From NCBI RefSeq assembly GCF_008000815.1, contig NZ_CP042806.1, positions 1,798,001 through 1,862,000 of the forward strand: DNA of 64,000 nt, given 5' to 3'. Under the pieces are notes generated by a model. It was not told the DNA's origin, did not search any database, and worked only from the letters and a program-made list of their open reading frames with translations. Positions 1 through 64,000 of this stretch are shown piece by piece. This stretch comes from Terriglobus albidus. GTDB taxonomy: Bacteria > Acidobacteriota > Terriglobia > Terriglobales > Acidobacteriaceae. The first letter of the stretch is position 1. Each line of letters begins with the position of its first letter. The position numbers were made by a program, and so were the translations under genes.

Positions 1-861
1 GGGGGCGGGACCTTCTTCGGCCACTTCTTTGCCTGCGATAAGCACCACGGCGGTGTGGACATCTACCATGCCATTCCCTGGAGCTGCGATACCTTCTACT
101 ACACGCTGGCGGAGCGGCTGCAGATCGATACGATTGCGAAGTATGCGACCGCAGTCGGCATCAGCCAGAAGACGGGCATCGATCTTCCAGATGAGGCTAC
201 AGGCACCATGCCATCAACGGCATGGAAACTGAAGAACTTCCACGACAAGTGGTACGCCGGTGAAGTGATCTCGGTCGGCATCGGCCAGGGCGCTGTTCAG
301 GCCTCGCCCATTCAGCTTGCGCGGGCGTTGAGCGGCCTTGCCTCCGGTGGAGCTCTGAAGCGGCCACATGTCATTCTGGACGGCCAGATTTCGCAGCAGT
401 ATCAGCAGGCGATTCTGGATACCTATGCAGGCAGCGGTGAGAAGCAGGTCAGTCTCAAGACCGAGAACTGGCAGATCATCACCGACGCTATGGCCGAGAC
501 CCTGAATTCCGGGACAGCCGCTGCGTCGCATCTGGAAGGTGTGGACTTTGCCGGGAAGACAGGCACCGCGCAGGTGATGAGCCACGCGGCTCTGGCCAGG
601 AGTGGTGGCGGCCATAAGACAGTTCCCAATGCCTGGTTTGTAGGAATGACTCCGCGGCGGAACCCGGACATTGTGGTTGCCGTTCTGTGGGAGAACGGCG
701 ATTGGGGAGCCAACGCCGCCAAGCTGGGCGCGCAGGTAGTGAACACCTTCGTGGAAAAACAGCGGAAGAAGGCCGGGAACCTGATGAAGGTTGCCGAAGC
801 TCCGAAACCGGCCACACCGCTGGAGAATGCCGCAAAGAAAGAAGAGCCTGTTACGAACTAG
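1..861 (+). CDS. mrdA: Penicillin-binding protein 2 (peptidoglycan DD-transpeptidase), 5' truncated by window
   Basis: C-terminal 286 residues of a class B PBP; the reading frame is open to base 1, so the N-terminus lies outside the window. It crosslinks septation-independent (elongation) peptidoglycan in the periplasm with RodA. Visible transpeptidase motifs are SCDTFYY (the SxD motif typical of PBP2) near base 80 and GKTGTAQ (the KTG motif) near base 555. The tail after the domain is Ala/Pro/Glu-rich and probably disordered. The next gene, 67 bp downstream on the same strand, is rodA, the usual mrdA-mrdB order, which supports PBP2 rather than PBP3/FtsI. The active-site SxxK lies upstream of the window and cannot be checked. 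Confidence 0.93.
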   Translation, partial: GGGTFFGHFFACDKHHGGVDIYHAIPWSCDTFYYTLAERLQIDTIAKYATAVGISQKTGIDLPDEATGTMPSTAWKLKNFHDKWYAGEVISVGIGQGAVQASPIQLARALSGLASGGALKRPHVILDGQISQQYQQAILDTYAGSGEKQVSLKTENWQIITDAMAETLNSGTAAASHLEGVDFAGKTGTAQVMSHAALARSGGGHKTVPNAWFVGMTPRRNPDIVVAVLWENGDWGANAAKLGAQVVNTFVEKQRKKAGNLMKVAEAPKPATPLENAAKKEEPVTN

Positions 862-928
862 TGCGGAGGCCGTTCATTGCCTTCATGCTGCCACTGCTGG
901 ATACCGTTACACTGAAACTGCCTGATTC

Positions 929-2029
929 ATGCGCCGTTTTTCTTCGTTCCGTGACTTTGACTGGGTTCTCCTTGGCTTCGTGCTCCTGCTGAGCGTGATC
1001 TCAGTCCTCGAGATCTATTCTGCGACGATGCACACGAAGTTCCACGGCTTTGAGAAGAAGCAGCTTGAGTACCTCGCCGTTGGCCTGGTGCTGATGTTTA
1101 TCGTCTCGCTGATCGACTACCACCAATTGCTGGAGATTGTTCCCTGGGCGTACGGTACCAGTATTCTTTCGCTTGTCGCCGTGGCGGCGGTGGGCACCAG
1201 GGTGCTCGGAGCGAAGCGGTGGATCAAGTTCCCCGGTGGCATTCATTTCCAGCCGAGTGAATGGATCAAGCTGGTGCTGGTTGTGGCGGTGGCAAGGTAT
1301 TTCTGGAGCCTGGGCGGCCGGGATCTGACCTGGAAAGACATCGGTAAGGCCTTCCTGCTGGTGGGCATTCCCATGCTGATGGTACTGAAGCAGCCTGACC
1401 TGGGAACGGCCCTCACTTACTCACCGATCCTGATCTGCGGTCTGTTTCTGGGCGGCATCCGGTTCAAGCAGGCTGCCATCCTCATCCTGGGATTTCTGCT
1501 GCTGGTCGGTGGCGTGTGGAGGACCGGGAAACTGCTGAAACCCTACCAGAAGGCCCGTCTGACCAACTTTATTAATCCGGATAACGACCCCAAGGGCTCC
1601 GGTTACCAGATCCGCCAGTCCCTGATCGCCGTCGGATCGGGAGGTGTCTGGGGCAAAGGCGCGACGAAGGGAACGCAGACGCAGGGAGACTTCCTCCCTA
1701 TTCCCTATACCGACTTCATCTTTGCCGCCTTCTGCGAGGAGCACGGGTTTGTGGGCGCCCTGGGGGTGCTGCTGCTTTACTTTCTGATCCTGATGCGGCT
1801 GATCCAGAACGCCCAGACGGCTCCAGATCCACCGGGAACGTTCATCGTGATGGGTATCGTGGCGATCATCATCTTCCAGATGGCGGTCAATATCGGCATG
1901 GTGATCGGATTCATGCCGGTGACGGGAATTCCGCTGCCGCTGATGAGCTATGGCGGATCGTCGGTGCTGTTCACCTTCATGGCGCTGGGGATTGTGATGA
2001 ACGTGCGGATGCGGCGGTTTGTGAACTGA
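929..2029 (+). CDS. rodA: Rod shape-determining protein RodA (SEDS glycosyltransferase)
   Basis: 366-residue SEDS-family polytopic membrane protein that polymerises lipid II for cell elongation together with PBP2. About ten hydrophobic segments are visible, starting with WVLLGFVLLLSVISVLEIYS. Family hallmarks include KRWIKFPGGIHFQPSEWIK, the KQPDLGTAL motif carrying the catalytic Asp, GSGYQIRQSLIAVGSGG, and the C-terminal PLPLMSYGGSS signature. Length matches RodA (about 370) rather than FtsW. Directly downstream of the PBP2 gene, so one transcript is likely. Confidence 0.95.
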   Translation: MRRFSSFRDFDWVLLGFVLLLSVISVLEIYSATMHTKFHGFEKKQLEYLAVGLVLMFIVSLIDYHQLLEIVPWAYGTSILSLVAVAAVGTRVLGAKRWIKFPGGIHFQPSEWIKLVLVVAVARYFWSLGGRDLTWKDIGKAFLLVGIPMLMVLKQPDLGTALTYSPILICGLFLGGIRFKQAAILILGFLLLVGGVWRTGKLLKPYQKARLTNFINPDNDPKGSGYQIRQSLIAVGSGGVWGKGATKGTQTQGDFLPIPYTDFIFAAFCEEHGFVGALGVLLLYFLILMRLIQNAQTAPDPPGTFIVMGIVAIIIFQMAVNIGMVIGFMPVTGIPLPLMSYGGSSVLFTFMALGIVMNVRMRRFVN

Positions 2030-2461
2030 AATCCCGCGAAGATTAAAGGCCGATTTAGACGCGGCACCCGGGATAGTGCATACTATGGGCAGGACCTGCC
2101 CGAGGCGAGACTTCCGGCAGACGGCCTACAGCCGTCCTAGCGGCGCTACGTGAGCGCGGGCGGCAAACAAAGATTTTATGTGATTCCGGCCAGGCGAAGA
2201 CCATTCCGCCCGCTGGACAGGATTGAAGAAGAAGCGATGAACGTACACGGACCGCGAACGGCCGCACCTCAAATCGAGGCAGCACAGGTCACAAAATCCG
2301 TCTGCGTTTTCCCGGTTGTAATCCCCTCAATGTCAGTTTCAACACACTTCGGGGCTCCCCCAGGACGGGGCGGGCACGGGGCGAGGGCGTAGCACGGGTT
2401 TTTCTCCTTTCCTGTTCGGCAGGTAATTGATTCGCCTGGTCTTAGAAGAAAGAGACCAGAT
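2030..2461 (+). other. Long intergenic region / probable leader of the RNase E/G gene
   Basis: 432 bp without a convincing gene. It holds a short palindrome at 2090-2104 (GGGCAGG-A-CCTGCCC) and, from 2237 to 2392, a 51-codon frame with a GAAGAAGAAG stretch before its ATG; I see no family resemblance in that frame. An AAGAAAGAGACCAG stretch sits just before the RNase start. RNase E genes of enterobacteria are autoregulated through a long 5' UTR, so a regulatory leader is possible here, but no conserved structure was recognised. Confidence 0.35.
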
Positions 2462-5400
2462 ATGTCGAAGGAAATTTTTATCTCCTCAACGCCGCATGAA
2501 ACGCGGCTGGCCATCGTGGAAAACGAGGCGCTTTCGGAGATCTACTACGAGCGCGAGAACGAATACACCCTCGCCGGCTCCATCTACAAAGGCAAAGTAA
2601 CCCGCGTTCTACCCGGTATGCAGTCGGCGTTTGTCGACATCGGACTTGAGCGCGATGCCTTCCTCTACATCACCGATTTTCTGGAAGAGACTCCGGATTC
2701 AGAAGAGTTTGAGACAGAAGGCAGTGCTACGCCCGTTGAGAATGGCGCCGGTTCCGGAGACCAGCGGGAGCGTGGCGGCCGCCGCCGTGGCCGTGGCCGC
2801 CGTGGGCGGGATCGTGGAGAGCGCGGTGGTGAACAGCAGGGCGGGCAGGAGGCTGTTCCAACGGGCGAGACCCTGGTCCTTGAGGGCGGTTTTGGCGAGG
2901 AAGAGACCATTGAGATTACCGGGTCCGCAGACCAGGGAGAGGTCGAGGAGCGTCCCGCCGAGGATCAGGGAGAGGGTGGCAGCCGCCGCTGGCGTGGCCG
3001 TCGTGGACGCCGCCGTGGCCGTGGACGCCGCGAAGAGTCGCAGACGCTCAGTGGAGAGCCACGCTCTGAGTACGAGTCCGATCCGGTGGAGTTTGAGCCT
3101 GAGGCGCATCCGGCGGAGCAGCCAGAGCCCACAGCTCAGGTAGCCGCCGATCTGGAAGCTCCGTTTATCCTCCCGGGCGAATCGCTCTCGAAGTATCGCC
3201 GCGGGGAGGAAGCAGCCGCTGCCGCAGTCGAGGAGAAGCCCGTGCCGGCTGCCCCTGTAATCTCGGGTGTGGCGAAGCCCGCAACGCTGGTGGAGGTGAT
3301 CGACACTACCGGCTGGGATGGTGGATTTGCGCTTCCTGGCGAGTCGTTGAGCCGCCGCCGTAGTGCCCCGCAGGCCGCTGCTCCCGTTGTACCGGTTGCT
3401 GCGGTCGTTGAAGAGGTCCCGGTGGTTGCCGAGCAGCCTGCCGAGGTTCTGGGGACGGCGACGGATCTGGAGTTTGCTCCAGCCGCCGCAGAGGCTCAGG
3501 AAGTGGCCCAGGCTGACCCGGTTGAGGAAGCTGCAGCAGTGGAGCAGAAGTCTGAGGAGCCGGTAACGCCAGCGGAGTATGAGCCCACCGAGGGTTCGGT
3601 GTCGTTCCGTGTGGATGCCGGCCAGAGCGAGTTTCGCCAGAAGGCGGAGCCGGAGTTTGAAGAAGAGGTGATGGTTGAGGAGGCTGCGGCGGAGGAGAAT
3701 TCCGCGGTTGAGCATGCCTTTACCACGTTGCAGCCGACCGGCGAGATGATCTCCGAAGTGGAGACGCCGGAGGTTCCATCCTCTCCCATCGAGCATGAGG
3801 CTGCCGTGCAGTCGGTGACTCTGGCGGAAGCGGAGCATCCGGTAACACCGGTGGAAGCAGCTACGGTCGAGTCATCTGTCGTCGAGGCACTGCATGAGGG
3901 CGAGTTCGAGGAAGAACTGATCGACGAAGACGAGTACGAGTTCGAGCCTCTGGCGATGCATACGGCCGATGAGGAATATCTCGAGGACGACCTGGAAGAG
4001 GAGACGCTGGAAGGCGCCGCGGATCTGGGTACGATGCTCCGCGATATGTCCATCGACGAGGCGACACAGACTGAGGAAGAAGAAGGGGAAGAGGAGCAGG
4101 ATGAGCCTCTGATCGAAGGCGAGTTCGAAGAGACGTCTGAGGATGAGGGTTCCTCGGAAGAAGAGACAGAAGAGGTAGCGGCTGAAGGTGAGGCACAGCC
4201 CCGCCGTGAGCGTGGAGGACGGCGCGACCGTCGTGGACGCAGCGGGCGAGACCGCGACCGTGGCCGGGATCGTGGACGTGGCGGACGTGGTCCGAGCCGG
4301 GCCTCGATGCAGACCACCAACCTGCCGGCGATCAGCGATCTGCTGAAGCCGGGACAGGAGATCCTGGTGCAGATTGCCAAGGAGCCGATCGCGAAGAAGG
4401 GTGCGCGCATCACTTCGCACATCGCCCTTCCCGGCCGCTTCCTGGTCTTCATGCCCACGGTCAACCATGTGGGGGTTTCCCGCAAAATCTCGAGTGACGA
4501 GGAGCGCCGCCGCCTCAAGCAGGTACTGCTGAGCGAAAAGGCCGAGGCGACTGGCGGGTTTATCGTGCGTACGGCTGCGGATGGCGCCAGTGAGCAGGAG
4601 CTGCGTAGCGATCTCCGCTTCCTCATCAACCTCTGGAACGATATCAAGGGGCGGTCGGATTCCTCGAAGTCGCCAGCGCTGATCTATCACGACCTGAACC
4701 TGGTAGAGCGCATTTTGCGTGACCAAGTAACGGATAACTTCTCCCATATCTGGGTTGATAGCGAGACCGAGTATGAGCGTGTGTTGCGCTTCCTGCAGCG
4801 CTTCGAGCCTTCGCTGATTCGCCGGGTGAAGCTCTACAGCAAGGAAACACCGCTATTTGAGCAGTTCGGTATCTCGGAGGAGATCAACAAGGCGCTGCGT
4901 TCGAAGGTGTGGCTGAAGTCAGGCGGATCGATCGTGATCAACCAGACTGAGGCTCTGGTGGCCATCGATATCAACACCGGCAAGTACGTTGGTAAGACGG
5001 CCCGCCTGGAAGACACCATCGTGAAGACGAACCTCGATGCTATTCCGGAGATCGTGCGGCAGATTCGCCTGCGCGATCTTGGCGGCATCATCGTGATCGA
5101 CTTTATCGACATGGATGAGCGTAAGAACCGGCAGAAGGTGCTGACCGCGCTCGAAGAAGAGCTGAAGAACGATCGTGCTCCTTCGAAGGTGCTACAGTTC
5201 AACGATTTTGGCTTGGTGGCAATCACCCGTAAGCGTGTGAAGCAGTCGCTGGAGCGCACTCTGAGCACGCAGTGCTCCATCTGCACCGGCACGGGCATGG
5301 TGAAGTCACCGGTCACGGTCGCTAACGAAATCTACATCGAGATGCGCAAAATGTACCGCCATATCGAGAAGGGCGACATCATGTTGCGTGTGCATCCGGA

Positions 5401-5524
5401 GGTCGTCAAGCAGTTGAAGACCAACAATGCAAGCTGGCTGCATGAGATGGAAGAGCTCACGGGCAAGACCATCCTGGTGAAGAGCGATCCGAGCCTTCAT
5501 CCGGAGCAGTTCGACATCCACTAA
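2462..5524 (+). CDS. Rne/Rng family ribonuclease (RNase E/G) with giant insertion in the S1 domain
   Basis: 1020-residue endoribonuclease for rRNA maturation and mRNA decay. The N-terminal S1 half (residues 1-80, ending GLERDAFLYITDF) is interrupted by about 540 residues of low-complexity sequence, and the S1/RNase H-like core resumes near residue 620 (LKPGQEILVQI). Catalytic acidic motifs are AIDINTGKYVGK near 835 and IIVIDFIDMDERKN near 880; the Zn-link Cys pair is CSICTGTG near 938. The insertion alternates acidic Glu/Ala/Pro blocks with three Arg/Gly-rich blocks (residues about 103-125, 178-195 and 578-615). The C-terminal scaffold of E. coli RNase E is absent, so the core is RNase G-like. 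Insertion within S1 occurs in some other phyla, but this one is long. Confidence 0.92.
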   Translation: MSKEIFISSTPHETRLAIVENEALSEIYYERENEYTLAGSIYKGKVTRVLPGMQSAFVDIGLERDAFLYITDFLEETPDSEEFETEGSATPVENGAGSGDQRERGGRRRGRGRRGRDRGERGGEQQGGQEAVPTGETLVLEGGFGEEETIEITGSADQGEVEERPAEDQGEGGSRRWRGRRGRRRGRGRREESQTLSGEPRSEYESDPVEFEPEAHPAEQPEPTAQVAADLEAPFILPGESLSKYRRGEEAAAAAVEEKPVPAAPVISGVAKPATLVEVIDTTGWDGGFALPGESLSRRRSAPQAAAPVVPVAAVVEEVPVVAEQPAEVLGTATDLEFAPAAAEAQEVAQADPVEEAAAVEQKSEEPVTPAEYEPTEGSVSFRVDAGQSEFRQKAEPEFEEEVMVEEAAAEENSAVEHAFTTLQPTGEMISEVETPEVPSSPIEHEAAVQSVTLAEAEHPVTPVEAATVESSVVEALHEGEFEEELIDEDEYEFEPLAMHTADEEYLEDDLEEETLEGAADLGTMLRDMSIDEATQTEEEEGEEEQDEPLIEGEFEETSEDEGSSEEETEEVAAEGEAQPRRERGGRRDRRGRSGRDRDRGRDRGRGGRGPSRASMQTTNLPAISDLLKPGQEILVQIAKEPIAKKGARITSHIALPGRFLVFMPTVNHVGVSRKISSDEERRRLKQVLLSEKAEATGGFIVRTAADGASEQELRSDLRFLINLWNDIKGRSDSSKSPALIYHDLNLVERILRDQVTDNFSHIWVDSETEYERVLRFLQRFEPSLIRRVKLYSKETPLFEQFGISEEINKALRSKVWLKSGGSIVINQTEALVAIDINTGKYVGKTARLEDTIVKTNLDAIPEIVRQIRLRDLGGIIVIDFIDMDERKNRQKVLTALEEELKNDRAPSKVLQFNDFGLVAITRKRVKQSLERTLSTQCSICTGTGMVKSPVTVANEIYIEMRKMYRHIEKGDIMLRVHPEVVKQLKTNNASWLHEMEELTGKTILVKSDPSLHPEQFDIH

Positions 5525-5535
5525 TCATATGGAAG

Positions 5536-5576
5536 AGGCGGGTCCTGTGTTGCTGACGCAGGACCCGCTTTCCTTT
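5536..5576 (+). terminator. Intrinsic terminator after RNase E/G gene
   Basis: Inverted repeat GCGGGTCCTG (5538-5547) / CAGGACCCGC (5559-5568) followed by TTTCCTTTT, 14 bp after the RNase stop codon. Confidence 0.85.
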
Positions 5577-5691
5577 TGTGACGAATCCATTTGTCGTCGA
5601 AGAGCGTCCTACACAACAACCGGAAAAAACCGGTGTCTGAACAGGCTGAGGGCGGTTCCTCCCCGTCCTTTTGAACAAGGAGCGTATGTAC

Positions 5692-6609
5692 ATGCTGATG
5701 AGCACTGAGTTTACCGGCCGGCGCATGGCGCGGATCGTAGGTTTATTTGCCTTGGCGGCTGGTTCATTGGTTGCGAAGGCGCAAAGTGCGAGCGAACCGA
5801 AGCTGGATCTTACTCCGACTCTCCCTTCGCTCAATGAGTACCTGCACGACACGACGCCGTCAGCGTCTTATAGCTCGTCAGTCGTGGCTTCGGTAGAACC
5901 GGAGATGAACTTCTCCAGCGAGATGCAGCCGCCACCGCGCCGTCAGTACGGCCGTCCGCGCTATAACGACCGGAATCATAATCCTGATGGATCGAACCGG
6001 TACACCTTTATGGTGGGCGGAGGTTTCGTTTCGCCTGTCGGCTCCACAAGCAACTATCAGACGATCGGCTGGAAGATTGCTGTAGGCGGCGGAGTGAACT
6101 TCAACAAGTACTTCGGCGTGCTGCTGCAGTACGACTATGACCGGATGAATATCCCGAGCTACATCCTGCGGAAGATGATCTCGGATTATTCGGCGATCGG
6201 TTTCGATGCGACCGGCCTCGATGGCAATACACATCTCTGGTCGATTACGCTGAACCCGATTATTACCTTCATGCAGGATGAGTCTTCCAGCGCTTATGTT
6301 ACGGGCGGCGGTGGTTTCTACCGGAAGGTAACGAACTTTACTCTGCCTCAGGTCGGCTATTACTGCGACTACTTCTACGGTTGCTACCCAGTTCAATCCA
6401 ACCAGACCTTCGATCACTATTCGAACAATGCTGGTGGCGTGAATATCGGTTTGGGCTTCACGCACAAACTGTCTCACTACAGCAACCAGAAGCTGTTTGC
6501 GGAGGCGCGCTATACATGGGTGGACAACCAGCCCAATAACAACATCTATTACACCCCGAACAACTACCGTACGAGCTATATCCCGGTGACGTTCGGCTTG
6601 CGTTGGTAG
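5692..6609 (+). CDS. Secreted outer-membrane beta-barrel-like protein, function unknown
   Basis: About 305 residues. AAGGAG lies 9 bp before the ATG at 5692; in-frame ATGs at 5686 and 5698 and a TTG at 5671 are alternatives. Residues near the N-terminus form a signal peptide (MARIVGLFALAAGSLVAKAQS, cleavage after KAQ). After a Pro/Ser-rich linker the rest shows alternating aromatic/hydrophobic beta-strands (YTFMVGGGFVSPVG, KYFGVLLQYDYDRMNI, LFAEARYTWVDNQ) and ends in VTFGLRW, a terminal aromatic expected for a BamA-recognised barrel. Tyr/Asn-rich loops are typical of acidobacterial surface proteins. No enzyme motif seen. Confidence 0.8.
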   Translation: MLMSTEFTGRRMARIVGLFALAAGSLVAKAQSASEPKLDLTPTLPSLNEYLHDTTPSASYSSSVVASVEPEMNFSSEMQPPPRRQYGRPRYNDRNHNPDGSNRYTFMVGGGFVSPVGSTSNYQTIGWKIAVGGGVNFNKYFGVLLQYDYDRMNIPSYILRKMISDYSAIGFDATGLDGNTHLWSITLNPIITFMQDESSSAYVTGGGGFYRKVTNFTLPQVGYYCDYFYGCYPVQSNQTFDHYSNNAGGVNIGLGFTHKLSHYSNQKLFAEARYTWVDNQPNNNIYYTPNNYRTSYIPVTFGLRW

Positions 6610-6626
6610 AGTATGCAGCTTGCTTG

Positions 6627-6656
6627 AAAGCCGTGAGCGAAGGCTCTCGGCTTTTG
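6627..6656 (+). terminator. Intrinsic terminator after the beta-barrel gene
   Basis: AAAGCCGTGAGC / GCTCTCGGCTTTT hairpin with one internal mismatch and a GAAG loop, 18 bp after the stop codon. Confidence 0.7.
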
Positions 6657-6716
6657 GCTTTAACGGTAGAAGGTGGGTGGACAAGACGGAGCGTCTGATC
6701 CGCTGATTTACAACCT

Positions 6717-7097
6717 CTAGAGAGCCAGGCAGAGAGCAGTACCGCCGGCGATGCCGAGGGCTGCAAGCAATGTCTGACCGATCCTCGAACGATTCAGTTG
6801 TCCTGTGTTGGTAAAGACGATGTAGCTGACCGTTAGAAGCAGAATTCCTGCGGGCAGAAAGGTCTGGTAGCTCTTGTTGACCGGAGACAGGACTGTGGCC
6901 ACATATCCTCCAGCGAAGCCGCATACCGCCCAGAGGAGCGCATGCAAGGTCGTATAGGCGCTGGTGAAACGGCCCTTCTGCATCACGAAGGTCGGCATCA
7001 GCGATGTGATGACAAATGTGACGATGAGATACGCGAGAATAACGGCAAAGTATCCAGCCAGTACCGCAACAGCCATGAAAAGTATGGGCTTAGTCAT
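6717..7097 (-). CDS. Small four-helix membrane protein, function unknown
   Basis: 126 residues, almost entirely four hydrophobic segments (ILFMAVAVLAGYFAVILAYLIV, LHALLWAVCGFAGGYVATVL, TFLPAGILLLTVSYIVF, TLLAALGIAGGTALCLAL) separated by short loops. No family recognised. It begins 11 bp after the stop codon of the secreted aminopeptidase P gene on the same strand, so it is probably its distal operon partner. Confidence 0.7.
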   Translation of the reverse strand: MTKPILFMAVAVLAGYFAVILAYLIVTFVITSLMPTFVMQKGRFTSAYTTLHALLWAVCGFAGGYVATVLSPVNKSYQTFLPAGILLLTVSYIVFTNTGQLNRSRIGQTLLAALGIAGGTALCLAL

Positions 7098-7108
7098 CGT
7101 TTTCGATC

Positions 7109-8476
7109 CTATCTCATTCCCGCTTCTACGCTGTTTGTGTCAACGGGGAGGTTCGTAGTGAGGTTTACCAGTTTGCCGTCTGCATCGACGTAGTAGGTAT
7201 CTTCGATGCGAATACCGATCTTTTCTTCTGGGATATAGATACCAGGCTCGATAGTAAAGACATTTCCCTTGTCGAGCGGTTTGGCAGGGTCATAGGGATC
7301 ATGTACGTTGATGCCGACGTGATGGCCTAGTCCATGCAGGAAGTACTTGCCGAGAGGTTCGCCGTGTAGATCTTTGCCATGGGTGTTGATGTACTCGTAG
7401 GCGATCTTGTCGAGCGTGTCGGTAACTTCGGGGCCTCGTTGGTTGACGCTGCCGAGTCGCATCTTGCCGGCGACGAAGGCCGCAGCGGCTGCGCGGTGGG
7501 CTCCCAGGACAATCTCATAGAGTTCCCGCTGCCGCGGTGTGAACTTGCCTCCAATGGGCATGGTGCGGGTGATATCGGAGGCGTACATGGAGTACTCGCA
7601 GGCGGCGTCGATAACAACGACATCGCCCTTCTCCATCGTGGCTTCATTGGAGGAGTAGTGCAGCGTCGTGGAGTTGATGCCGCTGCCGACGATGGGAGCA
7701 TAGGAAGGGCGTTCGCATCCGCCCTCCAGCATCTTCGCAAGCTCCAGGCCGGCAATGGTGCGTTCGCGCACACCGGGTCTGATGGCTTTCATGCCGGCTT
7801 TTTGTGCCGCGGCAGAAGCTACGGCAGCTTTGCGCAGCAGATCGATCTCGGCGTCAGACTTAACCATGCGCTGCGGAATAAGCAGCGGACGTACCTCTTT
7901 TGCCGAAAGTCCCGAGTTGCCGAGCGTAGTCCCTGTGAACTCCACGGCAGCATGGGCGGAAGGCATATCAGTCTGGGTGAACAGACTGGAGGCACGGCGG
8001 CGATCTTCAGCAAGAAAGCTGCCCAGGACCTGTGGCAGCGAGGACATGGACATGACCTCGGCGAAGCCGGTCTTTTCGGTGACGTCCTTGGTGGCGGCGT
8101 CCATCTTGGTGCCGGTGTACTTCTCCGTCACCAGGTTGCGGGCCGGCAGAAAGAGGACCTCGCGATAACTGTGCTCGGGAATCTGTGTTCCGAGCCGGTC
8201 TATGGAAGCCGGCCCCGCGCTGATGATGAGGAGAGCCGCACCAGGCTCGTTCCAGCCGGAGAGATAGTAGAAGTCCTCATCCTGCCGGTACGGCATAAAG
8301 TCCAGTTGCGGTTCTTCGGCGGCGAAGAGCAGAGCCGCGCCGCCCTTCAGCTTCTCGGCGAGAGCGATGCGGCGCTGACGGTACTCGGACTGAGGAACGG
8401 AGTCCAGAGCGTGAGCGACGGTGGCGGCGAGCAGAAGGAACAGGGCAGCAAGATGCGGCTTACGCATAGGTCTCAT
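7109..8476 (-). CDS. Secreted Xaa-Pro aminopeptidase (M24B, aminopeptidase P family)
   Basis: About 455 residues; removes N-terminal residues preceding proline from peptides. An N-terminal signal peptide (LAALFLLLAATVAHA) places it in the periplasm, unlike cytoplasmic PepP. Residues about 20-170 are the AMP_N (creatinase N-terminal) domain; the C-terminal pita-bread domain holds the dinuclear metal ligands in VVIDAACEYSMYASDITRT (two Asp), GLGHHVG (His), FTIEPGIYIP (Glu) and GIRIEDTYY (Glu). The exact start is uncertain: ATGs at 8476 and 8467 and a TTG at 8482 all keep the signal peptide. Upstream partner of the small membrane protein. Confidence 0.92.
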   Translation of the reverse strand: MRPMRKPHLAALFLLLAATVAHALDSVPQSEYRQRRIALAEKLKGGAALLFAAEEPQLDFMPYRQDEDFYYLSGWNEPGAALLIISAGPASIDRLGTQIPEHSYREVLFLPARNLVTEKYTGTKMDAATKDVTEKTGFAEVMSMSSLPQVLGSFLAEDRRRASSLFTQTDMPSAHAAVEFTGTTLGNSGLSAKEVRPLLIPQRMVKSDAEIDLLRKAAVASAAAQKAGMKAIRPGVRERTIAGLELAKMLEGGCERPSYAPIVGSGINSTTLHYSSNEATMEKGDVVVIDAACEYSMYASDITRTMPIGGKFTPRQRELYEIVLGAHRAAAAAFVAGKMRLGSVNQRGPEVTDTLDKIAYEYINTHGKDLHGEPLGKYFLHGLGHHVGINVHDPYDPAKPLDKGNVFTIEPGIYIPEEKIGIRIEDTYYVDADGKLVNLTTNLPVDTNSVEAGMR

Positions 8477-8557
8477 AAGCAATCCATGAAGATTGAAGCG
8501 TCAGTGAGCGAGGTGGTACATCAACGTGCGTGAAAACAGCGATAGAGCGAAATCCTA

Positions 8558-10222
8558 CTAAATGCCCACTGGATACGGCTTTTCGTGTATCTCTGAGCTG
8601 CTGCCGGCTGCCAGCCTGTCGAAACGCCCTTGAAGCAGGCTGAGCAGACCCGTGTACCAGTAACCCAGAACGAAGAGAAGAAGGAAGGGCACGGTGAAGT
8701 AGTTTTCGCTTTCGACGGCATACCAGACGGTGAAGGCGAAGTAGCATCCGAGCGCCAGCTCGATCCAAGGAATGACGCCGAGGCGCTTGCGGTACTTCTG
8801 TGCCTTGTTCTTCTCGCCCTTCTTCTGGACGCGGTACTTCGGGGTGCGTGCAAAGGCCGACTTCATGCCGAAGAGAGCCTCCATCACTGCCTTAGTGTTG
8901 GTAATGGTGAGGCCGACGCCGAGCGCCATCAGGAAGGGCAGATAGAGGAAGGTGCGGTACCAGGTCTTGGGGAAGAGTTCCTTCTGGCTGACCAGATAGA
9001 AGCTGGAGATCGAGAAGGTGCTGGCCATGAACAGAGGGAAGTCGATGAGCAGCATCTGAATATAGCCCTGCCAGCTACGGATAATCATGGCGGGCATCAG
9101 CAGCGTGGAAAGGATGATCATCAGCGGATAGCTGATGTTGGCCGTCAGGTGATACCAGGCTTCCAGCTTGGTGTGGAAGGGAGCGTCTGACTTGAGAACG
9201 CGCGGAAGAATCTTCTTGCCGGTCTGGATGAGGCCTTTGGCCCAGCGTGCCTGCTGGGTCTTGAAGGCAGTCATCTCAATGGGGAGCTCGGCAGGGCACT
9301 CAACATCCTGCAGGTACTTGAAGTGCCAGCCCTTCAACTGGGCGCGGTAGCTGAGGTCAGTGTCTTCCGTGAGTGTGTCGTGTTGCCAGCCACCGGCCTC
9401 GTCGATGGCGGTACGGCGCCACATGCCAGCGGTGCCGTTGAAGTTGAAGAAGACGTTGGCGCGATGGCGGCCGCCGTGTTCCAGAACGAAGTGACCGTCG
9501 AGCAGAATGGCTTCCACCTGGGTGAGGAAGCTGTAGTTTCGATTAAGGTGGGTCCAGCGGGTCTGCACCATGCCGACATTGGGCTCGGCGAAGTGATGAA
9601 TCACCTTCGTCAGCCAGTCGCTAGGCGGCACGAAGTCGGCGTCGAAGATGGCGACCAGTTCGCCTTTGGCGCTCTTCAGGCCGGCATCGAGCGCCCCGGC
9701 CTTGTAGCCATAGCGATTCTCGCGGTGATGGAAGCTGATGGGCTGCGGCGGCATGCCCGGGAACCCCTCGGCATAACGGCGGACGATCTGCTCGGCGACC
9801 TCTTTGGTCTCGTCGGTGGAGTCGTCGAGAAGCTGGATCTCGAAGCGATCACGAGGGTAATCCAGCTTGCAGCAGGCGTCGATCAGCCGGTCAATGACGT
9901 ACTGCTCATTGAAGGTGGGAAGCTGGATGGTGACGAAGGGGAGTTCGTCCTCGGGGAACCGCGATGGGGGCTCGCTCGATTTAGCGGCGTTCTTGCGGTG
10001 CTTGTAATAGAGATAAACGAGCTGATAGCGGTGGATGCCATAGAAGGCGAGGATCACCATGACGATGAAGTAGGGCGCAAGGAGCCAGGTATCGAAGGCG
10101 TTCCAGCGATAAAGGGTGCCGTACTGACGAAAGGTGTTGTCCCAGTAATGAGACCGGACGTAGTGGCCGAGGCCTTTCGGGGCCAGGAGCAGGCTCGCAA
10201 TCAGGTTGAGATAGGCGATCAA
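8558..10222 (-). CDS. Processive family 2 glycosyltransferase, cellulose synthase/CslA-like
   Basis: 554-residue inner-membrane enzyme. Two N-terminal membrane segments precede a GT-A domain with VTIQLPTFNE (nucleotide binding), LLDDSTDE and FDADFVPP (metal-binding Asp motifs), TEDTDLSYR (catalytic base) and QQARWAKG (the QxxRW motif of processive beta-glycan synthases). Four or more C-terminal membrane helices follow, interrupted by a very basic cytoplasmic stretch (KYRVQKKGEKNKAQKYRKR). The layout resembles bacterial CslA/glucomannan-type synthases rather than BcsA, since no PilZ domain is seen. It stands alone, so the product polymer cannot be predicted. Confidence 0.88.
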   Translation of the reverse strand: MIAYLNLIASLLLAPKGLGHYVRSHYWDNTFRQYGTLYRWNAFDTWLLAPYFIVMVILAFYGIHRYQLVYLYYKHRKNAAKSSEPPSRFPEDELPFVTIQLPTFNEQYVIDRLIDACCKLDYPRDRFEIQLLDDSTDETKEVAEQIVRRYAEGFPGMPPQPISFHHRENRYGYKAGALDAGLKSAKGELVAIFDADFVPPSDWLTKVIHHFAEPNVGMVQTRWTHLNRNYSFLTQVEAILLDGHFVLEHGGRHRANVFFNFNGTAGMWRRTAIDEAGGWQHDTLTEDTDLSYRAQLKGWHFKYLQDVECPAELPIEMTAFKTQQARWAKGLIQTGKKILPRVLKSDAPFHTKLEAWYHLTANISYPLMIILSTLLMPAMIIRSWQGYIQMLLIDFPLFMASTFSISSFYLVSQKELFPKTWYRTFLYLPFLMALGVGLTITNTKAVMEALFGMKSAFARTPKYRVQKKGEKNKAQKYRKRLGVIPWIELALGCYFAFTVWYAVESENYFTVPFLLLFVLGYWYTGLLSLLQGRFDRLAAGSSSEIHEKPYPVGI

Positions 10223-10397
10223 GGGTCTGAAAACTCGAAGAAAACTATTGTTTGATCTTACTTGAGCGCAGGCAGAGATGTCCGTAGTGAGATTGTTAGG
10301 ATTTGACGCATGCCGGCGCTTGAGAAGAAGAACACTCGGCGGGCGATCCTGGCCCTGCTGAGCCTGGGGTATTCTCCGCTATGAAGGCGGGTGCAGA

Positions 10398-11444
10398 TTA
10401 GTTCAGAAACATGGTCTGGTAGAGAGTGTCGCGCTGGACCGGGCGGAAACCGGCGTCGCGGATGATGCGGCGAAGTTCCTCTTCGGTGGTGCAATTGGCC
10501 GTTCCAGCGGCCTTCACGACATTTTCTTCCAGCATGACGGAACCGACGTCATTTCCGCCAAAGCGCAGGCCCATCTGCAGGACTTTCAGTCCCTGCGTGA
10601 CCCAGCTCGACTGCACATTTTCGATGTTATCCAGGAACATGCGGCTGATGGCGAGGGTCTTCAGGTATTCGACCGAAGTGGCTTCGTCCCAGCCGCGGCC
10701 GCCGAGAGCGGTGTTCTTCGGCTGGAAGCTCCAGGGGATGAAGGCGGTGAATCCGCCGGTCTCTTCCTGCAGGCGGCGCACGACCTCAAAGTGGTTCACA
10801 CGCTGTTCAAAGGTTTCGCCGACACCGAACATCATGGTGGCGGTGGTGCGCATGCCGAGCTCGTGGGCAGTACGGTGGACGCTGACCCAGTCCTCAGTCC
10901 TGCACTTCAGGCGGGCGATGCGGTGGCGCACCTCATCGTCGAGAATCTCAGCGCCGCCGCCGGGGATGGACTGCAGGCCTGCGTCGCGCAGACGCATGAT
11001 GGTGTCGCGCAGAGAGAGCTCAGAGTATTCGGCGATGGCCAGAATTTCGCTGGCGGAGAGGCAGTGCAGCCAGATCTGGGGAAAGCGCTCCTTGATGCCA
11101 CGGAACAGGGACTCAAACCATTCGATCTTCAGGTCGGGGTGAATGCCTCCCTGCATCAGCACACCAGTGCCGCCCATCTCCACGGTTTCGGCGATCTTCT
11201 GGTAGATGGTCTCGAAGTCGAGGATGTAGCCCTCGCTTGCGAGTTTGCCCTTCAGGGGCCGGTAGAAGGCGCAGAAGGTGCAATATTCCGTGCAGAAGTT
11301 GGTGTAGTTGATATTGCGGTCGATGATGTAGCTCACGATGCCGTGAGGATGCAGCTTGCGGCGTACGGCGTCGGCTTCCATGCCGATGCCGATCAGATCG
11401 TCCGAGCGGAAGCATTCCAGGGCCTGTTCGCGAGTGATTCCCAT
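10398..11444 (-). CDS. mqnC: Cyclic dehypoxanthinyl futalosine synthase (radical SAM, menaquinone pathway)
   Basis: 348 residues. Radical SAM enzyme that converts dehypoxanthine futalosine to its cyclic form in the futalosine route to menaquinone. The cluster motif is CTEYCTFC (CxxxCxxC) near residue 51, followed by the family-typical FYRPLKG. Other conserved segments are GGTGVLMQGGIHPDLKIEW, SIPGGGAEIL, MMFGVGETFEQR and FIPWSFQPKNTAL. Length and the NYTNFCTEYC context separate MqnC from MqnE and CofH. No other mqn gene is adjacent. It implies menaquinone as respiratory quinone. Confidence 0.95.
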   Translation of the reverse strand: MGITREQALECFRSDDLIGIGMEADAVRRKLHPHGIVSYIIDRNINYTNFCTEYCTFCAFYRPLKGKLASEGYILDFETIYQKIAETVEMGGTGVLMQGGIHPDLKIEWFESLFRGIKERFPQIWLHCLSASEILAIAEYSELSLRDTIMRLRDAGLQSIPGGGAEILDDEVRHRIARLKCRTEDWVSVHRTAHELGMRTTATMMFGVGETFEQRVNHFEVVRRLQEETGGFTAFIPWSFQPKNTALGGRGWDEATSVEYLKTLAISRMFLDNIENVQSSWVTQGLKVLQMGLRFGGNDVGSVMLEENVVKAAGTANCTTEEELRRIIRDAGFRPVQRDTLYQTMFLN

Positions 11445-11589
11445 ATCTCCTTAAGGATAGCGCAGGGATGGGCGGGACGCCGGAATGGTTTGGCCATGCT
11501 GGATTTTTGCCGAATGATAACCGAATGCCCGCTGGCGCGTCTCAGCAGGAGCCTGCTAGGCTTTTCCCGCGGAAAAAGGAGACCTCGTA

Positions 11590-12285
11590 ATGAAGTGTAC
11601 CCAGATTGCAGTCATGTTGATGGTGCTCGGCGGTGTTGCCGTGGCACAGGGCCCGCCACAGGACGCGAACCGTAAAGTAGAGCATGGTGGTATCTTCGTG
11701 CCCGGATGGAAGGGCGTGGTCGATGATCTCTCCGCAAAGCGCGGCGAGACGATTGAGAACTCACGGCTGGCGATGGACGGCAAGAATCTGCATGTGACGA
11801 CCGGACCGGCGACGACCTACTGGAACGTCTCCGATATGGCGAAGGGCGATTACACCGTCTCGGCGACCTTTCGCGAGCCGCACTACATGAACCTGAACGA
11901 CCACCCTCATCCCTACGGCATCGTGATCGGCGCGAACGACATGGGAACGGAAAACCAGAGCTTCCTCTATTGCGCGGCATATGGCAGCGGAAAGTTCATC
12001 GTGCGCGGCATGGGACCGGGACCGTTCCAGATGAACGGACGTACAGGGCAGGAGAACGAGGCGGTACACAAGGCGGCGGCTAAGGACGCCGAGGTAGTCC
12101 AGCAGATCTCCATGCAGGTTAAGGGCGACACCGTGAGCTGCAGCATCAACGGCACGCAGGTCTGGTCGGCCAGCAAGACCGACGTAATGGCCTCCGGCAA
12201 GCTGAAGTCCACGGACGGAGCGTATGGCATACGCTCCGCACACAACACCGAGGTAGAGGTCATCGATCTGAAGCTCTCGAAGTAA
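11590..12285 (+). CDS. Secreted protein, possible concanavalin-like (DUF1080-like) fold
   Basis: 231 residues with a signal peptide (CTQIAVMLMVLGGVAVAQ). An AAAAAGGAGA Shine-Dalgarno stretch precedes the ATG. The body shows segments seen in lectin-like/laminin-G-like beta-sandwiches: TYWNVSDMAKGDYTVSATF, HPYGIVIGANDM, VQQISMQVKGDTVSCSINGTQVW and a terminal GAYGIRSAHNTEVEVIDLKL. That pattern resembles DUF1080 (3-keto-disaccharide hydrolase family) but without identifiable catalytic residues, so the function is left open. Followed by its own terminator. Confidence 0.75.
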   Translation: MKCTQIAVMLMVLGGVAVAQGPPQDANRKVEHGGIFVPGWKGVVDDLSAKRGETIENSRLAMDGKNLHVTTGPATTYWNVSDMAKGDYTVSATFREPHYMNLNDHPHPYGIVIGANDMGTENQSFLYCAAYGSGKFIVRGMGPGPFQMNGRTGQENEAVHKAAAKDAEVVQQISMQVKGDTVSCSINGTQVWSASKTDVMASGKLKSTDGAYGIRSAHNTEVEVIDLKLSK

Positions 12286-12298
12286 GCAGTAGTTTTGC

Positions 12299-12334
12299 AA
12301 ACAACGCCCGGCATTGTGCCGGGTGTTTGTTTTT
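12299..12334 (+). terminator. Intrinsic terminator after secreted protein gene
   Basis: CGCCCGGCA / TGCCGGGTG stem flanked by AAACAA and TTTGTTTTT, right after the stop codon. Confidence 0.85.
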
Positions 12335-12414
12335 AAAGCGCTGCATTCAATTGAGGTATTCGCGTGAGCGAATTTGTTGAAAGCTCTTTCGTTCATTCGG
12401 CTGTTCAGAAGACA

Positions 12415-12430
12415 TGTGATGTAGATCACA
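12415..12430. promoter_or_regulatory. Perfect CRP-type operator palindrome
   Basis: TGTGATGTAGATCACA matches TGTGA-N6-TCACA exactly on both half-sites. It lies about 210 bp upstream of the oxidase subunit I start; a Crp/Fnr-family regulator gene lies just beyond that oxidase gene and is the obvious candidate ligand. Confidence 0.65.
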
Positions 12431-12638
12431 GCTTGGGATGAATGCAGGACCAGAAGATGTCTCTTGAGGGGGACATCTTCTCTATGGTTCCGGTGTGCAG
12501 AAATACGGTAGCGTCATGGGCTATGCATCCGTGCAGCGGTCACTGCCCGGGTTACGGTTCCCGTGAGGGTTGTCCTCCATTGATTGTGATTGCCGTCCAG
12601 CAGCAGACAGCAAAGCCTTCCGTGGAGGGGAGCAGACA

Positions 12639-14303
12639 ATGAGCACCGCGGTCGTGAGCCCGGATATCGTGCAGGAGCAAGAGGCTCGTTCGCCGCGAGT
12701 CAACTATTTGAACGCAACCCAGGGGCTGAAAAGCTGGCTACTTACAAGCGACCATAAGCGCATCGCCTTGTTGTACCTGATGGGTGTCAGCTTCTTCTTC
12801 CTGGTGGGCGGCCTGCTGGCGATGGCCCTTCGCATGGAGCTGCTGACGCCGGATGCCGACATGATGGCCATGGACACCTATAACAAGGTCTTCACCATGC
12901 ACGGCGTGGTGATGGTGTTCTTCGTCCTGATTCCGGCTGTGCCGGCGGTGATCGGCAACTTCGTCCTGCCGATGATGCTGGGAGCGCGCGACCTGGCGTT
13001 TCCGAAGATCAACCTGCTGAGCTGGTATCTCTACGTGATTGCAGGCCTGCTGTTGGTGGTGACGGTGGTGAACGGCGGCGTGGATACGGGATGGACCTTT
13101 ACTGCTCCGCTCAGCACGCGCTTCGTCAATACGAACGTCATCACCGCCGGACTCGCGGCATTCGTGGCTGGGTTTTCTTCCATCCTGACCGGTCTGAACT
13201 TCATCGTCACCATTCACCGCATGCGTGCGCCGGGGTTGACGTGGTTTCGCTTGCCGTTGTTCGTCTGGGCAAACTATGCGGCGGCGATCATCATGATTCT
13301 CGGTACCCCTGTGGTGAGCGTGACCATCGTGATGGTGGCAGTGGAGCGCATCTTTCACTTCGGCTTCTTCGATCCAACGTTGGGCGGTGATCCGCTGCTA
13401 TTTCAGCACCTGTTCTGGTTCTATTCGCATCCCGCGGTATACGTGATGCTGCTGCCATCGATGGGCGTGATCAGCGAGATCATCGCGTGCTTCAGCCGCA
13501 AGCGCATCTTTGGATATACGGCAGTTGCTTTCAGTTCTGTATCGATCGCGGTCTTCGGCTTCTTCGTGTGGGAGCACCACATGTTCATCATGGGTGTCAG
13601 CCAGTATTCGGCGATGGTCTTCAGCCTGCTGACCATGCTGGTGGCCGTGCCTTCGGCGATCAAGACTTTCAACTGGGCGACAACACTCTATAAGGGGTCC
13701 ATCGATTTTTCGGCGCCGATGATCTATGCGCTTGGATTTATCGGGTTGTTCGTCATCGGTGGATGCACGGGGATCTTCCTCGGCAACCTGGGGACGGATA
13801 TCCATCTGACGGAGACGTATTTCGTCGTGGCGCACTTCCACTTCGTGATGGTGGGCGCCGTTATTATGGGCTATCTCGGCGGATTGCACTTCTGGTGGCC
13901 GAAGATCACCGGTCGTATGTATCCGGAGATGCCGGCCAAAGTGGCGGCAGCGCTGGTCTTTATCGGCTTCTTCTTTACCTTCGGACCGCAGTTCATTCTT
14001 GGCCATCTTGGCATGCCGCGCCGCTACGCGATGTATCCGGCGGAATGGCAGGTGCTGAATGTGATGTCGACAGCGGGCGCCACGGTGATGGGGGCTGGAT
14101 ACATGCTGGCCGCGGTGTATCTGATCTGGAGTATGAAGTGGGGAAGAGAGGCCGGTGACAATCCATGGCGCGCCTATGGTCTGGAGTGGCAAACACAGTC
14201 TCCTCCGCTGACGGAGAACTTCATCGAGACGCCGGTTGTTACCACGGAGGCCTATGACTACGCGTGGATGGACGGTCTGAAGAACAAGACAGAGAACGTT
14301 TAG
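12639..14303 (+). CDS. A2-type haem-copper oxidase subunit I, not flanked by subunits II/III
   Basis: 554 residues, 12 predicted membrane helices. Start chosen at 12639 because GGAGGGG precedes it. Family: reduces O2 at a haem a3/CuB site and pumps protons. Visible: [14 protein letters not shown] (low-spin haem His), [26 protein letters not shown] (CuB His pair) and [12 protein letters not shown] (haem ligands). The YSHPAVY motif replaces the HPEVY Glu of A1 oxidases and is diagnostic of the A2 subfamily known from Rhodothermus caa3. No subunit II, III, assembly gene or cytochrome c lies within 8 kb, which is odd. The stop codon coincides with the edge of a 110-bp repeat. Confidence 0.93.
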
Positions 14304-14412
14304 AGCGTTTTCCCTGTTGCTGGGTATCCCGGAAGGGCGTGCAGCGGCGTTTTCATCGCGGAAAACGCCCATAGGATGCGGGGCCCTACATTACACCCAC
14401 AGGGAAATGCTC
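14303..14412 (+). repeat. 110-bp inverted-repeat element (MITE/BIME-like), copy A
   Basis: Ends are inverted repeats (GAGCGTTTTCCCTGT against ACAGGGAAATGCTC), and an internal hairpin has stem GGCGTTTTC / GAAAACGCC (14346-14354, 14361-14369). A roughly 90% identical copy lies inverted at 19397-19510. The first base of the element is the last base of the TAG stop of the oxidase gene. No transposase; too short for an autonomous element. Confidence 0.85.
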
Positions 14413-14466
14413 CAGGTTTGCGGCAGCGGCTGGGCCAAACGATTGCAAGGCCCGGCCGCTATTTTT

Positions 14467-15171
14467 TTACTCAGTCAACGCCGCGAGACGATCAGGGCGG
14501 GGAATTTCAAGAAACGCGCCGCGCCGATGAATGAGGGCTTCGCGTTCGAAGCGGGCCAGCAGGCGAGAAGTAGTCTCGCGCGTAATCCCAGCCATCGAAC
14601 CCAGCTCTTCGTGCGTGAGAGTCATGGCAAAACGTGCCGGAGCGCTAAGGTCGCGGGGGTGCGCCCATTCAATCAACGTATTTGCAAGACGGGCAGCGGC
14701 CGAGCCTGAGAGAGCCAGGCGGCGTGCCGAGATAAGCGCCTGCTGATACTCTGCTGCTGCTTCATTGGCGCAGTTCTGGCTTACCTGCGCGTGACTATGC
14801 ATGAACTCCAGGAATGCTGACTGGGGAATGCGCTTCAGACGGCAGGGCTCAAGGCTTTCGGCTGAGGCCTCATATGGAACATTGCGCAGCACAGCGGCCA
14901 GGCCGATCACATCGCCGGGGCCGGCGATGCGCAGCAGAAGCGAGTGGCCGCTCTCGGAGGAGACAACCACCTTCAGACGGCCGGCGCACACGACATACAG
15001 ATTGCGCGGCTTGCCCTCTTCTTCGACGACGATGGTGCGAGGTTCGACGTCGATCTGTTGGCCGAGGGTATCCAGTCTTTCCAGTGCATCAGGATCCAGA
15101 GCGCAGAAGCTGTTGGGATGGCGGACGGCGCAATCCTTACAGCCTTTCTGAAGCCGGTTGATGACAGGCAT
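14467..15171 (-). CDS. Crp/Fnr family transcriptional regulator with FNR-like cysteines
   Basis: 234 residues: cNMP-binding-like beta-roll (about 20-140), dimer helix, then a winged helix (about 160-230). The N-terminus has three Cys in CKDCAVRHPNSFC, close to the CxxC-x(n)-C arrangement of FNR/ANR, and a fourth Cys in LEPCRLKRIP lies near the position of FNR Cys122; this suggests a 4Fe-4S O2/NO sensor. The recognition helix ITRETTSRLLARFE carries Arg-Glu at CRP positions 180-181 and Ser-Arg as in FNR. Convergent with the oxidase gene. GGAAG precedes the start. Confidence 0.88.
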   Translation of the reverse strand: MPVINRLQKGCKDCAVRHPNSFCALDPDALERLDTLGQQIDVEPRTIVVEEEGKPRNLYVVCAGRLKVVVSSESGHSLLLRIAGPGDVIGLAAVLRNVPYEASAESLEPCRLKRIPQSAFLEFMHSHAQVSQNCANEAAAEYQQALISARRLALSGSAAARLANTLIEWAHPRDLSAPARFAMTLTHEELGSMAGITRETTSRLLARFEREALIHRRGAFLEIPRPDRLAALTE

Positions 15172-15195
15172 ACAGCTTCCATTCTTTCATGACGC

Positions 15196-15225
15196 AAAGC
15201 GGCCCGCACTGTGGCGGGCCGCTTT
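15196..15225 (-). terminator. Hairpin terminator between ADH and Crp/Fnr genes
   Basis: AAAGCGGCCCGC / GCGGGCCGCTTT stem with a 6-nt loop, 20 bp after the stop of the alcohol dehydrogenase gene on the minus strand. Confidence 0.7.
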
Positions 15226-15244
15226 GGTGGATGTAGTTCGAACG

Positions 15245-16285
15245 TTACAGCGCTTTGCAGTCGAGGACGAAGCGATACTTCACGTCGGCCTTGACGACGC
15301 GAGTCCATGCTTCTGACAGCTTGGTGAAGCTGGTCATCTCGATGTCCGAAACGATGTTGTGCTGTCCGCAGAAGTCCAGCATCTCCTGGGTCTCCTTGAT
15401 GCCGCCGATCATGGAACCGGTGACATGCTTACGGCCAAGCACGCTGAAGGCCTGGATGGACAGAGGAGTTTCCGGAACGCCGACCGTGCAGTAGACACCA
15501 TCACGCTTCAGCAGGCTGAGATACGGGTTCACGTCGTGCGGCGCGGCGACGCAGTCCAGGATGAAGTCGAAGCTGTGGATGTGGTTCTTGGTCCAGTCGG
15601 CTTCCTTAGTCAGAATGACTTCATCGGCGCCCAGCTTCTTCGCGTCCTCGATCTTGGAGGGAGAAGTAGTGAACTGCACGGTCTTCGCTCCGAAGGCATG
15701 CGAGAACTTCAGGCCCATGTGGCCCAGGCCACCCAGACCGATGATTCCAACCTTCTTTCCGGGGCCGGCGCCGAAGTGCTTCAGCGGAGAGTAGGTGGTG
15801 ATACCGGCGCAGAGCAGAGGGGCAGCGGCGGCGAGGTCGAGGTTGCCGGGGACCTTCAGCACGAAGGCTTCGTCGGCGACGATGTGATTGGCATATCCGC
15901 CGAAGGTGAGGTTGCCCTGCTTGTCCTTGGAGTTATAGGTGAAGACGGTGGCGAAGTTCTCGCAGTACTGCTCTTCTCCGGCTTTGCAGGAGGGGCAGGT
16001 GCGGCAGGAGTCGACCATACAGCCGATGGCGGCAGAGTCGCCCACCTTGAACTTGGTGACGGCCGAGCCTACCGCGGCAACCTTGCCGACGATCTCATGG
16101 CCGGGAACCATGGGAAACATGGCATTGCCCCACTCATTGCGCGCCTGGTGGATATCGGAGTGACAGATGCCGCAGAAGAGGATGTCGAGCAGGACATCGT
16201 TGGGACCGGGATCGCGATGCTCAAAGTTCCACGGGGTCGGGTCAGTGGTCGCATTATGCACGGCGTAGCCTTTGGTGGCAATCAT
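15245..16285 (-). CDS. Zinc-dependent NAD(P) alcohol dehydrogenase (YahK/cinnamyl-alcohol type)
   Basis: 346 residues. Medium-chain dehydrogenase that reduces aldehydes, usually with NADPH in this subfamily. Catalytic zinc ligands sit in CGICHSDIHQ and PGHEIVG; the structural zinc lobe has CRTCPSCKAGEEQYC; the Rossmann motif is GLGGLGHMG. The closest types are YahK/AdhA. AAGGAG lies upstream of the ATG. An AraC-family regulator gene ends 38 bp upstream on the same strand, suggesting a two-gene unit and aldehyde-responsive control. Confidence 0.93.
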   Translation of the reverse strand: MIATKGYAVHNATTDPTPWNFEHRDPGPNDVLLDILFCGICHSDIHQARNEWGNAMFPMVPGHEIVGKVAAVGSAVTKFKVGDSAAIGCMVDSCRTCPSCKAGEEQYCENFATVFTYNSKDKQGNLTFGGYANHIVADEAFVLKVPGNLDLAAAAPLLCAGITTYSPLKHFGAGPGKKVGIIGLGGLGHMGLKFSHAFGAKTVQFTTSPSKIEDAKKLGADEVILTKEADWTKNHIHSFDFILDCVAAPHDVNPYLSLLKRDGVYCTVGVPETPLSIQAFSVLGRKHVTGSMIGGIKETQEMLDFCGQHNIVSDIEMTSFTKLSEAWTRVVKADVKYRFVLDCKAL

Positions 16286-16323
16286 GATGGTTCTTGTCTC
16301 CTTACGAGTGGTTCGGTTGGAAA

Positions 16324-17256
16324 TTAGATCATGGCGACGCGGAGTGGGGGTTGCGTCTGCGCGCCGAGATTGGACCGCAGACGAAGCGCCTCCTCCGCAG
16401 GGGAAACTCCGAAGAGCCGTTTGAACTCCCGGGAAAACTGAGAGGGACTTTCGTAGCCGACACGGGTTGCCGCTGCCGACGGGCCGATGCCCTCCTGGAT
16501 CATCATGAGCCTCGCCTTATGCAGCCGCGTTGTCTTCAGGTACTGCAGCGGTGAGGTGGAGGTCATGTTTTTGAAGTGGTGGTGGAAGGCAGAGAGACTC
16601 ATGCCGGCATCACAGGCCAGCGTAGGGATATCGAGCTGCCGGTCGTATTCAGTGTGAATGCGATGCATAGCCCGATAGACCTGGCTGATGTTGCCTTGCA
16701 TCGCCAGCAGATCGCGCAGAACCTGTCCGCGAGGCCCGGTGAGGACGCGATAGGTGATCTCGCGCATGATCTGCGGGCCGAGGATCATGCGATCGTTGGG
16801 ATTTTCGTAGGCTTCCAGGAGGCGCAGTGCAGCCTCGGCAAGCGCTTCCGGCAGCGGTGTGGCATCGATGGTCCTGGGCTGTGGGTTGGCTTGCGCCGGG
16901 GCAGGAGGCAGCTTGAGGACGAGGTCGGCGAGGACAGCCATGTCGAGCAGAATAGAGACGCCGCGCAATGGCGCATGAGGCTCGCAGAAGGTCTCACACT
17001 CGAAGGGCAGCGGTGCGGCGAGGACCAGGTAGTTTTCGGTGTCGTAGACAAAGCTTCGGCTGCCGACGTAGCCGCGTTTGCTGCCGCTGGTCACCATCAC
17101 GATGGAGGGCTCATAGAGCACGGAGCTGCGAGGGATGTTCTTATGACACCGGACCGTGCGCAGGCCTGGAAGCTCGGTCGGCCGAATGCCCTCCCCGCTG
17201 TCCATGCGGTCGAGGACGCGGTTGATCTGGGCGTGAATGGAGGCCAGGCTGCTCAC
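16324..17256 (-). CDS. AraC family transcriptional regulator with AraC_N cupin domain
   Basis: 310 residues if started at GTG 17256. N-terminal effector domain of the AraC_N (PF06719-like) type, residues about 20-160 (SSVLYEPSIVMVTSGSKRGYV, YLVLAAPLPFECET), then two helix-turn-helix units, DAGMSLSAFHHHFKNMTSTS and RVGYESPSQFSREFKRLFG. Such regulators commonly neighbour and activate aldehyde/alcohol dehydrogenase genes. Lies immediately upstream of the zinc ADH. The start is not supported by a clear ribosome binding site; an ATG 17 codons downstream is an alternative. Confidence 0.9.
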   Translation of the reverse strand: MSSLASIHAQINRVLDRMDSGEGIRPTELPGLRTVRCHKNIPRSSVLYEPSIVMVTSGSKRGYVGSRSFVYDTENYLVLAAPLPFECETFCEPHAPLRGVSILLDMAVLADLVLKLPPAPAQANPQPRTIDATPLPEALAEAALRLLEAYENPNDRMILGPQIMREITYRVLTGPRGQVLRDLLAMQGNISQVYRAMHRIHTEYDRQLDIPTLACDAGMSLSAFHHHFKNMTSTSPLQYLKTTRLHKARLMMIQEGIGPSAAATRVGYESPSQFSREFKRLFGVSPAEEALRLRSNLGAQTQPPLRVAMI

Positions 17257-17322
17257 GAAGAAAAGTCTAGCGAAGCCGGGATACGGGAGACATCATTTCT
17301 GCGCAAATCTGCAGAAATAGGC

Positions 17323-17355
17323 AAGCCTTCCGCAGAAATGTCTACGGAAGGCTTT
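17323..17355 (-). terminator. Hairpin terminator after apt
   Basis: AAGCCTTCCG / CGGAAGGCTT stem, 23 bp after the apt stop codon. A second dyad (TTTCTGC...GCAGAAA) lies next to it near 17297-17318. Confidence 0.65.
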
Positions 17356-17377
17356 GGAGTGTGGAAATTCAGGCCGG

Positions 17378-17917
17378 TTACTCGTTGTAGTGCAGCAGAG
17401 AGTAGACGTCGTAGTCCGGGAACTTGGCGCGGCCCTTGAGGAAGTCGAGCTCGACGGCGAAGCCCAGGCCGACCACGATGCCGCCAAGCTGGCGGACGAG
17501 TTGGGTGGTAGCTTCCATGGTGCCGCCGGTGGCGAGCAGGTCATCGACGATGACGACCTTCTGCCCGGGCTGGACGGCGTCCAGGTGGATTTCGAGCGAG
17601 TCGGAGCCGTACTCGAGGTCGTAGGTGACTTTGGCGGTAGCTGCAGGCAGTTTGCGCGGCTTACGGACTGGTACGAAACCGGCATTCAGGCGATAGGCGA
17701 GCGCCGGTCCGAAGATGAAACCGCGGGCTTCGATACCGAGCACCAGGTCAACATCCTTGTCGATGTAATAGGCGGCAAAGGCATCGATCATCTGCGCGAA
17801 GCCAGCCTTGTCCTTCAGCAGAGTAGTGATGTCGTAGAACAGAATGCCGGGCTTGGGGAAATCAGGGACAGTCCGCACGAGGGACTTGAGTGGTTCACAG
17901 TTAATGGGTGTCGCCAT
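17378..17917 (-). CDS. apt: Adenine phosphoribosyltransferase
   Basis: 179 residues; salvages adenine to AMP using PRPP. PRPP-binding loop [14 protein letters not shown] near residue 120, with [15 protein letters not shown] and [11 protein letters not shown] as further Apt hallmarks. Normal length. Upstream of its start lies an imperfect heptad (TTGAAT) inverted repeat that separates it from acylphosphatase. Confidence 0.96.
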
Positions 17918-17933
17918 GAGGAAATTCTAGAGG

Positions 17934-18045
17934 ATTGTTGAATGGTGGAATAGTTGAATGGTTGAATCGTGAGGTGTGCCGGTTCAGTGTGTGTAACCGA
18001 TCGCTTTGAGCTTTATTCAACTATTCAACAATTGAACTATTCAAC
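17934..18045. repeat. Imperfect inverted repeat built of TTGAAT heptads
   Basis: Left arm 17934-17967 contains repeated GTTGAAT units (TTGTTGAATGG, TAGTTGAATGGTTGAAT); right arm 18014-18045 has the complementary TTCAAC units (ATTCAACTATTCAAC). Related in design to the perfect repeat at 32074-32150. Confidence 0.7.
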
Positions 18046-18049
18046 CGTC

Positions 18050-18331
18050 TCACCACGCTCCTTCAATCTGGAAGGGGCCGAGCTTGCCGGCTTCGCTGTC
18101 ATCGAGATCGTGGACCTGGAGGCGGTCGACGCGTGAGCCCCGTGAGCCCTTGCGGAGGTGCGTTTCCAGGTCTTTGAGTTTATCTCCCGAACCTGCGGCG
18201 ACGCACTCCACTTCACCGCTGGGGAGATTGCGGACCCAGCCATTGAGGTTTAGTTCCGCAGCCTCGCGGTGGACGAACCAGCGAAAGCCAACACCCTGCA
18301 CGCGACCGGAGATAAGGTAGTGACGCACCAT
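18050..18331 (-). CDS. acyP: Acylphosphatase
   Basis: 93 residues, the normal size. Hydrolyses acyl phosphates such as carbamoyl phosphate. Both family signatures are present: GRVQGVGFRWFV with the phosphate-binding Arg near residue 18, and GWVRNLPSGEVE with the catalytic Asn near 36. Divergent from the adjacent 111-residue gene, overlapping its start by 2 bp. Confidence 0.93.
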   Translation of the reverse strand: MVRHYLISGRVQGVGFRWFVHREAAELNLNGWVRNLPSGEVECVAAGSGDKLKDLETHLRKGSRGSRVDRLQVHDLDDSEAGKLGPFQIEGAW

Positions 18332-18665
18332 GACTCTGGTCAGTGTAGAGCAAGTAGATAATCGGAATGTGGCTTTGAATTACAGCGTTGTGGCACAGAG
18401 TGTGGACGAGGTGCGCGATACCGGCAACTCTCCGTCTGTAAGCATGTGGGAGTTTTTGCAGGCGACGGGGCAGGAGGACTTGCTGCGGACGATCAGCATC
18501 TACGGCGAGAGCGGAAAGACACGCGAGCAGGCGCGGACGTATTACATGAATGGTGAGGCGCTGCGAGTGTGGCGGGCGATGGGCAAAGCGCCGACGATCG
18601 TGGGAGAGATGCACCGTCCGGCGAAGACTGCAGCGATGGTGTTTGGAGTGCCTTACAGCCAGTAA
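18330..18665 (+). CDS. Hypothetical 111-residue protein
   Basis: No family recognised. The C-terminal half (RTYYMNGEALRVWRAMGKAPTIVGEMHR) looks like a folded protein, and the stop codon is followed by a strong shared terminator, both in favour of a real gene. Against it, the ATG overlaps the divergent acylphosphatase start by 2 bp and no clear ribosome binding site is visible; a later in-frame start such as ATG 18444 is possible. Confidence 0.5.
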   Translation: MTLVSVEQVDNRNVALNYSVVAQSVDEVRDTGNSPSVSMWEFLQATGQEDLLRTISIYGESGKTREQARTYYMNGEALRVWRAMGKAPTIVGEMHRPAKTAAMVFGVPYSQ

Positions 18666-18669
18666 GGAG

Positions 18670-18697
18670 AAAAGGCTCGCCATCCGGCGAGCCTTTT
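18670..18697. terminator. Bidirectional intrinsic terminator
   Basis: Perfect 12-bp stem AAAAGGCTCGCC / GGCGAGCCTTTT with an ATCC loop; serves the 111-residue gene on the plus strand and efp on the minus strand. Confidence 0.9.
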
Positions 18698-18714
18698 CAG
18701 AAGGAATAGCGGCC

Positions 18715-19275
18715 TTAGGCGCGAGACATGTAGGCGCCTTCGGAGGTGTCGATGCGGATCTTCTCGCCTTCGTTGATGAAGGGAGGAACCTGCACCACCA
18801 AACCGGTCTCGGTCTTGGCGGGCTTGGTTACGGACGAGGCGGTCGCGGACTTGATGCCGGGCTCGGTCTCAACGACGGTCATCTCCACAACCTGTGGAAG
18901 CTCGATACCTACGGCCTTGCCGTCGTAGAAGCTGACGGAGATGCCGATATTCGGGAGCAGGTAGTCCACGGCGTCGCCAAGAATCTCGCGGGACAGGGTG
19001 GTCTGCTCGTAGGTAGCCGTGTCCATGAAGATGTAGTCATCACCGTCGTTGTACAGGTACTCCATCGCGATTTCATCGACGACGACGCGGTCGATGGCGT
19101 CGCCCGAGCGGAAGCGGTGCTCGAACATGGCTCCGGAGGAGAGGTTGCGCAGCTTGGCCTGGATGAAGGCGCGCAGGTTACCGGGGGTACGGTGCTCCAC
19201 TGAGAAGACCATGTGGAGCTTGTCGTTGTGCTTGATGATCATGCCCGGGCGCATCTGGGTGGCGGGAATCGCCAT
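18715..19275 (-). CDS. efp: Translation elongation factor P
   Basis: 186 residues, three OB-like beta domains. It rescues ribosomes stalled at consecutive prolines. N-terminal KOW-like domain MAIPATQMRPGMIIKHNDKLH; C-terminal signature GLVVQVPPFINEGEKIRIDTSEGAYMSRA. The tip of the domain I loop reads HRTPGNLRAF, so the residue aligned with the modified E. coli Lys34 is Asn33; there is no Arg at the position rhamnosylated in Pseudomonas, although Arg35 lies two residues on. The known lysylation and rhamnosylation chemistries would not apply directly. AGGAGA precedes the start. Confidence 0.96.
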   Translation of the reverse strand: MAIPATQMRPGMIIKHNDKLHMVFSVEHRTPGNLRAFIQAKLRNLSSGAMFEHRFRSGDAIDRVVVDEIAMEYLYNDGDDYIFMDTATYEQTTLSREILGDAVDYLLPNIGISVSFYDGKAVGIELPQVVEMTVVETEPGIKSATASSVTKPAKTETGLVVQVPPFINEGEKIRIDTSEGAYMSRA

Positions 19276-19396
19276 GGTGTATCTCCTGAACTGTTCTGAT
19301 GGTTTTCCGGGCGCAAAGGGCCGGATATGGCAGGGCGTGACGCGCTGCTTTTAGAACCTTCTTCGATTGTAGCTCAGGGCCGAGGATCCGGCCCGA

Positions 19397-19510
19397 GAGC
19401 ATTTTCCCTGTGGGTGTAGTGTAGGGCGTACGCATCCTATGGGCGTTTTCCGCAATGAAAACGCCGCTGCACGCCCTTCTGGGATACCCAGCAACAGGGA
19501 AAACGCTTTA
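19397..19510 (-). repeat. 110-bp inverted-repeat element, copy B
   Basis: Reverse complement matches copy A (14303-14412) at about 90% with the internal GGCGTTTTC/GAAAACGCC stem conserved and only the hairpin loop changed (ATTGCG against ATCGCG). The element starts at the TAA stop of the preceding minus-strand gene, the same relative placement and orientation as copy A. Confidence 0.85.
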
Positions 19511-19843
19511 ATCCAGGGCCAGGGGAGCGAACCCGGCAAACATCTGGGCGGCCTCGGGGAGCTGGTTGAGGGGGACGATCTCGCAGGCGGCGAAGTAGCG
19601 GTCCCACAGGGCTTTGACCTTCGCGTTATTGTGAGCCTTCTCGATACCGCCCTCCTCCCACTCGAAGACTTCGACGATGGTGCCATCGGCGGCGCGGCAG
19701 GCAATGAACTCGCGGCTGGTGGCCAGGCCCTCCGCACGCAGCAGCGGCAGGTGCTCGCGGGTGAGCTGCAGCAGATCGGCTTCTTTGCCGGGTCTAGGGC
19801 GGTAGGCGACGATGACGATACTGCGACCCTGGACTGAATTCAT
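19508..19843 (-). CDS. Small dimeric alpha/beta-barrel protein, possible quinol monooxygenase (ABM) family
   Basis: 111 residues. The opening SIVIVAYRPRPGKEADLLQLTREHLPLLRAEGL and the later VEVFEWEEGGIEKAHNNAKVKALWDRY follow the ABM/YgiN ferredoxin-like pattern (strand, helix, strand with EW, helix). Function inferred only from fold; no catalytic residue can be assigned. Ends exactly where the 110-bp repeat begins. Confidence 0.65.
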   Translation of the reverse strand: MNSVQGRSIVIVAYRPRPGKEADLLQLTREHLPLLRAEGLATSREFIACRAADGTIVEVFEWEEGGIEKAHNNAKVKALWDRYFAACEIVPLNQLPEAAQMFAGFAPLALD

Positions 19844-19881
19844 GCGAGACAGGGTAGCATGTGTGGAAAGGGCCGTTTCCT

Positions 19882-20508
19882 CTAGAGCAACGTGTCGCTT
19901 GAGATGCGGGCGATACCGGCCCGCTGCATCTCCACATTGACTCGAGCGACGGAGCCGTTGAGGTCGATGGCACGGCAGGCATCTTCAATGACGCAGGCGG
20001 TAAAGCCAAGGGAGACGGCGTCCATGGCGGAAAAGTGAACACAGTAGTCATAGGCCAGTCCGCAGAAGGACAGGCGTTGGATGCCACGTTCTTTCAGGGC
20101 GCCGCCGAGGCCGGTCGGGGTGGAGTGGTCGTTATCCAGAAAGGCGGAGTAAGAGTCAATGCGCGGGTTGTAGCCCTTACGGACAATCAACTCGGCGCGT
20201 GTGGTGTCGAGCTGCGGGTGGAAGGCGGCGCCTGCGCTCCCCTGGAGGCAGTGATCGGGCCAGAGGACCTGGGGGCCATAAGCCACCTGAATGGTCTCGA
20301 AGGGCTGGGCGCCGGGATGGGAGGTCGCAAACGAGATATGCCCCGCCGGATGCCAGTCCTGGGTAAGAATGACGTGGCCAAAACGCTCCTGCAGGCGATT
20401 GATCAGAGGAACGATCTCGTCGCCGTTTCGAACCTCAAGCGCACCGCCGGGGCAGAAATCGTTCTGCAGATCGATGATGACGAGGGCGTCAGTGGGCTGA
20501 TGCGTCAT
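19882..20508 (-). CDS. pncA: Nicotinamidase/pyrazinamidase
   Basis: 208 residues, isochorismatase fold; converts nicotinamide to nicotinate for NAD salvage. Catalytic triad candidates: Asp in IIDLQNDFCPGG, Lys in IVRKGYN, Cys in LAYDYCVHFSA. Metal ligands appear in TQDWHPAGHISF (Asp, His, His). Upstream, divergent, is the Hcp-like accessory cassette. Confidence 0.95.
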   Translation of the reverse strand: MTHQPTDALVIIDLQNDFCPGGALEVRNGDEIVPLINRLQERFGHVILTQDWHPAGHISFATSHPGAQPFETIQVAYGPQVLWPDHCLQGSAGAAFHPQLDTTRAELIVRKGYNPRIDSYSAFLDNDHSTPTGLGGALKERGIQRLSFCGLAYDYCVHFSAMDAVSLGFTACVIEDACRAIDLNGSVARVNVEMQRAGIARISSDTLL

Positions 20509-20581
20509 GGTGTCTATTGTCCATCAAACGAAAGCGGAGATGATTTCATCGCTCTTTACGGAAGGCGAAAGGGACGGAGAG

Positions 20582-20615
20582 GTGTCAGTTGACACGTTAG
20601 GCGGGATTGTAGAAT
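20582..20615 (+). promoter_or_regulatory. Candidate promoter with overlapping palindrome for the Hcp cassette
   Basis: GTGTCA-GT-TGACAC (20582-20595) is a perfect palindrome whose right half contains a consensus -35 TTGACA (20589-20594). TAGAAT at 20610-20615 can serve as -10, though the 15-bp spacer is short. A repressor bound to the palindrome would block the -35. Confidence 0.45.
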
Positions 20616-20658
20616 CTGAAACCGAACGTTACTCTCCCCCGAGAAGGCAGACGTAGAG

Positions 20659-21072
20659 ATGGCAAAGCCCTCAGTAACAACAGTGACGATCGACGGCAAT
20701 AAATTTAATGCGTTCGCGGTCAACGTGGCGCTTTCTACAGTCAGTGAAGTAGCGGGGATGCCCATGATGGGCTCTCTGAGCTGCAATATCCAGGTAAGTG
20801 TGGATATGCACGACAACACCAACATGCCCTTCTCAACGTTGAAGACTCTCTTCGACCTTGCGAATGTGGTGACCCGCGAAAAGATCAAAGACATCAAGGT
20901 CGAGTTCTGGCAGGATGATTCGCAGCAGGACGCTTTGTGCACATATGCGTTCAAGGGCTGGATCAGCCACTGGAATACGGGTAGCGGTGATGGCGCGAAC
21001 CACACACTGACGATGAGCCTGCAGCCGACGCTGGACACGAAAAACTACGTCGACCTCAGGATGAGCAACTAG
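20659..21072 (+). CDS. Hcp/TssD-like tube protein (orphan)
   Basis: 137 residues, no signal peptide. A beta-rich sequence with the middle motif IKDIKVEFWQDDSQQDALCTYAFKG followed by WISHWNTGSGDGANHTLTMSLQPTL, which resembles the TssD/Hcp group of Bacteroidota-type T6SS tube proteins (strand, extended loop, then a mixed helix/strand end). Hcp forms stacked hexameric rings and carries effectors. No sheath, baseplate or ATPase gene is nearby, so it is an orphan. It is followed within 50 bp by a peptidoglycan-hydrolase-like gene. Assignment rests on pattern memory. Confidence 0.6.
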   Translation: MAKPSVTTVTIDGNKFNAFAVNVALSTVSEVAGMPMMGSLSCNIQVSVDMHDNTNMPFSTLKTLFDLANVVTREKIKDIKVEFWQDDSQQDALCTYAFKGWISHWNTGSGDGANHTLTMSLQPTLDTKNYVDLRMSN

Positions 21073-21118
21073 GTTCTCGCTGAGACGGCAGTCCTCGGAA
21101 GTAGAGGAGTGCCATTGC

Positions 21119-22321
21119 GTGACACAGATGGCAAATCCCACCGCACCAACCGGAATCAAGGTTGCGCTGAGCCTCGATCCTCCCGGTCCGACGTTTTACA
21201 TCGGACGGAACGCGTGCATGCCCCAAATCCGCGCCACTGCGACCGTTACGGGCGCGGATGCCGTCGCATTACAGGGCGCGACCTACAACTGGGTGGTGAC
21301 GCTCGTGATGCAAAACAAGAAAGTCCCTCTTTCCATGGGACGATCGGTGGCGCATCCGCCGATCAATCGAACTGGAGGACCGACCCTTGTGTTGCCGTTC
21401 ACTAAAGTGCGCGGAGGGCAACTGACCGTGACAGTTACTGTGCGTGCACCAGGACTGGTATCACCGACCACTCCAGCTCTACCGCCGTCTGCTCTGACGG
21501 CGAGCCGGTCAGACCTGCAGATTCTCGGGACGAACCCTACGGAGAACGATCTGATTGCAGAAGGCGCCAGTGATTTGATGATCAAGATTATCCGGCATGA
21601 GTCGTCAACACGGCAGTTTCTGGAGGCGGGCAGTACGGCCCCTGGCTATCCACTGTTCAGCCAAGACCATAAGGGGGGCGTGGGCTTGACGCAACTTACG
21701 AGACCAGCGCCAAGTGATGACGAGATCTGGGATTGGAAAGCTAATCTCCGTGGCGGTATAGCTGTGCTGGCGAAGAAGACCCGGTACGCACGGAACTATT
21801 TGATCGGTTATGCGAGCAGTTCCGAATTCACGGAGTTGGTGAAGGCGTACAACGAAGCAAGAGCACGTGTGGTGATACCAAAACCAGGTATGCCGCCGGC
21901 TTCTCCGGCCACGCCTCCGCTACCGCTCGCAGTTACGCTACCGGCTCCTACGTCTGATCAGATCGATCGCGAAACGCTCCGCGCGTATAACGGTTACGGC
22001 CGCGGTCTCACTGATCCGGATTCAAAGACTGTCTATTATCTGCCGGAGTATGTTGCAAAAATTGGCACGGACGGTCTGCTCGAAGTAGCGGTGGGAGCAG
22101 ATGGTAGAACTGGTGCGGCACACTGGCATGAAAATACAGCGGCGGATCGAGAGAAGTTCTGGCGCGATAAGAAACTGATCGAGCCAAACTCTAAAGGGCA
22201 GTATATCTATCCGGGAGATCCCGATTATGTAGCCAATGTTCTCAAGGTTGCCATTACCGATCCTCCGGCGCCAAGAGTTCAATCGATATCGGGCGCGTTG
22301 CTGTCGACACCTGAAAGGTAA
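21119..22321 (+). CDS. Lysozyme-like (SLT/goose-type) peptidoglycan hydrolase, probable effector
   Basis: 400 residues. A GTG start at 21119 fits GAGGAG 9 bp upstream; ATG 21128 is an alternative. No signal peptide. Residues about 10-130 form an Ig-like beta domain (IRATATVTGADAVALQGATYNWVVTL). From about 155 comes a lysozyme-like domain: LMIKIIRHESSTRQFL with the likely catalytic Glu, then GGVGLTQLTRP matching the GxxGLxQL turn of lytic transglycosylases, and the WDWKANLRGGIAVLAKKTRYA helix. A Pro/Ala linker near 260 and a C-terminal part containing AYNGYGRGL follow. Lack of a secretion signal next to an Hcp-like gene suggests Hcp-carried delivery. GC is lower than in neighbouring genes. Confidence 0.65.
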   Translation: MTQMANPTAPTGIKVALSLDPPGPTFYIGRNACMPQIRATATVTGADAVALQGATYNWVVTLVMQNKKVPLSMGRSVAHPPINRTGGPTLVLPFTKVRGGQLTVTVTVRAPGLVSPTTPALPPSALTASRSDLQILGTNPTENDLIAEGASDLMIKIIRHESSTRQFLEAGSTAPGYPLFSQDHKGGVGLTQLTRPAPSDDEIWDWKANLRGGIAVLAKKTRYARNYLIGYASSSEFTELVKAYNEARARVVIPKPGMPPASPATPPLPLAVTLPAPTSDQIDRETLRAYNGYGRGLTDPDSKTVYYLPEYVAKIGTDGLLEVAVGADGRTGAAHWHENTAADREKFWRDKKLIEPNSKGQYIYPGDPDYVANVLKVAITDPPAPRVQSISGALLSTPER

Positions 22322-22323
22322 CC

Positions 22324-23241
22324 ATGATGAAGCTTGTGCGATTGGTTTTGTTGGTTGCGACGGTATGGTGCGGGGTAGCCGGCCATGCGCAGTTCTTTTA
22401 TGAGGCGAGTTGCAACGACGTCGAGAAATACGATGTCACCACCGGGAAACACGTGGCGACGATAAGTCTGGCTTCCCGTACTTCATTGTTTCCTGACGAG
22501 AGTCCGCGGACAGCCTTCTGCGATATAGACAACATGAAGTACGACGCAGCGCGTTCTATTGCGATAGTTGAGGTAAATGACGGGCGGTATCAGGTTTTTC
22601 GCCGGCTGGTCTTTACGGTTCCGCAGTTTCGTCTGGTCTCAGGACGTGTGTTATCTCGTAAGTGGCACGATGTTGGAGCGGGCGAGGAACCTGCGACAGA
22701 TATGGTTGCGAAACTTGCGTTGCCAGGGATGTCGACTGACCCAAATCAAAGGGGGTGGCTGATGCTGGATGGTTATCAAGCCGACACCGATTTGGTGCAA
22801 TGCACAGCATACGGACAAGGAAAGATGTTGTTATCGACTCCCGTAGAGAGCGCAGGAGATAAGGTGATCCTTCGAGTGACCTGCGCTGAAGGAACGAGGT
22901 TCCTCACCGCAAGAGGTGACACAAAGCAAATTATGTCTCTGAATCTGCCGCTCGAAGCCGGGTGGGGAGTCGCTTATACGACTAGCGACGCTCGCTATTT
23001 GTTGATTGCCGGTCGTCGCGAGTACGTGACGCAAGGTGGCGACAAAGCGTGGCTGGTGGATCTACAGACCAGCAAGCTCGTCGGACAATGGACTGATCCT
23101 CGTATGACACATGGGCGATTCCTAGGATTCGCTCGCAATGGCAATCTGCTTTTCCTGACTCATGGAGAGAACCTCGTGTTGAAGACGGGACTGACATTCC
23201 AGCCAACTCCGGAAGGGGATGCTTTCTTCGCCGACCGATGA
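22324..23241 (+). CDS. Secreted protein of the Hcp cassette, possible periplasmic immunity protein
   Basis: 305 residues. It starts 2 bp after the hydrolase stop, so it is translationally coupled. Signal peptide MKLVRLVLLVATVWCGVAGHAQ directs it to the periplasm. The body has repeated beta segments (YDVTTGKHVATISL, RYLLIAGRREYVTQGGDKAWLVDLQTSKLVGQW) suggestive of a small beta-propeller. No family recognised. Location directly behind a peptidoglycan hydrolase that lacks its own signal makes a periplasmic immunity role plausible, but this is inference from context. Confidence 0.6.
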   Translation: MMKLVRLVLLVATVWCGVAGHAQFFYEASCNDVEKYDVTTGKHVATISLASRTSLFPDESPRTAFCDIDNMKYDAARSIAIVEVNDGRYQVFRRLVFTVPQFRLVSGRVLSRKWHDVGAGEEPATDMVAKLALPGMSTDPNQRGWLMLDGYQADTDLVQCTAYGQGKMLLSTPVESAGDKVILRVTCAEGTRFLTARGDTKQIMSLNLPLEAGWGVAYTTSDARYLLIAGRREYVTQGGDKAWLVDLQTSKLVGQWTDPRMTHGRFLGFARNGNLLFLTHGENLVLKTGLTFQPTPEGDAFFADR

Positions 23242-23278
23242 ATCCATTGCGGAATGAGCTCCTCAGTACACTAGCTGT

Positions 23279-23689
23279 ATGCCAGCACCGACAGCCGAAG
23301 CACGTATCCGGGTCCGCTATGCCGAGACCGACCAGATGGGCGTGGTGTACCACGCGAACTATGTTGTCTGGTTCGAGGTTGGTAGAGTGGAACTTCTGCG
23401 CTCAATCGGCCTGCCGTACAAGCAGCTTGAGGAAGAGGGCATCCTGATCGCTGTAGCGGAGGTAAACGCACGCTACAAGCGTCCGGCGAGATATGACGAT
23501 GAGATCGCGGTCCGTACGACCGTGAAGCAGGTTCGGGGATCGATCATCCGTATCGGCTATCAGGTCGTCCGCGTTACGGATGAGGAACTGCTCTGCGAGG
23601 GGGAGACGGTGCACGTAGTGATCGACCGCGAGTTCAAGCGGGCGAATCTGCCAGATGCGTATGCTGCCCGGATGGCAGGGGAGCAGTAA
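23279..23689 (+). CDS. Acyl-CoA thioesterase, YbgC/4HBT hotdog family
   Basis: 136 residues. Hotdog-fold thioesterase with the YbgC-type signature RVRYAETDQMGVVYHANYVVWFE carrying the active-site Asp and the Tyr-His pair. The remainder (LEEEGILIAVAEVNARYKRPARYDD) matches the family throughout. YbgC commonly belongs to the tol-pal cluster, but no tol genes are adjacent here. Confidence 0.93.
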   Translation: MPAPTAEARIRVRYAETDQMGVVYHANYVVWFEVGRVELLRSIGLPYKQLEEEGILIAVAEVNARYKRPARYDDEIAVRTTVKQVRGSIIRIGYQVVRVTDEELLCEGETVHVVIDREFKRANLPDAYAARMAGEQ

Positions 23690-23732
23690 ACCCTGGGGTG
23701 TTGCCCCGGGCTGATATAGAACGCGTCTCCAC

Positions 23733-23905
23733 GCCAGCGAACAAGTTTGCCGAGGACCCCGGCCTTCAGCGCTTATATGGCCGGGCGCTCCACCCCTCAC
23801 AACCTTAGGGTGGGCTCGGAATACCCAAAATCGAATTTGTCGATGCGCCCTAGGGTAGAGAAGCAGATTTCTCCGCTCCCTTTGGTCACTGCGAAATGAC
23901 AAAAA
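23733..23905 (+). repeat. Intergenic repeat modules R2 and R1
   Basis: R2-type segment at 23733-23762 (CCAGCGAACAAGTTTGCC...GGACCCCGG) and R1-type segment at 23858-23903 (AGAAGCAGATTTCTCCGCTC...GCGAAATGACAAA). Related copies at 36195-36240, 38388-38583 and 51588-51820. Confidence 0.75.
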
Positions 23906-23908
23906 AAG

Positions 23909-23931
23909 AAAGCCCGGCTAAGCCGGGCTTT
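23909..23931. terminator. Bidirectional intrinsic terminator
   Basis: AAAGCCCGG-CTAAG-CCGGGCTTT with A/T-rich flanks on both sides, between the thioesterase and the convergent outer-membrane protein gene. Confidence 0.85.
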
Positions 23932-23949
23932 CTCTAACCCATGGATCGG

Positions 23950-24627
23950 TTATTTGCTCTGGTGGCCCCAGCGATAGACGAGACCGGCGTTGAAGCCGAC
24001 GTTGTGCTGCAGGGTGGAGCCGAAGGTCGTGATCTGGTAGGTCGGGGCGATGCGGAAGGCCAGGTTCGGGTAGAAGCTGTAGTCCACGCTGCCGCCGAGG
24101 GCGAAGGCGCCGGCGTTGCCGGTCTTCCATAGGCCCAGTGCAGGAGCGGGAACGCCCTTGGAGCCGCCATCGAAATTACCCATCGCCATACCGCCAAGCA
24201 CGTTGACGTTCGCGCTCAGACGTTCCTTGCGATAGAAGCGGTACTGCGGTCCGCCCATGAAGGTGTAGTGCGTGATGAGCGGATCCCAGATGTTATAGGG
24301 GTTGTTGCCCGTCTTGGCATTGCCATAGTGGCCGCGGACATCACCGACGACCGCCCAGCGCGGGTTCAGGTAGTAGTTCCCAGCAACCTGCCAGCTGATC
24401 TCATTGTTGCGCTGCAGGAAATCACCCGAACGGAAGCGCAGGTAGCCGACGCCGCCGAAGACCTCGTACTTGTGAGAGTAGGTGTCCTCAATCATTTTGG
24501 CGATACGCGCCTGGCGATTGGCGTTCATGCGCCGCTGCCGGCGGTCCTGTTGTGCCTCGCCGTGAAAAGCCGTTCCCACAAGCGCGGCCAAGGCCAGCGC
24601 GCACACGATCCGCTTCAAACCGAACAT
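23950..24627 (-). CDS. Outer-membrane beta-barrel protein, function unknown
   Basis: 225 residues from ATG 24627. Signal peptide MFGLKRIVCALALAALVGTAFHGEAQ. The mature part starts with a basic helix (QDRRQRRMNANRQARIAKMIEDT), then OmpA/OMPbb-like strands: YEVFGGVGYLRFRSGDF, YYLNPRWAVVGDVRGHYG, GPQYRFYRKERLSANVNVLGG, YPNLAFRIAPTYQ, ending in VGFNAGLVYRWGHQSK. It resembles surface-exposed OMP_b-brl proteins common in acidobacteria. Divergent from the cytochrome c gene. Confidence 0.8.
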   Translation of the reverse strand: MFGLKRIVCALALAALVGTAFHGEAQQDRRQRRMNANRQARIAKMIEDTYSHKYEVFGGVGYLRFRSGDFLQRNNEISWQVAGNYYLNPRWAVVGDVRGHYGNAKTGNNPYNIWDPLITHYTFMGGPQYRFYRKERLSANVNVLGGMAMGNFDGGSKGVPAPALGLWKTGNAGAFALGGSVDYSFYPNLAFRIAPTYQITTFGSTLQHNVGFNAGLVYRWGHQSK

Positions 24628-24728
24628 CAAACGATACCCCTGCAGCCTTCTTGCTCTGTTAGTTTCAAACCAGGTGGACCGGCATTTGCGGCACACCCTT
24701 TTATTAGAACATCCCCGGCGCGGAATTC

Positions 24729-25367
24729 ATGGCCAAACGATCCAGTAAAGGCTCTTCCAGTACATCCGGCTTGCTGCTTGGCGCGCTGCTGGGTGGCGGA
24801 CTTGTTGCGGGTGCAGGATATTTGTATTCGCATCCGGCGGCGCTGCGCGGTGTCCGCAACTCCGTAGGAATCCACGGCGACTATCCAGGAGCAGAGGGCG
24901 GGGGAGCAGAGAAATCAGGCTCTGAGGCCGCGTCTGCAGCGAGTCGGCCGCCAGTGACGAAGCCTCAGGATAAGTCGCGTTCACAGGTGGAGACGCCTGC
25001 TCCGTCCGAGGTGGCGCCTCCGAATCCGGCTGCCGTTGCCGCCGGGCAGCCTCCCTTTGCCGCCAGCGAGGATGTCTTTGAGGCTGCGGCGCCGATCTAC
25101 CGGAAGCAATGTGCTGCGTGCCATGGAACGCCCAGCGGAAAGCCACGGGTGGGAGGAGCTCCGCAGTTTTGGGTTGCGGGTGCGCCCGGTGTGGGCCATA
25201 AGGCGCCATCGGCGATTTATACGGTGATTGCCAAAGGGAGTCCCAAAGCCAGCGGTCATGCCTTTGCCGGCAAACTGACCAGCCAGCAGATCTGGCAGCT
25301 CACGTTGTTGCTGAAGGAAGCGGGCAACGATCTGCCCGATCCGGTTCGAAATCTGATGGGAGATTAA
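24729..25367 (+). CDS. Membrane-anchored monohaem cytochrome c
   Basis: 212 residues. N-terminal membrane anchor (LLLGALLGGGLVAGAGYLYS, residues about 14-35), then a long Ala/Ser/Pro-rich linker (about 40-115) and a C-terminal class I cytochrome c domain with the haem motif CAACHG near residue 132. It is membrane-tethered and periplasmic with the haem domain at the end of a flexible arm, as in electron shuttles to oxidases or dehydrogenases. The axial Met is not certain. No respiratory partner gene adjoins it. Confidence 0.88.
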   Translation: MAKRSSKGSSSTSGLLLGALLGGGLVAGAGYLYSHPAALRGVRNSVGIHGDYPGAEGGGAEKSGSEAASAASRPPVTKPQDKSRSQVETPAPSEVAPPNPAAVAAGQPPFAASEDVFEAAAPIYRKQCAACHGTPSGKPRVGGAPQFWVAGAPGVGHKAPSAIYTVIAKGSPKASGHAFAGKLTSQQIWQLTLLLKEAGNDLPDPVRNLMGD

Positions 25368-25409
25368 AACGGAAAGCCCGCATCTCGAGGATGCGGGCTT
25401 TGGTTTTAA
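25366..25409. terminator. Bidirectional intrinsic terminator
   Basis: AAAGCCCGCAT / ATGCGGGCTTT stem flanked by TTAAAAC and GGTTTTAA; overlaps the cytochrome c stop and ends just before the DUF481 stop on the other strand. Confidence 0.88.
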
Positions 25410-25414
25410 TCTGG

Positions 25415-26581
25415 CTACGGAAGAGTGTAGGTTACGCCAGTGATGAACTGGAAGGTGTTCTTTTTGAAGCCTGGCGATGGGTTGTTCAGGAAGGAGTCGC
25501 TGGCGGCGATGCTCATGCCGAGCTTTTTGAAGACCGGCATCGCTAACCCGGTACTGAAGTTTGCCGAATAAGCCTTGGGTTCGTTGAAGGCCGGCAGGAA
25601 CTGCAGGGTTTGGGTGAAGATCATGGAACGCGGCAGGGTTCGCTTGTAGGCCTCACCAATGCTTGCGCCGATCAGGTTCAGATTGCTGGTTGAATCCTCA
25701 AACTGCTGTTTCTCGTAGTGAATATCGCCTTTGACGTCGAGTTGTTGTTTCGCGTCCAGGACGGGGGTCCAACCGACGCCGGCGCCGTAGATTTGTTGCA
25801 GATCCAGGCCGGAGGAGAAGTTGTGATCGAAGGCCAGAGTGCCCAGGTAATAGAACTTCTTCGAGACGTACTGGTCGCGTTCGACATCCGTGTGGAAGAT
25901 GCTGGTTTTGACCACGGAGTCAGGCGTTGGTGGAGTCGTTTGCGGAATCACCGGCGTGGTGAGTTTTCCGTAGGCCTCTGAGAGGTCGAAGATGGTGCGA
26001 TTCCGTGTCTGCAGATAGGGCACTGAAGGGATGGTGCGGACCAGTTTCACGCCGGCGGTAAAAGTGCCGCCGTGCTGGGTGCTCTGAACAAAGGAGGCGC
26101 CGCCGGTGACGGTGCCTGCCCATCCATAGAGAGGGCCGGCCTTCTTTTCGAGTTCGCGGTCGTAGACGCTCTGGTCGATGATGTAGGCCACGTTGCTGAC
26201 CGGGACCGTCTCAACCTGTCCCATGGGATGCATCAGGGTGACGGTGTGGTCGTCGACGGTGACCATGCCGGTCTGGGTATTGGTACGGGTCGCAGGGGTG
26301 TCTTTCTTGAGGACGGCGAAGCTGCCGTTGGAGCGGAGCTCCTTGATCTTGCTTAGGGGAATGGTGACTTCCCCGACAATATCGCTCTTGAAGATGATGG
26401 AATCGCCGACGCCGCGCACCAGGGTTCCGGTTAATTGATCGCCATTCTTGAAGACGATGACGTCGGGGTTTGATTTTTCTGTGTTCGGTTTATCTGCGGC
26501 CGGCTTATCTTCCGCCGGCATGATGGCTGGGGCCAGAATCAGGAACAGCACCACTCCGCGCACACGTTTGAACAGGGACAT
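25415..26581 (-). CDS. DUF481 family outer-membrane protein (YdiY-like)
   Basis: 388 residues from ATG 26581. Signal peptide VRGVVLFLILAPAIMPAE. Residues about 40-120 carry an SH3/LSM-like beta domain (VIVFKNGDQLTGTLVRGVGDSIIFKSDIVGEVTIPLSKI) that is typically fused to a C-terminal DUF481 salt-stress-type beta-barrel, here about 150-388, ending FITGVTYTLP. Family function is unclear (YdiY is acid-inducible in E. coli). Single-gene unit. Confidence 0.85.
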   Translation of the reverse strand: MSLFKRVRGVVLFLILAPAIMPAEDKPAADKPNTEKSNPDVIVFKNGDQLTGTLVRGVGDSIIFKSDIVGEVTIPLSKIKELRSNGSFAVLKKDTPATRTNTQTGMVTVDDHTVTLMHPMGQVETVPVSNVAYIIDQSVYDRELEKKAGPLYGWAGTVTGGASFVQSTQHGGTFTAGVKLVRTIPSVPYLQTRNRTIFDLSEAYGKLTTPVIPQTTPPTPDSVVKTSIFHTDVERDQYVSKKFYYLGTLAFDHNFSSGLDLQQIYGAGVGWTPVLDAKQQLDVKGDIHYEKQQFEDSTSNLNLIGASIGEAYKRTLPRSMIFTQTLQFLPAFNEPKAYSANFSTGLAMPVFKKLGMSIAASDSFLNNPSPGFKKNTFQFITGVTYTLP

Positions 26582-26722
26582 GAACTCGCGATTTCCTCTC
26601 AACAAAAAATAGGTTTTCGTGCGGTTTGTCTCGGGTTACGGGACCCTCATCCCATAGCCACATCAACGGGCATTCTCATAAGATGATGTCATCTTTCCCT
26701 TACGCAGACGAGGGCACGCGCC

Positions 26723-26857
26723 ATGAAGTCTCTTATCGATATGATCGTTCGTATTCTTTCCCTCGTAGGTATCTCGAACCCCGAGGACTCGCGCAAACGC
26801 CGGGAGGCAAACGGGCCAAGCTGGCGTGACAAGCTGCCTGAGGACGGAAAAAAATAG
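26723..26857 (+). CDS. Possible 44-residue small protein upstream of the TRIC channel gene
   Basis: ATG at 26723, stop 26855-26857. Begins with an amphipathic hydrophobic helix (IDMIVRILSLVGI) followed by a highly charged tail (PEDSRKRREANGPSWRDK). Ends 3 bp before the TRIC start, a spacing typical of translational coupling. No recognisable family. Confidence 0.4.
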   Translation: MKSLIDMIVRILSLVGISNPEDSRKRREANGPSWRDKLPEDGKK

Positions 26858-26860
26858 CCC

Positions 26861-27529
26861 ATGCTGCCCGCGCTGCCGCATGCTCCTATCCGCAGCTCTA
26901 CGATCTCGACCGTCATTGAGTATCTGGCGCTGGGAGTCGGTGCGTTTGCAGGAGCGTTGGCGGTACGGCGCGACCAGCGCTACCACTATGACTGGATAGG
27001 GGTGCTGGGTCTGGGAATGATCTCCGGTGTGGGTGGTGGTGTAACCCGCGACATCATCCTGCAGCAGGGCGTACCGCTTTCGTTTGACCACCCGTCTTAT
27101 CTCACCTGCGCCCTTGGAGGCGCGAGCCTGGCGCTGTTCTTCGGCTCGGTGGTGGGAGCGCGCGTGCAGCGTTTCATCTTTTTTATCGATGCACTCTCCC
27201 TGGGTCTGTTTGCGGTCGCCGGGGCGACCCGGGCGCAGGACGCCGGCCTGGCGTTCTTACCATGCCTGCTGCTGGGAATTACCACGGCCGTCGGCGGGGG
27301 AGCCCTGAGGGATGTCTTCAGTGGCCGGACACCGGCCGTCTTTGAGAGGGGCGAGCCATATGCCCTGGCTGCAACCGCTGCTGCTGCAACCTATCTGACA
27401 GCCGAACGGCTGGGATTGTCCCCGGAGACCAGCTCAACCCTGGGATCTGCGATGGGTTTCCTGCTGCGCCTTTTATCGAATTTCTTCGCCTGGCGAACTC
27501 CCTCCATGCGCCTGAACCGCAAGGGATAA
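26861..27529 (+). CDS. TRIC cation channel family protein (UPF0126/YadS-like)
   Basis: 222 residues, seven predicted membrane helices arranged as two repeats of three. Each repeat carries the family glycine-rich motif: ISGVGGGVTRDIILQQG and TAVGGGALRDVFSGRTP. Prokaryotic TRIC proteins form trimeric monovalent-cation (and in some cases amino-acid) channels in the inner membrane. A possible small coupled gene precedes it and a terminator follows. Confidence 0.9.
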   Translation: MLPALPHAPIRSSTISTVIEYLALGVGAFAGALAVRRDQRYHYDWIGVLGLGMISGVGGGVTRDIILQQGVPLSFDHPSYLTCALGGASLALFFGSVVGARVQRFIFFIDALSLGLFAVAGATRAQDAGLAFLPCLLLGITTAVGGGALRDVFSGRTPAVFERGEPYALAATAAAATYLTAERLGLSPETSSTLGSAMGFLLRLLSNFFAWRTPSMRLNRKG

Positions 27530-27543
27530 AGGAAAGACCGGAA

Positions 27544-27570
27544 GAAGGCCCCCGGTGCCTTCGGTTTTTT
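27544..27570 (+). terminator. Intrinsic terminator after the TRIC gene
   Basis: GAAGGC / GCCTTC stem followed by GGTTTTTTC, 15 bp after the stop codon. Confidence 0.7.
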
Positions 27571-27759
27571 CTTCAAACCCGCAACAAAACATCTGCTTGC
27601 CAAACGTTGTATGGCGGGCATAGTATCCGTTTCGCAATCGGTTCAGTCCACCGTAGTGGTCGAACCAGCTGCCAAACGTCGTTGAGCTTTACCGCACTTT
27701 ATACGTCGATAACGGCCGAAGGGATGTATCTGATTCCTAAGGTTTTATGCGGAGATAAT

Positions 27760-28560
27760 ATGTCTTGGTATGCATACTGTATCGCTGAACGTCAGGCGTT
27801 TCCGGAACTTTCGCGGCATCGTCGTCCGATGCCCCTGGAGAACGTAAAGGGCCTCTTTGGAAATCAGGTATTCCTCTTTCCGGCGAGCGACCTCGCCGTT
27901 CTGGTTTCTGAGCACTCTGAGGAAGATGCAGCCCGCATCGATCAGCAGTGCCAGAAGGATCACGCACGCGTGATCGCCGACTGTTTTAAACAGACGACGC
28001 TTTTGCCATTTCGTTTCAACACTACGTTTACGGATGACGACGCGCTGCGGCGGTCGATCCGTTCCAACCATCGCCACTTTGTCGCCAACCTGGAGCGCTT
28101 CCAGGGCAAGGCGGAGATGCATCTGAAGGTCCTGGTCGACGACGTCGAAGGCGCCTCCAAGATGCAGACCTGCTGTGCCGGCAAAGAGTATCTGGCTGGT
28201 CTGCGTGAGCAGGCTGCCCGCCAGCGTGAGCGTCAGGCTCGCGCCCGGGCACTGTCGGTACAACTGAACCGTATGTTCCTGCCGCTGGCGGAGGAGATCT
28301 CCTGCAAGCGCCTGGACTCCGGCAAGCTGTTGATCGACATCGCTCACCTGATCGATCGCAAGTGTGTGGAGCGTTACCAGAATAAGTACGTCCAGGCGCA
28401 GCAGACGATGAAGGATTGCCAATTCCAGCTTTCCGGCCCCTGGCCGCCGTATCACTTCGTGCATCGTCCTCAGACCGGGCATCAGACCCACCAGCCGGCG
28501 GTTCCGGCTCAGGTGGTCGCTGCCGCGGCACGTGTGCCGGTGGCTGCTGTCAGCGCATAA
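27760..28560 (+). CDS. GvpL/GvpF family protein without a gas vesicle cluster
   Basis: 266 residues. ATG 27760 chosen because GGAG lies 5 bp upstream; an in-frame ATG at 27724 would add 12 residues. GvpL/F hallmarks: WYAYCIAE start, LPFRFNTTFTDDDALRRSI, a coiled segment after KAEMHLKVLVDD, and the C-terminal LSGPWPPYHFV (the GPWPPY signature). An Ala/His/Pro-rich tail follows. GvpF/L proteins normally nucleate or cap gas vesicle assembly with GvpA, but no gvp gene lies within the window. Orphan copies may have another structural role. Confidence 0.85.
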   Translation: MSWYAYCIAERQAFPELSRHRRPMPLENVKGLFGNQVFLFPASDLAVLVSEHSEEDAARIDQQCQKDHARVIADCFKQTTLLPFRFNTTFTDDDALRRSIRSNHRHFVANLERFQGKAEMHLKVLVDDVEGASKMQTCCAGKEYLAGLREQAARQRERQARARALSVQLNRMFLPLAEEISCKRLDSGKLLIDIAHLIDRKCVERYQNKYVQAQQTMKDCQFQLSGPWPPYHFVHRPQTGHQTHQPAVPAQVVAAAARVPVAAVSA

Positions 28561-28580
28561 CTTTCGAAAGAACTCCGCAC

Positions 28581-28607
28581 AAAAGCCCCGCTGAAGGCGG
28601 GGCTTTT
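28581..28607 (+). terminator. Intrinsic terminator after the GvpL/F gene
   Basis: AAAAGCCCCGC / GCGGGGCTTTT stem with a TGAAG loop and T-rich tail (TTTTGTTGTT). Confidence 0.88.
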
Positions 28608-28627
28608 GTTGTTATGAGCGAAGGAAA

Positions 28628-28648
28628 TATAACAAATATTGTTATAAT
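28628..28648 (+). promoter_or_regulatory. Palindromic operator overlapping the -10 box of the XRE/NTase operon
   Basis: TATAACAA-ATA-TTGTTATA (28628-28646) is a perfect 8+3+8 palindrome, and its right arm runs into TATAAT (28643-28648), a consensus -10 only 7 bp before the ATG. An autoregulating XRE protein is the likely ligand. Confidence 0.7.
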
Positions 28649-28655
28649 ACAGAAG

Positions 28656-29348
28656 ATGACCGGCGAAGAGCTCAAAATAGCCCGTTCCGCCCACCACTGG
28701 ACTCAGGTCGAGGCAGCGAAGCACCTTGGTGTTACCCAGGCCTACCTATCTATGGTTGAACGTGGATCTCGTCCGGTTTCGGAAGAACTCGCCGAGACTG
28801 CGCTCAAGGTCTATGCTCTTCCACCGACGGCACGCCCCATGGGGCATGGGAAGTTGCTCGGAGGAGGGGGCTTTCAGAGCGCTCTGGGAGAACTGGGCTA
28901 CCCAGGCTTTGCTTACCTGAGGGGAGGTTTGCAGCTTAATCCAGCAGAGCTGCTTTTTCTTGCTCTCGATACCGAGGAGCTGGATGCGCGCGTGACAGAA
29001 GCATTGCCCTGGATTCCGTTTCAGTTCCCAGAGATGGACTGGGAGTGGTTGATAGTGGAGGTGAAGCTTCGAGACCGGCAGAATCGCATGGCGTTTGTGG
29101 TCCAACTGGCAGGTGCGGTAGCGGAGGCAGAAGGCGATTCTTCCCGCGCCGGAAGTCTTGGCTCGAAGGTCTCAAAATTGGAGCGTTCACGGCTCGCCAT
29201 GGAGGATACGCTCTGCAAGGCATCGCTATCTGAGGCCGAGCGCCGCTGGCTTCGATCTCATCGTACAAAGACTGCAGCGCATTGGAATCTGCTTACCGAT
29301 CTGAAAGTGGAGGATCTCAAGCATGTCTACGAAAACACATCCTCCTGA
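28656..29348 (+). CDS. XRE-type helix-turn-helix protein, probable antitoxin
   Basis: 230 residues. Residues 1-62 are an XRE/Cro HTH (TGEELKIARSAHHWTQVEAAKHLGVTQAYLSMVERG). The rest is a long alpha-helical domain without a recognised family. ATG 28656 was chosen over ATG 28614 because promoter and operator elements lie between them; the transcript would be nearly leaderless. It overlaps the downstream nucleotidyltransferase gene by 26 bp, the tight coupling expected for a toxin-antitoxin pair. The long C-terminal domain may bind the toxin. Confidence 0.8.
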   Translation: MTGEELKIARSAHHWTQVEAAKHLGVTQAYLSMVERGSRPVSEELAETALKVYALPPTARPMGHGKLLGGGGFQSALGELGYPGFAYLRGGLQLNPAELLFLALDTEELDARVTEALPWIPFQFPEMDWEWLIVEVKLRDRQNRMAFVVQLAGAVAEAEGDSSRAGSLGSKVSKLERSRLAMEDTLCKASLSEAERRWLRSHRTKTAAHWNLLTDLKVEDLKHVYENTSS

Positions 29349-29862
29349 ACCCTGGCACTCCTTTTTCCATGATCTGGATGATGCTGCAGATACTGTGGTG
29401 CGGCTGGATTGCATCGGCGGCTTTGTTGTGACGCAGATGTATGGCCTGGAGCGATCAACGGCCGATATTGATGTGATCGAAATTGCGCCTCGAACCGCTT
29501 CCGATCGTCTTATGGACCTGGCCCTGCAAGGTCGCCCGCTGCATAAGAAGCATCGTATCTATCTCGACCGAGTGGCAGTGGCGTCGATTCCGGAGAATTA
29601 TGAAGATCGCCTGGTTGAGATGTTCCCTGGAGCATATCGCTATCTCAGGCTCATGGCTCTCGATCCATACGACATCGCCCTGTCGAAACTGGAGCGGAAC
29701 AACCAGAAGGACCGCGATGATGTTCGTTTTCTTGCTCATTCGATACCGCTGGATCTTTCGGTATTAGAAGAACGCTACAAGGCAGAGTTACGTTGGCAGC
29801 TAGGGCGTCCCGATCGGGAAGACCTCACCATGCGCCTCTGGCTGGAGATGTTGCATGAGTGA
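29323..29862 (+). CDS. Nucleotidyltransferase-fold protein (DUF6036/AbiEii-like), probable toxin
   Basis: 179 residues. The segment LDCIGGFVVTQMYGLERSTADIDVIEI matches the nucleotidyltransferase motif (GG or GS, then R-x-T-x-D-I-D) with the metal-binding Asp pair in DID. A later LMALDPYDIALSKLERNNQKDRDDVRFL resembles the DUF6036 helical part. Homologous nucleotidyltransferase toxins modify tRNA or nucleotides and are neutralised by a cognate HTH protein. Here the upstream XRE gene overlaps it by 26 bp. Convergent with pgsA, 12 bp away. Confidence 0.75.
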   Translation: MSTKTHPPEPWHSFFHDLDDAADTVVRLDCIGGFVVTQMYGLERSTADIDVIEIAPRTASDRLMDLALQGRPLHKKHRIYLDRVAVASIPENYEDRLVEMFPGAYRYLRLMALDPYDIALSKLERNNQKDRDDVRFLAHSIPLDLSVLEERYKAELRWQLGRPDREDLTMRLWLEMLHE

Positions 29863-29874
29863 GGGACTTGTGCC

Positions 29875-30549
29875 CTAGCTGGCTCGCTGGGGGCCCGACG
29901 CGCCGGGCAGGATCTTCTTCTTTTTGCGGCTGAGGACGAAGGACCGGCGCTTGCGGCGGATTTCGGACTTAGTGTCGATCTTCTTCCAGAAGCCGACGAA
30001 GTAGTCCACGGCCGAGATGATCGAGACGATGGCCATCCAGTAGATCGCGGTGATGGCGACCAGGTGCCAGTCGAAGATGAAGCCATAGATATTCCAGGTC
30101 TGCCAGCCGTGGTTCATGATGGCAGCCGTTACGCTGACGATCTGGAGCACCGTCTTGAGCTTGCCGATCTCGCTGGCTTCGATGGTGAAGCCCTCAGTGG
30201 ACGCGATGGATCGCAGGCCGTTGACCAGGAACTCGCGGCCAATGACCAGGACAGCGATCCAGGCCTTCACGACGGAGGGCGTATAGCTGACCAGGCAGAT
30301 GTATCCCGAGGTGATCAGGAGTTTGTCTGCCAGGGGGTCGAGCAGTATGCCGAGTGTGGTGACCTGGCCTCGTCGCCGGGCGAGATAGCCGTCGACGCCA
30401 TCGGTGATGGAGGCGAGGATGAAGATGATCGAGGCAGTAATCTCCTGTGCACCAGGAATGTCCTTCCAGGGAAAGACCGGGGACAGCGCCCAGATGAGCA
30501 GGGGGACGCTGGCAATGCGGCTCATCGTGATGGAGTTCGGGAGATTCAC
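29875..30549 (-). CDS. pgsA: CDP-diacylglycerol-glycerol-3-phosphate 3-phosphatidyltransferase
   Basis: 224 residues, about five membrane helices. It makes phosphatidylglycerol phosphate for anionic phospholipids. Complete CDP-alcohol phosphotransferase motif DGVDGYLARRR...GILLDPLADK (D-G-x2-A-R-x8-G-x3-D-x3-D) near residues 48-75. The C-terminus carries an extra basic tail (RRKRRSFVLSRKKKKILPG) beyond the usual end near residue 190, likely a lipid-proximal cytoplasmic extension. Confidence 0.93.
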   Translation of the reverse strand: MNLPNSITMSRIASVPLLIWALSPVFPWKDIPGAQEITASIIFILASITDGVDGYLARRRGQVTTLGILLDPLADKLLITSGYICLVSYTPSVVKAWIAVLVIGREFLVNGLRSIASTEGFTIEASEIGKLKTVLQIVSVTAAIMNHGWQTWNIYGFIFDWHLVAITAIYWMAIVSIISAVDYFVGFWKKIDTKSEIRRKRRSFVLSRKKKKILPGASGPQRAS

Positions 30550-30588
30550 GGCAACTTTATTCTAGTCACTCGCCCGGGATTGCCGCCA

Positions 30589-30624
30589 AGCAAAACAGTG
30601 GATCGCTCGATCCACTGTTTTGCT
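30589..30624 (-). terminator. Intrinsic terminator after glutamate dehydrogenase gene
   Basis: Near-perfect 17-bp arms (AGCAAAACAGTGGATCG / CGATCCACTGTTTTGCT) immediately after the gdh stop codon. Confidence 0.85.
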
Positions 30625-30630
30625 TGAGCG

Positions 30631-31905
<1,275 letters not shown>

Positions 31906-32073
31906 TTTTTTGTCCTTCATGGTTGTCGCTGTCAGCAGCGTCTCTCCGGCCGTCGTGCTGCCACGGTATAGATCGGCAGCGGAACTGGTTCGACCAGACC
32001 GGTCGGTGGCCAAACCGCACGAGTATAGGACGCCAAAAACATGAACTGCAACCTACAAAAGGGGATAAAAGGC

Positions 32074-32150
32074 ATTGAATAATTGAATGATTGAATTAAG
32101 CCTCAGCAGCCCTCAGGGAGGGGCATTATTCAATCATTCAATTATTCAAT
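32074..32150. repeat. Perfect 23-bp inverted repeat of ATTGAAT heptads
   Basis: Left arm 32074-32096 is three ATTGAAT units separated by single bases (ATTGAAT-A-ATTGAAT-G-ATTGAAT pattern). The right arm 32128-32150 is its exact reverse complement; the loop is 31 bp. Lies between the gdh start and the AI-2E transporter stop. Confidence 0.9.
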
Positions 32151-32155
32151 CCTCT

Positions 32156-33232
32156 TCAATCCCCTCGTACCAGGTACTCGTCGGCGATAACGGCCACAAG
32201 GGCGGCGGTGGGGACGGCTACCAGGGCTCCGACGATGCCGGCGACGGCGGTGCCGCAGAGCAGAGCGACCAGGACGGTGATGCCCATCAGGTCGACGCTG
32301 GAGCGCATGATGCGGGGTACCAGCCAGGCATTTTCTACCTGGGAATAGATGACGTAGAAGAGCAGGACGAGGAAGGCCTTGGTCCAGGAGTCAACCGCGG
32401 CGACGCAGAACACAATGATGATGGTGATGAGGTTGCCGGCCACGGGAATGATGTTGGTGATACCCATCAGGACTCCCAGCAGCATGAAGTAGCGGACGTG
32501 CAGCGAGAAGAAGACGATGATGCTGTACACCCCCTGGATGGCCATGAGCGAGAGTTGGCCGATGAGCCAGCGGCTGACGCGCAGCTCTGCCTTTTGCAGA
32601 GTCATATCCAGGCGGATACGGTAGATGGCTGGCACCATGGAGAGGAAGTAGCGGTAAACGGTATCGCCCTCAAGGATGAAGTAGATCGTGAGGATGACCG
32701 CCATGATGATGTCGGCGATACGGGCGATCCATTTCGGCAAGCCGGCGACGATGTAGCCGGCAGTGGCGGAGAGAACCTGCTCGACATGTTGGGTGACCGA
32801 ATCGATGCCAAGCCTGTCCGCCATGGGAATGCGCTTGACTTTGGCAATTGCTCCGGGAATCCGGGCGGGGAGGTCTTGCGCGAAGTCTTTCAGATCGGAG
32901 ATGACCGGTGGAAGACCGAGCCAGAAGAGCAAGGTCAGCAGACCGAAGATGCCGATCATCAGAACGAGAACGGAGACCCCTTTGTTAGGGCTCCAGCTCC
33001 AGACCTTCCAGCGCATGATGGCATGTACCACCGGCGTAAGCACCACGGCGAAGATGGCTGAGACGTAGAGGATCTCGAACTCGTGCATCAGCTTCCAGGC
33101 GAGGAAACCGGCGAGCATGACCAGAAAGGTAAAGAGGATATAGCCGCGAATCTCGCGGGCTCGGTCTTTCGGGGGATTGATGATGGGTGGTTCCACCAGG
33201 CGCAGGTCTCCGTGCAACGCAGCTTTCGTCAA
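32156..33232 (-). CDS. AI-2E family transporter (PerM/YdiK-like permease)
   Basis: 358 residues with about eight membrane helices in the family order: two N-terminal pairs (YILFTFLVMLAGFLAWKL, ILYVSAIFAVVLTPVVHAI), a large periplasmic domain (about 100-150) and a C-terminal re-entrant region with MGITNIIPVAGNLI, SQVENAWLVPRIM and VDLMGITVLVALLCGTAVAGIVGALVAVP. Members include the autoinducer-2 exporter TqsA and sodium/proton antiporters, so the substrate is unknown. Upstream of shikimate kinase in the opposite order on the same strand (aroK is read first). Confidence 0.92.
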   Translation of the reverse strand: MTKAALHGDLRLVEPPIINPPKDRAREIRGYILFTFLVMLAGFLAWKLMHEFEILYVSAIFAVVLTPVVHAIMRWKVWSWSPNKGVSVLVLMIGIFGLLTLLFWLGLPPVISDLKDFAQDLPARIPGAIAKVKRIPMADRLGIDSVTQHVEQVLSATAGYIVAGLPKWIARIADIIMAVILTIYFILEGDTVYRYFLSMVPAIYRIRLDMTLQKAELRVSRWLIGQLSLMAIQGVYSIIVFFSLHVRYFMLLGVLMGITNIIPVAGNLITIIIVFCVAAVDSWTKAFLVLLFYVIYSQVENAWLVPRIMRSSVDLMGITVLVALLCGTAVAGIVGALVAVPTAALVAVIADEYLVRGD

Positions 33233-33267
33233 AGCATACGATGCAGGAACTGCGCCTGGCGGGGAAC

Positions 33268-33846
33268 TTAACGCGTGCGCAACTCCTCAATCAACCGGGC
33301 GACGGTCTCAGCCGGGGTGAGCGGCTCGGTGTCCACGATGATGTGGGCGGCGCGCTGGTATTGCGGACGACGTGCCTTGAAGCGGGCAGCGGCAGTGTCC
33401 GGATCCTTGAGCACAGGACGGATTGCGGCATCCGGCTGAAGCACGCAGCGATCGAAGAGGATCTCGAACGGAGCATCGAGGAAGACCGTAAGGGTATTGG
33501 GCTTCTGTTCGAGAAGGAGGCGATTGGTGAGCGACTCCAACGCTCCGCCACCGAGGGCGATGACAGCGTTGTGACGGCCAAGAGCTGCCGCCAGGGCGCG
33601 GGTCTCGAGCTGCCGGAAGCCGGGCTCACCGTGTTGGGTGAAGAGCTCGGCGATGGTGGCGGCGTGCGTAGTTTCGATGAGGTGATCGAGATCGCAGAAC
33701 TCCCAGCCAAGCTCCCTGGCCAGGGCCCGGCCAACCGTCGATTTGCCGGCTCCCATATAGCCTGTCAGCACCACGCGTTCGGCGGTGGTGGCAGTCGGTG
33801 ATGGAGTTTGGGGTTGGGGTTTATTTGCGCTTTCGACGGTCACCAT
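33268..33846 (-). CDS. aroK: Shikimate kinase
   Basis: 192 residues from ATG 33846 (GAGGA 7 bp upstream); about 20 extra N-terminal Pro/Thr-rich residues precede the kinase. It phosphorylates shikimate in the common aromatic pathway. Walker A GYMGAGKSTVGR; shikimate-binding DLDHLIE, GFRQLETRAL and ALGGGALES; adenine/lid region FLDAPFEILFDRC and RPVLKD. Transcribed from the right, behind a leader with an aromatic-rich short frame and a terminator, so attenuation control is expected. The AI-2E family permease follows 35 bp downstream. Confidence 0.94.
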   Translation of the reverse strand: MVTVESANKPQPQTPSPTATTAERVVLTGYMGAGKSTVGRALARELGWEFCDLDHLIETTHAATIAELFTQHGEPGFRQLETRALAAALGRHNAVIALGGGALESLTNRLLLEQKPNTLTVFLDAPFEILFDRCVLQPDAAIRPVLKDPDTAAARFKARRPQYQRAAHIIVDTEPLTPAETVARLIEELRTR

Positions 33847-33886
33847 TTCATTGTCCTCTTTTGTGGCTGGATTTGGGTAAAACAAA

Positions 33887-33911
33887 AGCCGCGACCTTGG
33901 TGGTCGCGGCT
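33887..33911 (-). terminator. Intrinsic terminator inside the aroK leader (segment 3:4)
   Basis: Read on the minus strand: AGCCGCGACC-ACCAA-GGTCGCGGCT followed by TTTGTTTT. It lies 40 bp upstream of the aroK start, so full transcription of aroK requires readthrough. Confidence 0.85.
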
Positions 33912-33950
33912 CGGGTCTTGAAACTTGGGCTTTCTGCTGGATTTAGGGTT

Positions 33951-34049
33951 TTATCCCTGGAACGCACGCCCGCGCTTCGCCTGAGCCGCTACTGGCCACC
34001 AGTAGCGGTAGGTAAAGCAAAAGCCGGGCTGGAATGCGCGCATCCGCAT
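33951..34049 (-). CDS. Putative aromatic leader peptide of aroK attenuator
   Basis: 32 codons (30 from the second ATG at 34043). The central run FCFTYRYWW and an earlier Phe give seven Phe/Tyr/Trp codons within 13 positions. The TAC CGC TAC TGG stretch forms one arm (minus strand of 33999-34008) of a 10-bp hairpin with 33986-33995. Segment 33983-33989 can instead pair with 33906-33912, the first arm of the terminator. This is the layout of trp/phe-type ribosome-mediated attenuators. No homologue was searched. Confidence 0.7.
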   Translation of the reverse strand: MRMRAFQPGFCFTYRYWWPVAAQAKRGRAFQG

Positions 34050-34060
34050 GTCAGTTGTAG

Positions 34061-34089
34061 AGACTAGCCTCCAGAACGGGAAGTTGCAA
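34061..34089 (-). promoter_or_regulatory. Candidate promoter for the aroK leader
   Basis: Minus strand: TTGCAA (34084-34089), 17-bp spacer, TAGTCT (34061-34066). A start about 7 bp further would leave only about 5 bases before the leader peptide ATG. Confidence 0.4.
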
Positions 34090-34162
34090 GAAATAGTTCT
34101 GGTTTGGGGCTGGCCCGCGACTTTAGGGGTGGTTCGGCGTCTGACTGGGAAATGAGGTAAGT

Positions 34163-34666
34163 ATGATGCGTTTGTTGGGTTTAGCGGTGCTGGTGGCATG
34201 GGCGATACCGGTAATGATTCCCCAGCGGGCAGTTGGGCAGGGAAGCGGTAATTCCCTGACGGAGCGCCAGCGCCTGGTGAAACAGGCGCAGGAAGCGTTC
34301 GACCGGGAAATGGCGCGTGAAAAGGCCGGGGATTGCCGGGGAGTCTCGACGACTCGCGAGGTGCTTGAATGTCTCGAGAAGGAAGGCAATACCAGCGAGG
34401 CCAATTACAAGGCCTTTACCGGCGCACTTCGGAAGATGCTCGCATCGTACGGCGATGATGCTTCTGGATCACAGGAGTTGGTGCAGGAGTTCGACGCGAT
34501 TGAAGGCGCATGGAGAGGGTATAAGAAGCAGATGTGTATGGCTGCTTACGACCTGAATAAGGGCGGGACGATTGCTCCGGTGAATGAAGGAACGTGTCAT
34601 CAGACACTCTTGCGCGGCCATATGCGTGAGCTGCGGGATGTGTACGACCACCTGTGGATACAGTGA
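34163..34666 (+). CDS. Secreted LprI/DUF1311-like protein
   Basis: 167 residues with signal peptide (LLGLAVLVAWAIPVMIPQRAVGQ). The Cys spacing and helical pattern (AGDCRGVSTTREVLECLEKE, then EFDAIEGAWRGYKKQMC and a last Cys in EGTCHQ) resemble the lysozyme-inhibitor LprI N-terminal/DUF1311 family, where two disulfides staple a helical bundle. GAGGTAAG precedes the start. Divergent from the aroK leader. Role as lysozyme inhibitor is only a family-level possibility. Confidence 0.7.
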   Translation: MMRLLGLAVLVAWAIPVMIPQRAVGQGSGNSLTERQRLVKQAQEAFDREMAREKAGDCRGVSTTREVLECLEKEGNTSEANYKAFTGALRKMLASYGDDASGSQELVQEFDAIEGAWRGYKKQMCMAAYDLNKGGTIAPVNEGTCHQTLLRGHMRELRDVYDHLWIQ

Positions 34667-34730
34667 TGGCGAAGTGAAGGTCGAGCCCCTGTCCCTAAGG
34701 GGACAGGGCATCCGCAGCCGAGGTTATTTC

Positions 34731-36125
34731 TTAGATCGTCTCGCGAGGTTCGGTCATCTTTTGCGGGTCGAGGATCTCGGTGATTTGTTCGTCGGTGAGG
34801 AGTTCTTTTTCGCGGGCGAGGGAGAGGATACCTTTGCCGCTGGCGATGGACTCTTTCACCAGTTCTGCCGCCTTGGCATAGCCGATGTAGGGATTGAGTG
34901 CCGTCGCCAGGGAAACGGTGGACTCTGCATAGAAGGCGCAGCGATCTTCGTTGGCGGTGATGCCGGCGATGCAGCGCTGATCGAACTCACGCAGCGTGTT
35001 GGTCAGAATATGGATCGACTGCAGTGTGTTGTAGGTGATGGTGGGCATCATCACGTTCAGTTCAAGCTGTCCTGCCTGCACGGCATAGCCGATGGCGGTG
35101 TCGTTGCCGATGACCTGGAAGGCGACCATGGCGGCAAGCTCTGCCAGCACCGGATTCACCTTGCCGGGCATGATGCTGGAGCCGGGCTGCAGGGCGGGAA
35201 GTTGAATCTCATTCAGGCCGGTGTTGGGGCCGCTGGCGAGCAGGCGCAGGTCGTTGGAGATGCGGATGACCTCAAGAGCAAGCGTGCGCAGCGATCCTGA
35301 GAGGTCCGCCATCGCTGCACAGCTCTGCATGGCATAGCGCATATCGGGCGCGGGGCAGAGCGGCTGCCTGGTCAGTGTCGAGAGGTTCTGGATGGCCAGA
35401 GCACGGTACTGCGGGTGGGTATTGAGCCCGGTGCCGACGGCCGAGCCTCCCAGGCCAAGCTCGCGCAGGCTCGCAGAGGTGCGGCTGATCGTGCGGCAGG
35501 AGTGGGCGATGGCCAGACCGTAGGCCGCGAACTCCTGCCCCAGGCGGATGGGCGTCGCGTCCTGCATGTGGGTGCGTCCGGACTTGAGGACGTGGTCGAA
35601 CTCCTCCGCCTTCTTCGCGAACGTGGCGGAAAGCGACTTCAGCACCGGGTAGAGGTCTTCGAGAGCCAGCAGCGCGGAGAGGCGCATGGCCGTCGGAAAG
35701 ACATCGTTGGTCGACTGGCCATAATTGACGTGGTCGTTGGGATGCACCTTCTCGTAGCTGCCGAGCTTCGCGCCCAGGATCTGGTTGGCGCGGTTGGCGA
35801 TAACCTCATTGGTGTTCATGTGGAAGCTGACACCGGCGCCGGCCTGGAAGACGTCGACCACGAACTGGTCATGGTGCTTGCCGTCGAGAATTTCCCTGGC
35901 GGCTGCCATGATGGCGTTGGCGCGATCGGCGGTGACTGTGCCCAGGTCGCGATTGGCCTCGGCCGCTGCCATTTTGATGGCAGCGATGGCGCGGATGAGA
36001 GCGGGATGAGCACGCATGCCGCTGATGGGGAAGTTGCGGATGGCGCGGGCAGTCTGTGCGCCGTAGAGGGCATCGGCCGGAAGTTCGATGGTGCCGAGGG
36101 AGTCTTTTTCAGTACGAGTTTTCAT
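34731..36125 (-). CDS. aspA: Aspartate ammonia-lyase
   Basis: 464 residues, fumarase/aspartase superfamily; deaminates aspartate to fumarate. Superfamily signature GSSIMPGKVNPV near residue 318 with the catalytic Ser loop. The N-terminal region DVFQAGAGVSFHMNTNEVIANRA reads NTNEV as in aspartases rather than the NVNEV of class II fumarases, and a class I fumarase gene is close by, so a second fumarase is less likely. The HMQDATPIRLGQE motif is complete. Class II fumarase is the main alternative. Confidence 0.88.
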   Translation of the reverse strand: MKTRTEKDSLGTIELPADALYGAQTARAIRNFPISGMRAHPALIRAIAAIKMAAAEANRDLGTVTADRANAIMAAAREILDGKHHDQFVVDVFQAGAGVSFHMNTNEVIANRANQILGAKLGSYEKVHPNDHVNYGQSTNDVFPTAMRLSALLALEDLYPVLKSLSATFAKKAEEFDHVLKSGRTHMQDATPIRLGQEFAAYGLAIAHSCRTISRTSASLRELGLGGSAVGTGLNTHPQYRALAIQNLSTLTRQPLCPAPDMRYAMQSCAAMADLSGSLRTLALEVIRISNDLRLLASGPNTGLNEIQLPALQPGSSIMPGKVNPVLAELAAMVAFQVIGNDTAIGYAVQAGQLELNVMMPTITYNTLQSIHILTNTLREFDQRCIAGITANEDRCAFYAESTVSLATALNPYIGYAKAAELVKESIASGKGILSLAREKELLTDEQITEILDPQKMTEPRETI

Positions 36126-36194
36126 GAGGGCTCAGCCGGTCCCTATTATCGCTTGCGGGCCTGCGAATACCCACATCCCGGCGTAGCCGAGACA

Positions 36195-36240
36195 CCACCC
36201 CAACGAGCAAGCTCGTTGGGGACCCCGGATATGGGCACCC
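36195..36240 (+). repeat. Intergenic repeat module R2
   Basis: CACCCCAACGAGC / GCTCGTTGGGG hairpin followed by ACCCCGGATATGGGCACC. Close copy at 38467-38513 with a changed hairpin (GAACAAGTTC) and GACATGGGGCACC end. Confidence 0.75.
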
Positions 36241-36266
36241 AGACCTAAGGTTTGATTCTAAGCCGT

Positions 36267-36731
36267 CTACTTCGTGGAGAAGGCGTAGTCGAAGGTGTAG
36301 GAGTGTTTGCCTGCGCTATCGATGAGGATATGAAAGGCGCCGTAGATGCCGGAGAGATCCCCTGTCCCTGAGCCGGGGACGACGATGATCTTCAGGTCGT
36401 ACGGCTGGCCGGGAACCATGGTGCCGGTGTGCATCAGGGCAAAGCTGCCGATCCTGCCGCTGAGCTTACCGGTGACGCGCTCTATGGCGACATAGCCGCC
36501 GAGGCCGGCCTTCTGGTCTCCGGCGGCGAGCATCTCGCCCTTGGTGGTGGCCTCGAGGTCCCCGTGGATCTGTTTATCAATCGAGAGGGAGCTGATGGTG
36601 GGTTCCGGATCGTGTCCGGTCGGCGCAACTTTGACCTCGAAGGTGCCGGTGGCGTGGTTCATAGCGGGAGATTGTCCTTGAAGGAGAGTCGTGGAGAGCG
36701 AGAGGGCAGCGGCAAGCAGGAGTTTGCGCAT
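36267..36731 (-). CDS. DUF3224 domain protein with signal peptide
   Basis: 154 residues from ATG 36731. Signal peptide MRKLLLAAALSLSTTLLQGQS. DUF3224 (allene-oxide-cyclase-like beta-barrel) hallmarks are in order: GTFEVKVAP, KQIHGDLEATTKGEML, GGYVAIERVTGKLSGRIGSFALMHTG, VVPGSGTGDLSGIYG, and terminal HSYTFDYAF. Biochemical role unknown. AGGGA precedes the start. Confidence 0.85.
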   Translation of the reverse strand: MRKLLLAAALSLSTTLLQGQSPAMNHATGTFEVKVAPTGHDPEPTISSLSIDKQIHGDLEATTKGEMLAAGDQKAGLGGYVAIERVTGKLSGRIGSFALMHTGTMVPGQPYDLKIIVVPGSGTGDLSGIYGAFHILIDSAGKHSYTFDYAFSTK

Positions 36732-36835
36732 AGTCAGTCCCTGGGAGATCTGGCGCGGCAGGTAACGGTTTCGCGGCCGCGCCGCGAGTACAACGATCTT
36801 ATCCGAGCCGTAAAATGGATACAGGAACCTATCCG

Positions 36836-38362
36836 ATGGCCACAATCAAACAGGAAGACCTTATCCAGAGCGTTGCCGACGCGCTGCAGTACATCAGCTA
36901 CTACCACCCGGTGGACTACATCAAGAACCTGGCTCGGGCGTATGAGCTGGAGGAGTCGGTTGCGGCCAAGGACGCAATGGCGCAGATCCTGATTAACAGC
37001 CGTATGTGCGCCGAGGGCCACCGCCCCATCTGCCAGGACACCGGCATTGTCACCGTCTTCCTGAAGATCGGTATGGGTGTGCAGTGGGAGGGCGCGACCA
37101 TGGACGTGCAGTCCATGTGCGACGAGGGTGTTCGCCGGGCCTATAACCATCCGGACAACCGTCTGCGCGCCAGCGTTCTGGCCGACCCGGCCTTTGGGCG
37201 TAAGAACACGAAGGACAACACGCCGGCGGTGGTGAATATTGAGCTGGTGAAGGGTGATGGCATCGATGTCATCGTTGCGGCCAAGGGTGGTGGAAGCGAG
37301 GCGAAGTCGAAGTTCGCCATGCTGAATCCGTCAGACTCAATCGTGGACTGGGTCGTGAAGACCGTGCCTTCGATGGGCGCCGGATGGTGCCCGCCGGGCA
37401 TGCTGGGCATCGGTATTGGTGGAACGGCGGAAAAGGCGATGCTGCTGGCCAAGCAGGCTCTGATGGAGCCGATCGACATGCAGGAGCTGATCGCGCGCGG
37501 GCCGCAGAACAAGCTGGAAGAGATGCGTATCGAGCTCTACCGCAAGATCAATGCGCTGGGAATCGGAGCCCAGGGACTGGGCGGCCTGACGACCGTGCTC
37601 GATATCAAGATCCTCGACTATCCGACGCACGCGGCCAACCTGCCGGTGGCGATGATCCCGAACTGCGCGGCGACGCGTCATGCTCACTTCCATCTGGACG
37701 GCTCGGGACCAGCGCACATTGACGCTCCTTCGCTCGAAGACTGGCCGGAGCTGACGTACTCTCCTGCGAATGCACGCCGCGTCGATCTCGATACCGTAAC
37801 CCGCGAAGAGGTAGCAACGTGGAAGCCGGGAGAAGTGTTGCTGCTGAACGGCAAGCTGCTGACCGGCCGCGATGCCGCACACAAGCGGATGATCGACATG
37901 CTCAACAAGGGCGAGACGCTGCCTGTCGACTTCACCGGACGCTTTATCTACTACGTTGGACCGGTCGATCCGGTGCGCGAGGAGGTTGTTGGCCCGGCGG
38001 GTCCGACAACAGCGACACGGATGGATAAGTTCACGCGCCAGATGCTGGAGCAGACAGGTCTGCTGGGCATGGTGGGTAAAAGCGAGCGTGGACCTGCGGC
38101 GATCGAGGCGATTCGCGATAACAAGGCTGTCTACCTGATGGCCGTTGGTGGAGCCGCGTATCTGGTCTCGAAGGCGATCAAGGCATCGCGCGTGCTGGCC
38201 TTTGAGGATCTGGGCATGGAGGCCATCTACGAGTTTACGGTCAAGGATATGCCGGTGACGGTGGCGGTGGATTCCAATGGCGTCAGCGTGCACGAGACTG
38301 GACCGGCCGAGTGGAAGGCGAGGATTGCCGGAGAGTTTGAGGGAGTGGCGATTCTGCGGTAG
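36836..38362 (+). CDS. Fumarate hydratase class I (4Fe-4S)
   Basis: 508 residues from ATG 36836 (CAGGAA upstream). Interconverts fumarate and malate in the TCA cycle. Cluster-ligand cysteines are visible in RPICQDTG and MIPNCAATRHAHFHLDGSG, with a third in WCPPGMLGIGIGG. The C-terminal FumA/B-type domain contains LLNGKLLTGRDAAHKRM and YYVGPVDPVREEVVGPAGPTTATRMD. Full-length single-chain form. Divergent from the DUF3224 gene. Confidence 0.94.
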   Translation: MATIKQEDLIQSVADALQYISYYHPVDYIKNLARAYELEESVAAKDAMAQILINSRMCAEGHRPICQDTGIVTVFLKIGMGVQWEGATMDVQSMCDEGVRRAYNHPDNRLRASVLADPAFGRKNTKDNTPAVVNIELVKGDGIDVIVAAKGGGSEAKSKFAMLNPSDSIVDWVVKTVPSMGAGWCPPGMLGIGIGGTAEKAMLLAKQALMEPIDMQELIARGPQNKLEEMRIELYRKINALGIGAQGLGGLTTVLDIKILDYPTHAANLPVAMIPNCAATRHAHFHLDGSGPAHIDAPSLEDWPELTYSPANARRVDLDTVTREEVATWKPGEVLLLNGKLLTGRDAAHKRMIDMLNKGETLPVDFTGRFIYYVGPVDPVREEVVGPAGPTTATRMDKFTRQMLEQTGLLGMVGKSERGPAAIEAIRDNKAVYLMAVGGAAYLVSKAIKASRVLAFEDLGMEAIYEFTVKDMPVTVAVDSNGVSVHETGPAEWKARIAGEFEGVAILR

Positions 38363-38387
38363 AGATTGGGGCTTTGGAGTGAAGTTG

Positions 38388-38583
38388 TTGAGAAGCGGAT
38401 TTCTCCGCTGCGCTACGAAATGACAAAAAGTTCGCGCATTGCGCGAAGGCCATGTCCCCGACGGACACCACCCCAACGAACAAGTTCGTTGGGGACCCCG
38501 GACATGGGGCACCAAAGTATGGGCTCACCGAGTTGTCATTACGAGTCCAGAAAGCGGGTCCTTCGCTTCGCTCAGAATGACAA
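38388..38583 (+). repeat. Intergenic repeat modules R1 and R2 with a third related segment
   Basis: R1 at 38388-38425 (GAGAAGCGGATTTCTCCGCT...GAAATGACAAA), R2 at 38467-38513, and an R1-like fragment at 38554-38583 (CGGGTCCTTCGCTTCGCTC...AATGACAA). Between fumarase and nitroreductase genes. Confidence 0.75.
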
Positions 38584-38603
38584 GGTCTTGTAGTGGTTTG
38601 TTA

Positions 38604-38630
38604 GAAAGGCCCGCCGGTGGCGGGCCTTTC
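38604..38630. terminator. Intrinsic terminator after nitroreductase gene
   Basis: GAAAGGCCCGCC-GGT-GGCGGGCCTTTC perfect stem, just past the minus-strand nitroreductase stop codon; A/T-rich tails on both sides. Confidence 0.85.
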
Positions 38631-38634
38631 TTGT

Positions 38635-39240
38635 TTAAAACTTTGCCGGCTTGTCCCATTCGGAGAAGACGTAGCTATCGAAGGGCTTGCGCTTGCGGGA
38701 AGCCAGTTCCTGATCCTTCATGCCGCCCTGCAGCGTATTCGGGTCGCCGAGATATCCCAGGGCCCATACGGCGCCTACGTCGAAGTCCTCGGGGATCTGG
38801 AAGACCTCGCGGGCCTTCTTGTGGTCGAAGCCGCCCATGCCGTGGGTGTGGATGCCGAGAGCGATGGCCTGTAATGCTGCCGTGGCTGAGGCAGCGCCGG
38901 TGTCGTGCAGATTGTGGTAGTCCGGGTGACCGTTGGCAGTGAAGGTCTTTTTGGCGGCGGTGAGATAGAGCACGGGAGCGGACTTCGCCCATCCCTGGTT
39001 GAACTCGACCAGCGTAGAAAAGATCTTGTCGTAGGTGCTGTCGCCCTTGATGCCTACGATGAAGCGCCAGGGTTCTTCGCCATACGAACTCGCCGCCCAT
39101 CCGGCGGCAGTAAAGATCTTCTTCAGGTCTTCTGCGGCAACGGGCTTATCGGAGAAAGCGCGGGGGCTCCAGCGCTTGAGGATCAGGTCGAGGACGCCAG
39201 TCTCCGAGGGACCGTGCTTGATGTGTTCGAGATCGGGCAT
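38635..39240 (-). CDS. Nitroreductase family protein
   Basis: 201 residues, FMN-binding NAD(P)H oxidoreductase fold. Motifs: RWSPRAFSDKPV (FMN phosphate/ribityl contacts) near residue 24, GWAASSYGEEPWRFIVG near 48, and GMGGFDHKKAREVF plus VGAVWALGYLGDP in the C-terminal part. The SSYGEEPWR motif is typical of the YdgI/Nox-like subfamily. Substrate unknown. Divergent from ypdA. Confidence 0.92.
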   Translation of the reverse strand: MPDLEHIKHGPSETGVLDLILKRWSPRAFSDKPVAAEDLKKIFTAAGWAASSYGEEPWRFIVGIKGDSTYDKIFSTLVEFNQGWAKSAPVLYLTAAKKTFTANGHPDYHNLHDTGAASATAALQAIALGIHTHGMGGFDHKKAREVFQIPEDFDVGAVWALGYLGDPNTLQGGMKDQELASRKRKPFDSYVFSEWDKPAKF

Positions 39241-39330
39241 TGTACAGATGCTCCTTCGAGATAGTGATGCCTTTGGGTTGGATGCGGCGGCTACTTCGGC
39301 GTCGCAGCATCTTCTATAAGATTAAAAGAT

Positions 39331-40323
39331 ATGGCCTTGAGCGGGATTTTCGATGTACTGGTGATCGGAGCAGGTCCGACAGGTATGGCCTGCGCGATTG
39401 AAGCGCAGCGTGCAGGCCTGAAGGCTGTCCTGGTGGACAAGGGTTGTCTGTGCAACTCGCTCTTTAACTATCCGGCTCACATGACATTCTTTACAACGCC
39501 GGAACTGCTGGAGATTGGCAACATACCCTTCTCGAGCCCGAACCAGAAGCCAACTCGGAGCGAAGCCCTGGAGTACTACCGCAAGGTTGCCGAGAACTAT
39601 CGGCTGGATGTGCGCCAGTACGAGCGTGTGGACAAGGTAACCGGGAGCGATGGGCAGTTTGTCGTTCATACCGAAGATCGTTTTGGCCGCACGCTACAGC
39701 ACCAGGCGAAGAAGATTGTGGTGGCTACCGGGTACTACGATCTGCCGAACTATCTCGGTCTTCCTGGGGAAGACCTTCCCAAGACCATGCACTATTACAA
39801 CGAGCCGCATCCGTACTTTGGGCTCGATGTGCTGGTGATCGGCGGAAAGAACTCGGCAGCGATTGCAGCGCTGGATCTCTGGCGTCATGGAGCACGTGTC
39901 ACTCTGGTGCATCGCGGACCTGCGATGCATAGTCATGTGAAGTACTGGATTCTGCCTGACATCAACAACCGCATCAAGAACGGAGAGATCAAGGCGTACT
40001 TTTCGAGCGTGGTGAAGCTGATCAACGAGGACACGGTGACCCTGACGACTCCTGAGGGCGAGACGACGATTGCGAATCACTTTGTCTTCGCTCTGACGGG
40101 GTATAGGCCCGACTTCGAGTTTCTGGAGGCTTTGGGCGTCAGGCTGGATGAGAACAACAGCCGATGCCCGGTCTGCGATCCGCAATCGCTGGAGTCGAAC
40201 GTTCCGGGAGTCTATCTGGCCGGAGTCATTATCGCTGGTGAGCGCACCAACGAAGTATTTATCGAAAACGGGCGTTTCCACGGCGCGCAGATTGCCCGCG
40301 ATTTGACGAGCAAGCTCTCGTGA
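39331..40323 (+). CDS. ypdA: YpdA family putative bacillithiol disulfide oxidoreductase
   Basis: 330 residues, FAD/NADPH-dependent, thioredoxin-reductase-like but without the CxxC redox pair. FAD motif DVLVIGAGPTGMACAIEA at the N-terminus; the DKGCLCNSLFNYPAHMTFFTTPELLEIG segment is characteristic of YpdA; NAD(P) motif VLVIGGKNSAAIAALDLWR near 170; ATGYYDLPNYLGLPGEDLPK. YpdA reduces oxidised bacillithiol in Firmicutes, and the gene implies a low-molecular-weight thiol system here as well. Confidence 0.92.
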   Translation: MALSGIFDVLVIGAGPTGMACAIEAQRAGLKAVLVDKGCLCNSLFNYPAHMTFFTTPELLEIGNIPFSSPNQKPTRSEALEYYRKVAENYRLDVRQYERVDKVTGSDGQFVVHTEDRFGRTLQHQAKKIVVATGYYDLPNYLGLPGEDLPKTMHYYNEPHPYFGLDVLVIGGKNSAAIAALDLWRHGARVTLVHRGPAMHSHVKYWILPDINNRIKNGEIKAYFSSVVKLINEDTVTLTTPEGETTIANHFVFALTGYRPDFEFLEALGVRLDENNSRCPVCDPQSLESNVPGVYLAGVIIAGERTNEVFIENGRFHGAQIARDLTSKLS

Positions 40324-40373
40324 GGGAAAAGCTTTCCACGGAACCCGGACGGGTTTAGCCTTGGAACCATCTC

Positions 40374-42248
40374 ATGCGCCGTATCCTGCCAAGAACGATC
40401 CAGGGGCAACTGATCTTTGGCACCATCGTGGTGCAGACGGTGCTGCTTGTCGTCTTTCTGACCTATACGATCTCCGCGCAGCGCTCCGTTACGCGGGCAC
40501 GGGCTCGCGAACGGCTGTTGCAACAGGTTGAGCGTCTGGCTGGAGCGTGTAGCGTTCCGCTGAGCCAGAATCACATGGACGCGTTGAAGGAGATCCTGGA
40601 GACGGCGCGGATTACACCGACGATCGACGGTGCGCGTGTCACGGATCTGAGTGGCAGAACCCTGGCGGTATCCGAGTCGAACGCTGATGCGCCATTAAGC
40701 GCCGAAGAGCGGCGCGAGCTATTGGGACCAGCGAAGGCGCGGCTGTTTATGACAGCCCAGGGACGAACGGAGGGCGTCGCTCCGATCTTTGTCAACGGGA
40801 AGCCCGTTGGACTGATCTGGCTGGAACCAAGCTCGTCCGCGCTTGCAAGCAATATCGGCATCATCGTGAAGAGCGGGCTCTGGTACGGCTGCCTGGCGCT
40901 GCTCTCAAACCTATTGCCGATTCTATTAATTGTGCGCGGCGTGAGCCGGCCCTTGCGCAAGCTGCGTGAGGCGACGCAGCAGATCATCCGCGATCCAGAA
41001 TCGAATGCAGGTTTTCCGTTGGTGGTGACTGCCTCCAACGAAGTAGGCGAGCTGACACGCAGCTTCAACACCATGGTGCGTGAGCTGGAGGATCAGCGGT
41101 CAGGCTTATACGAGACGCTGGCGCTGCTGGATTCCATGCTGGGGAATGCGCCTATCGGTTTTGCGTTCTTCGATCAGAAGCTGCGATACGTACGGTTGAA
41201 TCAGTTTCTTGCGGATATCAATGGATTGCCAATCAACCGCCACCTTGGTCGAAAAATGACGGAGGTCTTTCCAGGACCGCTCGCCGAGCGGGTAGAGATG
41301 CTTCTCTCGACGGTCTTCGACTCAGGAGAGCCGGTGCGGGATATCGAGATGAAGGGAGAGCTGCCCAGCCTGCCGGGCGTGCAGCGTTCCTGGATCTGCA
41401 ACTGGTATCCCGTACGCACGCAGCAAGGCGTGGTGCGATGGGTTGGCGTTGTCGTGATGGAGATCACGCAGCGTCTGCAGGCTGAGGAGGCGCTGCGCAA
41501 GACGGAGAAGCTGGCCGCAGCAGGACGGCTTGCCGCAAGCATCGCGCATGAGATCAACAATCCTCTGGAAGCTGTGACGAATCTTCTGTATCTGTTGCAG
41601 ACTCATCCGGAGCTCGATTCCACGGCACGTGAGTATGTGTCTACCGCACAAGCTGAACTGGCGCGTGTCTCGGAGATCACACAGCAGACGCTGCGTTTCT
41701 ACCGGCAGTCAACCTTTCCTGTGCAGACGCAGGTGGCTGAGGTGCTGGACTCGGTGTTGGCTCTGCATCAGTTGAGGCTTGGCAGTGCGCGTATTACGGT
41801 GGAGCGCGAGCTTGATCCCACGGTAGCGCTCTTTGGTTTCAGCGGAGAGCTGCGTCAGTTGTTTGCCAACCTGATCGGGAATGCGATTGATGCGATGGTC
41901 GGTGGCGGCAGACTGATTGTGCGTGCCCGCTATGGCACGGGACGTTCTCTTCGCGGCACCTGGTGCGAAGGCGTGCGCGTAACGGTGAGCGATACCGGTA
42001 CTGGGATGAGCGAAGAGACGCGCCGTCGGCTCTTTGAGCCGTTCTATACCACCAAGGATGCTACCGGCACTGGGCTTGGCCTGTGGGTGAGCGATGAGAT
42101 CATCCGCAAGCACTCCGGCACCGCGCGTGTGAAGAGCCGGCAGGGCGAAATTTCAGGAACCACCTTCGCGATCTTCTTTCCCAAGGATGGGCTCAACGGG
42201 GTACGGTCACTATCCAATGACGCGGCGAAGGAAGCCGCGAATGCCTAA
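40374..42248 (+). CDS. Membrane sensor histidine kinase with HAMP and PAS domains
   Basis: 624 residues. TM1 about 12-34, periplasmic sensor about 35-160, TM2 about 168-190, HAMP about 190-245, PAS about 258-370, HisKA with the phospho-accepting His in SIAHEINNPLEAV near 391, and HATPase with N-box NLIGNAIDAM near 505, G1 SDTGTGMSEE and G2 GTGLGLWVS. No response regulator gene adjoins it (orphan). The last 39 bp overlap the convergent ABC permease gene. Confidence 0.92.
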   Translation: MRRILPRTIQGQLIFGTIVVQTVLLVVFLTYTISAQRSVTRARARERLLQQVERLAGACSVPLSQNHMDALKEILETARITPTIDGARVTDLSGRTLAVSESNADAPLSAEERRELLGPAKARLFMTAQGRTEGVAPIFVNGKPVGLIWLEPSSSALASNIGIIVKSGLWYGCLALLSNLLPILLIVRGVSRPLRKLREATQQIIRDPESNAGFPLVVTASNEVGELTRSFNTMVRELEDQRSGLYETLALLDSMLGNAPIGFAFFDQKLRYVRLNQFLADINGLPINRHLGRKMTEVFPGPLAERVEMLLSTVFDSGEPVRDIEMKGELPSLPGVQRSWICNWYPVRTQQGVVRWVGVVVMEITQRLQAEEALRKTEKLAAAGRLAASIAHEINNPLEAVTNLLYLLQTHPELDSTAREYVSTAQAELARVSEITQQTLRFYRQSTFPVQTQVAEVLDSVLALHQLRLGSARITVERELDPTVALFGFSGELRQLFANLIGNAIDAMVGGGRLIVRARYGTGRSLRGTWCEGVRVTVSDTGTGMSEETRRRLFEPFYTTKDATGTGLGLWVSDEIIRKHSGTARVKSRQGEISGTTFAIFFPKDGLNGVRSLSNDAAKEAANA

Positions 42249-43034
42249 CCACGTCAGCAGAACCAGGAAGAAGCTCAGCATGCCAAGAATGGCGGCTGGA
42301 TGCATGTGCGGCAGTGCAGGCGTAAGCGATGCGCGCAGACCTTCGCTCATGTAGACGATCGGGTTGAAGAGCACGCCGTACCGCAACCACGGGATGTGAT
42401 CCAGCTTTGCCCACGGATAGTAGACACAGCCCAGGAAGGTGATGGGCATGACGACTACGCCGAAGATCAGACCGATTTGCTGCGGTTTCACGGTCGTGCC
42501 AATGGTGAGGCCAAGAGCACCAGCGGTAAGTGAGGCAAGGATGAGCACCACGATCAGCAACGGCCAACTGGTGACGTGGGCCGAGACTGGCGTGCTGGGG
42601 ATGTAGTATGCCAGCGGGAAGACGATGCAGGCGGCAATGATGCTCTGCATGGCTGAGAAGACGATCTTCTCCATGGCAACTGCGCTGACGGGCAGCGGGC
42701 ACATGACGCGATCGTCGATTTCACGCGTAACGCCGAACTCCTGCGCCAGGGGAAGAGCCACGGCCGCAATGCCGGAGAACATGATGGCCACGGCCATCAA
42801 GCCCGGAAGCAGGACAGTGGAGAAACTGACGCCTGTGCCTTCGGCCATGCCGGCGGTCGGGTTCATGGCGGAACCGCCGGCCATGTGCGGCATGATGTAG
42901 GTGAACACGAACAAAAAGAGGATCGGGTTCATGCAGATGCGGATGAGGAAGGGAAACATCTCCCGCCGCAGCACATGCAGGTCGCGCAGGAAGAGTCCGC
43001 GAAAGGCGTGAGCGTATTGGTTAGCGTTGCTCAT
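42210..43034 (-). CDS. ABC-2 type transporter permease
   Basis: 274 residues, six membrane helices (FPFLIRICMNPILFLFVFTYI, VLLPGLMAVAIMFSGIAAVALPLA, and others), NodJ/DrrB-like. Retains the ABC-2 features GVTREIDDRVMCPLPVSAVAMEKI and a C-terminal GIRGFLRR end. Starts 2 bp after the ATPase gene stop on the same strand, so the two form one exporter. Substrate unknown. Convergent overlap with the histidine kinase 3' end. Confidence 0.9.
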   Translation of the reverse strand: MSNANQYAHAFRGLFLRDLHVLRREMFPFLIRICMNPILFLFVFTYIMPHMAGGSAMNPTAGMAEGTGVSFSTVLLPGLMAVAIMFSGIAAVALPLAQEFGVTREIDDRVMCPLPVSAVAMEKIVFSAMQSIIAACIVFPLAYYIPSTPVSAHVTSWPLLIVVLILASLTAGALGLTIGTTVKPQQIGLIFGVVVMPITFLGCVYYPWAKLDHIPWLRYGVLFNPIVYMSEGLRASLTPALPHMHPAAILGMLSFFLVLLTWLGIRGFLRRVIG

Positions 43035-43036
43035 GG

Positions 43037-43981
<945 letters not shown>

Positions 43982-43988
43982 TACAAGT

Positions 43989-45185
43989 CTATTGCAGGGG
44001 CTTTTGAGTTACGTGAACGCCATCCACGACCATATCGGTCGGGTTGATGACGACGTTTTCGCCGGGCTTCAGGCCGGAGACAATCTCCACAGCGTTCCCC
44101 ATATCGCGTCCCAGGACGAGGTTGCGCAGGCGCGCGACGTTATCGTCTCCCACGACAAAGGTCTGTGGACCGGCGGTGCGCACAAAGAGAGCATTGGTCG
44201 GCAGCACGGTGGGTGGCTCGGCGCGAGGTGCGTCGAACTGGATGGTGGCGTACATACCCGGCAGGATCTTGCCATCGTTCTTCAAGTCGATTTCGACCAG
44301 GATGGTGCGCGAGGTCGGGTCGATGCTGGCGCTGGTGCGCGAGATGGAGCCGGGATAGGGATGGTTCGGAAGCTCGCGGAAGGCGACTTTCGCCGTCTTG
44401 GCGTTCATGACGGAGACGACCTCAGACTGGGGTACTGAGCTGAAGACACGCACCGTATCGGAGCGCCCGACGGTAAACATCTGTGTCGTGTTGGTGGAGG
44501 AGCCGGAGGTGATCAGCGAGCCGTTGTCGATGTTGCGTGTGAGGATGATGCCGTCGAAAGGAGCGGTAACGCGCGAGAAGCTGAGCTGCTCCTGCAGGCT
44601 CTTCACGGTCGCTTCGCCGGCGGCGATGCTGGCTTTGGCGGCTTCGACAGTAGCCTGGTTGGTGGAGGCGGTGGCTCCGCGTGTATCGGCGTCGAGTTTG
44701 CTGACCACACCCTGGGCGTAGAGGTCGCGCCAGCGGGCGTCATTGGCGTCGGCAAGCTTGGCGTTGGCTTCGGCAAGGACGAGTTGGGCCTTGAGCTGTA
44801 CAACATTGGCCTGTGCCTGGCGCAGTGATTGTTCGGTTGTGGGGTCTTCGATCAGGGCGAGCAACTGGCCCTGGCGGACGTGGTCGCCGATATCTACGTA
44901 GCGGGCTTTGACGTAGCCGTTGGTGCGGGCAAAGATCGCGGCCTGCTCAAAGGCCTGTGCGGTGCCGGGGAGTTCCAGCTTGGTGTCTTTGACGCCGATC
45001 TTTACCTTGGTGACGACCACGACCGGGGGGCCGGTGACAGCGTCGGCTTCGACCTTGAGAGCCTGGTTATGGCGCAACCGGGGAAGGAAGACGACAACGG
45101 CAACGACGCCAAGCAGCAGGAAGAGTCCCGTGACGGCGATATAGGGGCCGCGGGAGGAACGTTCAGTCTGGGTATTCGCATTCAT
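43989..45185 (-). CDS. Efflux RND transporter periplasmic adaptor subunit
   Basis: 398 residues, membrane-fusion protein. N-terminal anchor GPYIAVTGLFLLLGVVAVVVFLP; lipoyl half GYVKARYVDIGDHVRQGQLLALIEDP; alpha-hairpin of about 100 residues (AQANVVQLKAQLVLAEANAKLADAND...); second lipoyl half FSRVTAPFDGIILTRNIDNG; beta-barrel ELPNHPYPGSISRTSASIDPTSRT; membrane-proximal domain PTNALFVRT. Bridges an inner-membrane pump to an outer-membrane channel. Sits between the RND pump gene and the ABC pair in one operon. Confidence 0.94.
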   Translation of the reverse strand: MNANTQTERSSRGPYIAVTGLFLLLGVVAVVVFLPRLRHNQALKVEADAVTGPPVVVVTKVKIGVKDTKLELPGTAQAFEQAAIFARTNGYVKARYVDIGDHVRQGQLLALIEDPTTEQSLRQAQANVVQLKAQLVLAEANAKLADANDARWRDLYAQGVVSKLDADTRGATASTNQATVEAAKASIAAGEATVKSLQEQLSFSRVTAPFDGIILTRNIDNGSLITSGSSTNTTQMFTVGRSDTVRVFSSVPQSEVVSVMNAKTAKVAFRELPNHPYPGSISRTSASIDPTSRTILVEIDLKNDGKILPGMYATIQFDAPRAEPPTVLPTNALFVRTAGPQTFVVGDDNVARLRNLVLGRDMGNAVEIVSGLKPGENVVINPTDMVVDGVHVTQKPLQ

Positions 45186-45202
45186 CTGCTTTGTTGTCTT
45201 CC

Positions 45203-48200
45203 TTACTCCGGAATCTCTTCGGCGTGCAGTTCTTTGATCTCCTGCTTGCGCAGCAGGCTGTAGAAGATGGGAACGACCAGCAGGGTGGTGAAGGTGGCCA
45301 CCAACAGGCCGCCGATGACGGCGCGGCCGAGAGGGGCATTCTGTTCACCGCCCTCGCCCATGCCCAGCGACATGGGCAGCATACCGATGATCATCGCCAG
45401 GGCCGTCATCATGACGGGACGAAGGCGGGTGAAGCCTGCGGAGCTTGCGGCCTGGATGGCGTTCATGCCGGCACGGCGTTGATCGTTGGCAAAAGTCACC
45501 ATCAGGATGGAATTGGCGGTTGCTACGCCAACGCACATGATGGCGCCCATCAGCGAAGGGACGCTGAAGGTGGTGCCGGTAACGAAGAGCATCCACAGGA
45601 TGCCGCAGGCGGCGCCAGGCAGCGCCATCAGGATGATAAAGGGATCAAGCCAGCTCTGGAAGTTAACGACCATCAGCAGGTAGACCAGAAGTACGGCGAA
45701 GAACATGCCGAGACCGAGACCGACGAAAGAGTCGTGCATGCTCTTGACCTGCCCCCGGACAGTGATAGTGGCTCCTGGGGGAGCGAGCTTCTGGTACTTC
45801 TCGATGATCTTGTCGATCTCTTTCTCTACGCCGCCGAGATCGCGGCCCTCCGTCGTGGCGAATACGTCAAAGACCGGCTGTACGTTGTAGTGGTTGGTGA
45901 TGGCCGGGCTTGACCCATGCTGGAAGGTCGCAAGATTGGAGAGTAGCTGCGGAGCAACCGTCCCGGAGCCGGAGGTGATGGGCATTCTCCTCAGCGTGTC
46001 GATCGAGTCGAGCTGGTGCTGTGGAACCTGTACCTGGACGATGTAGTTCACGCCGTTCTGCGGATTCAGCCAGTAGTTCGGCTGTGCCGTACCGGAGCCG
46101 GAGAGGGCGAAGAGCATGCTGTTGGCGACGTTCGCTTCGGTCATGCCCAGGTTCTGTGCGCGGGTGCGGTCGACGTTGACCAGCAACTGCGGAGAGTAGA
46201 GAACCTGGTGGACGTGGACATCCACCGCGCCCGGGATCTTCGCGATCTCGGCACGCATCTTCTGGGCGATCTCGTAGTTGGGCAGCGTCTGCCGGCCGCT
46301 GATCTGAACGTCGATGGGGGAAGGAAGGCCGAAGTTCAGGATCTGGTTGACGATGTCGGAGGCCTGAAAGTAGAAGACCGTATCGGGGAAGCGTTCGCGC
46401 AACACCTTGCGAAGCTTCTGCCGGTACTCGGCCGTGGGCCGGTGGTCTTCCTTCATGGAGACGATGATCTCGCCGTCCTGCACATCGGTAAGCGAGCTGT
46501 CGCCGAAAGCGAGATTGAAGCCGCCGCTGGGGATACCGATGTCGTCGAGAACGGTGTTCAACTCGTCCGGAGGAATGACCTCGCGAATCGTGCTTTCTAC
46601 CTTGGCGAAGACCTGCTCTACCTCTTCAATGCGGGTTCCGGGAGCTGCACGGACGTGCAGGCGGAAGGTGCCGGCATCGACCTGCGGGAAGAAGTCTTCT
46701 CCGATGAAGGGGATAAGGCAGAGGGTCCCGGCGATGAAGAGCGCGAACGACCCCAGCGTGAACTTCGGGTGCGCCAGTGTCCAGTCCAGCAGTGCATGGT
46801 AGCGGGAGCGCAGGCGCTCAAAGAAGTCATTGAAGCGGAAGTGGATGCGCCAGATCAGGCCCGCGTTTGCGACGTTGTGATGGCCTCCCTCTTCCAACTG
46901 CTGGTACATATCCACCTCGGAGGCGAGGAGGAACTTCACCATGGTGGGAACCAGCGTACGGGAGAGCAGGTAGGAGGCCAGCATGGCGAAGACCACGGCC
47001 ATGCCCAGCGGCGTGAAGAGCGACTTGGCCGCTCCGGAGAGGAAGGCTACGGGGACGAAGACGATGCAGATCGCCAGGGTGGAGACAAAGGCGGGAACCG
47101 CGATCTGGGCGGCACCGTCCAGGATGGCGGGCTCGATCTCCTTGCCTAAGCCCAGGTTGCGATGGATGTTCTCGATCTCGACGGTGGCGTCATCGACCAG
47201 GATGCCGACGGCGAGGCCAAGGCCGCCGAGGGTCATGGTGTTCAGGGTCTCACCGAACATGTTGAGGATGATGATGGAAACCAGGATCGAGAGAGGAATC
47301 GAGATGGCGACGATGATTGTCGAGCGCCAGCTTCCAAGGAAGAGCAGAATCATCAGCGCGGTCAGGCTGGCGGCGATGGCGGCTTCCTTGACGACACCTT
47401 CCAGGGCGGCCCGGACAAACAGAGACTGATCGAGCAGCGGAATGACGTCCGGAGGTGGCGGTGGAAGGTTGGCGATGATGCGCGGCAGGGTCTCCTTCAC
47501 GCGCTTGATGATGTCGAGCGTAGAGGAGTTGGTGGACTTCAGTACGGTGATGAGCGCTGCGCGTTTGCCGTTGAGCCGAACGATGTTCTGCTGGATGGGC
47601 GATCCGTTGTGGACAAAGGCCACATCACGCATGTGAATTGTGGCTCCATTGATCTGACGGATGGGGATGTCATTCAACTGATCCAATACCAGAGGGCTGG
47701 CGTTGGTGCGCACGATGTAGTCGGTGGTGCCCACTTTGACGTCGCCCGCGGGCAGAATCAGGTTTTGCGCGGTCAGCGAGTTTACGACATCGGTCGGCGA
47801 GAGGCCCTTGGAGAAGAGAGCCGGCAGATCCAGGTCGACCATGATGCTGCGGGCTTTTCCGCCGTAGGGGGCAGGCACCTGGGCGCCCTGCACCGTGGCA
47901 AGCTGCGTACGCAGGAAGTTCAGGCCGATGTCGTTCAGGTCGGCTTCCGTGAGGCGATCCGAGGAGAGGCCGAGCTGAAGAATGGGGACATTCGAGGCCG
48001 AGTAGCGCAGGATGAACGGCGCCTGGGTTCCCGGAGGCATGATACGGAGGATGGCCTGGCTGCCGGCGGCGATCTGCGCTACGGCAGACTCGATCTTCGC
48101 TCCCGGCTGGAAGAAGATCTTGATGATGGAGATGCCGTTCACCGATTGCGACTCGATGTGTTCGATGTCGTTGACGGTAGTGGTCATACTGCGCTCGGAG

Positions 48201-48397
48201 ACGGTGGTGAAGCGTTTTTCCATCTCGTCCGGACTGGTCCCGTTGTACTGCCAGATGACCGTCACGACCGGGATATCGATCGTGGGAAAGATATCGATGC
48301 TCATGGTCGCGATGCTGACGATGCCCAGCACAAGGATCAACACAGACATCACCACGAAGGTGTAGGGGCGACGCAGGGCTAGACGGACAATCCACAT
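45203..48397 (-). CDS. Efflux RND transporter permease subunit (AcrB/MexF type)
   Basis: 1064 residues, 12 membrane helices with two large periplasmic loops. Starts MWIVRLALRRPYTFVVMSVL; early porter motif SIDIFPTIDIPVVTVIWQYNG; TM4 proton-relay Asp pair in GLAVGILVDDATVEIENIHRN; TM10-12 include LYLLMVVNFQSWLDPFIILMALPGA-like and AGFTRLRPVMMTALAMIIGMLPM. Drug/solvent efflux by proton antiport. First gene of a four-gene operon (RND, adaptor, ABC ATPase, ABC permease) with no TolC-like gene. Confidence 0.95.
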   Translation of the reverse strand: MWIVRLALRRPYTFVVMSVLILVLGIVSIATMSIDIFPTIDIPVVTVIWQYNGTSPDEMEKRFTTVSERSMTTTVNDIEHIESQSVNGISIIKIFFQPGAKIESAVAQIAAGSQAILRIMPPGTQAPFILRYSASNVPILQLGLSSDRLTEADLNDIGLNFLRTQLATVQGAQVPAPYGGKARSIMVDLDLPALFSKGLSPTDVVNSLTAQNLILPAGDVKVGTTDYIVRTNASPLVLDQLNDIPIRQINGATIHMRDVAFVHNGSPIQQNIVRLNGKRAALITVLKSTNSSTLDIIKRVKETLPRIIANLPPPPPDVIPLLDQSLFVRAALEGVVKEAAIAASLTALMILLFLGSWRSTIIVAISIPLSILVSIIILNMFGETLNTMTLGGLGLAVGILVDDATVEIENIHRNLGLGKEIEPAILDGAAQIAVPAFVSTLAICIVFVPVAFLSGAAKSLFTPLGMAVVFAMLASYLLSRTLVPTMVKFLLASEVDMYQQLEEGGHHNVANAGLIWRIHFRFNDFFERLRSRYHALLDWTLAHPKFTLGSFALFIAGTLCLIPFIGEDFFPQVDAGTFRLHVRAAPGTRIEEVEQVFAKVESTIREVIPPDELNTVLDDIGIPSGGFNLAFGDSSLTDVQDGEIIVSMKEDHRPTAEYRQKLRKVLRERFPDTVFYFQASDIVNQILNFGLPSPIDVQISGRQTLPNYEIAQKMRAEIAKIPGAVDVHVHQVLYSPQLLVNVDRTRAQNLGMTEANVANSMLFALSGSGTAQPNYWLNPQNGVNYIVQVQVPQHQLDSIDTLRRMPITSGSGTVAPQLLSNLATFQHGSSPAITNHYNVQPVFDVFATTEGRDLGGVEKEIDKIIEKYQKLAPPGATITVRGQVKSMHDSFVGLGLGMFFAVLLVYLLMVVNFQSWLDPFIILMALPGAACGILWMLFVTGTTFSVPSLMGAIMCVGVATANSILMVTFANDQRRAGMNAIQAASSAGFTRLRPVMMTALAMIIGMLPMSLGMGEGGEQNAPLGRAVIGGLLVATFTTLLVVPIFYSLLRKQEIKELHAEEIPE

Positions 48398-48527
48398 GGG
48401 AACTCTTCAGCCTTCAACGAGCTTTTCGATATATTTTCCGGGACACACCCATTGTAGAGTGCGCTCGGTACCGATTTCTGAATGATGTCTAGACGTTTTG
48501 GAGGGGCGGCGGGTCGCAGTTCCGGAA

Positions 48528-48576
48528 CCTAAATATCGGACCTCTGAGCGATTGTCCGAGCGATATCGGATTTAGG
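48528..48576. promoter_or_regulatory. Nested dyad in the region between the RND operon and a small gene
   Basis: Outer arms CCTAAAT / ATTTAGG with inner TCGGAC / GTCCGA; a candidate operator for the efflux operon, whose start lies 131 bp away on the minus strand. Confidence 0.4.
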
Positions 48577-48626
48577 ACAAACGCCATAAATAATTCGAGT
48601 TACGCGCTACGGGGCTAGAATGAGAT

Positions 48627-48878
48627 ATGGCGCGAGGGTGGGAGAGTAAATCCGTGGAAGAACAGCAGGCACAGACCGAAGCACCTAAACCGCAGGACCG
48701 GAAGATCGAAAAGGCAGCAGAAGCTGAGAAGGCCCGCCGGCGGAAGGAACTGGAGCTGCAACGCGAGCATATTCTGTCGCAACGCACATCCAGTCCCCAC
48801 CGCAGAACCGCTCTGGAGACGGCTCTGGCCGATATCGAAGAGAAGCTGGCCGAGCTTGGCTGGGCCATTCACCTCTAA
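48627..48878 (+). CDS. Small charged coiled-coil protein, function unknown
   Basis: 83 residues, Glu/Lys/Arg-rich, predicted helical coiled coil throughout (EKAAEAEKARRRKELELQRE, then TALETALADIEEKLAELGW). No signal peptide or membrane segment. Similar small helical proteins are common hypotheticals in this phylum, but I recognise no named family. Convergent with the SDR gene, 12 bp apart. Confidence 0.65.
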   Translation: MARGWESKSVEEQQAQTEAPKPQDRKIEKAAEAEKARRRKELELQREHILSQRTSSPHRRTALETALADIEEKLAELGWAIHL

Positions 48879-48890
48879 GGCGATATCGGT

Positions 48891-49679
48891 CTATCGGGTG
48901 GTGGCGCCGGTGTGACGGTGGAAATAGTAGGCGTTGCCCTGGTCGATGGTGGTCAGCACAATGGTATGAATGTTGACGTGTGCCGGCCGTGTGACCGCCC
49001 ACAGAATGGCGTCGGCGATATCTTCGCCTGTGAGCGGCGTGATGTTCTGGTAGACCTTGGCCGCCGTTGCCTCATCCCCATGGAAACGCACTTTGCTGAA
49101 CTCAGTTTCCACCATGCCCGGATCGATGGTGGTAACGCGGACCGGGGTTCCCAGCAGATCGATCTTCAATCCCTCTGAAATCGACTTTTCAGCCGCCTTG
49201 CTGGCGCAGTACACGCCGCCGTTGGCATAGGTGTTGTAGGTGGCGGTCGACCCCATATTGACGACGTGGCCGCGTTTCCGCGCCACCATGCCGGGGACAA
49301 TCGCCCTGGTGACGTAGAGAAGGCCCTTCACGTTGGTATCGATCATCTCGTCCCAGTCGTCTGGGTCGTTTTCGTGCATCTTCCCCATACCGCGGGCGAG
49401 GCCGGCGTTGTTGACCAGGATGTCAACGGCGGTCCACTCGTCGGGCAGATCCGCGATTGCCTGGTTGACCGCGGCGCGGTCGCGGACATCAAGCTGAAAG
49501 AGATGAATCGCTTCTGCTCCGGCGGAGAGCAGCTCTTCACGCATGGCTTCCAGGCGCTGGATGCGGCGGGCGCAGAGCAGCAGGCGCGCTCCCTGCTGGG
49601 CGAAGGTAAGGGCGGTGGCTGCGCCGATGCCTGAGCTGGCGCCGGTAATGAAGACAATGTTTCCGCGAACGGGCTGCAT
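48891..49679 (-). CDS. SDR family oxidoreductase (YdfG-like)
   Basis: 262 residues, classical short-chain dehydrogenase. Cofactor loop ITGASSGIGAATA near residue 10, NNAG near 90, catalytic Ser in VNMGSTATYN, and YxxxK in YCASKAA. ARRIQRLEAM with Arg at the end of strand 2 suggests NADP. It resembles YdfG/serine 3-dehydrogenase-type enzymes. Substrate not inferable. Confidence 0.92.
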   Translation of the reverse strand: MQPVRGNIVFITGASSGIGAATALTFAQQGARLLLCARRIQRLEAMREELLSAGAEAIHLFQLDVRDRAAVNQAIADLPDEWTAVDILVNNAGLARGMGKMHENDPDDWDEMIDTNVKGLLYVTRAIVPGMVARKRGHVVNMGSTATYNTYANGGVYCASKAAEKSISEGLKIDLLGTPVRVTTIDPGMVETEFSKVRFHGDEATAAKVYQNITPLTGEDIADAILWAVTRPAHVNIHTIVLTTIDQGNAYYFHRHTGATTR

Positions 49680-49706
49680 ACTTTCACGCTAGCACGTCCG
49701 GAGACA

Positions 49707-49734
49707 GCATAGGCCACCCGAAGGCGGCCTATGC
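49707..49734 (-). terminator. Hairpin terminator after OmpA-family gene
   Basis: GCATAGGCC...GGCCTATGC with an inner CC/GG pair, between the OmpA-like stop and the SDR start on the minus strand. Confidence 0.65.
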
Positions 49735-49758
49735 CATTGTCACAGACCAGGTTACGGC

Positions 49759-51375
49759 TCAGTGTGGCTGGTCGGACGGAGGGGTCGAGGTGCCGGTCGT
49801 CTGCGTGGGTTTGGAGGTTTCGGTATTGGCAGCCACACCGGCACCGGAGTTCTCGGAATCCTTCACGCCGATGGCTGCGCCAGAGACGACCAGTTCAACG
49901 CGCCGATTCTGCTGGCGGCCCTGGGCGGTAGTGTTGTCCGCTACAGGACGTGTCTTGCCAAAGCCCTTGGCGGTGACGTTGTCCTGCGGAACACCTTCCG
50001 TGGTCAGGAAGCCGGCGACCGTGCCGGCCCGGTTTTCGCTGAGCTTCTGGTTGTAGTCATCACCGCCGACCGAGTCGGTATGGCCTTCCACCTGAACTTT
50101 CAGAGAAGGATAGGCCATCAGGATGCCGGAGACCTTCGCGAGAGCCACTTTGGTGTCAGGCTTCAGTGTGTACTTGCCAGTGTCGAAGAGCACGTCGGAC
50201 ATATTGACGATCAAACCGCGCGCCGTTTCCTGGGTCGTGAGGACCGAGTTCAACTGCTGGCGCAGCTTTTCGCGGGCTTCGGAGGCGGATTGCTGTGCGC
50301 TTGCCGCAGTCTGGGCGGCCTCAGCCGCGCGGGCGCGGGCCTTGGCGGTTTCCGCTTCAGCACGGGCACGCTGGGCTGCTTCGGCTTCCGCGGCTGCCTG
50401 CGAGTTTGCTGCCTGCAGTTCGGCTGCCTTGCGGGCATCGACCTCAGCCTGCCGCTGTTCGGCTGCGATCTTCCGCAGGGTGCTGATGCGAGCATCTTCC
50501 GAGCGCTGGACAACCTCACGGGCGAAGGTTACTTCCTGTTTGCGGTCGCCGTGTTTGTTCTGGTCGAACGAGTCGGCGCTATCGAGGTTCTGTTTTACCT
50601 GCGCCATGATCTCTGGTTCATACTTCTCGGCGCCTGCATTGACGGCAATGCGATAGGCGTTATGGGCTTCGTACAGCTCCAGCGGACTCTTTTCGTCACG
50701 TGTGATGGGGTTCATCACTGTCTTCGACCCGCTGGTCTGAGAGATGTACTGACCGCGCGGCAGCAGCGTGTAGTGGGCGTTGACCTTTTCCACCACACCG
50801 TTGGTTTTGTTCTCGATAACGTGGTTTTCCAGCACTACAACATCCGAGGGCACTCTGACCGCATAGTATGGTTCGGCGGTAATCATCAGACCGAAGCTCT
50901 GCAGGCCGGTGGTGACGGAGATGCTGACGTCATTGCCTGACGGCAGAAGTTCTCCGAGATTCTGTGGATGGCCGTCGGGCGTGATGGCCCACAGTACGTA
51001 GGTAAGATATTCCGGACCAAAGCCGTTCGCGGGCGGAAGATGATCGACTTTGACATCGACCGTCATGCGGCCCTTATCGCTCTTCACAACGGCTTTGCCT
51101 TTGGCATTGGCCAGAAGTGGCGTTCCCATCAGCTCGAGGGTCGTGGAGCCGCTGCGGTGCATGTAGTTGACAGCATCGAGGTCACGCTGGACGACGGTGA
51201 CGCGGTAGAGAGGAACACCGTTGTACTCGCCTTCGAGATGTGCGCCGGCCGGAGGGCGGGACTGCTGCGCCGCGGAAGTATTTGTCGGGTTAGGCTCCTG
51301 CGCTGTGGCGGCAAGAGGCAGACTGGCCGCGGCGAGCAGGATTGGATAGAACGTATACCTGTAAATGACGTACAT
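49759..51375 (-). CDS. OmpA family protein with long coiled-coil region
   Basis: 538 residues. Signal peptide FYPILLAAASLPLAATAQ. Residues about 40-270 form a beta-rich domain unique to this group (EYNGVPLYRVTVVQRDLDAVNY). About 285-390 is an Ala/Glu/Arg coiled coil (AAEAEAAQRARAEAETAKAR). The C-terminal OmpA-like peptidoglycan-binding domain holds DVLFDTGKYTLKPD, VEGHTDSVGGDDYNQKLSENRA and GRQQNRRVELVV. A Thr/Ser/Pro tail follows. Probably tethers the outer envelope to the murein. Confidence 0.9.
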   Translation of the reverse strand: MYVIYRYTFYPILLAAASLPLAATAQEPNPTNTSAAQQSRPPAGAHLEGEYNGVPLYRVTVVQRDLDAVNYMHRSGSTTLELMGTPLLANAKGKAVVKSDKGRMTVDVKVDHLPPANGFGPEYLTYVLWAITPDGHPQNLGELLPSGNDVSISVTTGLQSFGLMITAEPYYAVRVPSDVVVLENHVIENKTNGVVEKVNAHYTLLPRGQYISQTSGSKTVMNPITRDEKSPLELYEAHNAYRIAVNAGAEKYEPEIMAQVKQNLDSADSFDQNKHGDRKQEVTFAREVVQRSEDARISTLRKIAAEQRQAEVDARKAAELQAANSQAAAEAEAAQRARAEAETAKARARAAEAAQTAASAQQSASEAREKLRQQLNSVLTTQETARGLIVNMSDVLFDTGKYTLKPDTKVALAKVSGILMAYPSLKVQVEGHTDSVGGDDYNQKLSENRAGTVAGFLTTEGVPQDNVTAKGFGKTRPVADNTTAQGRQQNRRVELVVSGAAIGVKDSENSGAGVAANTETSKPTQTTGTSTPPSDQPH

Positions 51376-51886
51376 GGTCTCGCTCCTTCGCTCTCTGTGC
51401 CACCTTCCTGAGTGCGGTGTTGACGAGGGGCCTCAGAGCACCGGCATACATACCAACTCCGGTGTGCATTGATGGGATGCGGGGGAAAATGCGAAAGGTG
51501 TCCATCTTGTGGATTTGGGAATGGATCCGCGTTTCTTATTGAGTAGAGGCAACCTCCGATGGATGGTAGTTAGGACGTGAAGTTTGCTTTGTCATTTCGC
51601 AGCGACCGCAGGGAGCGGAGAAATCTGCTTATCTGGCTCGAAAACAGTGGTGTTCCTTACCCGCCCTAGCGTTGCGAGGGCGGGGCACCCCGGCAGAGAA
51701 GATGAGTGAGAAGCAGATTTCTCCGCTCCCTGCGGTCGCTGCGAAATGACAAACAAAAAAAGATTCGAGCTCCGCTTCATTCCAGCGAACAAGTTCGTCG
51801 GGACCCCGGCACTCGAATGTTCCATCCATCGCGATGCGATGCATGGAACACCCGGTGTATGGGAGCCCAAAATGTTTGCTACGTTC
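51376..51886. other. 511-bp intergenic region made largely of repeats
   Basis: Contains R1 in both orientations (51588-51630 reverse; 51708-51753 forward), forming a long dyad, then an R2-type segment (51781-51820) and a palindromic stretch at 51816-51852 (TGTTCCATCCATCGCGATGC...GCATGGAACA). No gene seen. Confidence 0.7.
51588..51820. repeat. R1 inverted pair and R2 module
   Basis: Reverse R1 51588-51630 and forward R1 51708-51753 share about 40 bp at near identity (AGCAGATTTCTCCGCTCCCT core). R2 at 51781-51820 reads CCAGCGAACAAGTTCGTCGG then GACCCCGG. Confidence 0.8.
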
Positions 51887-52600
51887 TTAGTTGTCGGCTT
51901 GAACCAGCTTGTGCGAGATCGCGAAGAGGGCAAGCTCCAGGCGCGTGGAGACTCCGGTCTTATCGAAGACATTCGATAGATGGCGCTTTACGGTCTCTTC
52001 GCTGATTGAGAACTGCTTCGCGATGTCCTTGTTGCTGCAGCCTTCGACGATGCAGGAGACGACCTCAAGCTCACGCGGCGTAAGACCATAGGTCTTGCGT
52101 TCCGGCTGTGCGGCGGCCTTCTGCATCAGGTCATGCAGTGCCTTGACGAGGTTGACGACCCGTTCGCCGCCGATCCAGTAATCGCCGCCGGCGACGGCAC
52201 GGACAGCCTGCGACAGATCTCCGGCAACGGAGTCTTTGAGGACGATGCCGCGTGCGCCGATCTGTAGAGCTTCAATGAGCTGCTGCGTGGTGATTGCGCT
52301 GGTGAGGAGGACGATCTTGACTCCGGGCGAACGGCTCATGATCGCCCGCATCGTCTCCAGGCCGGGAAGCCGCGGCATCTGCAGGTCAAGCAGAAGGATG
52401 TCAGGCTCGTGTTCCAGCGTCTGGGTGATGGCGATGTCGCCATCTTCCGCTTCGCCGACAACGTCAAATCCGTGCTCGGGCGCGAGCATGTTGCGCACGC
52501 CGAAGCGCACGACTGGATGATCGTCGGCGATCACGATACGGACCGGAAGTCCGGAGTGCCCGATACCGTGAGCCCCAGACTTCGAGGTAGCTGCTTTCAT
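51887..52600 (-). CDS. NarL/FixJ family response regulator
   Basis: 237 residues. REC domain about 20-140 with acidic pair VIADDHPVV, phospho-acceptor Asp in DILLLDLQMPRL and Lys in IVLKDSV; LuxR-type HTH about 170-232 (LTPRELEVVSCIVEGCSNKDIAKQFSISEETVKRHLSNVF). Preceded 46 bp upstream by a REC-Hpt protein gene on the same strand. No kinase gene adjoins the pair. Confidence 0.94.
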   Translation of the reverse strand: MKAATSKSGAHGIGHSGLPVRIVIADDHPVVRFGVRNMLAPEHGFDVVGEAEDGDIAITQTLEHEPDILLLDLQMPRLPGLETMRAIMSRSPGVKIVLLTSAITTQQLIEALQIGARGIVLKDSVAGDLSQAVRAVAGGDYWIGGERVVNLVKALHDLMQKAAAQPERKTYGLTPRELEVVSCIVEGCSNKDIAKQFSISEETVKRHLSNVFDKTGVSTRLELALFAISHKLVQADN

Positions 52601-52646
52601 CTGTATTCCTCCGGTCTGGAGAGGGATGGATACGGCTGTCGGCCCG

Positions 52647-53351
52647 TCAAAACCGCGACTCCAGCATACGACGCAGACGGTCTACCGCGAGCTCGAATTC
52701 GTCCAGCTCGGTACCAACTTGCTTCCCCGAGATACCGTTGCGTTCAAAAATCGAGGCCAGGGAAGCGAGTTCTACCGCGCCGACCATGGCGCAGCCTCCT
52801 TTAATGGCATGGGCCTGGCGGCGGAACGAGGAATTGTCGTTCTCATGGAAGGCCGTGCGCATGGCTGTGATGCGTGTGAGAGCGTCATCCAGGGCGAAGG
52901 TGTAGGTCGCTTTTAGCTGGGGAGCGGGCATGGCGGCGGTCATGCGGCGATAGATGCCCTCGTCCAGCAGGTGAGATTCCTCCGGTGTAACGGCATGATG
53001 CAAGCCGGAACCGTGCGCGAGGGAGAGGAAGCGTTCGATTGAGAGCGGCTTGAGGAGGAAGGCATCAAAGCCCGGCAGGCGATGCTCCGGAGCCGTGGCG
53101 CTCATCGCAAAGATGCGCAGCGAGGTGGTGGTGGCCTTCCGCATGGCGGCGGCAAGCGCCGGGCCACGCAAACCGGGAATCTGCAGGTCCGTCAGCACGA
53201 GACCGATCTCCTGGTTCTTCGTAATAGCTGCTACCGCGTCTTCGCCCGAACCGCAGCCAGTGACGGTGAAACCCTCCTGGGTGAGCAGGACATCCAGCAG
53301 TTCTAAGCTCATTGGGTCGTCTTCGACAACGAGAATCTGGTTGGTGGCCAT
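52647..53351 (-). CDS. REC-Hpt phosphorelay protein
   Basis: 234 residues from ATG 53351. REC domain (residues 1-115): ILVVEDDPMS, phospho-acceptor Asp in VLTDLQIPGL, conserved Lys in FLLKPLS. The C-terminal Hpt domain (about 150-232) has the phosphorylatable His in RRQAHAIKGGCAMVGA. A kinase core is absent, so it probably passes phosphate between an unlinked hybrid kinase and a response regulator such as the NarL-type protein encoded next. Its promoter overlaps that of the divergent DUF2339 gene. Confidence 0.9.
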   Translation of the reverse strand: MATNQILVVEDDPMSLELLDVLLTQEGFTVTGCGSGEDAVAAITKNQEIGLVLTDLQIPGLRGPALAAAMRKATTTSLRIFAMSATAPEHRLPGFDAFLLKPLSIERFLSLAHGSGLHHAVTPEESHLLDEGIYRRMTAAMPAPQLKATYTFALDDALTRITAMRTAFHENDNSSFRRQAHAIKGGCAMVGAVELASLASIFERNGISGKQVGTELDEFELAVDRLRRMLESRF

Positions 53352-53377
53352 GACGCTGACAGGGTATAACAGCCTGC
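53341..53377. promoter_or_regulatory. Overlapping divergent promoters in a 28-bp gap
   Basis: Plus strand: TTGGTG (53341-53346), 18-bp spacer, TATAAC (53365-53370), 9 bp before the DUF2339 ATG. Minus strand: TATACC (53363-53368), 11 bp before the REC-Hpt ATG. Both transcripts would have 5' UTRs of a few bases. Confidence 0.45.
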
Positions 53378-53379
53378 AT

Positions 53380-55125
53380 ATGGACGGTAGTCCGGAAAAT
53401 CTTGCGGAGCAGTTATTGCTGTTAAGAAAACGCGTTGAAGCGTTGGAGGAAGAGGTTGCTACGCTTCGCGGAACGCGTGTCCAGCCTGATATGCCACGAA
53501 CCCAGGCTACGCCGCCGCCGCCGAGGCCGGCGAGTCCTCCGGCTCCGCGGCCTGTTTTGAAAGAGCGGGGGAACCTCGAATCGCGGTTGGGATCCCAGGT
53601 CTTCAATCGCATCGGCGTCCTGGCATTGCTGATTGGATCTGCATGGGCGCTGAAGCTGGCGATCGATAACCAGTGGATCGGTCCCTCCGGTCGCATCCTT
53701 GTGGGACTCATTGCGGGTGCCGGAATTGTAGTGTGGTCGGAACACTTCCGAAGCAAAGGTTTCCGGGTCTTTTCCTATTCACTGAAGGCTGTAGGAACGG
53801 GAGTTTTGTATCTATCGCTCTGGGCTTCCTTCCAGCTCTATCACTTGTTGCCGGAAGGGGTGGTTTTCGCCGCGATGCTGGCGGTGACTGCGTGGAATGC
53901 CTGGATGGCCTGGGCACAGGACGCGGAGCTTCTGGCGGCGTATGCTCTCGCCGGAGGGTTCGCAACTCCAGGACTGCTGTCGACCGGGCAGAATCATGCG
54001 GTCTTTCTTTTCAGCTATCTGATTGTGCTGAGTGGTTCTGTCGTCGTGCTTCTGGCCTTCAAAGTGTGGCCTCGCCTCCTGCTGGGATCTCTGGTGATGT
54101 CGTCGTTCTACACCATTGCCTGGTACGCGCGCTTTTTCACACCGGATCAGTTTGGTGTGGTCAGCTTCTTTACCGTGGTGCTCTTTCTTTTGTTTGCGAT
54201 GGTGCCACTGGTGCGGTCCTTGGAAGAGAACGGTGTGTTATCGGTGTGGCTGCCGTTAGCAGCGAGCGCTTATGGCTCGTTGACGTTCTATTCGCTGCTG
54301 CAGGACAGCGGCAGGCACGCATGGCTGAGTTGGGGTGCGGTCGTATTCGCTGCTTTGTATCTTCTGTTGATGCGGCTGCAGATCCGGTTACGGCCGAATG
54401 CGGTCAGCGAGGCAATTCACTTGTCGCTGGCGATCGTCTTTCTGACCATTGCGATTCCGTTGAAGGCGTCGGGACGTTGGATTACGATCGGCTGGCTGGC
54501 CGAGGGGGTCTCCTTGTACTGGATCGCGGCCGAAAAGATGAAGCCGCAGGCAGGAGGACTGAAATCCAGCGTGCGCTGGCTTTCGCTGGGAGCGCTCGCA
54601 TTGGGCTACGTCGGGGCCATCACTCTGCCCTGGTGGACGCCCAGCAGCCCCACTCCATTTGCGAATGCAGCTTTTGTCGCTGAGATCTGCGCCATTGCCG
54701 CACTATCGATCGTGATCTGGATCGACCTCAGACATGGCCAGACTCAAATTCCTGCGATCGCTTCGGTCGCGCTAAACCTGCTTATACTCGTGACCGTACG
54801 CCGCGAGATTTTCGTGTTTTTACCGGTTCGAAGAACATTTGATGATGCGATTGCACTGGAGTTCACCTTCTCCGCGTTCATGATGCTGCACGGTGCGGCC
54901 CTGCTGGCGATCGGCTTCTGGAAACGTACGGCTTTCGTACGTTGGCAAGGGTTGGTGCTGTTGGTCGCTACCATAGGGAAGGTCTTCCTGTACGACATGC
55001 GCAGCCTGTCACAGGGATACCGGGTTCTTAGCTTTATCGGTCTTGGAGCACTGCTGATGGCCGTCAGCTTCGTCTATCAGAAGGACTGGCTCGGCCTGAA
55101 GGCCGTGTCCCGTTCAGAGGAGTAG
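53380..55125 (+). CDS. DUF2339 multi-pass membrane protein
   Basis: 581 residues from ATG 53380. N-terminal coiled coil (LLLLRKRVEALEEEVATLRG) and Pro-rich linker, then the conserved DUF2339 entry LGSQVFNRIGVLALLIGSAWALKLAIDNQWIGP and about 16 membrane helices to the end (VLSFIGLGALLMAVSFVYQK). Function unknown; the family is often paired with a DUF3999 protein, as it is here 6 bp downstream. The architecture suggests an envelope or polysaccharide-related transporter, unproven. Confidence 0.9.
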   Translation: MDGSPENLAEQLLLLRKRVEALEEEVATLRGTRVQPDMPRTQATPPPPRPASPPAPRPVLKERGNLESRLGSQVFNRIGVLALLIGSAWALKLAIDNQWIGPSGRILVGLIAGAGIVVWSEHFRSKGFRVFSYSLKAVGTGVLYLSLWASFQLYHLLPEGVVFAAMLAVTAWNAWMAWAQDAELLAAYALAGGFATPGLLSTGQNHAVFLFSYLIVLSGSVVVLLAFKVWPRLLLGSLVMSSFYTIAWYARFFTPDQFGVVSFFTVVLFLLFAMVPLVRSLEENGVLSVWLPLAASAYGSLTFYSLLQDSGRHAWLSWGAVVFAALYLLLMRLQIRLRPNAVSEAIHLSLAIVFLTIAIPLKASGRWITIGWLAEGVSLYWIAAEKMKPQAGGLKSSVRWLSLGALALGYVGAITLPWWTPSSPTPFANAAFVAEICAIAALSIVIWIDLRHGQTQIPAIASVALNLLILVTVRREIFVFLPVRRTFDDAIALEFTFSAFMMLHGAALLAIGFWKRTAFVRWQGLVLLVATIGKVFLYDMRSLSQGYRVLSFIGLGALLMAVSFVYQKDWLGLKAVSRSEE

Positions 55126-55131
55126 TTTGTC

Positions 55132-56382
55132 GTGAAGTGGTTTGCCGCAGGGCTGGTGTTGCTGGTGGCAGCGCCGGCTCCTTCCCCCCAACCTTCGGAT
55201 TTCCGCTACCAGCGCCAACTCACCGCGCCTTCCGCAACCGGTGCGGACCAGGCATGCGCCGTGTTGGATTCCGACGTATTCGCCCATGCAGCGCCGGCCT
55301 TACGTGATCTGAGGCTCTTTGCAGCCGGACACGAAGTGCCGTATGCCACAACGGTCTCTGAACCTGCCACGCCGGAGGCCGAGCCCGCCCGCGTGCTGAA
55401 TCTTGCTGCCCGGGGCAGTTCTATCGTTTTCGACCTTGTGATGCCGGGGCATCCCTATACGGAGATCGAGCTGAACCTGGACGCAAAGGACTTTCTGGCG
55501 GCAGCGAAGGTTTCGGCCGGCAGTGAGGAGCTTGGCAGCTATACGATCTTCGATCTTTCTGGCCAGCACCTCGGACGCAACACGACGTTGCATCTGCAGG
55601 AGAGTACCTTTCCCATTCTGCATGTCGAGCTCACGCCGATTCCGTCGCAAGGGAATCCGCATGCTGTTACCAGCGGCAGCGTGCGAGGCGCAACGATTCC
55701 GCCAAGCCGCGAGGAACAGACGCTCTACGCCATCGCGGCTCGCAGCACGAATTTCACCCAGCGGGGACGGCGGACGGTGACGACGATTGCGTTGCCGCCG
55801 CAGGTACCGGTGGAGCGCGTCCGGTTCCAGATGCAACCAGGGAAGACGGTGAACTTCGCGCGTGCGGTGAAGGTGACGGCACGTGCGACTGAGGAAGGCA
55901 GCCGCAGTGAGTCAGCAACGGGAGAGATTCTGCGCGTCAAGATGACGCGCGGTGGGCGCGAGATCGAGGACGAGGATCTGTCGATTCCGTTCACCATTGG
56001 AGCGAATCTTCAGTCCCCGGCAACCGTGGAGGTTGCCGTCGAGAACGGTGACGACCAGCCCCTGCCGATTGCCGCGGTCAACCTGGAGATGCGCGAGCGG
56101 AAGCTATGCTGGCAGGCAAGTGTCGCCAGCTCGCCAGTACTGTACTACGGCGATAAGACGTTGCCAGCTCCCGTCTATGACTATGCGCGAATCTTTCCGG
56201 TAAGCGGAAGACAGGCTGAGGCGACGATACGGGCAGAGGAGAGGAATGTGCTCTTTCACCAGACGCAGGCGAAGCGCCCGTTGACCGACCGCTATCCGCA
56301 ACTGTTGTGGCTGGCGCTGATCGGTGTTGTAGGGACTCTGGGCCTGGTGGCGCTGCGGTCCGCGATGAAGCTTCCCAAATAA
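55132..56382 (+). CDS. DUF3999 domain protein
   Basis: 416 residues from GTG 55132, 6 bp after the DUF2339 stop. Signal peptide FAAGLVLLVAAPAPSPQ; large periplasmic beta-rich region with the DUF3999 start DFRYQRQLTAPSATGADQACAVLDSDVFAHAAPALRDLRLFAAGHEVPY; one C-terminal membrane helix (LLWLALIGVVGTLGLVALRSA). Same pairing as in other DUF2339-DUF3999 loci, suggesting one complex. Confidence 0.88.
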   Translation: MKWFAAGLVLLVAAPAPSPQPSDFRYQRQLTAPSATGADQACAVLDSDVFAHAAPALRDLRLFAAGHEVPYATTVSEPATPEAEPARVLNLAARGSSIVFDLVMPGHPYTEIELNLDAKDFLAAAKVSAGSEELGSYTIFDLSGQHLGRNTTLHLQESTFPILHVELTPIPSQGNPHAVTSGSVRGATIPPSREEQTLYAIAARSTNFTQRGRRTVTTIALPPQVPVERVRFQMQPGKTVNFARAVKVTARATEEGSRSESATGEILRVKMTRGGREIEDEDLSIPFTIGANLQSPATVEVAVENGDDQPLPIAAVNLEMRERKLCWQASVASSPVLYYGDKTLPAPVYDYARIFPVSGRQAEATIRAEERNVLFHQTQAKRPLTDRYPQLLWLALIGVVGTLGLVALRSAMKLPK

Positions 56383-56410
56383 AAATGCCCGGCGCGAGCC
56401 GGGCATTTTT
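56381..56410. terminator. Bidirectional intrinsic terminator
   Basis: AAAAATGCCCGGC-GCGA-GCCGGGCATTTTT, perfect, between the DUF3999 gene and convergent sucA; overlaps the DUF3999 stop codon. Confidence 0.92.
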
Positions 56411-56429
56411 ATTGAGTGATGGCTGAGGT

Positions 56430-58943
<2,514 letters not shown>

Positions 58944-59086
58944 TGCACCATCTTCTCCAAAAGGCGGAATTTTTCCTCGAAAATCCGCCACACCTATGCT
59001 AAGCCTGCGCAGGTACTTTCGGCAGGGGTTTCACGGGGTCACGTACCGATTTTCGCATATTCTGTGCGCTAATCGGACGAGGCACA

Positions 59087-59116
59087 AAAATGGCGCGGCA
59101 GAGGCCGCGCCATTTT
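59087..59116 (-). terminator. Intrinsic terminator after TonB receptor gene
   Basis: AAAATGGCGCGGC / GCCGCGCCATTTT perfect stem, 19 bp after the receptor stop codon. Confidence 0.9.
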
Positions 59117-59134
59117 GCTTGAGTTATCGGCTAT

Positions 59135-62100
59135 TTAGAAAGCCAGCTTCAGCCCGAACTGTAACTGGCGAGAGGTGGTTGAGGTCGCGGTAATGACGCC
59201 CGCGGTGGGCGACGCGACCACTGCGGTTGTCTGATTGGCGGCCGTGCCCTGCGTCGGTCCCGAGGTGAAGATGGTGGGGTTGGGCAGAGAGAAGTTCGTG
59301 TGGTTCAGGAAGTTGAAGGCCTCGGCTCGGAACTGCGCATTCACTCGCTCGCCAACCTTGAAGCGCTTGAGCAGTGACAGGTCAACGTTCAGGAGATGCG
59401 GTCCGGTAAGAGTGTCACGTCCCAGGTTGCCGACCGCGCCGTAGTGAGGAGCGCTGAAGGCGGCAGGATTGAACCACTGGTTGACGGTGTGCGGATAGAG
59501 GCTGCCGTTGAAGTTTGGATTGACGTCAGGACGTACGGGGTTGCGGGTGTCTCCGCTGCCAGTGGGGTTATAGCCGAGCTGAGGTGTGAAGGGAAAACCC
59601 GACTGCAGGTTGGCGATGCTGCTGACCGTCCACCCATCGAGCGTCTGACGGGCAACGCCGGAGCTGAGGCGGTGTGCGAAGGGAATCTCCCAGGTGCCGT
59701 TAATGGCAGCGTTGTGTTTGATGTCCGTAGCGGCACGGCCCCAGTCAAGCTTGGGGAAGTAAGGAACGCTGACGAAGGCTGGCGTGTTGGCACTGACGCT
59801 GGTGTTCCATGCAGAGCCGTTGTCGAGGTTGCGTGCGAAGGTGTAGTTGCCGCGAATCTGCAGACCGTGCGAGAACTGCCGGCGGACATCCACCTGGAGT
59901 GCGCTGTAGAAAGTGTTTGCCGCAGACCACCAGGAGGTGGTGTTGGCGACATTCGGATTCAGCTTGGTGGTCGTCGGATAGTAGACGGTGCCGGCGGCCA
60001 GTGATGCGGGGCAGGAGGGATTCGGGCAGACGACTGCAGCCGGCTCGTTGAGATCACCGGAGACGATCTGGTGGTACCCGCGCGATCCTGCATAGCCGAC
60101 GGTAAGCGAGGTGTTGTTGGCGATCTGTTGCTCGACGCGCAACGACCACGCGATGACGGTCGGAGTGCGAATGTCCGGCTGTACGTTCGAGGGCGAGATC
60201 AGGGAACCGGCCGCCGCGGTTGTGGAGGGTGTAATCGCCAGGCTGGAGACAGAGGCGTTCTTGAAGGCCAGGGTGGTATTGAAGGGGGCGACCTGGGTCA
60301 GGCGGTAGTCGAGGTTGTCCAGGAGGGCGCGATGAATACCGGCGCCGAGGCGGATCGCTGTCTTGCCGCTGGCAAAGGGCGACCAGGAGAGGCCAAGGCG
60401 GGGCTCCGGAAGGAACTTTGCTTTGTTGTCGTAAAGGGCATACTTGCCGACGGTCGGGTTGGTATCGATGACCCAGTTGTTCAGCTTGTAGTTGGCCGCG
60501 CGGTTCTGCGCCTCGCTCCAGTTGCTGGCTGACTCGAAACGGAAGCCGGCGCGGATTTCGAGTCGCGGCGTGATGCGGAAGGTATCTTCGACGAAGCCCG
60601 CACCGAAGAGAGCGCGGAAGCCGAGCGCTGTCGGAGACGGAACGACGCTGAAGGTGGCGGCTGTACCTTGCAGAAAGCTTGTGAGCGTTGAGAAGGAGGC
60701 CTGGCCGTACTGATTCTGTGCCAGAAGATCATTGGCCTGCAGCCGCTGCAGCCATACGCCTGCTTCAATCTGGTGACGGCCCACGGTGTAGAAGACGTGG
60801 TCGTCGAAGGTGAAGAGGTTACGCACAGCGCGGTTGTTCGAACCCACGTTGGCGCCCGCGGTCGAGACCTGAGAGGCTCCGTTCGATGCGGTAGAGCCGG
60901 CGATCACGATGGCTCCGACCGGCTTGCCAACGACGAATGGCGTGACGCCATCGACGGGAACTTCGCCATTGAAGAAGAAGGCCGCGCGCGAGTAGCCGAA
61001 GCGGGCAGTATTCAGCAGACGGGGCGAGAAGACATGCTGTTCCTGCAGGCTGGTAACCTGCTCGCGCACATCTTCGTTGATCCATGTGAGCGGATTCACG
61101 GTTGGTGTGTGGGCCGTGGAGTCATCGACGGTATAGACAGCGAAGAATTGGTCTTTGCTGCCGAGGTTCCAATCAAAGCGGGTGGTGCCGAAGTCTTCGC
61201 GGATTCGCTGCACCGGATTGGAGTAGGCATACGCCAGGCCTGAGCCGAGATCGGGGCCGTTGGCCTGCGGCCACAGCTTCAGCAGATTAGCAACGCCTGG
61301 CGCCACGCCGACGTAGGTCTCTCCGGTTCCGCTGCTATTGGGCACGTATCCCTGGCGCGCGCGACCGTTGGGAACGATGGCCTTGTTGGAGAGGCCAAGG
61401 TTCTGGCGGTATCCCTCGTAGTTGGCAAAGAGCAGCAGTTTGTCCTTGCGGATCGGTCCGCCGACTGAGCCGCCGAAGTTGTTGCGCTGGAACTGCGGCA
61501 GGCGTTTGCCGTTGGCCCCTGGTTGGTCAAAGTAGTTGCGGGCATCAAGCGAAGAGTTGCGCAGGAACTCGTAGACGTTGCCGTGGTACTGGTTGGTGCC
61601 GCTGGCGGTAACGATGGAGATCTGCGCTCCTTGACGCTTGCCGTAGTTGGCGCCGTAGGTATCGGTGATGACGTTGAACTCGCGTACGGCATCGACGCCA
61701 AGAAGCTGTCCGCTGGCTCCGCCGGGGGTGACGTTGATCAGCGAGGCGCCGGTGTACTCAATACCGTTCAGAAGGAAGATATTGTCCTGCGGACGGCGGC
61801 CCGCGACCGAGAACATGGCGCCGACAGAGGAGTTCGAAGTGCCGACTGAACCGGAACGCTGACCGGTGTAGTTGACCACGCCGGGATTAAGCGTCAGCAA
61901 CTGATCGTAGGAACGGCCGTTCAGAGGAAGCTCCTTGACGGCACGCTCATCGACAAGGCCGGCGGTCTGCTGAGTCGACAGGTTGACGACCGGCGGTGTG
62001 TCGACGACGGAGACCGCCTGCGAAATCTCGCCGACAGTAAGCCGGATGTCAGCGGTGACGGACTGACCGACGACGACCGGCACAGCCGTCAGAGTCTGGC

Positions 62101-62368
62101 GGGCGAAGCCATCCTTTTCGGCGCTAACGGACCAGCGCCCGATGGTGACGGAGGGCGCGGAATAGCGGCCCTGAGCATCGGTGGTCAGGTGGCGTTCGGT
62201 GCCCGTCTCTTCGTTGCGGACGGTGACGGTCGCACCGGAGACGGCGGCTCCGCTGGCGTCACTGACGGTGCCGGAGATGGAGCCGCCCACCATCTGGGCG
62301 TGGGCTCGGAGGAGGGCGAAGCTGGCGAATAAGATCAGGAATGCAGCGAAGTATGCGATGCGACGCAT
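59135..62368 (-). CDS. TonB-dependent receptor, Oar-like with carboxypeptidase-regulatory-like N-terminus
   Basis: 1077 residues. Signal peptide IAYFAAFLILFASFALLRAHAQ. Residues about 30-110 form a carboxypeptidase regulatory-like beta-sandwich (GSISGTVSDASGAAVSGATVTV, GRYSAPSVTIGRWSVSAEKDGF). Plug domain about 130-240 (ELPLNGRSYDQLLTLNPGVV). The rest is a large outer-membrane beta-barrel ending in LQFGLKLAF. Acidobacteria carry many such receptors for unknown oligomeric substrates. AAGGAG lies upstream. It follows the sulfate-exporter locus, separated by a short Cys-rich frame, so a sulfur-related ligand is conceivable. Confidence 0.93.
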   Translation of the reverse strand: MRRIAYFAAFLILFASFALLRAHAQMVGGSISGTVSDASGAAVSGATVTVRNEETGTERHLTTDAQGRYSAPSVTIGRWSVSAEKDGFARQTLTAVPVVVGQSVTADIRLTVGEISQAVSVVDTPPVVNLSTQQTAGLVDERAVKELPLNGRSYDQLLTLNPGVVNYTGQRSGSVGTSNSSVGAMFSVAGRRPQDNIFLLNGIEYTGASLINVTPGGASGQLLGVDAVREFNVITDTYGANYGKRQGAQISIVTASGTNQYHGNVYEFLRNSSLDARNYFDQPGANGKRLPQFQRNNFGGSVGGPIRKDKLLLFANYEGYRQNLGLSNKAIVPNGRARQGYVPNSSGTGETYVGVAPGVANLLKLWPQANGPDLGSGLAYAYSNPVQRIREDFGTTRFDWNLGSKDQFFAVYTVDDSTAHTPTVNPLTWINEDVREQVTSLQEQHVFSPRLLNTARFGYSRAAFFFNGEVPVDGVTPFVVGKPVGAIVIAGSTASNGASQVSTAGANVGSNNRAVRNLFTFDDHVFYTVGRHQIEAGVWLQRLQANDLLAQNQYGQASFSTLTSFLQGTAATFSVVPSPTALGFRALFGAGFVEDTFRITPRLEIRAGFRFESASNWSEAQNRAANYKLNNWVIDTNPTVGKYALYDNKAKFLPEPRLGLSWSPFASGKTAIRLGAGIHRALLDNLDYRLTQVAPFNTTLAFKNASVSSLAITPSTTAAAGSLISPSNVQPDIRTPTVIAWSLRVEQQIANNTSLTVGYAGSRGYHQIVSGDLNEPAAVVCPNPSCPASLAAGTVYYPTTTKLNPNVANTTSWWSAANTFYSALQVDVRRQFSHGLQIRGNYTFARNLDNGSAWNTSVSANTPAFVSVPYFPKLDWGRAATDIKHNAAINGTWEIPFAHRLSSGVARQTLDGWTVSSIANLQSGFPFTPQLGYNPTGSGDTRNPVRPDVNPNFNGSLYPHTVNQWFNPAAFSAPHYGAVGNLGRDTLTGPHLLNVDLSLLKRFKVGERVNAQFRAEAFNFLNHTNFSLPNPTIFTSGPTQGTAANQTTAVVASPTAGVITATSTTSRQLQFGLKLAF

Positions 62369-62480
62369 GGAGTCAATCTCCTTGTGGTTCTTGGGTGCGC
62401 GTCTGTTTCAGGTGCAGCGCGGCTTGGGATGTGAAGTGGGAACAGCCAGAAGATGCAGGAAGGTGCGCGGCCCGGAGGGG

Positions 62481-62525
62481 CTAGCGACAACAACAACAGG
62501 ATTCTGCGGAGCCGCGGCGTGACAT
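62481..62525 (-). CDS. 14-residue Cys-run peptide (MSRRGSAESCCCCR), putative leader peptide
   Basis: The ATG overlaps the yeiH stop codon in TAATG, giving a one-base overlap and direct translational coupling. It encodes four consecutive TGT Cys codons followed by CGC and TAG. It lies 112 bp upstream of the TonB receptor start. Poly-Cys short frames act as cysteine-responsive attenuators in mycobacteria. Here no clear terminator lies between it and the receptor, so the mechanism is open. Confidence 0.6.
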   Translation of the reverse strand: MSRRGSAESCCCCR

Positions 62526-63622
62526 TAGCGAATATCTCCGCGGATAAAGGTCCAATAGACCAGTCCGAGTGTGACCAAGGCGATGAAGATCTCGCCGAGG
62601 ATGCCGACCACTATGGGCCGCCAACCCTGCCCGGTCAGATCGCGCAGGTTGGTGCGCAGGCCAACCCCGGCGAATGCCGGAAGAAACGCCCAACGCGAAA
62701 GATTGCTCAGACTGGAGAGCTGTGAACTGTTGAAGAAGCTCGAAGACGCCAGCACCGAGATGATCAGAAAGCCAAGGATGAACTTGGGGAACTTCTGCCA
62801 GAGGAAAAGCGCCTTGTTCGGTACATCGGGCGCCTGTCCCTTGGATGCCCAGTAGACGGCATAGCCGAGAACGACAAAGCCGATGAAGGCAGAACGAGCG
62901 GTCTTGGCGAGGATAGCGAAACGTCCGGCAACATCGCCGTAGAGTGCGCCAGTCACGGTGGCCTCGGCGGTGTTATCGACGGCCAGGCCGGTCCAGATGC
63001 CGTAGCTCTCCTGGCTTAGGTGGAGCAGGTGACCGATCGCCGGGAACGTGAACAGAGCGATGGCGCCCAGTGTGAGAATGGCGGCGATAGAGGTCGATAC
63101 GTCTTCTTCCTCAGGCTCGATAGCTCCGCGTGCTGCCATGATGGCGGTGACGCCGCAGATGGAGGAGCCGATGGCGAGCAGCGAGGTCAGCTTCGGACGC
63201 AGACCGAAGATGCGGCCCAGCAGCGTCATGACTGTGAGTGACAGCGCCAGCTCAATGAAGACGAGCACAAGGGAGACGGTGCCGATGCGCAATACATCGG
63301 AGAAGACAAAGCGCGCGCCGACCAGAACGATACCGAGCTTCAGCCAGAGCTCATAGGTAGCGACACCCGGACGGAAGATAGGTTTGACGCCGATGGTATT
63401 GGAGACGATGAGGCCAAGGATGATGGCCCAGAGCACATACTCGATCTGCGGCAGGCGCAGATGGTACTCGGTGCGAAGGTGGGTGAATTCGTGCTCGATC
63501 AGCTTGCCGAGGAACCCGATCCCGAAGAGCAGCGCCATGCCCGGTAGCAGACGCAATGATCCCCTATAGACAGACGCGGAACTCCGCGCGGAGGTATCCG
63601 GGGATGCGAGTACAGTAGACAC
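62525..63622 (-). CDS. YeiH family putative sulfate exporter (UPF0324)
   Basis: 365 residues, about ten membrane helices. Family (Cons_hypoth698, PF03601) features: IEYVLWAIILGLIVSNTIG, LKLGIVLVGARFVFSDVLRIG, LLAIGSSICGVTAIMAARGAI, GIWTGLAVDNTAEATVTGALYG, and SSFFNSSQLSSLSNLSRWAFLPAFAGVGLRTNL. Members are annotated as sulfate exporters linked to sulfonate/taurine degradation (YeiH/CuyZ types). A 42-residue membrane protein gene lies 21 bp upstream, and Cys-rich short frames lie on both sides. Confidence 0.9.
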   Translation of the reverse strand: MSTVLASPDTSARSSASVYRGSLRLLPGMALLFGIGFLGKLIEHEFTHLRTEYHLRLPQIEYVLWAIILGLIVSNTIGVKPIFRPGVATYELWLKLGIVLVGARFVFSDVLRIGTVSLVLVFIELALSLTVMTLLGRIFGLRPKLTSLLAIGSSICGVTAIMAARGAIEPEEEDVSTSIAAILTLGAIALFTFPAIGHLLHLSQESYGIWTGLAVDNTAEATVTGALYGDVAGRFAILAKTARSAFIGFVVLGYAVYWASKGQAPDVPNKALFLWQKFPKFILGFLIISVLASSSFFNSSQLSSLSNLSRWAFLPAFAGVGLRTNLRDLTGQGWRPIVVGILGEIFIALVTLGLVYWTFIRGDIR

Positions 63623-63643
63623 GGCCAGCGAGACTGCGAAGTA

Positions 63644-63772
63644 CTAAAAGCTGATATGGGGAACAACGTTGAGACGGACCAGTGCGGCCAGTGCCAGGGC
63701 AATGCCGATGGCCAGCATGTCGATGACGGCTGTGTTGTGCTTGACGGCTACCTTGGTTTGATTCGGTGACAT
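63644..63772 (-). CDS. 42-residue single-helix membrane protein upstream of yeiH
   Basis: ATG 63772 has GGTAAGGAG 10 bp upstream; a longer in-frame version to 63838 would run into the terminator hairpin. Hydrophilic N-terminus (SPNQTKVAVKHNTAV) then one membrane helix (IDMLAIGIALALAALVRLNVV). Ends 21 bp before yeiH, so co-transcribed. It may be a small accessory subunit of the exporter. No family recognised. Confidence 0.6.
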   Translation of the reverse strand: MSPNQTKVAVKHNTAVIDMLAIGIALALAALVRLNVVPHISF

Positions 63773-63820
63773 CGTTGCGAAACTCCTTACCGGGTGGTTG
63801 GTTGTTCGCGATGCGCCGGA

Positions 63821-63861
63821 AAGAGAAAACCCACGCATCGCGCTTTGGCTGATGCGTGGGT
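63821..63861 (-). terminator. Intrinsic terminator in the leader of the yeiH operon
   Basis: Minus strand: ACCCACGCATC (63851-63861), 11-nt loop, GATGCGTGGGT (63829-63839), then TTTCTCTTT. It lies between a Cys-rich short frame and the first gene of the yeiH operon, so operon expression requires readthrough. The terminator 3' arm plus loop (CGCGATGCG) can alternatively pair with CGCATCGCG at 63807-63815. Confidence 0.8.
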
Positions 63862-63895
63862 CTCTGAATCTTGGAAGCGTCTTTTTACGCTTTGG

Positions 63896-63979
63896 CTAGG
63901 CCAGGTCAGAAACCGCGCAGCAGCATACGCTGTTGCAACAAACGCAACAGGTACAAGCGGCGATGCGGTTCATAACCAT
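63896..63979 (-). CDS. Short frame with eight Cys codons, putative leader peptide of the yeiH operon
   Basis: 27 codons from ATG 63979 (25 from ATG 63973), stop TAG at 63896-63898. It encodes AACTCCVCC and, a few residues later, SVCCCA: eight Cys in 13 positions. The stop lies 35 bp before an intrinsic terminator, which lies about 50 bp before the next gene's ATG. A TAACCT stretch 9 bp before the first ATG could be a -10 box, which would make the transcript leaderless; the -35 region is outside the window. Confidence 0.65.
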   Translation of the reverse strand: MVMNRIAACTCCVCCNSVCCCAVSDLA

Positions 63980-64000
63980 TAGTGAGAGGTTAGATGTTCC

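Follow-up and report, generated by a model that had tools for sequence, protein, structure and literature searches.

In the genome of Terriglobus albidus, a member of the Acidobacteriaceae (Acidobacteriota), a short open reading frame (ORF) with a run of aromatic codons, followed by what looks like an intrinsic terminator, lies upstream of the shikimate kinase gene aroK, and the locus raises the question of whether transcription of this gene is set by the supply of aromatic amino acids. We analyzed a 64,000-nucleotide stretch of contig NZ_CP042806.1 (positions 1,798,001 to 1,862,000; hereafter the window) together with related genomes. A first-pass annotation made from the sequence alone had proposed a ribosome-mediated attenuator that senses Phe, Tyr and Trp together. 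From the agreement of conservation, gene context, two-sided changes of base pairs and folding with a stalled ribosome, we consider it very likely that the element is a ribosome-mediated transcription attenuator of aroK that can respond to a shortage of Phe, Tyr or Trp, although there are no RNA or expression data. The parts of the element, numbered by window position, are as follows.

34084..34089, minus strand: candidate -35 box (TTGCAA) of the leader promoter (sequence; script promoter scan, 17-nt spacing, 7/12 matches)
34061..34066, minus strand: candidate -10 box (TAGTCT; script scan), ending 11 nt before the leader ATG
33951..34049, minus strand: leader ORF of 32 codons, MRMRAFQPGFCFTYRYWWPVAAQAKRGRAFQG, with its ATG at 34049 and its stop codon at 33953-33951 (sequence)
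33999..34016, minus strand: predicted control codons TTT ACC TAC CGC TAC TGG, that is F12 T13 Y14 R15 Y16 W17 (folding, 12-nt cover)
33999..34008, minus strand: segment 1, CCGCTACTGG (sequence; pair counts)
33986..33995, minus strand: segment 2, the arm pairing with segment 1, CCAGTAGCGG (sequence; pair counts)
33983..33989, minus strand: segment 2 core GCGGCTC, partner of segment 3 (sequence; duplex and alignment counts)
33906..33912, minus strand: segment 3, GAGCCGC, also the first arm of the terminator (sequence; duplex and alignment counts)
33886..33912, minus strand: intrinsic terminator (3:4) with 11 pairs and a T-rich tail (sequence; terminator scan; pair counts)
33855..33858, minus strand: GAGG, a Shine-Dalgarno-like site of aroK (sequence)
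33268..33846, minus strand: aroK, shikimate kinase of 192 amino acids (Pfam PF01202, SKI, 9e-42)

The leader frame, the 10-bp hairpin, the 2:3 pairing and the terminator proposed in the first-pass annotation were all confirmed in their places, as was the shikimate kinase downstream. By direct reading, segments 1 and 2 pair at 10/10 positions around a TGG loop, and the core (33989-33983) pairs with segment 3 (33912-33906) at 7/7 positions. The terminator, first given as 33887-33911 with a T-rich tail, held and was placed by our scan at 33912-33886. The folding energy of the 171-nt leader is -77.5 kcal/mol (z -4.8), a stability reached by none of 200 shuffled sequences. NCBIfam shikimate kinase models also match AroK to 3e-35, below their own curated cut-offs. 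A distant shikimate-kinase-like ORF, 30% identical to AroK, is found elsewhere in the genome (G000:C1:3284058-3284489).

The nearest upstream gene (34163-34666, plus strand) encodes a small protein that weakly matches LprI, a lysozyme inhibitor (1.2e-6). It is divergent, so no nearby minus-strand gene is placed to read into the leader and the terminator is unlikely to end the transcript of that neighbour. Some relatives (e.g. L007) have, by eye, an apparent separate terminator before the leader promoter, which also speaks against reading it as the terminator of an upstream gene. A transcription start within the 39 nt between terminator and aroK would have counted against attenuation. None was found there by a strict promoter scan requiring at least 9/12 matches, but the same scan does not report the -35/-10 pair of the leader either. 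No Rfam 15 family (Trp_leader, Phe_leader, T-box and others) matched in the window at the gathering score, and a search of seven element loci at E up to 1 returned only a microRNA family, with one match that scored below the gathering cut-off. A T-box, riboswitch or other known RNA family was therefore rejected.

We compared the regions upstream of aroK in relatives, a comparison that would have refuted the proposal had the short frame or the pairings been absent from close relatives. Both are kept. A protein search found aroK in 19/19 same-genus genomes, two of which could not be read upstream since contig ends lie too near (L003, L018), and the leader ORF, hairpin and terminator precede aroK in all 17 readable genomes. 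The arrangement persists where the kinase is as little as 46-49% identical to T. albidus AroK, and the leader peptides are variable except near F-x-Y-R-Y-W. In L009, L014 and L015, three of the 17, two positions of the hairpin are mismatched and W17 is replaced by C; in L019, both sides of one hairpin pair have changed. With only these 17 leaders the pair counts give a mixed picture: the paired share and the covariation score are reached by 0/500 shuffles, but 13/500 reach the number of pairs with two-sided changes and 121/500 the number of further pair types.

The proposal was refined in one respect by these comparisons: the element is one member of a family. We built a covariance model from the 17 same-genus aroK leaders (R1) and a broader model (R2). 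R1 finds a second strong match in the T. albidus genome (E 4e-20), a sister copy (L263, C1:425000-432500) that heads trpB, trpA, an 87-residue chorismate mutase (CM) and DAHP synthase. In T. albidus' taxonomic family, 58/120 genomes have an R1 match at E 0.1 or better, and 48/396 genomes of the phylum have an R2 match at E 0.001, 34 of these 48 lying within that same family. We found that 114 of the 126 places examined are upstream of aromatic genes, namely aroK (42), trpB (31), DAHP synthase (30) and CM or prephenate dehydratase (CM/PDT; 11 by best match). When places are counted by first gene, 13 are led by CM or prephenate dehydratase, two of them with DAHP synthase next (L060, L063). Of the other 12 places, one precedes a PLP enzyme (L147) and 11 precede none of these genes (two contig ends, nine weak matches). 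The association with aromatic genes is thus shown for the places examined.

Downstream genes were identified by BLAST against representatives whose own identity was checked with Pfam or NCBIfam. The 126 places leave out 22 family matches at E 0.003-0.1 and three phylum matches (G408, G385, G428). Dropping nine weak matches left 117, dropping seven repeated leader peptides left 110, and dropping L132, L143 and L146, which lack the segment 2 core, left 107; the leader of L085 was read in the frame of its hairpin. Weak matches in T. albidus' own genome (L065, L067, L068; E 9e-4 to 0.36) were rejected as chance, with no aromatic gene behind them, and L148-L153 (E 3e-4 to 1e-3) were likewise rejected.

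Two outlying elements were also observed. In L147 (1201-1364; G498), the leader MTRKLYYCHYWCACTF contains three Cys codons and stands before a cysteine-synthase-like PALP gene; a separate cysteine attenuator is a possibility here. In L146 (201-355; G252, distant family f15), a 16-residue leader, MNTGRQYFYFYYFYLK, with eight F/Y residues is followed by a terminator and then DAHP synthase. No segment 2 core was found in L146, and this element could be of independent origin.

Across 100 elements aligned to R2, 91.5% of the 1:2 and 3:4 cells are standard pairs, two-sided changes occur in 13/21 pairs, and none of 500 shuffles reaches any of five measures. When the partner is slid, the paired share falls to 33-48%; in the two innermost pairs of the hairpin, 71% of cells are intact. 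This alignment was fitted to the structure and the model and leans towards them, and both fitting and relatedness inflate the pair counts. In the 2:3 core, the first five pairs are standard in 96-100 of the 100 aligned elements and the last two in 42 and 51. Since the first five hardly vary, they carry little covariation information, although L141 has its core altered on both sides (CGGGGC with GCCCCG). The native 2:3 duplexes average -18.7 kcal/mol against -17.5 when permuted among elements, and beat 200/200 permutations. The T. albidus aroK leader taken alone has a 2:3 duplex no better than shuffles (p 0.26), and p 0.05 is reached by 74/110 leaders; support for this duplex is family-wide and does not come from the T. 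albidus leader by itself.

These counts bear on the simplest alternative, in which an ordinary terminator lies beside a chance short ORF and regulates nothing. In its favour, GC-rich arms pair easily and chance yields terminator-like sites no less often here: our scan found three such sites in 3 kb where 2.0 were expected, so that the scan alone is little proof. Against it stand the conservation across genera with two-sided pair changes and the repeated placing of the element before aromatic genes, which leave this alternative almost no room.

If the element is an attenuator, its control codons should sit where a stalled ribosome would free segment 2. We therefore folded the nascent leader, at equilibrium, with a ribosome at each codon, counting a 12-nt cover from the first A-site base; a cover of 12 nt is taken from toeprint distances. 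The probability of the 2:3 pairing, P(2:3), is 1.00 with F12, T13, Y14, R15, Y16 or W17 in the A site, 0.50 for W18, 0.24 for P19 and 0 with no ribosome. Against a strict window, the pairing is not confined to these six codons, with F6-C11 giving 0.62-0.84. A cover of 11 nt gives the same full window (F12-W17), 13 nt lowers W17 to 0.82, 15 nt moves the full window to C11-Y16 with W17 at 0.50 and W18 at 0.24, and 9 nt moves it to T13-W18. By the model, the placement criterion is met for the Phe and Tyr codons at covers of 11-15 nt and for W17 up to 12-13 nt.

The same pattern is found across the family. Averaged over 107 leaders, P(2:3) stays between 0.84 and 0.88 from offset -27 to offset -12, drops to 0.47 at -9 and does not exceed 0.26 at -6 or later; without a ribosome it is 0.32. 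Aromatic residues make up 377/647 in the control window, 50/106 at -9, 43/1279 after it and 220/943 before the window, their share by offset being 83% at -12, 47% at -9 and 3% at -6. Among shifts of -6 to +6 codons, the placement fit is best at zero (0.394; next 0.375), and at covers of 9 and 15 nt it is best at +1 and -1 codons. The control window originally ran from -26 to -11; its extension to -29 followed inspection of the profile, so that the counts of F in the wider window are not blind. Two members fit poorly, L042 with P near 0 at its control codons and L013 with only 0.6-0.8. The concentration of aromatic codons in the window is shown; that they sit where a stall exposes segment 2, and end where the ribosome covers it, is predicted by the model, as is the identity of the effective control codons (F12, Y14, Y16 and W17 at 12-nt cover). 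W18 is predicted to fit poorly, as a ribosome there would already cover part of segment 2. In the family control windows, Phe is encoded by TTT 100 times and by TTC 35 times (raw counts, without genome codon usage).

The proposal that all three aromatic amino acids are sensed is thus supported, with unequal weight on its parts. Korolev et al. give up to 12 nt covered downstream of the stop codon (PMC4833913), a figure that is nearer 15 nt in A-site counting and would weaken Trp sensing. Since W17 drops to 0.50 at a 15-nt cover, Phe and Tyr sensing is safer than Trp sensing, which depends on the cover and is, on the model's predictions, the least certain step of the reading. A second alternative is therefore attenuation that responds to Phe and Tyr but hardly to Trp. 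It is favoured by those 15-nt values for W17 and W18 and by the AroR leader of Corynebacterium glutamicum, which has Phe and Tyr codons and a reported response to Phe only (PMC11802643). Against it, W stands at the same offset (-12) in 34/39 aroK and 22/27 trpB leaders, and operons that do not serve Trp mostly lack it in their leaders. We consider this alternative unlikely.

The amino-acid sets were compared by downstream gene. F, Y and W all occur in the window in 35/39 unique aroK leaders, 22/27 trpB leaders, 10/24 and 3/3 DAHP synthase leaders of two types, and 1/11 CM/PDT leaders, and W alone is present in the window of 26/27 trpB against 1/11 CM/PDT leaders (Fisher 2.5e-7). The CM/PDT leaders L143 and L144 have one W each. 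Among coreless CM/PDT leaders, L132 has no W and L143 has it at residue 5; L060 and L063, with CM then DAHP synthase, are without W. Because CM and prephenate dehydratase do not serve Trp, W-poor CM/PDT leaders are what attenuation predicts. The test on W is weakened by shared ancestry, with only one to three independent pairs in the tree, and significance is out of reach for a phylogenetically controlled contrast. In the trpB-headed regions, trpB, trpA, CM and DAHP synthase lie on one strand in 20/20 examined, with tyrA within about 6.5 kb in 17. That operon also makes the entry enzyme of the pathway, which would explain the Phe and Tyr codons in its leader.

A third alternative is an arrest peptide: the growing chain would itself detect an aromatic amino acid or a pathway intermediate and so arrest the ribosome. 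TnaC is an arrest peptide of such a kind. The F-T-Y-R-Y-W residues around the control codons are well kept, and an upstream F-Q recurs in aroK leaders (F at -42 in 20/39, Q at -39 in 23/39), both of which favour this explanation. On the other side, the P-V-A part follows from complementarity to the segment 1 codons and residues elsewhere vary. CM/PDT leaders hold F, Y, S, H, A or T in the place of W, and DAHP synthase leaders F, W or Y, with the RNA design of the former unchanged. We regard an arrest peptide as very improbable. Selection on the leader peptide as such was not shown by a codon-position test, in which third positions were not clearly more variable than the others and no clear coding signal emerged. 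In 65/65 members with a standard hairpin, the distance from ATG to hairpin is 32, 35, 38, 41, 44 or 56 nt, which amounts to one frame; since that frame was chosen for its aromatic codons, the result is partly by construction.

How the leader would be translated in an attenuator was considered from its start and its stop. In 74/107 members, against a shuffled mean of 4.9/~96, a promoter-like pair leaves 8-13 nt between the end of its -10 box and the leader ATG. A Shine-Dalgarno-like site precedes 8/110 leaders versus 67/107 first downstream ORFs, the starts of which were taken mechanically. As the promoter abuts the start codon, the leader ORF is probably leaderless or nearly so. In T. albidus, the position of the -10 box puts the inferred transcript start about 2-6 nt before the ATG; this start, and translation from it, are inferences.

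The stop codon had been thought oddly late, at about 30 nt beyond segment 2. The distance held (the stop begins 29 nt after the core), and the lateness proved common to aroK leaders and less so to trpB leaders: measured from the start of the segment 2 core, the stop lies at a median of 36 nt in aroK leaders (27-45, n=39) and 15 nt in trpB leaders (6-37, n=27). A ribosome at a trpB-leader stop would, we infer, mask segment 2, as in trpL, and one at an aroK-leader stop would not. The trpL-type criterion that the terminating ribosome masks segment 2 is thus not met by aroK leaders, and trpB leaders come nearer to it. We infer from the late stop that termination after full translation in aroK leaders probably relies on 1:2 re-forming behind the ribosome.

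A fourth alternative is that the terminator mainly serves to release a trans-acting small RNA and peptide, like rnTrpL and peTrpL of Sinorhizobium meliloti. In its favour, the locus would yield a small leaderless mRNA, about 170 nt long and bounded by a promoter and terminator of its own, which would resemble rnTrpL (PMC7298713). By itself, however, this does not explain the placement of the control codons, the 2:3 pairing or the gene association. Such an RNA could be an extra function; as the main one we hold it to be very unlikely.

The range of the aroK form was examined at 80 aroK loci from named genomes, of which the R2 search covered 78, and at 22 loci of other genera of the family. Full-length R2 matches were found at seven named aroK loci, all acidobacterial: T. 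albidus DSM 26559 (L154), Edaphobacter sp. (L156), Granulicella sp. (L157, L159), L155, L158 and L160. The other acidobacterial aroK loci among the 78 gave no R2 match, including one Terriglobus assembly with only 169 nt upstream (L161), and R2 matched 0/22 aroK regions of the other family genera (the most similar ones). A scan for aromatic short ORFs in 23 other-genus aroK regions found none in 22 and a 13-residue ORF in one; the same scan also misses two of the seven named R2-positive loci (L155, L160). The aroK element occurs in a few other genera as well (L041, L044, L100, L103). Among the loci examined, this control of aroK does not extend beyond the Terriglobus/Granulicella/Edaphobacter group and a few of its neighbours.

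Under attenuation, which remains our preferred reading, RNA polymerase would start just upstream of the leader ATG, within a few nucleotides, and the (nearly) leaderless ORF would be entered by a ribosome. When Phe-, Tyr- or Trp-tRNA is scarce, the ribosome would halt with its A site at F12, Y14, Y16 or W17, covering the part of segment 1 that would otherwise hold the GCGG of segment 2 and leaving GCGGCTC free to pair with the emerging GAGCCGC. The terminator would thereby be blocked and aroK transcribed. When all three amino acids are plentiful, the ribosome would pass, 1:2 would re-form, 3:4 would pair and transcription would stop before aroK. Sister elements may follow the same logic before trpB-trpA-CM-DAHP synthase in T. 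albidus and before DAHP synthase, CM or prephenate dehydratase in relatives. Stalling and the response in the cell are inferred.

The element has the sequence features expected of an attenuator and shares them with E. coli trpL and pheL: a leader ORF with codons for the end products, mutually exclusive 1:2/2:3/3:4 pairings and a terminator before the structural gene. The layout of trpL and pheL is well known, as is their attenuator role (PMC11802643). The aroK element differs from them in the predicted sensing of three amino acids together, in its nearly leaderless ORF, in its late stop (~36 nt) and in its target, a kinase of the common pathway. C. glutamicum aroR, the leader of aroF, is likewise an attenuator before a common-pathway aromatic gene, with Phe-Tyr-Phe residues, but it belongs to another phylum and gene, is reported to answer to Phe and not Tyr, and has no mention of Trp (PMC11802643, a review). 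The uORFC-13-1 motif of Acholeplasma similarly places a uORF and terminator before DAHP synthase (aroF), but it includes a ribosome-binding site, carries one Phe codon or more, and comprises 24 sequences (PMC8632094). S. meliloti trpL (rnTrpL) has a leader ORF whose mRNA begins at its ATG, so the leaderless feature was already known singly; it differs in carrying Trp codons and in preceding trpE(G) (PMC7298713). Enterobacterial ilvL and thrL likewise sense several amino acids of a branched pathway with one leader, and differ in their codons (branched-chain or Thr/Ile) and genes.

The first-pass annotation knew of no description of such a leader in acidobacteria. We found no aromatic attenuator described in Acidobacteria in the open-access literature searched (titles and starts of abstracts, with subscription papers outside the search). 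As far as this limited literature goes, the machinery is known, and what appears to be new is that codons for three amino acids share one window, that the ORF is leaderless and that homologous copies of the module precede several aromatic operons.

A bolder reading is that one homologous, leaderless, three-amino-acid module stands at both aroK and trpB-trpA-CM-DAHP synthase in the Terriglobus/Granulicella group, so that the entry, the middle and both branches of the pathway would be co-governed by tRNA charging, while elsewhere in the family the module sits on DAHP synthase or CM/PDT with codons tuned to the products of the operon. We lean towards this reading, by a modest margin. In a main lineage of soil bacteria, a single sequence family seems to govern a large part of the aromatic pathway, and it offers a natural series of one RNA design with differing codon sets upstream of differing genes, making the rule of control-codon position directly testable. 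The element also indicates aroK, which is not usually counted as a control point, as one in these bacteria.
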